Below are positions 1 through 64,000 of a stretch of DNA of 64,000 nucleotides, in pieces. The notes beneath the pieces are model-generated. The model was not told the DNA's origin. It saw only the letters and a list, made by a program, of their open reading frames with translations, and did no database searches. The stretch comes from Phascolomyces articulosus (Eukaryota > Mucoromycota > Mucoromycetes > Mucorales > Lichtheimiaceae): NCBI GenBank assembly GCA_025677815.1, contig JAIXMP010000019.1, positions 434,001 to 498,000 on the forward strand, read 5' to 3'. A program made the position numbers and the translations under genes. Numbering within the stretch: position 1 is the first letter of the stretch; every line of letters starts with the position of its first letter.

Positions 1-333
1 GAGTTGATCATTACCATACTACCCAACGTGTAAGAAGTTTTTGGCTGTATAACGTTACACTGTTGTATCCAAAGTATGAAAGTCCCTTGAATTTCAATTC
101 TCATTTCCATCTCTTCTTTTTTTCATAAAACCCTTTTCTTTTACCATCTTCTACTTCTACTAAAAAGACAGTAAATATATGCTGAAGTCTATATAGTACG
201 TATCATTTTTATATGTAAAATGAAATAAGGATAGTGGAAGAGAGTATCAATAATAAAGTAGAAGCTTATCAAATATGCTTATTGGTAGAAGCTAAAATCA
301 TACATACAAAAAAAATAACAATATATACGTATT
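1..333. other. Upstream region of the first HET gene
   Basis: AT-rich leader with A/T homopolymers. No ORF or RNA gene is recognisable. It presumably contains the promoter and 5' UTR of the HET gene that starts at 334. Confidence 0.5.
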
Positions 334-2159
334 ATGGGATATATCACATACGAAAAGAAACAATGGTATCATCCAGACCCCATATTTAATACAACAAGAA
401 CGGCTCGCTGTGAATTACCTTCAAGAAGAGTTTCTACATTATTATCAACACCTGAAGACGATTCATTTATTCCCACAAGGCTTGTACGTACAGCTGATAT
501 GACAGTCATTTCAGGCGCCAAAGTAAAAAACGAAGAATACTGTGCATTATCCTATTCATGGATCTCTTCTGGGGAGAACATCAAGGATGAAACGACTGGG
601 AAAGCCAAGCGCGTGGATGAAGGCAAGCATAGAATTATTTGGCCGGCAAAGACTGTGCGAAAAAACCAAGAGGTAGAAAACGTATCCCTCGCAGAGTTAA
701 ATTTGTAAAATTTGAAGGAATTATACAACAAATCTGCAAAGATTTCAACATCAAGTATATTTGGTACGATCAAATGTGTATCAATCAAGATAATAAAGAA
801 GAAAAACAACGTGAAATCCAACAAATGCATCGCATTTATAGCAATGCCTATTGTACTATAGCCTTAGTACCCGAATTTTGTACCACGTTATATACCAGAG
901 ATAGGCAAAAGATACGACCACGTCGAATTCCAGATCATAAGCGTATCATATCATCCGATTGGTTCAAACGCTGTTGGACATTAGAAGAAACATTGCTTTC
1001 TCAACGATTGATCATAGTTGGTCAAGATGTAAATGCATGGTCTTATATGTTCAAATCGATAGCCTATGTTGGTTCCACCATAGCTAATCCAAGACAGGAA
1101 ATAAGTGTCGCATCGGTTCTCCATCTTGCCCATGTACGTCGAACGACAAAAGAACATGATCGTATATTTGCACTGGCCAATCTTTTCCCAGAATTAATGG
1201 ACGACATCAGTATCAACTATGATCAACCCATCCACGATTTGGTTCTCCAGTTCTACACTTTATTAGCTAAAAAGGACCTCTCGATTCTCTGTTTTGGAAA
1301 GTACAAATTATATGAAGAAATGTTTAAAATGGATTGCAGGAAGAAGAAGGAAGTTAAGGAGGAACAAAACGGCAACAGGAGAAAAAACATTGTAGACCCA
1401 AAATCCTTTACTTCAGAGTATTTCTCTCCTGTTCCTCCCTTTTGGTATGAAAAATATGTTTCCATTCGCGAATACGACCTTCCTTCTTGGACTGGTGTAC
1501 ATGGAGAACACATACCTCGCATTTCAAGCTATTATAGTAATAAAGCTATATTGCTGAAGACCACTTTTCGAAATTATAGCATTCGTGGACGATCGATGCA
1601 TATACAATCCTGTGCCTATATATCACCAGCCACCTCTAAAACTACACGTCCATTAGTTTTGCATCGCAGCGAACTACCCTCTTTCCCTGGAAGTGGGTTT
1701 CGACGTGATTATTGCTGGCAACTATCGTTTACTGTTCAATCATCACAACAAACAAATTCGATACTGCTTTCTGATCCATATCCGGATCCTATGATTGCAG
1801 ATCAATTTGACACCATCTCACAACAATTACAGCTAATGTCACGGTTTATAGGCATCGATAAAGAATCAATATCCTGGAAACGTAATGTCTATCCACCTTC
1901 TCGGGATACCAAGACACCACAGATTCGATTCTCGATAACAGAACAAGAAATGGATGATTCTGCGCAACTCGTCATACTTTCTGGGATATGTTTTGAGGAT
2001 CCGGGTCAAACAAATGAATCCAATGGTGCAAAAGTCTATCCAGTTCTCAAAAGAGAAGAAAATCATTACTACAAAGTCATAGGAGTGTGCTTCATTGATA
2101 ATCGGAAACCCTTTTTTTCACACTTTACTGAAAATATCCAAGATTTTACAATTCAATAA
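334..2159 (+). CDS. HET-domain (heterokaryon incompatibility-like) protein, split by a -1 frame change
   Basis: The HET domain is known from fungal self/non-self recognition and NLR-like defence proteins; the role of this copy is unknown. The gene is intronless. The first frame (334-708) begins MGYITYEKKQW and contains the HET motif CALSYSW near residue 70. The frame then stops at 706-708. The rest (YIWYDQMCINQ, MHRIYSNA, RCWTLEE, EHDRIFALANLFP) lies in the -1 frame and ends at 2159. The intact paralogue at 57411-59342 reads straight through this point (PAKKVR...PRGR). Here PAKTVR is followed by PRGRKR only after a -1 step at the heptamer A-AAA-AAC (660-666). Read through, the product is about 608 aa, against 643 aa for the paralogue. 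It could be a one-base-deletion pseudogene, a homopolymer sequencing error, or true programmed -1 frameshifting. Alternatively the downstream frame could be used alone from an ATG at 639. Confidence 0.8.
660..666 (+). promoter_or_regulatory. Candidate -1 ribosomal frameshift heptamer (A AAA AAC)
   Basis: In the zero frame the codons are CGA AAA AAC CAA, so the heptamer has exact X XXY YYZ register. A -1 slip gives AAA AAA CCA AGA, which is the frame of the rest of the HET protein. Downstream, GAGG at about 670 could pair with CCTC at about 687, but this is only a weak 4 bp stem and no strong pseudoknot is obvious. Confidence 0.5.
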
Positions 2160-2444
2160 ATTGACATTATACCATATACGGGTAGTTACTATGTTATGCT
2201 TATTTATCCATCAAAACCATAAAAAAAATCACAAGCTTTTTTTGAATAAATTACCATAACAGTCACTGAGAAGCCCACCACGACCATCAATGCGTTTTTG
2301 GGAAACTTAACCTTTCCCAACGGAACGAACTTCCCCTTCTTTTTTTAAACTTTTTTTTTTTTTTCGAACCCTGAAAATAATAAAAAAAAAAGCCTCTCCT
2401 ATTCCCCTATTTTTGACATTTCAAAAAAATAAAAATATACCATA
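2160..2444. other. Intergenic spacer between the HET gene and CK2 beta
   Basis: It holds the HET 3' end and the CK2 beta promoter, with several T/A homopolymers of 7 to 12 nt. No gene is seen. Confidence 0.4.
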
Positions 2445-3260
2445 ATGGACGACGACGATGAAATGCATGATTCTTTAAGTACAACAAGTAGTCAGCCTCA
2501 AACGGTAAGTTTAGTAGTATATTTATCTTCTCCTCTCTCCAGTCCCAGTCCATTCATGACGCGCCCTTTCTAATAAATAAAAAAATTATAGTGGATCGAA
2601 TGGTTTTGTTCATCGGATGGTCATGAATATTATTGTCAAGTAGACGATGATTTTATTGAAGATCGATTCAATTTGACCGGGTTAATACAACAAGTGCCAT
2701 TATACAAGGAAGCTTTAGAATTAATTCTTGACATGGAAAGAGAAGAAGATGAAATGAGTTCAACGATACCTGACGTGAGCATAGTACAACCCCATGCAGA
2801 GTTACTCTATGGATTGATTCATCAACGTTATATTAATACCCGGATTGGATTAAATCAAATGGTGCGCAAAAAAAAAATTTCATCTATCTTATTACATCTA
2901 TCTATGTCTATCTATCATAATGATTGATTTATAAAGAAGAAAAGAGAGAGAGAGAGAGAAAAAACTTATTTACTGAAATTATAATCGCATGATACCCTTC
3001 TTTTAAAAAAAAAAAAAAAAGCTGGACAAGTATAGAGCAGGTGATTTTGGATCTTGCCCAAGATATTATTGTGAAAAAATGTATTTATTACCTGTAGGAC
3101 AACATGATCAACCCAATATAAGCCCTGTTCGACTCTATTGTCCCAATTGTATGGATATTTATGCATGTAATAATAAGTATGCTAATGTAGATGGTAAGTT
3201 GTTTATATCAATATCCCATCTATCTTGTTATGGATCGATTTTCCCTAATAAGTCTATTTT

Positions 3261-3299
<39 letters not shown>

Positions 3300-3478
3300 G
3301 CGCTCATTTTGGTACAACATTTCCCCATTTATTTGTTAAAACATTTTCAGATGAAATCAAATTAAAACCATCCAATACCTATGTGGGTCGAATATTTGGT
3401 TTTCGTATCAATGAACAATCGGTAACAGGACCACGGATGCAATGGCTTCGTTTAAAACCCCCTCATTCATCATCATGA
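2445..3478 (+). CDS. CKB1: Casein kinase II regulatory (beta) subunit
   Basis: Regulatory subunit of the CK2 holoenzyme (alpha2beta2), a pleiotropic Ser/Thr kinase of nucleus and cytoplasm. Four exons are inferred: 2445-2504, 2592-2861, 3022-3193 and 3300-3478, giving 226 aa, within the usual CK2 beta size. The N-terminus carries the family signature WIEWFCSSDGHEYYCQVDDDFIEDRFNLTGL (exon 2, quoted only as far as the motif goes on from WIEWFC through FIEDRFN). The zinc-binding dimerisation region has CPRYYC and, further on, CPNCMDIY (C-x4-C and C-x2-C). GAHFGTTFPH follows, as in the family. The donor of intron 2 is a weak gtgcgc. The acceptor of intron 3 is preceded by a (TA)n run instead of a pyrimidine tract. 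Whether it corresponds to yeast CKB1 or CKB2 cannot be said from one copy. Confidence 0.93.
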
Positions 3479-3974
3479 TTTTTCTTTTTCATTTTGTATC
3501 ATATATATGTGTTTTATGTGTGTATGTATGTGTGTGTTTAATAGGATCATCATCATCATCATCATCATCATCATTTTTTTTACATTATTGTTATTATTAT
3601 TATTCGAAAACCGGGGAACGTATATATATATGTTTGTTTGTATATAAAATATATATTTACAAGGTCTTGCCAGCAATTATTATGATATGTTATATATATC
3701 GTTATGTTGTTGGTAAAAGAAAGGCGTGTGTTTGGAAGGGGGTTATTAAAGGATGTTGGTGTTGTTAAAGAAAGGGAGGGAAAAGTAAAAAAAAAAAAAA
3801 AGAACAAAGGAGAAGAGAGGGGGATAGCGTAGGAAGAGGAGTGAATGAGAGAAGAAGGGGAATGATGACATTTTGTTAATGCATAAAAAAAAAGAAGAAG
3901 GGTAGATTAGTAAACAACTAGTGAAGGGAGGATAAAATTACAACTACATGAAATAATAATAATAATAAAGTAGA
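3479..3974. other. Convergent 3' region with microsatellites
   Basis: This lies between the 3' ends of CK2 beta (+) and the kinase (-). It contains a CAT/ATC trinucleotide tract at about 3547-3573, an ATT tract at 3589-3603, TA-rich runs, and a purine-rich stretch at 3779-3900. The ORFs here are low-complexity artefacts. Confidence 0.6.
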
Positions 3975-5821
3975 TCATGAAGTAGAAGAACAACTGGATT
4001 TTGGAGAAGAAATTGAAGTAGGTGAAGTAATTGTTGTGGTAGTTGAAGTAGAAGAAGGTAAAGAAGTTGGTTGGCAACAGTAAACATTCTTGAACCATTC
4101 ATGTTGCATGATTTGAGGTACATTGATCCGTTTATTCGGATTAGGATCCAACATCCGATAAATTAATCGTTTAGCACCCAATTCCAATCCTTCAAAGATA
4201 TCAATACCAGATTCTTTGGCACGTCTTCGAACAGATTCTCTTGCTTTATGAATGGATAATTCACGTTCTTGTTCAGCACTCAATCCTCTTGTTGTATTTC
4301 CATTATTTTGCTTTTTGGCAGCAGCAGCCAACAATCGCTCTCGTTTGGCATTTTCACGTTCTTCTTCCACAAATCGACGGAACTTCAAGTATCGATCATA
4401 GTTATCATCTTCACCCTTTTTAGCCACTTGCCATATATGATTGCCTGTACGCATGGCCATGTAAATGACAGCACAACTCCATACATCTGATAGTTGAGGA
4501 TCATATTCTTGATGGGTGTTAAACATTTCGGGAGCAATATAAGGTTCAGATCCACATATACCACGACTATACATGAGTTTGGATTGAGGGGTAGGACGGA
4601 AACAATCGGCTCCTCCGAAATCAGAAATCTTGAGACAACCTTGGGAAGTCAAGAGTAAATTTTCCGGCTTCAAGTCCCTGTGTGCAATCCCCATCCCATG
4701 CATATAATGAACACCTCGCATCAATTGTTTGAAGAAACAGTTGGCTTCTTGCACTTGTAAACCAGACGAAGCAAAATCGTATATCAAATTAAACAAGTCA
4801 CCACCATCACAATATTCCATTACTTGACAATAGACGGGTGAAGTTTCAGTCAATGGTAACAAGTCGAGGGTTTCAATGACATTGGGATGATGTAAAATGG
4901 ATGAAATACAGAATTCTGATGTTAATCGTTTGACATATTGTTTTGTTGATTCCAAACCCTTTTTACGAAACTCCTATAATAAATTCGATATGTGTTAGTA
5001 TTCGGGTAAAAAAATAACCCTTTTTCATCATTTTTGACAGATGAACATGAGATAAAAAAAAAAAAAAAGAAAAGATAGATAGCTACCTTGACAGCGTATT
5101 CGTTACCGGAAGGATCTGGTTTATGTACTATACGAACGACACCAAAGGCTCCTTTTCCAATCACTTCATGACATGTGCCCCATTTATCTGATAAACAAAC
5201 GTCATTATTGCCTGGTGCGCGTTTCAGTTCTGCATTCACTGCAGCACGCTCCTTTTGTACTGCTTCTGAAGTTGTTGTCTTTTTATCGGTCGTTACGACA
5301 CCTCCTTTGACCAAGGGTATTTTTAATCCTTTCATTGCAGCTCCTCCCAATCCAGCCGCCAGATTTTGTAATGAAGCAGATATTTTGTTGGGTGGCATAC
5401 ATTTAATACAATGTTGATGCGTCATACCATCTGGATTTAATACAAAGCGTGGTTGATTATTATGTTGATTAGGTTGGGTATGAGATTGTATACGTCCAGC
5501 AGTTGAAATGGTATGGATCGATTGACTTGTATTGGTAGAAGAACAGGAAGAAGATGTTCTGGATACATTATTATTATTATTATTATTATTATCGTTGGCT
5601 GTTGTTGTAGTAGTTGTTGTTGTTCTTGCATTGGTTGGTAGTGAATTTACATTACGAAAAGGCTTTTCATCTAATATAGGTGATGCTGGTTCAGATGGAG
5701 GTGTAGGTGGACCCTTGACGATACCATTATTTCCTTTTTCACCCGTTCTACTTTGTTGATGTTTCTTTTGTTGTTGTTGATAATGTTCTTTGGGATGGAG
5801 AACAGCACGAAAAATCCCCAT
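3975..5821 (-). CDS. Ser/Thr protein kinase, Hal4/Sat4-like
   Basis: Protein kinase resembling the fungal Npr1/Hal5/Sat4 group, which controls the stability of plasma-membrane transporters; that role is family knowledge. Two exons (5087-5821 and 3975-4973) give 577 aa. The first about 200 residues are disordered and rich in Gln/Asn/Thr, including an Asn run encoded by an ATT-type repeat. The kinase domain begins at about residue 220: GKGAFGVVRIV (glycine loop), EYAVK (catalytic Lys, at the splice junction), HRDLKPENLL (catalytic loop), DFGGAD and APE. All catalytic residues are present. The C-terminal tail is Ser/Thr-rich. I chose the ATG at 5821 (MGIFRAV); an in-frame ATG at 5833 is possible. 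The intron is 4974-5086. Confidence 0.88.
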
Positions 5822-6940
5822 GTTTATATACAAATATATATATCTAAGATGATACTATATTTAAAATATAGATATATCTATAAAGAATGATAGAATAAAA
5901 AAAAAGGGAAAAAGGGTTTGCTTATAAAGCAAAAAGAAGAAGTATATTTAAAGAAGTGAAAAGGGAAAAAAATGTCCAAGTTGGAGAAAAGGGAGTTTTT
6001 TTTTTTTTTTTTACTTTTTGTGGGTAAATTTTTTTGGTTGCAAAAAGCTTTTTTTGCAGCTGAGATTCAAATGAACTCATTTGACGTAGCACAATTATAA
6101 AAAAATAACCATTTTTGGAGAAATCAGCTCAAGTTTCTATTTTATAACAAAAAAAGTTGTGCCAAAATAATCAGCTTCCCTTCTTGCAAGTGCATATTTT
6201 TCTCTCCGCCTTAAAAAAAATCATACCAAAAAGGCCTTGTTTTAAAAGGGAGAAGTATGTACGTTTATATAAAGTAATACTTTTACTACTATGTAAAATA
6301 GTACATAAAGTATGTCAGATGACAGAATACATATTTAGCATTTCCAGGGATAGATGGCTTATATAGTAAAGTAACGATGATATATAGTTTAATCAACACC
6401 ATGTGAGCGTTTTTTGCGATTTGCAATTTATTAATAATAATAAATATAAATTTATAAAAAGTAAAAAAAAAAAAAAAAAGAAACTAAACCAGGAACGAAT
6501 ACTTTTTTGTGTGGCAATTTCAATGATGCAATATTTTACGTTGTTATTGTGGCTACACAGTTAAAGTTGATGGTTAGGGTTTCACGTTTTTATATATATA
6601 CTCGCACACATTTAAACTCTATTTCATCTACAACATATCCTCACTACTTTATGCATGTTCGTTTTCTCTCTCCTTTCTCTTTCTTTTTTTTTTTCTTATA
6701 TTACATAATCATACATTCCTTTATCTCGCTTGAACCATTTCCCATCCAATCCAATCCAAACCCTCCATGAACATCATAGCAACATATATAAGAAATGATA
6801 ATAGTTTTTTTTGAGTAAAAAAAAAAGATTTTATCTTTTCCGGAGCTCCCAAATCAATGTGGCACCCAGGTCCACAAAGTTGGTTAGAGAAACAACCGTC
6901 AGAGTTATTTATTATTTAACTAAGAAAAAATAAAAACTTT
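5822..6940. other. Gene-free spacer
   Basis: Upstream of the kinase and downstream of uL1 (both minus strand). AT-rich with homopolymers, including a T run at 5998-6012 and an A run at 6462-6479. Short ORFs here have no coding character. It presumably holds the kinase promoter and the uL1 3' UTR. Confidence 0.5.
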
Positions 6941-7751
6941 TTAGAACAAACGGTGAGGCTTGCCCATGGTAGACTTCAAGTAAAGAGACTTGACGTTTTG
7001 CCAGTTCTTCTTCAACAAGGAGACCAAAAAGTTGATAGCCAACATGATGTTAGCGGTCAATTGATCTTCAGTCATCTTGACGTGACCGACGGCGACACCC
7101 AAACACAAGACCTTCTTCAATTGGAACTTGATGGTGGCACGGATTTCATCAGCCTTGGCGGACAAAGGATCAGCGTGGGAGACGGCAGTAGGGAACTTAC
7201 CGACCTTGTGGAGACCAGGACCCAAAAGACGAGGGATTTGCTTGATCAAGGCTTCGGAGGCCAAGAAAGCATCGTACTTCTTAGCCAACTTCTTGATCAA
7301 CTTCTTGTTCTTGTTGAGCTTCTTCAAATCTTCAACAGATTGGAATTCCATACCAGCAGCCTTAGCTTGGTCACAATGGAAAGCATCACCCAAGACACAG
7401 ACGGACAAGTTGGGACGGGGGACATTAGGCAACTTGATGGTACCAGAGAAACGCTTATCACGTTGGGGATCGTAGTTCTTCAAACCAATTTGGAGTTCAA
7501 TGGTTTCGGTGAACTTACGTTGCTTTTCGTTGGAAGCGGCAACGATTTGGTTGACAATGTCTCTGACGGCAGCGGCGCTGACTTTGCTATAAAACGCATT
7601 TTATTAAAATAATGATGGTCAAAATAATATTCGATGGAATGCATGCGTTGGTCTATCTGAATGGATGAATGGATGGATCATTCTCCAAATAGATGGATGC
7701 ATCAATGGATGGATGCATCGTTATATATATCGTATGGATGCTTTACCTCAT
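6941..7751 (-). CDS. RPL1: 60S ribosomal protein uL1 (L10a/L1)
   Basis: Large-subunit protein of the L1 stalk, which acts in E-site tRNA release. Two exons: a 5-nt coding exon ATGAG (7747-7751) and 6941-7586. Joined they encode 216 aa starting [13 protein letters not shown], the usual length for eukaryotic uL1. Family motifs include [38 protein letters not shown] and the C-terminal KPHRLF. The codons are rich in C-ending triplets (AAG, GCC, TTC), more biased than the neighbours, as expected for a highly expressed gene. The 160-nt intron (7587-7746) contains imperfect repeats of ATGGATG/CATC units. Confidence 0.96.
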
Positions 7752-10165
7752 GGCGAAAAATCAAAAGGGAAAGATTCCTATGTTCTGCAAGACGAGGAAG
7801 AATATAATTAAAAAAAGTTGTCGGGTTTTAAAATCCTTGTTTTTTTGGTAATGTTGGGAATTTTGTGATTCTGAAAAAAGCATATGCATTGTCAATATCG
7901 TTCCTTGGTAATAAAAGTAAAACTCTATATTAATAAATAAGGCCAATCATGGTGAACACGCAGAAATATAAATTTTATTATTTAGTTGTGTAGTTTAAAA
8001 CCTCTACTTGAATTATGTCCTAAAATAATGCGTAAAGTTAAATAGATATAGAAGAGATCAAACTTTATCTTTTGGAAGATATATATTATACACATATTAA
8101 TGGTGATGAGGATAAAACAATAGGTAGGTATATATACTCAAGATTAAATGTAATATATTTCCTTAAAGTATGCGAATAATATTGACTTAACAAAAAAAAA
8201 AAAGAATTATCACGATAGTTACATAAGTAATCACAATATCCATTTCCTAAATCACTTTTATTATAAAAAAAAACGTATATACTTTAATAAATAATCAACG
8301 CTTATATATTCACTTTTAATAATCATCTTATAATATATTATATGAATAATGGTTGGAAGAGGAGTCAGTCATCCACCATGATTATATACTGCGTACATTA
8401 TAATTGGGAATGTTTATATTATAGTTTTACTGATATGAATAGACAATATCTTTCATAGAATTCCGTAATAGTAATATTATAGGCGGTCCCAGAAGGACTT
8501 GTGGCTCGGATCATCATAAACAAATCATACCACAGGTTCAATGTATTAAAAAAAATGATGAGGTTCTTGTTTTCTAGTCGACATTGGAAGCAGGAAATGA
8601 TGTTGCCTTGCTTTCCTGTTTTCTTGAATAGAATTTCCGTTATTAGTCAATGATAGGTTCTTGTTCATGGTACTTCTAGTAATAGTGGGTTCCCTCGGGT
8701 TCAATAAATGAACTTTCGCCTTTTCTTGTACTCTACCTGGAACAGGGATACTCTGAACCAACATGATGGTAGTAAGGACAAACAGGGGCACAACAATAGC
8801 ATGTAATATTATTTTAAGAAAAAAGTACAAGATTGTAACGTATTTGAAGAAAAGAAAGTAGAGAGAGTGTAAAAGAAATTAAAGAATAAATAATGCGATC
8901 CTGTTAAAAAATGGTCTATAGGTATTTATAAACGCAGTAATTCGCAGTAAAATAAATAAAAAAATGAATGTAAAGCCAAACTAATAGTAGAAGATTCTAT
9001 CATTTTAAAAATATTTATTCATATTTAATTAAAACATACTGGTGAATCAAACTCTTTTATCATAATGGAAAAGGATGGTGTTTATTATGTACTATTAAAG
9101 ACAGAAGTAAGCGAGGATGGTTCATAAGGAGAATCCATAAAGAGTTAGGAATAAGGTGATTGCTGCAACAAGGAATGAAATATAGTATTAGAAGTGGTTG
9201 TATGATGATGGTACCATCGAGGCAATTCTTTTAGATAGAAGGTAATAAAGAGGAATAATTACCAATGATTGTTTTTTAATAGTTATATGCATACGGTGAA
9301 AATCTTATACCTCACTGCTTCTATGCTGTGAACATTTCCTGGGATATGCAATCCAGCCCATTTTCGGTCATTCAAACTTGCTGCAGCTCCATATTTTTTT
9401 TTTTTTTACAAAGTTTTTTTATTGGGTAACTACTAATAAATTAGTATTAGGGTATTATATCAAACCATTGCCCATGTTTTTTTATATCACTTTTCTCTCT
9501 TTCTATACATATATGTCTGATAAGAGCAATCAGCCTCAAGCAATTTACTATGATAAAAATAAATTGAGGGTTTTCCCCCATTGGCAATGATTATCTAAAG
9601 TCATGGTAACGAAGAAGTAACCAGAATTACGGTAAAATAGTGAGGTACCCAAATATAAGTGGTAAACAATTAAATTGGACATATACAGAAAGAGGAATGG
9701 TTGGATTTTTACGCCACATATAGAAAATGAAAACGAATCCATAGCGTACAAATCATGAATATATATGACCCAGAATGTAGCATTTTGTGATGTGGATAGA
9801 TACCTGTCAATTCACATATATAAACAGATGAATTATTTTACTTGACCAGTAATGTAGTATACTTGGTAGAGAACTTTCGGGCTCTAATAAAATAAATAGA
9901 TCATTGTCTTGTATATATAGTATAAAATAATATGATCCGTGTAACCGTCATATACAACTGCGCAATCTCGTTTGGATCAGAGTTAAAATGTGGCTCACCC
10001 ATTTCAAATTATCTTTAATAGGAATAGTATCAAAAAATTATAATTCCTTTTCTTTTCATTTTTTGTTTTATTGATCGTCCCTTTTTTCTTTTTCACGTTT
10101 TTTTTAATATTACTACTACTCCATACACACTCCTTTAATAATAATAATAATAATAATATTCTATC
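7752..10165. other. 2.4 kb gene-free region
   Basis: Very AT-rich. The only ORF with some character is on the minus strand at 8546-8830 (hydrophobic N-terminus then a polar tail). It lacks an ATG for the hydrophobic part (it opens with TTG), so I do not call it. A TATA-like TTTATAAATA lies upstream on that strand at about 8922-8935. No tRNA or other RNA gene was recognised. Confidence 0.45.
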
Positions 10166-12378
10166 ATGTCCACTATCAATCCATCTGTTGATGGGCAAGG
10201 AAGAAGAGAATATCTTGATCAAGATGGTAATAATACACCATTTTTATCACCTCCTCCACAATATGCTTCTTCTACCACATCCTCTACTGCTTTTCATTTT
10301 CCATCTGTTCGTCAACAACAGGTAAGAAAAAAAAAATATTACCAGGGTTTTGCAACAACACAATAAACCTTATATATTCTAATGGGATTTCCCTACTCTT
10401 TCTTTATGATAAATATAGAGACGACAAAATAATTTACAAGAAATTGGACATATTGCTATTCTTCCTATATTGAATGTTTTAGCAACCGCTGCCCTTGTAG
10501 GTGCTTTAATTTATGTTTATATGACCGCCGATGGTAAAGAAGTGGATTATCGAATGGCTGGTATGCCAATTGAAGCTTTGATTTCGTTATTACAAACATT
10601 AATAAAGATGTTACTTGCTGGTGGTATTGGATAGTAAGTTAATTAGTATATCAATAACAATTTTTCATCCGATTTATATATAATTTACGCGTGTTTTTAT
10701 AACATGATTATAGTGCCGTTTCTGAATTCAAATGGATTCAATTAGAACGAGGTGCAAAGTTAAGTCTTTTGGATGTCTATGATTCTGTCACTCGAGGTTT
10801 TGGAGGTATGTAAATATCGAATTGTTTTTTTTTTTTTTTTTTTTTTTTTTGCATATTCAAAAGGAATAGTAATAGCTCAACTAATATCTTCATAATATAT
10901 TAGGCATGATTCGTGTGGGTGCCGGTATTCGTCCAGATTTAATCATCATCCCTGCCATTCTTTTACAACTTGGTTTAATTGCCATTGGTCCTAGTTCTCA
11001 ACAAATCTTAACAGCTTATCCAAGCACTTATTGTGACAACAGTGGCCAATATCGATACACTGATATCACCAACGAAAACATTGCTTCGTGGAATCGTGAT
11101 GACCATGATGTTCGTAGTTTAGCAGGTACCAATGCTAATTATCTTATACAAATGGCTATTGACGGTACTGGATACAGCTGGAATTTGCCTGTCAATAACA
11201 ATTGTCCATCCAACGCCAAAAATTGTACGATTCCTCGTATGCCCATGATTCATAACGAAGTGGAATGTAAGCTTGGTTCTTTTAATGAAACCATGGTCGT
11301 TAGTGAACAAGACCTTTCAATCAAGACGTTGCAACAATATTATAATTATACCGATGGTAATGATTTTATGACACGACCGCAGGCACCTCAATTTTTATAT
11401 GGTGCTACAATGCAACACCGTACGGCCTATGATATTGGTAATTTTTCACAAACAACTGAAGAACAAGACATCAGTACTTCACCCACTAATGTAACTAGCG
11501 GTGGAGGTCCTGGTACTGTGTATGCTGGTGAACATGTATTTGTGGTAGTTTCTCGTCTTGGTACAACTGAAGTCCAACGGATCGACCAACCCGAAGATAT
11601 CCGTGTGCATGAATGTAAACTGACTGCTACTATAAATATCACCGAAATAACATTGGAAGAACGCTCCTTCCGTACTCGTACTGTGGAAACCATTCCAATC
11701 GATATGAACTATCCTCTCTTATCTGATGCGAGCCATTGGTATCGTCCTGAAGAACAATACAGCGAACAAGATCGTACCATGATCAATGCTTATGCTATTC
11801 AAGTCGGAGCACTCAATTATTTGATCACACAAAACCAAGATGAATTTAATACTCGAACCACTAGGAGTTGGGATTCTCATCGTGATGAGATGTTAGGCAA
11901 TGCCATTGAAGATTTCATCAATGATATTATTAAGCGTATCTCCAGAGGTATTACCATGGGTCGTCCTGCTGGTGTTTCTCCTATTGATGCTGTTGTTTGT
12001 TTCCAGTTACCTACCCAATACCATTTGGATCCTGCTTCGTATTATACTTTTTGTTTATGTTTATTGATTCCTGTCTTTTGGTGGGTCTTGACATGGATTA
12101 TGGCCTTGTACCGTGCCGGTGGTATTTCCCGTGGTAATTCTCAAGTCATTCTTTTGGTTACTGGTTTCACAGCTGCTTTGAGAAAAGAATTCAAAGGATT
12201 ATCTCATCAAGGATCCAATGTCATTTTTGAACGTGCTCAAAAGACAGATGTCAAGTTTGGTGAATTGACAACAGAACATGCAAGAAAAAAGGGTCATGTT
12301 TCATTTGGTAGACCTGATCAAATTTCACCTCTTGTTCAAACGTCAGCGACAAGAAGAGAAGAAGAAGGCAACCCCTAA
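10166..12378 (+). CDS. Multi-pass membrane glycoprotein, DUF3176-like
   Basis: Function unknown. Exons 10166-10321, 10419-10633, 10714-10805 and 10904-12378 give 645 aa. The N-terminal about 55 residues are polar. Hydrophobic helices follow around residues 63-86 (HIAILPILNVLATAALVG), 100-123 and 158-182. A large domain of about 350 residues with several N-glycosylation sequons (NCT, NET, NYT, NFS, NVT, NIT) comes next. One more helix lies near 535-560 (YYTFCLCLLIPVFWWVL), then a basic cytoplasmic tail. The segment EFKWIQLERG...LLDVYDSVTRGFGG resembles the W-x-W/F...D...SRG-x-GS signature I associate with fungal DUF3176 proteins; this is recollection. Introns 1-3 are short, and intron 3 contains a T run of more than 20. 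Confidence 0.72.
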
Positions 12379-12586
12379 TAGAAGAAATCATTTTTATCAT
12401 ACAATCATTTATACTTCCCCCATCCCTATATCATTATCATCCATACGTAGAATTCATAATAGAAAATATGAACTTTATTTTTTTTTTTCTGTTATAAAAA
12501 AAATATTCGTTTTTTTTTCTTTTCTTTAAAAAAAATTAAAAAATTATGTACATAAAAAAAAAAAAGAAATATACAAGAGTTTGTTT

Positions 12587-13061
12587 TTACTCGATATCCA
12601 TTTCAAATCCTTTGTCTTTGTCGTGTTGGCGGAACCACATTTCAGTCTTTGACTTTAAATCATCCACATTCTTGATGGGTTCATTATCAGCCTTGACATT
12701 AGCTTCACTTTCAGTGGCCAGCTTTTCATTCCACTGAGGAGCTGAAGTCATCATTTCGTTGGTCCATGGTTCTTTGTTTTGACCTAAGAATTACATCATA
12801 CATTAGACTATATTTGTAACAGTCTAATACTAAAAAAGTAGGATGGATGGTTCACTCACCCAATGGAATATTATTCAAGCTTGGTTTATTAACACCCATC
12901 CCTTGTCGTCTATAAATATGAATACAATCAATGAATATGTTTTAAAATGGGTGGTAAAGAATTTCATTGATGGATATTGAATCATCTATGATGAATAAAT
13001 AGAGTATTTACCCTCCAAGAGTATAGGCACGTCGAGCAACAATAGAAAATGTACTGTTCAT
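12587..13061 (-). CDS. Small predicted mitochondrial protein (98 aa), unrecognised
   Basis: Three exons (13012-13061, 12860-12909, 12587-12783) join in frame with good gt/ag signals (gtaaat, gtgagt) to give 98 aa. The N-terminus MNSTFSIVARRAYTLGG is Arg/Ser/Thr-rich with no acidic residue, like a mitochondrial targeting peptide. The rest is soluble and acidic, with a conserved-looking block WTNEMMTSAP...LATESEANVKAD and ending MDIE. I do not recognise the family. The three-exon structure and reading continuity make it a real gene rather than a chance ORF. Its promoter lies in the spacer toward PP2A. Confidence 0.62.
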
Positions 13062-13785
13062 GGTTGTATGTATATTTGTGTGTGAAGTAAAGAAAAGAAG
13101 AGAAAGATGTAAAAAATACACCGATGCTATTTTTCCTTGCATAAATAATTTTTTTGACAGGGCTTTTTTTTTTTTTTTGATAATTCATATTTTTGTTTAA
13201 ACCAATCAATTAAAGATCTGAAACATGATGGATAAATTAATGATAATGGTGTTTGAAACACTAATGGCATGAGAAAAAAACAAATGTTTGGGTTCTGATC
13301 ACTTTGTATGTAATTTTTTTTTTTGATAATTCCCGTTATAAAAAAAAGATAGGTCGATATAAAAAAAAAAGAGTATACAATGCAGAAAGAAAAGAAAAAG
13401 GGAAAAATCAATGAATAATAAAAGACGACGAAAATAAGTAAAAGAAAATAGAGAGAGAGAGAGAGAGGTGAGTGAATTGAAGGTGAGGTGTGGATAGGTT
13501 AATATATATAATAAGCTTGGTTGTTATATTTTTTTTTGATTTCTTATATAAAAATAGAGTTGTTATATATAATAAAATAATACTTAGTATTCCAAAGTTA
13601 TAAAAGAAAAAAAAAATCGGTGTACTTTCATCTTTCTCGGGTTATTTTTTGAGGGTTATTTTTTTAGACAAGTGAAAAAGAAGAAGCAGTAGAAAAATGT
13701 TTGTCGGTTTTGTATATATGTATATATATATATTTGTGTGAGTGTGAGTGTGTTTTTTTAAATGTTGACAATATATATATTCTCT
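13062..13785. other. Spacer between the small mitochondrial gene and PP2A-C
   Basis: AT-rich with (GA)n at 13449-13466 and long T runs. A T-run followed by GATAATTC occurs twice (about 13166-13188 and 13315-13332). No gene is seen. Confidence 0.4.
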
Positions 13786-15486
<1,701 letters not shown>

Positions 15487-15876
15487 ATTTTATGTATGTA
15501 TATAAGTGTATGAGTTATAAAAAAAAGAAAGATGGAAAAAAGAAATCGTATTTTTTTTTTGAAAAAGAGACGAGAAAAAAAAAAGGAGAATCTAGGAGCT
15601 TAGAGGATTAAAAAATAAATGAAAAGAGCCTTTTTTTTTGTTATATATAAAGAAAGAAGGAAAGATGACTTTTCAATTTAATATAAAAGAGGATTAAGCT
15701 ACCCAAAAGTTTTTAGATGAAAAAAAAAAAATGATGGATGGGGGAGGGCTTTTTTTTTGGAGGCAAGTAGAGAGGTGAGTTTTTTTTCGATTTTTCTTAT
15801 ATAACGATCGATATCCTCCAAAAAAATGTGAGATGCGTGTGGGTTCTTGCTGTGTGTGTGAGTCGCGGTGTTAAAA

Positions 15877-15976
15877 AACCTTTCGCAACTATTGGTCTCA
15901 TTTGCACTAGTTCGATCCGAACAAGTGTAAGAACCTTTTGCAATTGGTCTCATTACGCTTGTTCGAGTCGGACAGC
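15877..15976. repeat. Two tandem copies of a palindrome-containing element
   Basis: Copy 1 (15877-15923) and copy 2 (15932-15974) share AACCTTT(C/T)GCAA, TTGGTCTCATT and a TTCGA core, with period about 55 bp. Copy 1 contains GTTCG-ATC-CGAAC, a perfect 5-bp-arm inverted repeat. Copy 2 contains TGTTCG-AGT-CGGACA with one mismatch between arms. The symmetry suggests a dimeric-factor binding site; that is inference. Confidence 0.5.
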
Positions 15977-16189
15977 ATCATGCGACACATTGGATTATAC
16001 AATGACGTGTTTATCCAATCAAAGGTGTTAAAAAAAAGGCGGGTTTATACTTAACCCTTTCAGCCCCTCCCTTTCTCCCATTTCTCACTCTTTTCACCCA
16101 CACACCCACCCACACACCAACTGATATTAACGTTTATTTGATACACATATTTTTTTGTGTGAATATAAAATATACAGCAGTAAGAAAAG

Positions 16190-16219
16190 GTCAGTCAGTC
16201 AGTCAGTCAGTCAGTCAGT
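16190..16219. repeat. GTCA tetranucleotide microsatellite
   Basis: Seven uninterrupted GTCA units plus GT, in the leader region of the SNF2 gene about 360 bp before its ATG. Confidence 0.9.
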
Positions 16220-16577
16220 ATTCTATCTTTTTATTTTTATTTTTACAGAATATTTCTTTGTACCTTTATAATATTTTTATTTCTACTCGTCCCCTTTTTT
16301 CATCATATACCGAACACCGTTCCTTAAAGTGAACCTCTTTAAACTTGTTCATTTTTTTTTCCTCTCCGCTTGACACAAAAAAAAACCTTTTTTATTTTTG
16401 CATAATTCAACTCATCCAGAAAAAGTTTTTATTAGGCTTCTTTTTTTAAGACTGTCCACCATTTTCACCAAAAAACAACAACAACAATAACGTTATAATT
16501 AATCACACAGAAAGGGAAACTAAAATAAAAATAAAACAACTATAACAATCCACTTTTTTTTTGTTAAAAAAAAAGAA

Positions 16578-22282
<5,705 letters not shown>

Positions 22283-22610
22283 ATGGGTGTATAATGAGGG
22301 AAGAAGAAAAAGTTAAACCCTCTATTCACTTTGATTTGTAAATACTACTATTACTTGTTTTATTACTTTTCTTCCCTTTCTTATTCAGCTGTTGATTTTC
22401 CCCTGCCTCATTCTCCTCTTTTTCTCTTTTACTTTTTTACTCTTTTTACGTATACAAAAAATGTTTCTTTTTCATCTCAACAACAAATAGCATTGATATA
22501 AATATATATAAATACACAGCAACAACGCTTGAAAAAAAAAAGAAAAGAAATGTCTATTCAATGATATGTAAAGGAGGACGTGGATGGGTATATATTAGTA
22601 AAAGTAGGAT
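22283..22610. other. Convergent 3' region
   Basis: A shared spacer between the 3' ends of the SNF2 gene (+) and the LYR-like gene (-). Pyrimidine-rich then A-rich. No gene is seen. Confidence 0.5.
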
Positions 22611-23144
22611 TTAAAGACAAAGTTCAAGTTCATTATTCAATAATTTAATCAACTCATCCAATTCATCATGGCTTGTATCATGAAGATGTCGAATATCCGG
22701 TGTTAATTTTCTATTATACAAAGGAGGCCTAATCATTGCCATTGTCTTTAGTACCTGAGCTTTTGTGAACTTTTTTTTTACTATCCTTTTCCTCCTTTTC
22801 AAAAACATACCGAATATCATATTGAGCGCGATATCGATCCAAGGAACAGATATTACGTACAATATCATGTTCTAATCCTCTTCTTTTTGCTGCCGTATTT
22901 AAAAATTCGATCGTGTTGTTTACTATAATAAAAACACCCATTAGCTTCATTACAAACGATCGTTTTCATAATTCTCTCATTGGGCTTTACTTTGAGTGTC
23001 ATTGACAACAGGACTTGGTGGATGTTCAAAACGATGACGTATCCGCTGATGAATCTGTAACTTGTGATGACGTTCATATTGTACAGCAGCATACCCTGCT
23101 TTTAATAATGCTCGGTAATCATGTTTTACTTTGGAAACATTCAT
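22611..23144 (-). CDS. Small LYR/DUF1763-like protein, probably mitochondrial
   Basis: Three exons (22991-23144, 22811-22922, 22611-22728) join in frame to 127 aa. The start MNVSKVKHDYRALLKAGYAAVQY and the later IEFLNTAAKRRGLEHDIVRN match the pattern I recall for fungal DUF1763 proteins (YRHLLRAG..AVQYS and EFL..AAKERGLEH). That family is related to the LYR-motif proteins that work in mitochondrial complex and mitoribosome assembly. The C-terminus (DIRPPLYNRKL...ELELCL) is acidic. An upstream in-frame ATG at 23189 would add 15 residues (MFSVKFANTLSLFFS), which could be a presequence. The two intron donors are gtaaag and gtatgt. Confidence 0.7.
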
Positions 23145-23362
23145 TGAAAAAAAAAGAGAAAGCGTGTTTGCAAATTTCACAGAAAACAAAAGCCACTAAT
23201 ATACAAGGTCGCTTTATTTTTGCATGAATTTTTTTTTTGGATTTATTTGGAAATTAGTTAATATAAACGATGAAGAAATATACAGTGTACAATCTTGTGG
23301 AAATATTAATAGAATATTTTATATATATATACAAAAGAAAAAAAAGAAATAGAAGAATTGGA

Positions 23363-26109
23363 TTAACCCCATCGATCGCCTGCGGCAGCAACAAGTCGAT
23401 TGAAACAATCATCTCGTTTAATCACATTATCAAAGTGAAATTGCTATATGGTAATAAATAAGATACGTTAAAATGGAGTTGATTAACAAAAAAAAAGAGT
23501 CAATTTATCTCAATTCATATGATAGATAAAATATTTACCTCGCCATCCACAGTAGTGATATCCAATCCATTGGTATGCCAAACAAAAATGTCAATACTCT
23601 TGGATTTTCTTACACTCACAATATCTCTCCAATAATAATACACCAGAATTTTGGCACCTGTTACGCGTGATGTTCTGAATTGAAGACCTTGAGTAGTCAA
23701 AACAATTCGACCTGGAATACTACCCCTATAGACACAACCATAGGCTAAATAATAACTTCATGTCAATCTCTATTTTTTATATGTTTTTCCCATCTTTTCT
23801 AGTATAAGGATAAAAAAAGATAAAAACTTACTCTCTAATACTTCAGATCCACCTTCTGGTGTCATACCACTGGATTGACTCCCTTTTCGTTCAAACAAAC
23901 TGGCACTACTAGCACTTGTTCTCACTTGGGTACTATGTCCAACAGCATCATTATTATCGTCACTCTCCTCCAAAAGATGATCTTGCTGCTGCTGCTGTTG
24001 TTGTTGTTGTTGTTGTTGTGAATTTCTAGAACGTTCAAACTGTTCATCCAATGCTTGTTTTACTTGTCCAGCTGCTGCACCTGCTACCATAATAGCCAAT
24101 GTAGCTGCTGTTGAAGTCGCTTGTTGATGATTTTTATCTTCTTGATGTTCATGGAAAAGATGATGATGTTCTCCATCGCCATTACCCCCATTATTTCCAG
24201 ATCGTCTAAATAATCGCTTGACATCTTTACTTGGTTTTTGATCATCTTCTTCTTTACGATGTAACCGAAGCACTTCCATGGCATATTCCGCATCATTGGG
24301 GACGCCCCATAGTAACCAATCAATGATATTAAATAATCGTCGATGTCGTTTATAATGCGATCGCAAGGATTGAAGAACAAAGAATTCAATACCAATCCAT
24401 AAAAAGACCATTTTGATCATATAACGTGTGGGAAGGAATGATAAGATGATGGCCATGCCTAATAAGATCCATAGTAACATACGAGTCTTTTCAGGACGTT
24501 TCCAGGTGAGAAGACTAGATAAACAAAATTAGTACGTAGGAACATAGATATTTCCCCCCTAAATGTTGAATTTGTTCATGCAACTCTGTATAATTTTTTT
24601 TATCAACAATCAAAACTTACTTTTTGACTCGTTCCAATCGATCCAAAATATCCATAAACTATACGCAAATGATTTTGTTCACATGATGTAGCATACATAA
24701 AAATGCAATATATGTGTGTCAGATTCTCATAAGCAATAACCAATCACCAATGATCATACATAAAACATGCATCAATAGAAAGAGATCAGTGATGAAGTTT
24801 TCAACATATTTCCCACTTACCATTAATTGACCCCTTGGACCATATTTACGCATGATATCACTTCTCCATTCATTCATGGATTTTGTTTCCAAGGCCGTAA
24901 ATCCATAATTCAAATCCGAAGATCCTAAATCATTTTTTAACCGTTTCCAAAATTGTTTTGTATGTTTATTGCCTTTGTTTTTATTCCGTTTATCATTGTC
25001 CTTGTTATCTGAGGAATTTTTATCATCCTCTTCTTCTTCCTCTTCTTCTTCGGCAGCTGTGGCTAATGCTTCTACACCAAATTGGGCTAATAAATCCAAT
25101 CGAATGGATAGAATATAACCAATACAAGCAGCAAAAAAAAAAGCAGCCAATAAATCGTAATACCATAAGAAAAGATATCCCTATACGTAATCAATAAATA
25201 AATAAATTCATGGGATACTCAGCCTCTTTCTCTCTCTGTCATCATCGATGGGACTTGTATAAATAAAAAATAAACCCCAACCAATAATATGAACCACACG
25301 ACTCATACACATGTTCAAATTTCCTTACTAGTGCCAATGCGCCGGTCAAATATCGGTTTTCCCAACGATAGATTTTACGGACTGTCATGGCGGGTCCTTT
25401 TAGTGGAGCAGCCATACCGTACAATCGATCCACTCCACTTTTCACTACTTTAAGTGAAAAAGGTTCCAATTGTTCATCGACTTGACCACTTGCAAACGAA
25501 CTGATAATATATTGAACCCACTTTTTTTTTGGTTCATTGTTGTACAAAAGTATGAGAAAAAATGCATTATTGTATTAGAAAAAGGAAATCTTTTTTTTTT
25601 GTTCTCCCCACGCGTACACCTTTTTTAATAAAATAGATAAAACTTACTGCTTCCAAATATTCTTTCCACTTGATATGAACTGTACCGTCTTCTTCATTAC
25701 GTTCTTCATAATTATGTCGATTTGGTTTAGCTAACCCAGCAACACTAGCTCGTTTCATTTCACGTACATGACGTTCTAAATAAGCAGCTGCCATGGCGTC
25801 CGCACTTGTTGGAACACCGCTGGATCGTTTATTACTTTTGTCATTGGTTTTAGATTGTCCCTCTAATGTTGGACTGGTAGCAGTTGTTGAAGTAGTGCTT
25901 GAAGAGGTACCACTATCATCGTCATTGGCGACATTGTTAAGGTTACTGGGGGTATGTGTAAAACTTGAAAAACGGATCGCCGTTGTATCTGAACTTGATC
26001 GTGGACGAGACCGTGGCGGAAGATCGGGAGGAGCCAAATTGTCACTGGAAAGAGCATTCCTTGGTGGAAGCGGTGGTGGTGGTCCAGAAATATAGTTATT
26101 ATGATTCAT
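23363..26109 (-). CDS. GRAM-domain membrane protein, GRAMD4-like
   Basis: Seven exons (25648-26109, 25329-25520, 24821-25180, 24621-24658, 23832-24514, 23539-23744, 23363-23443) encode 673 aa. The N-terminus is disordered and Pro/Ser-rich (PPPPLPPR). Hydrophobic segments lie around residues 215-245 (GYLFLWYYDLLAAFFFAACI) and 350-385 (MLLWILLGMAIILSFLPTRY). An acidic patch and a Gln run encoded by CAA/CAG follow. The C-terminal GRAM domain (about 580-673) reads YGCVYRGSIPGRIVLTT, LVYYYWRDIVSVRK and ends FNRLVAAAGDRWG. GRAM domains bind membrane lipids, and the layout with a C-terminal GRAM resembles human GRAMD4; the cellular role in fungi is unknown to me. Exon 4 is only 38 nt. Confidence 0.82.
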
Positions 26110-26378
26110 ATATTTATTATTATTATTATTTGTTGTTTATAACAATAAGTTAAAAAAAAAGTTGTTATATTGGATTTGTTATAGGTGTATAATATATATT
26201 AAAATATATAGGATAATAGGAAAAAAGAGTAAAAAGGTGAAAGAAGAGCGGGATGGATTTGATTGACTAAAGTGTCTAATGTGTATGTGTGGTGTTTATA
26301 TTACAATAATAGATCGACAAAAAAATGCACTAAATATATAACAAAAAAAAATGTGTGGGGAAAATAAATGAGGGAAAC

Positions 26379-27110
26379 TTATTTCCATTTTTCATTAACT
26401 CTTTTCATCTTTTCTTGAATTAATCGTTCTTTTTCTTTTTGTTTCTTTAAATATTCTTCATTTTCTTCTTCAGGCCATGGAAGTAATAATTGGTGATTGG
26501 TCTGTTCTACATAATGATGATGTTGGGAAGGTGGATAACGAAACACTTGAGGAGGTTTATTTGAAAAATGGACTGTTTGTGGTCGTGGCGGTGGTTGTAC
26601 CACCATCGTCGCGTCTGTGGCGTCAAAAAACGGCGTTCCTCTTGAAATATGATCGGGTGACACAGTGCTAGAACCACGGCGTTGTTGTTCATGATGGACC
26701 AAGATACTTTTCAGTCGAGGATCTTCTGGTTTAGGTGTCGATCTACATCGTACCTTCTTCTCATCTTCTTCATCTTCTTCTTGATCTTCCTCATCACTAC
26801 TATAGGTACTATAACTTAATCGATTCGCTAATGAAGATATACCATTGCCTTCTCTTTCATTGCTTTGTTGTGCTATTTGATTGACGTGTCGTTGTAATAA
26901 TTCAAAACTACTAGGTGAATGTTCATTATCGCCTCCTCTTTTTTGAGATTGATGTCGTGGCCAAGAAGGTGATGGGACTAAGATAGGTTTTGTTCGTGGT
27001 ACAGGTTGTGCAATAATGGTTTGACGTTGCTGTTGTTCATCCATTTGCATTGGTTGTATGTCTCCATCGTCATCTGGTATTGTTGATATTGGTTCAGAGG
27101 TAGGTGCCAT
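26379..27110 (-). CDS. Disordered protein with a C-terminal charged helix (243 aa), unrecognised
   Basis: Single-exon ORF with an ATG start. The sequence is mostly low complexity: Gln-rich near residue 25, an acidic EEDQEEDEEDE run near 107-117, and Pro/His-rich segments. It ends in a lysine/glutamate helix (KKQKEKERLIQEKMKRVNEKW) that could form a short coiled coil. No family is recognised. Head-to-tail with the GRAM gene on the same strand, 269 bp upstream of it. The length and polar composition without stops favour a real gene, but expression evidence would be needed. Confidence 0.5.
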   Translation of the reverse strand: MAPTSEPISTIPDDDGDIQPMQMDEQQQRQTIIAQPVPRTKPILVPSPSWPRHQSQKRGGDNEHSPSSFELLQRHVNQIAQQSNEREGNGISSLANRLSYSTYSSDEEDQEEDEEDEKKVRCRSTPKPEDPRLKSILVHHEQQRRGSSTVSPDHISRGTPFFDATDATMVVQPPPRPQTVHFSNKPPQVFRYPPSQHHHYVEQTNHQLLLPWPEEENEEYLKKQKEKERLIQEKMKRVNEKWK

Positions 27111-30100
27111 CGTTCGTTTTATTTTTCTCAGAGAGGGAGGAGGAAAAAGTGTTATCTCTTTTTCTAATTTTTTTTTTCCATGTCATAATCCCTGTGAAAC
27201 AAGAATTATGCAGAAAATGGTAAATGATGGATGTTGAATTCGTTGGAGCTGAGATATTTCAATTCAGGTTCTCTTTTCCAAAAAAGAAATATTTAAATGA
27301 CATGGGTCCTATGTATTCTTATTCTATGTAACTATGACTAATTCCACCGTTTTATAGTATCGATGTGTATATTATGTCGAGTTGTTTAATTTGTAATCCA
27401 ATGATCATCATTTAGTTTCATCCACTCCGCAGATTGAAGATAACTTCATATCAAAATCAGTGTCCTGCATATTACCAAAAACAAATAAGGTACAAGGTTC
27501 TTGCTATGACGAAATTGAAATATATACAAGTATAGTAAATGAGGGATTTTCTTGGCACCACTGTTTCACTTTACTTTATGTATAAGTTTGATGGCTACTA
27601 TTTCCACTGAGATTTTAATGCTATTCCCACACCACAGTTTCCATAAACGCTATTTTTTTTTTTTTTTTTTGGCAAATAGCAAATGTCTTTATAAGGTGAG
27701 AATAAGCAACTTATCTTGTTAAGAAAATTTCTATTATTGTCTATTTTAAAGATAGAATACTTTTTCTTTCTATGCGGTTGTAGCTATGGTTTGAATTTTC
27801 AACCTCATCAAACCACTGTATAATCATGGATATTGATGATATGAAGTAGTAGTTTTATTTGTTACATGTTACGATGTTTATTTTTTAATCTTGATAGATT
27901 ATGAATAAAATACTACATCACTAAAGTTAAAGACTACAGTACTGTATAGCCTTCTTCCGAATGTTTTAAGACAAGTGATATTATAGAATAAAAACTATGA
28001 CAAGACTAAAAATTAGTCAGACTATACCAGCTCTCTATTAGTGCAGAATTCCGGTTGTTATGGACGACTTCTTTCATCCTGTAAGGTGCTCCCAATCCCT
28101 TGAATTACAAAGCATCCAGGAACTCGAGATTAAGTTTGACAGCTGTTTATACCCATGCTTTAATTCTACCCACGGGAAAATACATAGATTTCATTATTAA
28201 TACCTTATAGAAAGAAGTTCCATTTGTTCCTTTACATAACCTGATTATACTAACATGTATATCTTGGCTTTTACATACTTCTTAGTAATTGCTTTTTTTT
28301 TCCAGGCCAGGTGAAACTGTTAAAAGATTACAATAATTTATCCGATGGTACATATTCCCAATCCCTAACATCATATGTGTATTATAATAACCAATAAAAT
28401 CATCTATCTCTATAAAAATTCCAGAACAACATTTATAATTTACCTGTAGTATATTTTTTCCATATGTTTATACGTAGGCGCAGGTCAATCCAGGCCATAA
28501 CATTAATAAGTATAAATTTTAAATTAGTATATTTTTTAACACTGATACGGAAATCATGGCAAAATAATGACAATAATAGAAAGATACCACAGAAAAAGGA
28601 TATCAAATTGATCATAAACTGCATAAAGCAAACCATTATCTTGAAAGTGATCTGATACTGTGCATTCGGTCTTGGTAATGGTGATGTTTTCTTGGTCGAT
28701 AATAGTGATTACATATTGCTATTATTCATTGAACCCGTTCCTTTCAATTAAAATATGGATATGATAGTTACTATTGATTGGCCATTTAAAACCCGTATAA
28801 AAACAATGTGTGTTGTGTAAATGAGAGGACACACTTTCTTATTATTATTTTTTTTTTGTGATTGTCATTTCAAGAAGTATCTTATATAAGATAGAAATAG
28901 AAGAGGAGGAAAGAAATATGGCTTTTTTTCTCAAGGTCCTGGTCGAGAGTGAATTAAATAATCATTATTTCTTACATATTGTTGCCATGCTCTTTATAAA
29001 TATAAACACGTGCGCCTGCATTCAGCAATAATTACTATTCACATTTTTCTTCTACTTAAGAAAGACTTTTGTTCACTTTTTGATTGCCTATAAGTCAGGG
29101 TACCGAAAAAACGATGCAAAAAGTAATGAGACTACAGAAGCTGTATTGGATTATGCAACAGTTAATAAAATAAACCATGATTGGCAATGATGTATATTAA
29201 ATATACTAGCAATATTTAGGGTATTCATTGCTGTTGCTATGTAATGGCGCCATTCTTGATCTGAACACTGTACAATAATTGACGCTTCATATTGAGAAAG
29301 CTACGTGAAAACATTTTGTAAGATTACATTGGTTTTTTTAACTGGAACTGGTAAAAACAGTAAAAAGCAATTGACCATAAAAAATGAAGCATATCCATAT
29401 AAAATCAGCTAGCTAGTAACGTCGAACTGATTCACAAGTCGAACAGACACTTAACAAAGCGACATTGTCCTTTTTCCTAATAAGAATGAAAGTTTTTATA
29501 TGTAAATGTTGTTAATTCTTGTATTCGTTTTTATCATCTTTTCTTCATCTTGTTTAGTCTCTCTCTTTATCACACACAAACACACACACACACATACTCT
29601 CTCTCTCCCTTTCACTCATTCATACCTGCTGGTCTGTAATAGTGAAAAATAATAAGAACAGAGATATCCAAAAAAAAAAGATTGATTTTTAAAATAAAAG
29701 AATGTAGGGCTTGAATCCATTCTCTTTCGTGGGGAACGAGCAAAAAAAAAAAAAAATAACTAATTCGCAAACGCAAATTTCATCTTATTGTCACAAAATT
29801 ATTTGCACCAAGCAAAAATAGTTTGGTACTTGCAACACTAGCAACCAGCGGTTTAACTATTATACATACATGTTATTCTGAATAGAGCTTGAGAGATAGC
29901 AGTGTGAAGGACATTTCTATGCAATTGGATTATAAGAATCATAACATATGTATTTTGATTTTCGTTATATTATGGAACAAAAAAATAAATAAATATATAC
30001 CACAATATACGTATATGTCTGCCGTCGATGAGGTAAGCCTAAATTTGACAGGTATCGTATTTTAAATTCATAACAACACGATATAAAGTTTTAATAAATC

Positions 30101-32115
30101 TTTTCTCTCTCTCTCTCTCTCTCATTCATTCATCTTAATATTTCTTTCTCTCTGAATTTTGTATATATATCCAACTTGGATCGTCATTCATCATGGTTGG
30201 TTTTTTTTAGAGTTTGATGAACTTGTCATATGATATATAATCGACATAGAATGAACTATAAAAACTTGTAAATTTATACATGATGATGGTAGTTAAAGTT
30301 TATCAAATCATTTTATATCGTGTAACTATAACTATATATACCATCCTATGAAATAGTTGATCATTCTTGATATTTTTTTATCAGGGTACCATGCTTGCCA
30401 TTTACTATTATTAAATACTTGACATCTAAGGAACTTCTTGCTAGGTGACACGAAATAGTGATAACTAAAAAAAAGAACCCATCTAATAGATTTGTGAGTC
30501 CAAAATATAATAAATCATTTAAAATCCATATAATTTATTTCCTCCGTAGTTTTCATACGGTCAATTTCTTTATTTGCTATATATCATGATGCTTTTATAT
30601 CAATAAAAAAAGCCATCTATTTTAAATATTATTTTTCCCCTGATAAATGAAGAACTAGAGGACTTAAGGATTTGGGTCGTTGTCGTTGTTATTGATAAGA
30701 GGAGGAGAATACACGTGAATTCAATACTATAGTAATTATTCTTGATAGAACGACGACGATGAGGATGAAAACAAATAAACCAACAACATTAAAATAATTA
30801 GTAATCCGGGAATAAGGTGCAAATAGAGAGAGAGAAATTGTGTGCGTGGCAACATATGAGCCTGTAAAGTATCCTAATTTTATTTCCAACTGACTATTAA
30901 ATTACTATGTTTATTCAAGAACAACGGTGATGATGAGTCATATGTTGTTGTTGAGTTAACAAATTTACTATTATTTCCAGCCAAAGGGTGAAAAAAAAGG
31001 AGGAGGAGGGAAGAGGAAAAAGAGACAAGCGGAACGCGCGTAGATAATCATGTGTATTAGAAAATAAGTCCCTCTTTATTCTTTATATTACTTATTATTA
31101 GTACTATAATAACGTCTTGAAGTAGTTTAATTGTTTTTCTTTTTATATATGTATGAAAACATGGCATGGATAAAAGTCAAATAAATAAGGACCCTTTTAT
31201 ATATATTCCTTAGATAATGATTAGACGGAACAGAATACATATACAATAATCCTTATATCATATTGATAATAATAATGCAAATAATACTTTTGCTCCTTGG
31301 TTATAAGAAAACATTTTATTTTATAGTTGGTTTTTTTCCATTCCATAGTAATATAAAAAAAAGTCAGTTGGTTGATATAATCATTGGATTGTGGCGCTGC
31401 ACATCATCATGATAATAATACATAAATATAGATGATTTACTATTATTGCATCCTATATCAAACCATGAAAATATTACCATAATAATTGTTTTAATAATAG
31501 AAATATAATGGAGCTGCTATTATACTACTTAATATATGTGAGTAAAGTAGTAGAGTATAAAGAGGAGTGTCTGTTCCTAGATTTCTTTCATCGGGGTCAA
31601 TATGCTTTTTTTGTCCCAATGTATAGGGGGTTATTGATATATGATGGGTGAAAATCTACAATAATAGCTACTTATATATATATAGACTATTATTAAGAGA
31701 AAACCAAGGAGAGTTTAAGGAGCTTTTTTACATTTTGATTTCCATAGAATTGATTATAATTATTATTATTGTAAAGCGAATGGGTTAAGAAAGCACGCGT
31801 TTTTTTTATATACAAAAATTTAAATAAACTTGTCGTCTTTGTCTTCGTTTGTCGTCGATGTTCTTATGTGTCTTTTTAAGGAGTTTCGAATATGATTAAG
31901 GGGAAAAAACTGCCCAATGTTAGATAATGACGGTATTCAGTTTCCTGTTTTTTTTATATTTGATTTGATTAGGGATTCGTTTTGAATTTGACAATATATA
32001 AATTGACCAAAGAAACCATTCAATTTTTTTTATTTTTTTTTTTATTTCATAAAATAACTGTATCTTTTCTTTCATTCATCTTACACAACCCCATACACAT
32101 AAACTACAACACAAC
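27111..32115. other. 5 kb gene-poor region
   Basis: No ORF above about 70 codons. It contains a T run at 27653-27670, a CA repeat at about 29573-29594, CT repeats at 29600 and 30107-30122, and a slightly less AT-biased patch at 28020-28200. An ATG followed by a donor-like gtaagc at 30033 and an acceptor at 30210 would give only a 15-codon product. The 3' end presumably holds the promoter of the secreted-protein gene. No RNA gene or transposon was recognised. Confidence 0.5.
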
Positions 32116-32849
32116 ATGAAATTCTCATTGACACTCGCTTCCCTTGCTGTTTTTGCATTGACTGCAACAGCTGTTCCTATTCCTGGTGATTCACAAGAAG
32201 CCAGTGGAAATGGTAGTGAAGGTCCCGTTGGAGGTCTTGTACGTTAAATTACTCGAGTCAACATCTCCTGGCAACACATGCTATCTATCGAAAGAATTCA
32301 AACTAATGAATGGTATTTTATAGGGCAATAACATTTTAAAGGATGGTATCGGTAACAAGACAAAACAAGAAATTATTATCTATCAATGCGATTCAGCAGA
32401 TTATCAAAAGGCTAATGGTAATGGATCTGAAGCAGGTGTTAAAGGCCTTGTAAGTTAAAATTATAGTTTTCATTTTTGTCATACCAACAAATATGACGCA
32501 TAGAATATATGTTTGTTTGTTGATGATTCCCTTTTTTGGCATGGTGATAAAAAAAATGGTTTATATTAAACAATGATATGTTTTTATATAGGCCAACAAT
32601 CTTGCCAAAGGTGGTTTATTCAATCGAAAGGATGTTACCATTAAAATCATTCAAGGTTGTCCAGAAGGTGCAGTACCTAATGGTTATGTTGTATCTCCCG
32701 ATCGAGTTCAAGAGAATCAAGATGATGTTCGAGTACATCCACGAAACGATTTGGTAAAACCTACAGGACCTGAAGCAGCCTCAGATAGAACTAGCGAAGG
32801 CCAAGGAGAGAAAACAAACCAAAAGACTGTTGTTCCAACCGATGAATAG
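32116..32849 (+). CDS. Small secreted protein with an exon-duplicated repeat
   Basis: Exons 32116-32238, 32324-32449 and 32592-32849 give 168 aa. Residues 1-19 are a clear signal peptide (MKFSLTLASLAVFALTATA, cleavage before VPIPG). The mature protein contains two copies of a motif of about 35 residues, GNGSE..V.GL then NN.L..G..N... ending with an aligned Cys (YQC and QGC). An intron interrupts both copies after the same Leu in phase 0. The C-terminal about 60 residues are hydrophilic. No family is recognised. It is probably cell-wall or extracellular. The two intron starts are also alike (gtacgttaaatta and gtaagttaaaatta), as expected if an exon plus part of an intron was duplicated. Confidence 0.8.
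32203..32389 (+). repeat. Repeat copy A of the secreted protein (spans intron 1)
   Basis: Encodes SGNGSEGPVGGL, then after the intron GNNILKDGIGNK, ending at the Cys of IIIYQC. Confidence 0.65.
32413..32660 (+). repeat. Repeat copy B of the secreted protein (spans intron 2)
   Basis: Encodes NGNGSEAGVKGL, then after the intron ANNLAKGGLFNRK, ending at the Cys of IIQGC. The intron is at the same residue and phase as in copy A. Confidence 0.65.
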
Positions 32850-33524
32850 AATGTGTTGAAACAAGCAAACCTATTATATTATATTTATATATATACCTCT
32901 TGCCATATTGATTGATACACTTTCTACCTCTTTCGTCTCCCTTTTTCGTCATCTTCCCCCCTCTCCTCTTCTAGTCCTCCTTTTTTTTATCCCAATACCA
33001 CATGTGCACGAGTAGCTTATTTTTTTAAACAGAAAAAAAAACCCTCATTACCCCAAATCGTAATATTCATTTGATCATAATATACAAAATATAACCACTA
33101 TATATTTTTTTTTTGGGATTTTCATTTTGACTGAATGGAAAAAAAGAGAGAGAGAAGAGAATACATACATGTTTATTATATATATATGTATTATTCAAAA
33201 ATGTTATTGTTGTTGTATTGTATTGTTGTGTTTTGACAGAGAGAACGAATTATATTAACTACTACTGCTACTACTAACGTTTACTATTAGAAATAGAGAG
33301 AGATGGAAAGTATAATAATATTATATGTTGTGTGTGTGAGAGAGAGAGAAAAAATATTATGAAGAACAAAAAGACAAAGAAAAAAAAAGTTATGGTTTTC
33401 TTGGTTGGGGTTGAGTGTTTAGATGTGGGGAGGGAAAAAAAAGGGTTGTTTAAGAAAAAGGTAGATACGAGAGAGAGAAATAATAATAATAATAATAGTA
33501 ATAAATATGAATATATAAAGAAGT
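32850..33524. other. Convergent 3' region
   Basis: Between the secreted-protein gene (+) and ERG1 (-). It contains pyrimidine tracts, CTA trinucleotides near 33260, (GA)n near 33339-33348 and AAT repeats at 33480-33496. No gene is seen. Confidence 0.5.
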
Positions 33525-38537
<5,013 letters not shown>

Positions 38538-40976
38538 TTAAGCATGAGGTATAAAACTCCATGTGGTTCCAACAGCTGCCATACTGATAGCAATCGCCAG
38601 TATAAAGACATTGATACAAGTTCTTAGAACTGAGATAGAATTGGCATAAAGACGTTGATAACACATTAAAGGGAAAATCACTGAAATGCCAAAACTAAAC
38701 AAGGCACCTAACAATGACATGACACGATCGAATCCTGGGAAAACAACAGCAATATAGACCAGGATAGTAGTGACCGATAATCGAACCGTGGCTGTGAAAA
38801 AAGTTTGCTTCCATTGCATCACCGTTTCACTGGAAGAAACAAGCCAACGGTCAATCACAGGTTTAGCTTGAATCCATAATTCACAAGCAACATTCAGTGG
38901 GTTCATGATCAAGGCAAACTTGGCAATAGGAGTGATGACTACAAGCCATAAGGCCACACTATTGAATATTTTATAATATCCTTCTGTTACTGCCAAATTT
39001 TGTGTAATCTAAATAAATAAATGAAACACGACCAACGTTTGTGTGTAAGTATATAAATATCTCTATTTATACAAATAGTAGTAAGATCTATCATATGTTT
39101 TTTTTTTTTGGTCGGTATTCATGGGATGTTTTCCTTATTCTTATCATTGTTCGCATGGTAACAGGTATATATATATATAAATAACAAATAAAAAGTATAT
39201 GTCATTACCTCTTGCATAGTTTCGGATCCAAACATCAAATAACCCGATACAGCCATTAAAGCATAGACAGCAATTGTCAATACATAAGTAATGTCTACCA
39301 TCTGATCATATTTTTTGGGATTTTCCATATCTCGATAAATAGCTGGAAACACTGCATGACCTGCAAACCCGGCCATCATTAATCCTATAGAAATTGGTTT
39401 GACATTCACAACACATTTTCAAGTCAGTTTCTATTATATATAATAACATTAAAACAAGAGATGAAATTTTTACCAAAGCTAAGGGGAATGCGTGACGGAT
39501 CTGATGGTAACAATTCAGTTTCCTGTTTCGAAAATAAAAAAAATCAATTAAATATAGTTAGATGACGATTCATTTATGAAGCAATCCAGGAGATTTTTCA
39601 GGTTGAACAAAAAAGAGGCGGGGAAGCAAAAAGAAAATACAAACCATGGGGTCCCAAAGACTTCCGGGTTGTGTGGTTTTGGAAAGTCCGTCGAAAAGAA
39701 CAATGACCATTAATAAAACACAACTGATGATACCGAATAAACTGGCTACGGATAATTTACGTAACGAAAGAAATTCAAAAGGCGTCATTAAACAGAAACA
39801 TAAGATTCTTGATGTGACAAAATCTAAAGAAGGATAAAGTGCTTGGAGGCCATCGCCTAATAAAGTCACCATAGCAACACTATCATAAATAAATAAAAAT
39901 CAAATATGAATGAATATGGTAATTTTTTCACACGCACACTATAAACAAAGAGATCCTGCAATAGATAAAAGAAAAAAAGTTACCCCATCGTGGCTAGTTC
40001 TACATAAAATAGACCGCCGATAAATGCACGGCCGCGTTCTCCGAACGCAGCCATTCCCATGTCACCATAAGTGGATGCACCCGGTGCTGCATCAAGACTT
40101 CTTGCTAAAATCTTGGCTGTATAGTTGGTACCTATTGCACAAAAGCAAAATATGGTTCCACCAATAAGCCATCCCGCATAGCGGAAAGCTAAAGGGAACG
40201 CTAAAATCCCAACACCAATCAATACATTCATGGCATTGAAGACAGATTGAACAAATGTGGATTTTTTATGTTCTTGTTGAGGTGGTAACTTTAGTTGTTC
40301 TGAAATCACTGAGGCAACCGTTGCATGTCTTGATAATGGTTCTAAATAAGATGTCGTGGTAGTGGTAGCAGGAGCTGTTCGTTGGGATATAGTCTTGTAA
40401 ATGGAAACATCATTGTTATTATTGATATTTTCTCGAGAATAAACTTGCTGCATTTGTTGTTGATGACTATATAGCATTTAAACAATATAAATAACGTCAA
40501 TATAAGAGATCAGGGTAGTATTATAAAAAAAAATTTGTCATTGTGGAGAGCAGATTATAGGGAAAAAAATAAATTAACGTTTAGTTTGTTTACCTTAATT
40601 TAGGTTCAAGTGGATCCACAATCGCTTCTTCTTCATCCATAAATCGAATACTTCGATCATCTCGATTATATCCTGAATTTGATAAGTTTTCAGCCACATA
40701 AATCATGGAAGAACGAGAATATGATTCTGCAAGAGAGCCTAAGGTATCTCGAAAAGAAGTGGGCCGAGAATGTTGATGAGTGTCATGAAGAAATTGATGC
40801 AAATCTTCTGTAGGGCTAAAAAAAGCTGTTTCTGCTACTGAGGCTTCACCAGGAACAAGTCCTCCTCCTCGTTGTATTGATCCATAATAGTTGGGTCGAG
40901 CATTATTGGGTATGCGAATATCAACAGGTGATGCTGGCATGTCATCACTGACAGATGAATAAGAATTAGATGCCAT
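38538..40976 (-). CDS. AAAP-family amino acid transporter, AVT1-like
   Basis: Predicted vacuolar or endomembrane amino acid/proton transporter of the auxin/amino acid permease family. Six exons (40594-40976, 39984-40466, 39645-39879, 39474-39522, 39209-39384, 38538-39008) encode 598 aa. The first about 200 residues are cytosolic and polar. The transporter core starts at STFVQSVFNAMNVLIGVGIL, the AAAP helix-1 signature. About ten hydrophobic segments follow, including FGLMMAGFAGHAVFPAIYRDM (helix 6 region) and the ending FGISVIFPLMCYQRL. The long hydrophilic N-terminus is typical of fungal Avt1-like proteins. Intron 3 has a gtttgt donor. Exon 4 is 49 nt. Substrate cannot be assigned. Confidence 0.88.
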
Positions 40977-42136
40977 GAGAACAACAATAAGAATAAATAA
41001 TAACTACTAGATGAATATATAATAAATTATTATGTATAAAAAGGAGTAAAAAAAAGGTTATTGTTATTGTTATTTAATAAGAAAAAGAAAGAAAAAACTA
41101 AAACCAATAGCTCATCCGAAAAGAACTCTTTTATATATAACAAAAACACGATCTAATATTTGTATATATATATATATATATAATGCTTGTTATGCTATCC
41201 AGTGAAGAGGATGAAACACTCCTCTCTTTGTCTCCTTAACGAACCTTGTAAGCTTGTTATTAGCCGACATGAAAAAAAAGCTTTTTTTTTGTGAACCTGG
41301 TGATCATTTTCTCTCTTATTAATGTAAAACGTCAATAAAAAAGCTCATCTCCCATTCTTGTCATCACCCCCCAGAAACAGTATCACTACTTATTAAGCTC
41401 TTATATAACTATACGGCCCCCGCAAACAACTTGAAAGTTCCTACTTTTAACTTCTACTAAATATATAACTCATAATAATAATAATAAAACCTCGAACTGT
41501 TTATGTTTTTTCCCAGACCAACTGCATAGTTTAATGATGGATATATTGGATTCTAGATGCAATATGTCCAAGTTAAATAAAATAATAAATTTATCACGAG
41601 GTTAGACTAAAACAAAAATATATAAGCCATGTTGGACTTTATGCATTATCTAAAAACTTATCGAGAAATAATAGAACTTTATTATTTAGTATTTTACTTG
41701 TACAATTGTAGTTATACGAATGGTGAAATCTGTTTGTACATATTGCGTGTATGTTTTTGTTTTTGTTTTACTAATTGGCACGGCAAAATAAAATCATGAG
41801 AGAGAGAGAGAGAAAATAAAAAAAATCTATCTCGCTGTAATCATTGGAATAGTTAGTATGCTATACGATTTGTGTCCCTCTGTTGCTTGTTGTTTTTCAG
41901 TTTGTTGTTTAATTTATCTGTTTCTTGTTTATATTTTGATTTTATACATAAAACTGCCTGAATATTGTTTAATATTGCGCAATCCGACATACGTTACATA
42001 AAAGAAAACAAACTGCTACACCAAAAATATAGGGAAGGGGGGAGGGCGTTTATCCATATAATTCTAACAAACTCATTTTTAAGATAATGATCTTGGCGCG
42101 TGTTTTGGATTTGAATTCGCAAAAACTCATTTCCGC
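40977..42136. other. Gene-free spacer
   Basis: Upstream of the transporter. It contains a TA repeat at 41164-41182, a pair of T/A-rich inverted runs at 41273-41291 (AAAAAAAAGC followed by TTTTTTTTTG), AAT repeats at 41473-41487 and (GA)n at 41799-41814. No gene is seen. Confidence 0.5.
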
Positions 42137-42501
42137 ATGCCGACACCATTTCAATTTCCGGTTTGGAAAGCATTAAAAAAATTTTTCGTTCGCGTTCAAG
42201 AAAAAAGTATGGCTCTTTCGCGTAAAGGTATGTAATTATTTTTTTTTATTTTCTCATATAAAACAGCTGTATACAAATATAAAGGCTCTTTCGAAGCTTT
42301 TTGAGAAATCATCACATGTCTCAGGAAGTCAAAAAGAAGCCAAGATCCAAACACCCTATTACAGTTTTATTATTATGATTGTACAGAATTGTTTCTTTTT
42401 TTCTTTTCACTGACTTGAAAAAAAAAAAAACTTTTTTTATAGGCAACAACTACTTCCAAGATGATATTATAATATTACAGAATAGAATTTTACTTTATTG
42501 A
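42137..42501 (+). pseudogene. Possible 5' fragment of an NDUFAF2 (mimitin)-like gene
   Basis: Exon 42137-42227 starts MPTPFQFPVWKALKKFF and ends at a gtatgt donor. The acceptor at 42441-42442 leads into GNNYFQ and then an unrelated short tail with a stop at 42501, giving 49 aa. The pattern W-x-AL...(about 17)...GN-x-Y-(F/Y) matches the start of the complex I assembly factor NDUFAF2, where GNKYY follows about 22 residues after RAL. The rest of that family (about 100 more residues) is missing, and the next gene (VPS36, opposite strand) ends 9 bp away. It may be truncated, mis-spliced in my model, or a chance likeness. Confidence 0.3.
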
Positions 42502-42509
42502 TATGTTGT

Positions 42510-44708
42510 CTATAATAAAAACAAATTTTCATAATACGTTAAACCTGAGGGTCCTTCGTCTCGACATATGAGACCTTTTTGTTCAGTAATCTTGATATAT
42601 AAAAAAAAAAGAGAGTGAAAGTGACAAAAAAAACGTGTTAGTGGTTGATGTCGCTGTTGTTTTTTGGAGATAGAAGATGATATATAAAAAAAAAAAGACA
42701 ACCCATATATTATTTACCAAAAGTTGTTCTGTGGCTAAAGCCAAAGCCAGGTTTTCTATTTCTGCTAATCGTAACGCAGTGATATGACCACCTTGTTGTT
42801 TGACATGTTGTAAAATTCTTCTTGCAGCTCTGTCGTCATCCATATATTGTGATTGGACGACAAGTAATCCACTCGGAAATTTCCGTAGTCGGAAAGGAAG
42901 TTTTAATTCTTCAAATTGTTGTGCTGCCTTGTATAAATCCTCAGGCGAAATCAGTGCTAAGATAAATAATATGTATATTAAATAAACGTTGTCTTCTTTT
43001 TATCATCATGAACCAGATAGATACATGTAAATAGATAGTACTTACCAACACCACGCACACGATTAAAAATACAATATAAGTCTGTAAGTGACTTCATACT
43101 ATCTTGTTCATTCAAAATTTTGCTTAAAAATTCTGCCAATTCTCTTGCTAATTCTTGATGATAAATAGAACCAGCCGAGCCACTAAATAAAAAACAACAT
43201 TAATCCCCACCCCAAGGTTATTTCCTACATCTAGTTGGCTTATATGTATCCAGGTATATATGTTCATTTGGCTGGTTGGTTGGTTAGGGGGAAACAAACT
43301 ATTCAAGCTTACCGTGTTACTGGGTCAGATATACCCAGATTTAAAAGGTATGTACGAAGGGTGGATAAATTCCCATCCGTATTATTGGTATCCTTGTTTA
43401 TTTTTTGAGAAATGGATTCTGCTAATGTCACCATCTCTGTCGCTTTTGCCATCAATCGATCCAAGTCTTGGAACGCATCCGTCATTGTCTCACTTGCTTC
43501 TGCTGAATTTTTTTCGATTCTATCCTGGATAGCACCTATAAAATCAAGCGAATCAATATTACATTCTCTTTCCCTGCTTATTCTCCAACTCTTCAATCTC
43601 TTTTTTAACTTACTAATACCAACACCGCGCGTCTTGGATGTTGATGGTCTTTCAACAGGGGACTCTATTGGCTATTTTTTTTTTAAAAAAAACACCCTCC
43701 ATTTAATAAATGATATTCTATTTTATTCTGAATCTTCTCCCATAGAATCACGATATAACTCTTCATCCTTTTAATTTACCTTATCCCATGCTTTAGCATC
43801 CAATGCTCCTTTCAATTTACTCAAAAACCCAGACTGTCCTCCATGACGAAACGCTAATCGAATATGAGCATCGTCATCCACATGAATAGCCGTAAATGAT
43901 TCAGATAAACTAGGTGTGGATACTGTAGGAGACGGTGCAACACCTGATGATAAATCCGTACCACACATCTCACATTGTACCATACTTGGATGATTAATAA
44001 AAGTACATGCACCACACGATACACCATCATTATTCTCTTTTTGACTAGCAGTTGTAGTAGGTGTTGTTGGTGAACTTGTACTATTATTTGCTATATCATC
44101 TGAACGTTTGACTCCGCACAATTGACATTTCTCCAATGTTCGTGCGTTTGCAAAAGAACAGATGGGACATACCCAGGTTGATACAGCTAATTGTGGTAAA
44201 CTTTTTCGAACAGGACTCGTTACCGTGTTTTCCAAATGCAAAATTATTTTGGGTGATGCTCGTAGAAACCCACCCTGCTTGTTATTATAAAATTCGTATG
44301 ATCAATATAGATATATAGGTCGTTACTGTTGAAAAAAAAGGAAGTGAAACTTACATAACTCTCAGCTTCTTTAACATTACAAAGTGATAATTCAACAGCT
44401 CTCTCAGCAGGTTGTGCACTATCTACATAAATGATGCGATGGGATGTTAAATAACATACACCGTCTTGGTAATCGTCGATTTTGCTCTTGCTAAAAAAAA
44501 AAAAAGACACGTTAAGAAAGAAAATGTTGGATATTGGATGAATCAGCAAAGAATTCCTTTCCCACAAAGAATAAAGGCAAATTATAACATTGTTTCTTCT
44601 TTACCGTTCATAAAGGCCAACATTGCCTTGTTGAATAATAAGTGATTCATTCGATTGTAGTACTGGTCGTCGTGAAGAAGATAAATCGGTCCGCTCAAAG
44701 TACTTCAT
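42510..44708 (-). CDS. VPS36: ESCRT-II subunit Vps36
   Basis: ESCRT-II component that links ubiquitinated cargo and phosphoinositides on endosomes to ESCRT-III. Eight exons (44605-44708, 44355-44490, 43780-44277, 43614-43671, 43313-43535, 43046-43182, 42718-42956, 42510-42590) give 491 aa. The GLUE domain starts at once (SNESLIIQQGNVGLYE, GVCYLTSHRIIYVDS). Two NZF zinc fingers are inserted: WVCPICSFANARTLEKCQLC near residue 117 and CGACTFINHPSMVQCEMC near 168, the arrangement known from yeast Vps36. A Ser/Thr-rich linker follows, then the EAP30 winged-helix region (AIQDRIEKN..., RGVALISPEDLYKAA, VVQSQYMDDDRAAR). All exon joins keep frame. Confidence 0.93.
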
Positions 44709-44987
44709 TGGCAAAAAGAGGGACAAGGTAGAAAAATACACGCATACTCCATCAACGCATTAGCGGAAATTCAAGAGCATGATTTTTTAACTTTTTTTTT
44801 ACCCACATGCCATATTTGATTTATCTTGGCATCAGGTACGAACAATACCACAACCATTTGTAAAAAGGATATATTAATAATTTATAATGTCATAGATTGA
44901 TATGAAAATAAATATAAAGTAATGTAACAATAACGATTAAAAAGGTGGGAATCATGTTGAAGGACTATCAGTTGTATTGGAAGAAGA

Positions 44988-47900
44988 TCATGATGATGAT
45001 GGAAATACATCGAAACCTTGAAGGACTTGTATAAGGCTAAGAGCAGTAAAAATGAGTACAAGGGAAACATACACAAAATGAGGAGAGTTGTTTGTCATTT
45101 TATCCAGTACCATTTCAAAGGGGTTTGGATTAACAACTCGATTAAATTTACTATCCAAGTACTTTAAAAGATCAATAGTCTCTTTACTAAGATCAACTGT
45201 ACCGTTATCATTCTCGTATTCCTTTGCACGCTCTTGTATAATTTCGCGATGCCACCATGCCCAACTGATACGTAGGTTCACAGGAATGATGTTTGCCTTT
45301 ACAGCAATCTCAAATGATTGTCGATCCGGTATTAGTTTAGAAATTTTGATGATGTGATCGACATAATATTCCATCAACTGTTTCATTGCTTCTGAACCAA
45401 CCCATACATTATAGGGTTTGCGTTTTACTGAGTAGAAATCAATGAGTCGTATATCAAGCAATGAGATTGTTTGCATTTCTACGGTTTTATCTCCTACCGA
45501 GACTCTTACACCTTGGATTAAATCTTTCCTAGGTGCCACTCCTTGGATTGAAAATCCTTTTCGATCGAAAAAATATAATGATGGTATATTTTTTTCACTT
45601 ATATTCCATTCACGCAGCTCTTCCTTGTTCATGTCTGGGAGCTTGAGTACCCAACCAGGGCGTAAACGGCCGTTAAAATCACCGATAAATAATTCCAAGA
45701 GTTCAGAAAAATATTCTATCTTTTTTGGTTCCTGGCAGTCCATATAAAACATGCGTACTGCATGCAACATATCCAACAAAATTTCGTAATAGCCAAATAC
45801 ATCGAAATTAAAATTGGTTGCTGTGCTTATTAGATCGATGATTGGTACTTCTAATATATCTTTTTTAAATTCGTAATTAATGTCACCAAAGACTGGTGGT
45901 TTCCTGTATGTCATCCGTCCCATAATGTCACTTCGCTTCGTTATAGATATACGAGTTCTTCCGTCTATCTTCTTGTTCTTGTTTTTTTGTTGCTCATTGC
46001 ATGTAACTTGTGTAGACCGTAAAGAATTATTGATTGCTAGTACTATAGCTGTTATTATTGCAATTACTACAGCTATCAAAATTGCTGCTGCTGTTGTTGT
46101 TGTTGTTGCCCTTGTTGTTCTTATTGCTGCTGCAATCACCGACACTGTTCCGGTTACTGTTGATAGTATTGTCCTTTTTTTTATTGCTACATCTTTGAGG
46201 GCACCTGATGAATCCCTGTGAAGCAAATATCTAATATTTAATCTGGTGGCTTGATCAACTATTTTGTTGTAATCGTCTATTCTTTGCCGAAGAAATAATT
46301 CTGTATGGTTTTCTTGAGTTTGGCCGTCAAGGAGCACAAGCGAATGATTATAAAGCAATTCACTGCGAGACAAATCCAAACCTGGGTGAAAAAATGCGAT
46401 AGCAACTGTAATAGTATAAGCATTATATCCATGAATGCTCGAGGATGCAGCGATTAATTCCAAACAGGAAAAATGATTCCCTAAATATTTCAATTGGTTG
46501 TACGTTTGTTCACCAATTTCAGGATGCAAAAATTTCTGAATGAGATCGCTATAATGATTGCGGCTTGCTAGAATGTTTTTCTGCCACCAATTCCAATCAA
46601 GTGATATTAATGGCGGAAGTATTTTATTGGATACGGCAATGTCAAATGAGGGTTCATCCGGAATTAGAAAACCAAGAATGTGCATGAAATCGCAAAAATA
46701 ACCTTGAATTTCGGTACCACGATGCTGATCTTTGGAATACTGCTTAAATAATTCAGAATTACGAAACGCTTCAAAATTACGATAATTATAGCGTAAATCA
46801 AGTGCATTGATGGCAAGTATATTAGCTTGTTTTTCACCAGTATGAGAAATAAAAAGGCTGCAGAATGTAGGTCCTGCAATGGTGGCGTTAATATCATCAT
46901 CACGCTCATAAGTTTCCTTATTATGAGCGGGAATTCCTTTGAAGGAGAATCCAGCTTTAGCAAGAATATCAAGAGAAGGGACTCGGAATGATCTTGTTGA
47001 TATAATCATGGGGTGTGAAACTTTTTCCTTTGTTGAAGCTTGATCATTTCTGTCAGTTTTTAACCAGAAATCCGATGGTATTCTTCCATAAAAACTACCG
47101 AATAGCTCTGGTATTGCGCAATTTGCAAGATAAGCATGTAGTCGTTGCGCTGGAACTATTGCTTCTTTTGTAGTGATACGACTGAGTTGGTCGAGAAATG
47201 CTTGACATATCAAAAGTGGTGGGGTAGGGAACATGGTTCCTTCCGAATAAAATAGTTCGATCAGTGGAAATATGCAGTATCTTAACTCGTGGTTGCTCAT
47301 ATGAAATAAATGCCGTTTACTGGTAAATATAGATTCAAACTGTGATGAATTGGTATTATTATCCGTGTTTCGTACTGTTTGTATTAGTTCATGAAAAACT
47401 GTCGTCATATGATATAAAATACTGTTGTTGTTGTTGTTGTTGTAATATAATTGAGTAGTGGGATTATCCAAGTTGTTATTATCGTTAGAGTAATCATTGT
47501 TGTAGTGGAACAAACAATCGGACGGTAATCCTTTTGAATAATCTTCACTGCTGTGATACTCGTATCGAGAAACAACACATTCCCAAGTAAATACCATTTG
47601 TGCTTGAGCACTTTTGCAGATTTTTTCAAATGACTGGGAGCATGCAACTGCATTATCCCAACTTTCAATGTTTGGATAAAGAAATCTGATGTATGCCGCC
47701 TCTTCTTTGGTGCATTTTTTAAGTAAAGCAATTGTTTCCATACAATTTTTGCGATCTTGATACAGGTTTTTGATTGCTTGCATTTGACAAGCTATACTTT
47801 TTCCAGGAACATAAAACTTCAATTCTTGTGTGTAAAATATGCCATTCGCTATAATGTTATTTTTCCACCATTCCCAGTCTATGCCTAAATTAGACACCAA

Positions 47901-50005
47901 ACCAATGTCAACGGCAATCTGAAAAGATTCATGGTCAGGCACCAGATAGTATAAAATAGTCACTGTATCAGCATAGTACCCTTCGATCCATCCAATTGGA
48001 AAATAGGGTATTGGCCCATCGCGAAAATTCTTGTAACTATAGCGTATATCTATCAATGATAGCTGAGTAATACGGATTACACCCTTATCTTTTTTTGAAT
48101 AAGGTACTATCTGTATTGCTCGTTGGTTGACAGAAATAGCGCTGTGCATATTATATGTAACCTCACCATTGTCGGTAATATACCGATTTGATGATCTTGA
48201 ATTACACGACTGTAGAGGGATATCACACTTTCGCAAATCAGAGAGAGAAGGAAATGAATCTCTAATTAGTTGACTGTAACTTGTTTTATCCGCCAAACCC
48301 TGAATAAAGTCGTCATGATTCCTACGGTGATCATTGAAACGTAAATAGTCGAACACCTGATACTGCATGATTAAACGGCTATAGTTTATATGGTGGAAGC
48401 ATCCAACAATTATATCAAATAAGATACAAAGTATGTATACAAAGGAAAACCCTTTAAAATCTTCCGTTAAAACAATGCGTTCGTTTACAAAGTGTTTAAG
48501 AACAACAAAAAATCGCTCCAAGTAATCTGTACGGTATTGCTGTTGTTCAAAATACCAGAGAGCATGTTGTAGTAAAGGATCCTGAGAATATTCTGATAGG
48601 TTTCCTTTAAAACGCAGCTTCTGTTCAGTTTGTTGTTGAGAAATTTTGGTATTACTGAGGGTGTTATAAACCAGTGTTATCAAATCCTGGAGAGCTTCTT
48701 CATTTTTTTTGTTAATGTCGTTACTGTTATCTGTATGTGGTATCGATGATCCATCTTCTTGACTATTGATATTCTCGTGTGTTGATAATCCATCCCCCTG
48801 GCTGTTGCTATTCATGTGTTCTGATGGGCTATTTTCACAACTGTTGCTATTCGCCTGTGTTTGCAATAATATGTTTTCTTGACTGTTGGTAGCCTCTGGC
48901 GTATCAGGGGCACCATTATAAAGTGTATAGGCCACTCGAATAAGTCCTTTTTGTTCCTTTTTAAGTCGATGCAGTTCCTTGATTCTGTGATCAACAAAAC
49001 GTTCTGCTGCCCGATTAAGGTTCGTATCGTCATCAAGCTCGTCCTCGAGATAGGTAATCAAGCTGACAGAATCAAGAATATCTGGCCGATAAAGTAGATT
49101 CGGATGAAAAATCCCAATGGCTAGAATAGCTTCTTTTTTAAGGTCTTGATCGTCGATATGGATAATATGGCTTAGAATGGCCTTTGCATGTTTACATTCC
49201 ACTTCATCGACACTGATAAATGTTGTAATTGTTAAAAAAAGTTATTTGTTTATTGTGCTTTCTGTAAAAAATGTAAATATAACACATACCTAATGCCCTC
49301 AAGAAATATTTGTGGCTGGCACTGTAAAAGAGGCGGTGGGGGACTTCTTCCTCCATCTTCTTGTGTGGTGTCTGTAGCTGAAGTGTTACTATATACCATC
49401 AAAATAGAGAAATATTAGTATTTAATTAAAAATTCGAAACACAAAACCAAGTTTCAATTAGAATATAGCACTACCTGGTGTTGGAAGAAGGAGAAGCCTC
49501 AGCTTGCTGCTGCTGTTGTTGTAAAACATTGACATCGTCAACATCATTGCCAGTACTATAATTATTAAGGGAAATAGACAAACGCCACCTTCAGTTATAA
49601 AAATACAGAGGTGTATAGATTTTTTAAATGCAACATATATACCTCGATCTAGGAAAAATATTATTTGGACGCTCATCAAGTGGAATATTTATAAAAACAT
49701 CACTACAAATGATAAACGTACGTACAGTTAATAAGATGACTTCCGACTGTCTTGCTCTAGTGGCCACACTTCAGCAATTAGATTATTATAACCTATCACC
49801 GTTATTTCATACCCTTCATGGTTGTTCTGGGAATCATTAACAATATCATTACCATCTCTATAAAAAAAATACAATCATAAATGGGTAATGTTATAGAGCT
49901 ATCACAATGTTATATCATAACATACGTTTCAGTATCTGATGTACTATACTGATTATAGCCGCTTCGATTTTCTGGATTATTATCTTCGAAATTATTACTC
50001 AACAT
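44988..50005 (-). CDS. Giant protein with three copies of an unknown module (about 1,550 aa), unrecognised
   Basis: Function unknown. Five small exons (49926-50005, about 49741-49857, 49643-49702, 49475-49555, 49290-49388) lead into one intronless 4.2 kb exon (44988-49212). All five introns are phase 2. The exon 2/3 border is uncertain: a gtcatc donor gives a 38-nt intron, and a gtggcc donor at 49767 gives 65 nt, for 1,553 or 1,544 aa. The N-terminal part is acidic and Gln/Asn-rich. The main body has three diverged modules (separate entries) with the pattern LDIRY, GYY.D...IL..L.PD..SF.IAV, then W.WW...II. Hydrophobic segments occur near 48450-48390 (FVYILCILFDIIVGCF), 46110-46030 (Ala/Ile/Val-rich) and at the extreme C-terminus (FVYVSLVLIFTALSLI), suggesting a membrane or tail-anchored protein. 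No catalytic motif is recognised. Confidence 0.8.
45108..45710 (-). repeat. Module 3 of the giant protein
   Basis: Preceded by LLELFIGDFNGRLRPGWVLK. The core reads IPSLYFFDRKGFSIQGVAP, ISLLDIRLIDF, YYVDHIIKISKLIPDRQSF, EIAV and ISWAWWHREII. Confidence 0.7.
46518..47135 (-). repeat. Module 2 of the giant protein
   Basis: Preceded by IPELFGSFYGRIPSDFWLK. The core reads VPSLDILAKAGFSFKGIPA, INALDLRYNYRNF, GYFCDFMHILGFLIPDEPSF, DIAV and LDWNWWQKNILA. Confidence 0.7.
47763..48251 (-). repeat. Module 1 of the giant protein
   Basis: Begins FPSLSDLRKCDIPLQ. The core reads LSLIDIRYSYKNF, GYYADTVTILYYLVPDHESF, QIAV and IDWEWWKNNIIA. Confidence 0.65.
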
Positions 50006-50678
50006 AATATTTTCTACAGATTAATTTAGTATATTTTAATGTTATATAGTACAATTATTTCAACAAGTTGTTATGACTAGTATAGTTACATACACAAAAG
50101 TAAAGTTTGTGTGTTTCCAAAATCCTTCTTGTAGTATGTATTAGTAAACAAGGTAATGAAAAAAAAAAGATCAAATCAACTGTTGAGCATCGTATATTAA
50201 TTTATAGGTAATGTTTTGGGTAGTACTGGATCTATCGCATGATCATGTTGGCTTAGCGACATCGTATTATGACCGCACGGACAACATCATCATCTTTCTT
50301 GTTTCCCAAGGAGTATACAATCTCTTTTTTTTTTCATGGGCCTTGCTATTTATTGCTAAGCTTGGATTTTCTATGGTAATTATGCTAGTCACCAGACCAT
50401 TCAGGAAAAATGCTTTAAAGAATATTTCATTTCTGAAAAGCAACGTAAAAGATAATATGAAGCAGCAGGTTTTCGGATTAGGATAGATCTGACAAGTTTT
50501 ACAAATCAAAGCAAACGGAAGTGTAGCGATCCCAATATTTTTTTCAACTTTTAAGAAGCCGCTCCGGCATTATCATCATGCAACCAAAAGTAGAGCGCGA
50601 AGTATTATCCTTTCTCTTCCTTTTTCCACTTCTTTTATTGCGCAGTTGGATCGGGTTTTTTTATAGTTTTAAATATCC
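50006..50678. other. Divergent spacer between the giant gene and PELOTA
   Basis: Contains both promoters and the small plus-strand ORF 50211-50486 described separately. It ends in a T-rich run just before the Pelota start. Confidence 0.5.
50211..50486 (+). CDS. Possible small membrane protein (91 aa), doubtful
   Basis: ORF with an ATG start, MFWVVLDLSHDHVGLATSY, then a hydrophobic stretch of about 38 residues (FLVSQGVYNLFFFSWALLFI and on) and a basic tail. It sits directly after tttatag, so it might be an exon of a transcript from the divergent promoter. No family is recognised. Composition alone does not prove it is coding. Confidence 0.22.
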   Translation: MFWVVLDLSHDHVGLATSYYDRTDNIIIFLVSQGVYNLFFFSWALLFIAKLGFSMVIMLVTRPFRKNALKNISFLKSNVKDNMKQQVFGLG

Positions 50679-52543
50679 ATGAAGGTAAAAAATAAAAGTA
50701 GACAAAAAAAAAAAAAAAAAAACTTTCAAGATTATTGCAAGTTTTACTGAACAATTCAAACAAAAAAAATTATTTAGTTAATAAACAAAACGTTAGAGAA
50801 AGATGCTTCGGGGCATGTCACCCTATATCCAGAAGAACTGGAAGACATGTGGCATGTTTATAATTTGATTTCTAAGGAAGATCAAATTAAAGCAACTACG
50901 ATCCGGTATGTAAAGAAATGAAGAGAAATGTTATTTCAGTATTCTAAATATATAACCTCGATTGTGGATTCATGTTGACCGAATCATTATTATTAGACGT
51001 CTTCAATCAGAAAGTTCGACTGGATCAACCACAAGTCAACGTACTCGAATGGTTCTTACAATTACTGTTGAGAGTGTTGATTTCGATCCACAGGTCGGCC
51101 TTCTACGTATTAACGGTCGTGTTACAAGTGAAAATCCTCATGTGAAGGTAAAAAAAAAATACAATAGAAACGGATATGTTATGTTTTTTTACTAATTTTT
51201 TTTTTGTTTGTTGTACATAAAAAAAATAAACCTTAGATGGGAAGTTACCATACGATTGATTTAGAATTAAATCGAAATTTTACTTTATACAAGCCAGAAT
51301 GGGATGTGATTGCTTTGGAACGAGTTGAGGATGCATGTGATGTAACAAAACAAGCAGATGTGGCTGCTATTGTTTGTCAAGAAGGATTAGCCAATGTTTG
51401 TTTTTTGACGCAACATATGACGATTGTGAAGCAACGCATAGAAACACCTATTCCTCGAAAGAGAAAAGGATCAGTAACAAATCATGAAAAGGTAAATAAC
51501 ATAAATTTATAATGGACATATTGTCAGAAAACAAGGTGACTAATGGAATAATGTGGGTACCGATATATTAAAAATGAATTAGGGTCTTCAACGATTTTAT
51601 GATCAAATTTACCAAGCAATTTTACGATTACTCAATTTTGATATTATCAAGGCTGTTATTATTGCTAGTCCTGGATTTGTTCGGGTATGAAAAACATAAC
51701 AATAATCTTATTATAAGTTGAAGGAACTTTTAATAATAGATTAATTTATATATAAATAGGAACAAGTATACCAATATATCTTTGATCAGGCAGTGGTAAG
51801 TGACACATGTAAAAAAATAATTGGATATGATAATGGATGGTAACAAGAAGATAATGATTGGAAATTAACTTTGTAATATTCATATTTTCTTAGAAAACGG
51901 ATAATAAAGTGTTGATGGAAAATCGATCCAAATTTGTCCTTATTCACAGTTCCAGTGGTCATAAACATGCATTAAATGAAGTTATGCAAGATCCAGCAAT
52001 CCAATCCAAGTTGGCAGATACCAAAGCAGCAAGTGAAGTCCAAGCATTGGAAGATTTTTATAAAATGTTGAATAATGATCCAGATCGTGCATTTTATGGT
52101 ATTAATCATGTACTCAAGGCAGATGCACATGGTGCTATTGGTACATTACTTGTTACGGATGAACTTTTCAGGTAAAGTATTTGTATGATAAAATAATATG
52201 GATAAGGTTAGTATAGAGATATTAAAGATAAAATGTGCTATTTTTTTTTCTTGCTATTACAGATCAGCAGATATTGCAACACGACGGAGATATGTTGATT
52301 TGGTGGAATCTGTTCGAAATACAGGTGGAGAAGTGCGTGTATTTTCTAGTATGCATGTTTCTGGAGAACGTAAGTAGCATATAAAAAGTGGAAAAGAGAG
52401 AGGGAGAGAAAATAAAAAAAGTAGCTTACTAACAAGCTACAATAATAGAACTCAACCTTCTTAGTGGCGTTGCCGCCATTCTTACTTACCCATTACCAGA
52501 TATAGAGATGGAAGATGAAGAAGAACACACCGAGCAAAATTAA
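50679..52543 (+). CDS. DOM34: Pelota/Dom34 ribosome-rescue factor
   Basis: eRF1-like factor that acts with Hbs1 to split stalled ribosomes in no-go and non-stop decay. Nine exons (50679-50684, 50778-50905, 50997-51147, 51237-51491, 51583-51684, 51760-51795, 51894-52171, 52263-52369, 52449-52543) encode 385 aa, the length of human Pelota. Exon 1 is only ATGAAG; joined to exon 2 it gives [22 protein letters not shown], matching the family start. Domain A includes [10 protein letters not shown] and [11 protein letters not shown]. Domain B has [11 protein letters not shown] and lacks a GGQ motif, as expected. Domain C has [46 protein letters not shown] and an acidic tail. All joins keep frame. 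Confidence 0.95.
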
Positions 52544-52770
52544 TTATATAGAAGGAAAAAAGAACAAAAAGAAAAGTGATTACGTGTAAAATTTAATAAT
52601 TGAATTGTGTCTATAAAAAAGTCTTTATGTTTTGTATATATACATTTTTTTTTCTGGATGGTGTGTATGTGTATGTATGAGGAGAATGATGATATCAAAT
52701 GTTTGGAGGAGGATGATAAGAAGACTAATGGTAAAGAAAAAAAGGATTTTGGTCAAAATAGAATAATAAA

Positions 52771-54029
52771 TTATTGTTTTAATACTTCATCTCCAAACAA
52801 TGCTGCTGCTGCTTGAGCAACAACAGCTTGTGCGGCGGCCTGCGCAGCAGCATAATTCATGGCAAGGATAGCATCAATAGCAGCTAAAATATCTGCTTCC
52901 CACCAACCCATTTCATAATCTACTAATCCATAACGTTCTAATTTATCAGCCCAAGCAACCACCATTTCTCGTAATCCGTATAAATGTTGATCCGTTAGTC
53001 GTTCGATTTCTGAGCTTGGTTCATGACGTTGTGCTAATGCATATAACCAACAATTATTAAGGCCTGCCCAAAACTGTTCACGATCAATAGCATTATATGG
53101 ATGATCGTCCGATGTTAATCCTAAAACAGTAAAGATGAAAAAAGTGTACCATTTTTGTTTGTATATATGAATATTCCATTTTGCTTCCATGGTATTTAGA
53201 TTCAAAAAATCCCCCAAAAAGGTACCATACCTAATTGTTCACAGTGATCTACAACAGCACTTGTTGCTTTACTGAGGGTTTGAAATCCACTGACCATATT
53301 TCGTTGTTCAACGTGATCTAAGGTTGCTTTTAATTGCTTTTGTATTTCTTCAAAACTGGTAGTGGATGTAGGGGGTGGTGGTTGTAAAGTGGCGGTAGGG
53401 GTAACTGTCGTGGTCGCTGCTGTTTCTGTGGCAACAGGTGCAGCAACTACTGGTGTCGGTGTAGGTGCTGGGGTAGTTGCTGCTATTGTTGTTGTTGTTG
53501 TTGTTGTTGCCGCTGCTGTGGTGGTGGCCGTAGATACTGTTGTCGCTACAGGTTGCACTGGTTGTTGTTGTACTGACTGTACAGGTGCTGGAGTTACAAT
53601 AGGTTCTTGTTCAACGTTTTGTTCTTCTGTTTTAACAATGATTTCGGTATTATTGGCAATGGGTTCTGTTTTTACGGTAGATTCTATTTCCATTGGAGTA
53701 GGGGTAGTACTGGTAGTATTGGTGGCTTCTGTAGTAGGAGTAGAGGTAACCGTAGGAGTTGTATTATTTGTTATGGGGATCGTCGCAGTAGTACTAGTTG
53801 CATCGGAAGTCATTGCTGTTGTTGCTGGAGTTGTTGGTGAGGCTGCTGTAGTTGATTCTGCTGTATTATTATTGTTATTAGGTTCTATTTTAACTGTTGC
53901 AGTTTCTACTGTAGGTGAAGACGACGTTTCAAAATCAGTCATGCTTGTATTTTCATCTAAACTACTCAATGGGCTACTTGACGTGACTGATTGAAGTGAA
54001 GGAGAATTCCCATTATTATTAGCTTGCAT
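52771..54029 (-). CDS. Ser/Thr-rich protein with a conserved-looking helical C-terminus (382 aa)
   Basis: Two exons (53231-54029 and 52771-53120) join in frame. The first about 210 residues are low complexity, rich in Thr, Pro, Ala and Val, with many TTT and TPTP runs. From about residue 225 the sequence becomes folded-looking: FEEIQKQLKATLDHVEQRN, then DREQFWAGLNNCWLYALAQ, LREMVVAWADKLERYGLVDY and EMGWWEADILAAID. It ends with an Ala/Gln-rich helix (YAAAQAAAQAVVAQAAAALF). I recall a similar YGLVDYQMG..EEEI pattern in uncharacterised fungal proteins but cannot name the family. The intron is 53121-53230. Confidence 0.75.
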
Positions 54030-57000
54030 ATTTTTATGTGTATTTGCTGCCTGTGTCTATCGCTTAAAAAAGATTTATTGTAAACCTTTTTTATAAGTTA
54101 TTCTATTTTTTTTCGGCTCAGTCGGAAGTTTCTCTCCGCGACTTTATGTTTTTGCATCTGTCCAATTGCGAATTCCAATATGTGTCATTCTGTCCCCGGT
54201 TGTATATAGCCCTAAATGGTTCGTTCAACCTGTGCTCATCATTTTCCATTTGACGCATCCGGGGAGAAACTTAAAAAAGTGATGATATATTTGAGCGATA
54301 TTTTATATCATATTAAAGAATATCTATGTGCGATAAAGGTGAAACTAATAAAAATATAATTATCAAGGAATGATGTATATCTAGAAAGGAAAAGAAAATT
54401 CTCAATACTCATTGGCAGATGGGTATTCCTCCATAATCTTTTCAATTATGCTACAAAAGCTCTATATTAGATCACCGTTCACGTATCATATTTTTAATAA
54501 AAACTTAGCATCAGCCTTCCTTTGAAGATCTAGAAGATTTTTTTCTACAGCAGATCAATTCTTATTACTCTTCTGCGTACGCAATAGACTGATTTATTAT
54601 CTTTGGATAAACTAAAAATATGATCTTCCTCTTATACAACTATTAGGCTATCCATTATTATAACTATCCTATATATAAGACGATGTATCCATAAAAAATA
54701 AGTTTTATTATGGTAAGAGACCGTCATCATGGAGAATATTACAACTAGTTGGCATGGAGTATCTGCATTTTTCAATTTTATAAATAGAAACATATTTTTA
54801 CAGGGAACTAACTATACTGGGTAATTGTGGCCACCTCCACCACCACAAAACGAGATGCATAAACACCTTATATAAAAATTATAATTACTACCATCTAATT
54901 TTACGTTTTGTATACACTTGGAAATACGGCACTTTACATCCTCTACTATTCAATATTTTGTTAACATGATTTCAACCGAAATAAGTAAAAAAAGATCGTA
55001 CTAATTCTATTGTGCCTCGTTAAATAAAAACTTGGGCTTGTTGTAAAAAAAAAAAAGGTTAATGTATAAAAATCGCTTTCTATAATTATTCTATATCAAC
55101 TTAAAGGAGTCTTGGATAATACAATGAATTCTGTAGAATTATTAATTAAACAAATGCCTGAGTATCTAAATGAATAGCAGCAGCACGTACATCATTGAAA
55201 TCTATGAGTAATGAAACTGAATGGAGGAAATTAAAATTGATAAGAACTGTATTCTCGAAAAACTTTATTACCATTTTTTGGACAGTGATAAGACTTTGCT
55301 ACAAATCAATTTAATATATTAATATATAACTTCATAACAATTTATAATTTTTTCTAATGTATCCTTCATCTGTAAGTATAACTGTATTTGATAGATTATA
55401 TATTTATTGTACTATCAATAATATAATCATTTTACAACCAACAGTTTAATCTTACAAAAGATCGACCTCAACGACAATTAATGCAAAAAAAAAAAAAATC
55501 GAATTTATTTTTATCTAGGTAATAGAATTCTGGGTAGGTAAAAATAAATAACATCAGCTGGCTTCCCTATTGCTGATCATCACCAAACAAAGTATAAAAT
55601 CTCTTTGTGTTTCCTTTTCATGAAAGTTTGTTTTACATTGTACAAAGACTACTAAGCAATAATAAATAATCTGTATGTCCCTCCTAGTGGGCTTGGTTTT
55701 ATTAATTAGATTATGGCAATGATGAGGGATGATGATGAAAAAAAAAGTAACAAACAAAATCTAAAATGGTAATTTTAGAAAAGTTTAAAAAAAATATAAA
55801 GCCCAAGTAGATCGTCCCCAAATGAAATTTCACCGTACATTCATCATGACAAGATATGATATTAATAATAAGAACGACAAAACCTATGAAGTTTGATGTT
55901 TATATAACCATTCTATTTTATGGAGCATCTTTTTTTTGTATATATTACAGTACCTGTAGTAACCAATTTAAGCATATCTTCTTTTTCTCAATCAACAGAA
56001 AAATACCATATTAGCAAATTCTAACATCAAAATTCGTTTTACTGTATTATGTAGATAGTCTGGGTTCCCCATCAATAATTTTAAGTTTTTATGATATGGA
56101 AGGTACATGTTTTCACAGACTATCTCCATTCATATATTTACAATAAAAAAAAAGACAAAATAAAACTATTTCTTGTTCCTATAATGGTAACTGTAAAAAG
56201 AATTCGAAATGGTGAATAATAATATAATGAAAACCAACGTTTAATATTATTATCTGCGATTGCTGTTTATGTATTTGTTAATTATGTTCTTAGAAGTATA
56301 GTATTTTTAAGGTTCTTCTGGAGCCATCGATAATTTAAATACAAACACACATTTATATTAATATGATCACCAATAAGAAATAGAGTGACGAGTAATGGGA
56401 AAAAAATAACTTTTCAATCTTGTATAACGCAGTGTCTATGTATGTATCATCTGTCACATTATAATAATTAGACTATCATGATGATAAAACGTGTTAAATA
56501 TTCTTGGAAGAAAAGGTATATACTCACGCCCAAATCATGTACCATCACTTGAGCTATTTGGAAATCCATTTATTATTGTAAATGATAGTATAATTTATAC
56601 ATCGAAATCCATCCATCCATCCATCATCAACAAGCTCTAAAGAAGAGGTCGCTTTATAAGTCTTCATTACGATTGAGATTTCGATAATATTATGCATTAC
56701 AACAACAAACAACTTTTTTTACAACCAAATAAATTATCACAGACGCCTTTTTATTTTTTATTTTTTTTCTGGATAGTAGTAACTCGTAGTGATATCAAAA
56801 CACGGATTAACAGTTTTTTTTTCACAATCAGATGGATAATTATATATAAAAAAAAGTGGCTGAATGATGTATTGGAGATCTATGATAACAATAAAGAGAG
56901 GATGTAAAGTTTTTGGAAATGTGGCTATACTCTTCATTGAATACTTTATATGGTATTTTAACAAAAAAGAAGCTTTCGTATATAAATATAGATCAATTTC

Positions 57001-57410
57001 ATTTTACCTTAATATCTAGTTTTTTTTTTCTTTTCTCTGTAAATCCCGCCTCATCTTTTTATTGTTACTTTTAATAGTAACTTTTCTTCCTTATTATTTA
57101 TATGATTATATCCCGAATAACCCTCATTGCTGGAACTGGATTCCGTACTGCCGGCTATTATTAAAATAAGAAGAACCTAGCATATATCCATTCAAGTTTA
57201 TCCAATAGCAAAGAAAGACATTTATATATACTTAAATAATAAATCTGTGTCATATTTATATCGACAATTCTTTCAATTGGTATGTTGCTTTAGTTGTTTA
57301 TACATAGAGAAACTATATGATTACTCTTATTGGAGAGTAGTATAAAAATACAACGTATGATGGTAACTGTAGAAATTTCGATTATTATATTTTATCTAGG
57401 ACAGAGAAAC
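54030..57410. other. 3.4 kb gene-free region upstream of the second HET gene
   Basis: Very AT-rich. No ORF with coding character was found and no repeat family recognised. A tttatctag acceptor-like sequence lies 12 bp before the HET ATG, so a 5' UTR intron is possible. Confidence 0.5.
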
Positions 57411-59342
57411 ATGGGATACATCACATATGACCGTCAACAGTGGCGTGTTGAAAATGCTTATACCAATGACTTATCAGGACCTTACAAGCGACCACCTATT
57501 CGATATTTTCCCAGATCAGCAAGCGGGCCACCATTAAATAGTAACCGGCAAGAAGATGGAAAAGAAGGGGGAGATCATCCTGATTCATATTTACCTTTCC
57601 GACCGAATCTACTTGTCAGGATAGAAGATATGAAAGTTGTTAATGGAGCAGATGTGGATGATGATTATTGTGCATTGTCCTACTCTTGGAATCAATCAGG
57701 GGATTTGGTCAAGAAACGAGACTTGGTAAAAGATGGCAATGATGGCTGGACTAATAAGACTACTTGTGCTTCTGGTACCTCCCAAGAATATCAAGGAAAT
57801 GATGACGATGAATATGTTCGAAGCGATCAAGGTAAACACACTATTGTTGACTTTCCAGCTAAAAAAGTCAGAACCAAGATAAGACCTAGAGGGCGACGAA
57901 GATCAAGTTTACCACCTACCACTCGGCTGGTCAAATTTGAAGGTCTCATTCAACAAATCTGTTTAGATTTTGGTGTCCGTTATATTTGGTATGATCAGAT
58001 GTGTATTGATCAGAACGATCCAGATCAAAAGAGAATCGAAATAAAACAAATGCATCGCATTTATAATAATGCATTATTTTCTATCGTACTGGTTCCGGAA
58101 TTACGAGTCACTCGATGTCAAGATGATTGTGGTGAATATACATATCGATGCAACAGTGATGCTGGTATCAATACTGAATGGTGTCGAAGGGCGTGGACAT
58201 TAGAAGAAATGGCAATGTCTCGCCTCATGTTGTACGTAGCACGTAATACGCACATGTGGAGTGATACTGTGGATGCCAGTATCGTCAAGCTTTCATATCA
58301 TCATCATTATTATTTTAGTGTTTGTGCACGTTCCTTGAAATGGGCGGCTTGTACAGCCCTTTATCATGCACATCGACGGTTGAGTACCAAACCACATGAT
58401 CGTATTTTTTCACTGGCCAATATTTTCCCAGACATCATCAATCAAATTATCTTTAGTTATAATCAGCCGATCCACAAATTAATGATGCAGTTTTATAGTG
58501 CTCTCATCAAGAATGATATTCGTATTTTGTTGTTTGGTACAGATTATGCTTCGCCTGCACCCAGCAGAAGCAAGAACAAGGACGGTATATCTACGAAAAA
58601 TGAAGGGGGAGGAGGAATGAGTATTCGAGATCAGTATGCTGCCGAATTGCCCTCCTGGGTTGGTATGAAAGCAACCCACATGCCTCAACTTGCATTGGAT
58701 GATTTATCCCCAGTGTCATCCACTCCATTCAACAATTATAGGACATATGACCATTCACTTGTATTAAAATGCCGTTGTGTTTCTGTTTCTTTACTCAAAG
58801 ATCTCCAAGAAGGAGGAGCAGTGGGTCTTTATCCACAAAGTGAAACTATTGGCCAACAACATTATTTTTCTTCTTCAACTTATTCACAACAACAGCAACC
58901 AATTACCGCAACAAATTCCAGGTCGTCCTTGAAATTTGTACCGGCTCCGAATCAAAAACCAATATCACCTCTCGACAATAGTTTTAAGAATCTGTCTTAT
59001 TCTGGATACTACGGTTTACGAGTAACACATCGACTTCCAGTAAGACTGATCAAAACACGCTCTTGTTGTAGTAGTCATATACCTTTACCTGATAATGATA
59101 TTTATGCGGGCTATATGTCATTAACAGCAGAAGATCTTGATGATCAACAAGATGAAAACTCTACATCAACAACGTTAACGATTCTTTCCGAACTTGCCTT
59201 TACTACTGTATTTTCTGATTTAGTTGTTATGCCAGTAGTTCTCAAAAAAGGGCAGCATTATAAAAGTATCGGCGTTTGCTTTATGCATAAATGTATTGAT
59301 CTGGAAAATCTGGGGATAGTTGAAGAGTTCGAAATTCAGTAA
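57411..59342 (+). CDS. HET-domain (heterokaryon incompatibility-like) protein, intact paralogue
   Basis: Paralogue of the gene at the window start, 643 aa, intronless. I chose the ATG at 57411 because the product then begins MGYITYDRQQW, as in the paralogue; in-frame ATGs at 57357 and 57360 would add up to 18 residues. HET motifs are CALSYSW near residue 88, YIWYDQMCIDQND near 190, MHRIYNNA, and WCRRAWTLEE near 257. The shared KPHDRIFSLANIFPDI block follows. The C-terminal half (about 300 residues) is less conserved, Ser/Gln-rich in places, and ends GVCFMHKCIDLENLGIVEEF, again parallel to the first copy. It has no recognisable NACHT, kinase or WD40 partner domain. It lies alone in an 8 kb gene-poor block. 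Confidence 0.85.
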   Translation: MGYITYDRQQWRVENAYTNDLSGPYKRPPIRYFPRSASGPPLNSNRQEDGKEGGDHPDSYLPFRPNLLVRIEDMKVVNGADVDDDYCALSYSWNQSGDLVKKRDLVKDGNDGWTNKTTCASGTSQEYQGNDDDEYVRSDQGKHTIVDFPAKKVRTKIRPRGRRRSSLPPTTRLVKFEGLIQQICLDFGVRYIWYDQMCIDQNDPDQKRIEIKQMHRIYNNALFSIVLVPELRVTRCQDDCGEYTYRCNSDAGINTEWCRRAWTLEEMAMSRLMLYVARNTHMWSDTVDASIVKLSYHHHYYFSVCARSLKWAACTALYHAHRRLSTKPHDRIFSLANIFPDIINQIIFSYNQPIHKLMMQFYSALIKNDIRILLFGTDYASPAPSRSKNKDGISTKNEGGGGMSIRDQYAAELPSWVGMKATHMPQLALDDLSPVSSTPFNNYRTYDHSLVLKCRCVSVSLLKDLQEGGAVGLYPQSETIGQQHYFSSSTYSQQQQPITATNSRSSLKFVPAPNQKPISPLDNSFKNLSYSGYYGLRVTHRLPVRLIKTRSCCSSHIPLPDNDIYAGYMSLTAEDLDDQQDENSTSTTLTILSELAFTTVFSDLVVMPVVLKKGQHYKSIGVCFMHKCIDLENLGIVEEFEIQ

Positions 59343-62127
59343 CAAAAAAAAAAGTTGTAGCTAGTCGTGATTAATGTGTAAAAGTTAAAAAAAAATTATA
59401 CGTATATATTTATATTATTGAATTTTTGTATATTTGATAAGGTTAATAATAGTAATAGTAATAGTAATAATTAGGATATAAATACGATTATAATTTCACG
59501 GTAATAAAAATAAGTTAGCACCATTCATTTATTAATATCATACTGCGTTTTTGTTTATTAAACAGTAGTGGTTTATTTAGTATTGATCCGTGCGCATGCG
59601 TACCAGAAGAATCTAGAGTTTTGCTCGGGCCGCAAATTTTGCTAGAAACATGAACAAATGGTTATTTGTCAGTTTTGTTATTTTATTGGTGCATTCTGTT
59701 TGTCACATTATTATTATAATAAAAAAAATACTGTTCTCATTATACACTATTACTAAATAATATACTTCAACCTATATAATTTTTAATATTGTACCTATAA
59801 AAATAAAGCCGTCGATCACCACCAAATATTAAGGTTATGATGCTAATACATGTCATAACTCGTACTTGAGTGAGCCATATACCATTAATTATTACAATGA
59901 ATCTGTTTAACAAAAAAAAAGGTAATCACTCTTTCATTTCTGTAGTAAGAATGATGTTTTGGACTAAGCCTTCTTTCCTTATTCATTATCTCATAAAAAA
60001 ATCATAATAACGGCAGTCTTCACTATTCTTCATTATGAACAGTACACGTGATGCTTAGTATGTTTTTCTCTCTTCCTTCAGTCTCAGTTGTTGTTACCTA
60101 ATACAACTAATAGTATAACTAATAACTAATTAAGGAATTCATTGATATATAAGTATACCAAAAAGTTGGTGTGTTTTTCAGGGTTAAATGTATATTTTTT
60201 GCATATGTTCTTACATTGTAAAGGAAATGGCGCCGGATAATGGTAATATGACTCACGATTTTCCGATTTTGTTACTTTTTCATGACCTTTAACAGACAAC
60301 TGTATGTTGCTCAGGCCATTACGGCAAAAATTATATTTCTAAAGCGCCAAGTGTTGTGCAGTGGGTGGCACTGATGTGGCACCAGTCTCGCTTCATATGA
60401 CGAAGCAACAGTGCTTTGGTTAGGCCGCTCAAAATCCGTTGTTCTTATGAAAATCTCTAAAAAAGATCTAACACTATAATACCATGGATAAAAAAAAGCT
60501 ATTACATTTTTAACTTTAGGCAACAATGCAACATTTTTTGTAACACACAATGACAGGTATGTACTAGAAAAATGGAGTTTTTTTCCTCTCCAAATATATA
60601 CAATAAACCTATATCATCGATTTGTAAATCGTCGAGTGGTAGGATCTACATAGTGGTACGAAGCAAAAAACACGACGATTCCATTCAAATATACTTTGCA
60701 GTATAAATATCGATATTGTAAGGAGGCAAAATCATAAAAAAAAACTTTGTAAACAGTCTTCTGTTTTAAATCGAGACATGAGTATTATATAAATTCATAG
60801 ATGAAACACTATTTAACCAATAATCACGAGACATGAAAAATTTCAAGTATGAGTCCGGACAAAAAAGAAACAGCTTTTTTTCCCTATAAACTAATAAATA
60901 GTAATACGTATAAATATATGTCAACGTACTTTATATATATAATTATGTTTGGAAATAAAAGTCGTATCATCATTTTATTTATTGTTTTTCATAATTTGAA
61001 AGGTTGGTCAATAAAAAAAACAGGTAATCAAGTGGTAGTTGTCCCTGAAAATGACAATCTATTCGAGTAACATATTTTTTTGGGATTCGATTTAATTTAA
61101 ACATGTATGGTAAAATAGTGTGTTCATGACTTGGATCATAGAAAAAAAAAATAAACAACACAGTGCGGGATTACTCTTTCGGGTGCAATTTATATTATTG
61201 AGAAGATCATATACGTATGTTTTAGCTGCATCCTTTGTTTTTAAAGTAAATTGTAATAGCTTATAATAATAAATAAACATTTTGATCTGCAAATCTATAC
61301 TAAAATAATTAGCATGAAACCCGCAGTTATGGTTTTTTTTAAAGTGAGTGATGGATAATTTATATTTATGTACTACAAGATCGGGAAAGTTAGACATAAA
61401 TAATACCGAGCCGACACGGTACGCAATTTATAAGCATCATTTCGCGTCACCAGCCTATTATTATTCCTACTATGTTTAAAGGAATGACTTTTGCATTATT
61501 CACATGATTATTTTTCTTTTCTATTCCTGTTATATAATACAGAGGATAAATACTTAAAACACGATAATACACCACCCCCCCACATCAGTAGTTTATTTAT
61601 TATACAGCTACTCTAAATAATCAGCGGCGCTAAAGAAATAATCAAAATAGTTATGGTGTTATCGATCTCGTGCTTACTCCTCTATCTTACTGTTCTATTG
61701 TTGTGCCGTTAAGAGTGAGTGGCAAGCATTAGTAGATATTATCTCCCTATGTTGTACGTAAATAATTCTTAGCTATACGTGTGATTCACTTTTACAGTAG
61801 TAAATAATAACAATAATACACAACAAAGAAGAAGAAGAAACATGACGACTCTTTAATAGGAAATTATAATGAAGGAGAGAGAGAGAGAGCGCGCGCGCGT
61901 TAAGCAACGGAAATGGGGCCACTGTTAGTACGTATTTAGTAATATGACAGGTTCTGACAATGTATAAATTTGCAAAGATGCACCACGCTGAAGCTTTCTT
62001 TCTAATTAATTTCTTCATTTGTTTAAATCCAAATTTCAACAATTTGATACAACGCATCTTTCTTTAACATTTTACAACAACAATTTGATCCAACCTAAAT
62101 CAAAACCATAATTTCAACATTATTCCA
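59343..62127. other. 2.8 kb gene-free region
   Basis: AT-rich. A near-palindromic TGCGCATGCGTA lies at about 59592-59603. A less AT-rich patch at 60300-60480 has short open stretches on both strands that could be a decayed gene. A GA/GC alternating tract lies at 61875-61899. The last few hundred bases are the promoter side of the zinc-finger gene. Confidence 0.45.
61875..61899. repeat. (GA)n followed by (GC)n alternating tract
   Basis: Fifteen bases of GA repeat run directly into eleven bases of alternating G/C, about 230 bp before the zinc-finger gene ATG. The GC part has Z-DNA-forming potential. Confidence 0.8.
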
Positions 62128-64000
62128 ATGAGTTATTCTTCTATTTTATCCAACATGACTTTACAACAATCTACGGGAGTCGTGGTACCAGCAAATAATA
62201 ATAATGGTAGTGGTAGTGGTAGTGGTAGTGGTACCCTGAATGGCAACGACATGACAAGGATGAACCATGGTCATTTATTGTCGTCTGTTGAAAATAACAA
62301 AAATAATAGCATCCATCGAAGAAATGTTGATTATTGTGCTCCCTCTTCTTCTTTAATAACGACAACTGTGGCTTCTGGTTCTTTTTCTTTACCTGTTGCT
62401 AATGATTATTTCCAGCAACAACAAGAGCAATATAATAAGATGGCGACACTATCATGCTCAGCACAACAACAACAACAACAAATCAATAATAAAGATGATC
62501 ACCAGGTCTCACAATTGCCTATTCCTATTCCTCCTTCTCACTGTCACCACGGAACAAGTATTAATTGTTATCCATATAATAATAATAATTGTAACAACAG
62601 TCGTTATAACAACAACATTGAAATTCCTTCTCATCCAACATGTATTAATATGCAACCCAATTTCTCTTCTCTCTTCGCATCTATTGATGTGAACCAAACA
62701 GAATTCGATCATCTCGATTCATCATCTGGCATGGTGGTTCCTCCTGGTCAAGGCTTTGATATTACTACGACAGATGAGCAAGAAATAATAGTATCTCCTT
62801 CCTTGATGTCGACCCCTAATAGTTCATTGACACCGTCCAATCATAATAATGCAGAAAATACTGGTTATTATTATCTTCATCATCAACAACAGCAGCAACA
62901 AGTAACAGAAAATATGTATTCAGATCTGACACCTGTTGATTCATTACCCTGTTGTTCAGTATGTATTTTTTCAATTTCTCACAGAATGTATTGTTTTAAC
63001 TAAAGATCAACAATAATAATAATTCAAATACTATAATATTTCGTGCTTTGTTGTATTCCTTACAGAATACACTATCAACGGACAATGATATACATCACGA
63101 TGAAAATTATCCGCAACAACAACACCAAATGTCACCAATGTCCAAATGGTTAGAAACTTGTTGCTTTGATTCAACTTTTACTGAATCAGCAACACCTTCG
63201 ACACCAGCGTCATACCAGTCTTTTTCCCCTTATTTTCCTAATGATGAGCATTATCATATACAATGTGATCAAAATTATTACGATCATGGGACCTGTAACA
63301 AAAAAATGTCAACAACAACCGAATCTATTATCGCGGAAAATTCAACGTCGTCACCAGCAGTATTGGGACCCGACAATAATACTGACACTAATGATATTAA
63401 CATAATAACTACACCATTGCATGGCCAACAACAACAGTCGTCTTATCCTAGCTCTTCTTCGAACAACAATGCTAATTATTTTAGCAATTGCTTTACTGCA
63501 TTCAAGGATCAAATGAGTAATCTTTTATTTTATTCACTAACTCCTGAGAATAATGATGATCATTCTCAACAAACAATTGCGCAGCCATCATCATCACCAT
63601 CACAGGTTGAATCAAAACTAACAAGAAGCAATGATAGAAGTAATAGACATAGAACAAATGGAAGAAAAGAACTATCCACTCTACGCCCGAAGCCTAGCAG
63701 GCCAAGTACCACTACGACTGCTACACGACAGCGCGGAATAACCGACAAAAGTGAAAATATCAATATTGCATTACCTTCATCCTTCCTATCGACACGACGG
63801 AAACGAATCGATAAGCAAAAACCAATGGCTAATAAAAATAATAAAAACTATAAGCGAAAGAAGGAGAATAACGGTAATAATAACCGCAAAGATGACAACA
63901 ACAATAGAAACAGCAGTACCCCTTGTAGTCATTGCGGGAAAACGTTTTCGAGAGAACAAGATCGTAAAAGACACGAAAATTCTGTTCATACCAATAAAAG
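62128..64000 (+). CDS. C2H2 zinc-finger transcription factor, truncated by the window end
   Basis: Exon 1 is 62128-62958 and exon 2 runs from 63066 past the window end (donor gtatgt, acceptor ttccttacag). At least 588 aa are encoded so far. Nearly all of it is disordered, with Asn, Gln, Ser and His runs and a (SG)n stretch near residue 29. A basic region (TRRKRIDKQK, NYKRKKENN) precedes a classical zinc finger CSHCGKTFSREQDRKRHENSVH (C-x2-C-x12-H-x4-H), at about 63925-63990. More fingers may follow outside the window. The layout suggests a sequence-specific regulator with an intrinsically disordered activation region; the targets are unknown. Confidence 0.85.

Follow-up and report, generated by a model that had tools for sequence, protein, structure and literature searches.

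DUF6601 (PF20246) proteins combine a motif similar to the one described here with C-terminal membrane segments, and CorA magnesium transporters carry a GMN motif at their C-terminal pore. Both were compared with a protein encoded in the window analysed here, a stretch of 64,000 nucleotides from the mucoralean fungus Phascolomyces articulosus (Lichtheimiaceae), whose genome measures 47.4 Mb. The window protein shows a sub-threshold match to PF20246 in its core, and none of the tests run places it in that family. It belongs to a protein family so far undescribed, whose taxon-assigned members are all Lichtheimiaceae (Mucorales) and to which three further sequences can be added. The commoner, and perhaps ancestral, form of the family would be one ~450-residue module followed by a hydrophobic C-terminal tail, and in the window protein the module is present three times.

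The three-module gene and its relatives

On the minus strand, positions 44988-49202 form a single open frame of 1,404 stop-free codons, or 1,417 when counted between the flanking stops, a run expected by chance with a probability of ~2e-44 given the base composition. Residue 1 corresponds to the GTG at 49202. The frame continues upstream as far as a CAG acceptor at 49213, and 5' of the acceptor lie short open stretches with GT/AG borders up to an ATG at 50005, which are plausible candidate exons. About 1,410 residues are secured in this way, and the remainder of the ~1,550 residues given in the initial annotation would plausibly come from these candidate upstream exons. The N-terminus of the long protein of Circinella minor (INT45_008318) is divergent too. 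The gene and its three modules, each of which is supported by profile hits, alignment, a shuffle test and profile-profile comparison, are as follows.

44988..50005, minus strand: whole gene as initially drawn (open frame, ATG at 50005, candidate GT/AG sites)
44988..49212, minus strand: last, large coding exon, residues 1-1404 plus ~3 codons after the CAG acceptor at 49213
47712..49130, minus strand: module 1, residues 25-497
46419..47711, minus strand: module 2, residues 498-928
44991..46418, minus strand: module 3, residues 929-1404, the sole module with a C-terminal anchor

That the protein contains a triplicated module, as first proposed from inspection of its sequence, is borne out by several comparisons. 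Pairwise local alignment scores of 180 (modules 1 and 2), 112 (1 and 3) and 149 (2 and 3) lie above the respective maxima of 66, 63 and 63 among 500 shuffles of the same composition, none of which reaches the observed score for any pair; the modules thus align above background. A profile built from nine single-module proteins, with the window protein excluded, independently finds modules 1, 2 and 3 at 34.3, 26.2 and 91.4 bits. Comparison of two-row profiles gives E values of 4e-17 for modules 1 and 2, 6e-10 for modules 1 and 3, and 1e-12 for modules 2 and 3, and the single-module family matches modules 3, 1 and 2 collinearly with profile-profile E values of 7e-24, 4e-11 (over 73 columns only) and 1e-12, respectively.

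At ~430-475 residues, the module is longer than initially drawn, and the repeat unit seems to extend further upstream, to an (F/L)-x-P block (FHPN at residues 32-35, LYPN at 508-511 and FHPG at 938-941) whose proline is invariant in 12 of 13 alignment rows, that is, in every row with a letter at that position. The start of module 2 is placed by the multiple alignment only, the profile-profile alignments with this module beginning no earlier than residue 91 or 203 of it. Between modules 1 and 3 the alignment at the start is collinear but weak (a second alignment, E 0.0045, probability 7.7%). Downstream of the start block the sequence is first variable and mostly of low complexity, then helical, and leads to a G-x-F block, after which come PSL or PTL, LD-x-R (IDIR in module 1), Y-x-x-D, L-x-P-x-x-x-S and finally a WW pair. 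The cores of the three modules, of which that of module 2 contains the stretch with a sub-threshold DUF6601 match, are located as follows.

47850..48257, minus strand: module 1 core, residues 316-451 (FPSL ... LIDIRY ... GYYAD ... VPDHESFQIAV ... DWEWWKNNII)
46566..46982, minus strand: module 2 core, residues 741-879 (VPSL ... LDLRY ... GYFCD ... IPDEPSFDIAV ... DWNWWQKNIL)
45237..45587, minus strand: module 3 core, residues 1206-1322 (IPSL ... LLDIRL ... YYVD ... IPDRQSFEIAV ... SWAWWHREII)

An upstream block had been regarded as limited to modules 2 and 3. This is incorrect, because module 1 has a counterpart at residues 263-277, DIIVGCFHHINYSRL, that aligns to PELFGSFYGRI and ELFIGDFNGRL.

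The genome of P. articulosus holds four genes of the family; besides the window gene, contigs C32, C39 and C35 carry the other three. A search with the C32 protein finds nine single-module proteins, itself included (P0001-P0009), six of which come from named species: two from P. articulosus (P0001 and P0005) and one each from Circinella minor, Zychaea mexicana, Fennellomyces sp. T-0311 and Dichotomocladium elegans. All six are annotated as 'hypothetical protein', and the five genera are all placed in the Lichtheimiaceae. A search with a 12-row profile returns the same nine proteins and no others at E values up to 1. The single-module proteins resemble the window modules in possessing the G-x-F block, the LD-x-R / P-x-x-x-S-F-x-x-A / WW core and the hydrophobic tail, and eight of the nine share the F-x-P start block, the ninth (P0005) being a model that starts later; they differ from the window protein in having one copy of the module and a length of 390-597 aa. 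The two that were compared, P0001 and P0009, are 28-40% identical to the window modules in local alignments.

For the three-module form, the search gave two proteins, one from Circinella minor and one (P0010) that is a piece of the window protein itself, so that the form is so far limited to these two genes. The Circinella protein (P0011, 1,355 aa) has three modules in the same order and one tail, as does the window protein, but is without ~57 residues that carry most of the middle hydrophobic run. Orthologous modules of the two proteins are 46-49% identical, and the window protein as a whole has 39% identity to its orthologue over 71% of the query. This fast divergence, together with an insertion of triplet repeats and a gene model drawn from sequence alone, could suggest an artefact or decay, whereby three adjacent single-module genes are read through by chance or the gene has become a pseudogene. 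Such an origin is very unlikely, given that 1,404 codons lie in one stop-free frame, that the three modules recur in unchanged order in an independent genome, and that the core residues are kept.

Because the same modules occur in the same order in Circinella minor, the triplication is, on this comparison of sequences, older than the split of Phascolomyces and Circinella. A tree of the cores groups every window module with the corresponding Circinella module (supports 98-100). It separates modules 1 and 2 from module 3, which falls together with the single-module proteins and the paralogue on C35 (89/88). These deep forks, at 88-89% support, carry a long-branch warning, and it is with this caution that the tree joins module 1 with module 2 and lends no support to a longer duplication shared by modules 2 and 3 alone. 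In the simplest history, the ancestral gene would survive as module 3 with its tail, modules 1 and 2 being additions in front of it.

Hydrophobic segments and probable membrane attachment

Hydropathy of the window protein peaks at residues 251-269 (2.31; a further peak, 243-261, overlaps it), 1039-1057 (3.25) and 1376-1394 (2.37), and the corresponding features are listed here.

45003..45092, minus strand: C-terminal hydrophobic segment, residues 1371-1400, probable membrane anchor (peak 2.37 at 1376-1394)
48396..48452, minus strand: hydrophobic stretch of module 1, residues 251-269, leading up to and entering the G-x-F block
46038..46208, minus strand: insertion in module 3, ~residues 999-1055, holding most of the run 1039-1057 (DNA 46032-46088)

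The C-terminal segment is the only one of the three that is conserved across the family. It is present in all 11 proteins that reach a C-terminus (the window protein, P0001-P0009 and P0011; P0010, as a piece of the window protein, is outside this count), and the tail ends in QVLQGF in nine of them and in QMLQGF or QVMQGF in P0002 and P0009. The stretch in module 1 has a counterpart of similar height (1.96) in P0011, and modules 2 and 3 show no peak of 1.4 or more at the same place. The insertion in module 3 lies opposite the 57-residue gap in the Circinella minor protein, is partly encoded by CAA/CAG/GCA triplet repeats, and contains no GT(A/G)NGT donor in its DNA. Across positions 46032-46208 of the minus strand, a triplet-repeat expansion yields a membrane-like run inside module 3, probably by chance.

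Three hydrophobic segments had been taken to suggest a membrane-attached protein. The conserved C-terminal segment agrees with attachment; that all three segments bear on it is not supported, and the middle one lies within an insertion that Circinella minor lacks. With the tail common to the family and the middle run without a Circinella counterpart, a C-terminal anchor, rather than three passes, is the reading supported by these comparisons, and the C-terminal segment could instead form a hairpin or two short passes. The reading of the protein as a CorA-like membrane transporter, or a degenerate relative of one, is disfavoured and is hardly credible; the GMN motif is found in none of 12 proteins.

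Comparison with DUF6601 and other described domains

The initial annotation could match the module to no known domain, and this holds for the collections searched. No Pfam family reaches its cut-off for the window protein, its three modules or the four paralogue frames given, and the best Pfam E value over the 12 rows of alignment A2 is 0.043; TPR_22 (PF18833) attains 13.4 and 14.4 bits, under a cut-off of 27.2. A sequence search of the PDB yields no convincing relative of the window protein. The predicted structures have low confidence (mean pLDDT 44.7 and 52.8), and comparison of one such model with the PDB likewise gives nothing convincing. Among the papers retrieved on DUF6601, Phascolomyces and the genomes and protein families of Lichtheimiaceae, no title or abstract start describes the module family, and on the genome of Phascolomyces articulosus itself no paper was retrieved.

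The most substantial rival explanation is that the modules are distant members of the DUF6601 (PF20246) superfamily and share the function of DUF6601, possibly near fungal NLR-type recognition. PF20246 is matched at sub-threshold E values by the window protein (0.024), its module 2 core (0.035), P0011 (0.024), the module 2 core of P0011 (0.039) and a seven-core consensus (0.038), and the matches all fall in profile positions 77-145, in one register and over ~50-65 core residues. A gene table for Curvularia clavata in PMC10512319, the only paper of the library searched in which DUF6601 is named, lists a DUF6601 gene with a stated size of 166 next to an NB-ARC/TPR gene. Against this relationship, the matches score 12-15 bits (best 14.8) with a gathering cut-off of 27, and of ten reversed or shuffled decoys four matched families other than DUF6601, with E values of 0.005-0.2 and scores of 12-17 bits. 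Since decoys score 12-17 bits with other families, the DUF6601 scores are at chance level. Nor are the hits independent, as two orthologues each contribute their module 2 and the consensus includes these same sequences. No DUF6601 match is obtained with modules 1 and 3 of either protein, with the paralogue exon taken from L002 or with a 13-row consensus, and PF20246 appears in two of the 12 rows of A2 (best E 0.11). A search of the host genome finds no PF20246 place at E values up to 10, in a less sensitive search that missed the window gene too. Membership in the DUF6601 superfamily is therefore possible but doubtful, and the tie, which would rest on these weak core similarities, is a lead. 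As for the earlier proposal of a new domain family, the module is uncatalogued and, as far as found, restricted to one lineage, and its novelty is qualified by this possible distant tie.

Possible function and other genes in the window

The explanation preferred here, if tentatively, is that the family is lineage-restricted, tail-anchored and probably non-enzymatic, and that the window protein bears three putative binding modules on one anchor. That degree of confidence applies to the statement as a whole; its anatomical half, consisting of the triplication, the open frame, the relatives and the conserved tail, is very probably correct. The triplication took place within a single frame, before the two genera diverged. 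The modules would be exposed to the cytosol and would bind a partner there, the protein would be kept in an internal membrane by its single tail, and the three diverged copies might then act as a multivalent or multi-partner tether.

Across 13 rows, 17 columns are invariant or missing one row; among them are three D and one each of R, S and Y, but no H, C or E. The conserved tail, the diverged modules with the same core residues, near-invariant columns free of H, C and E, and chains with either one or three copies all fit a tail-anchored binding module, used singly or as a multivalent tether, and the protein is probably not an enzyme, although the near-invariant D, R, S and Y residues leave room for a catalytic role. 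A more specific proposal, that the module is a Mucorales-specific new fold with a helix-plus-three-strand core closed by the WW helix and serves for recognition, is improbable. If it were true, one membrane anchor would present three diverged recognition sites, and the small tail-anchored proteins would carry one.

As an uncatalogued domain family for which a Pfam entry is possible from the 12-row alignment A2, these modules constitute a modest but real gap in the domain catalogue, and they unite 'hypothetical proteins' from five genera of Lichtheimiaceae by common descent. Should the module bind a partner, the presence of single- and triple-copy forms in one genome would provide a natural test of multivalency; otherwise, this is one more of many lineage-restricted fungal families.

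Other features of the window deserve mention. Adjoining the three-module gene, a zinc-finger frame at 43774-44241 (minus strand) has Vps36 NZF-like and RanBP2-like fingers just under the Pfam cut-offs, and is possibly part of the ESCRT-II subunit Vps36. Two HET-domain (PF06985) genes lie at 639-2156 and 57330-59339, both on the plus strand. In the host genome the cut-off is exceeded at no fewer than 150 HET sites, which are places rather than genes (150 of 245 candidates scored). The review PMC10197012 gives Podospora anserina, with 125 loci, as an example of high HET numbers, and by this comparison the HET set of the P. articulosus genome, a member of the Mucorales, looks expanded too. A protein kinase domain (E 1.3e-45) is encoded at 3978-4955 on the minus strand. 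Finally, a low-complexity Thr-rich frame at 53362-53994 (plus strand) lies opposite a long open Val/Ala-rich frame at 53202-54029 (minus strand), a pattern of the kind that triplet bias would produce.
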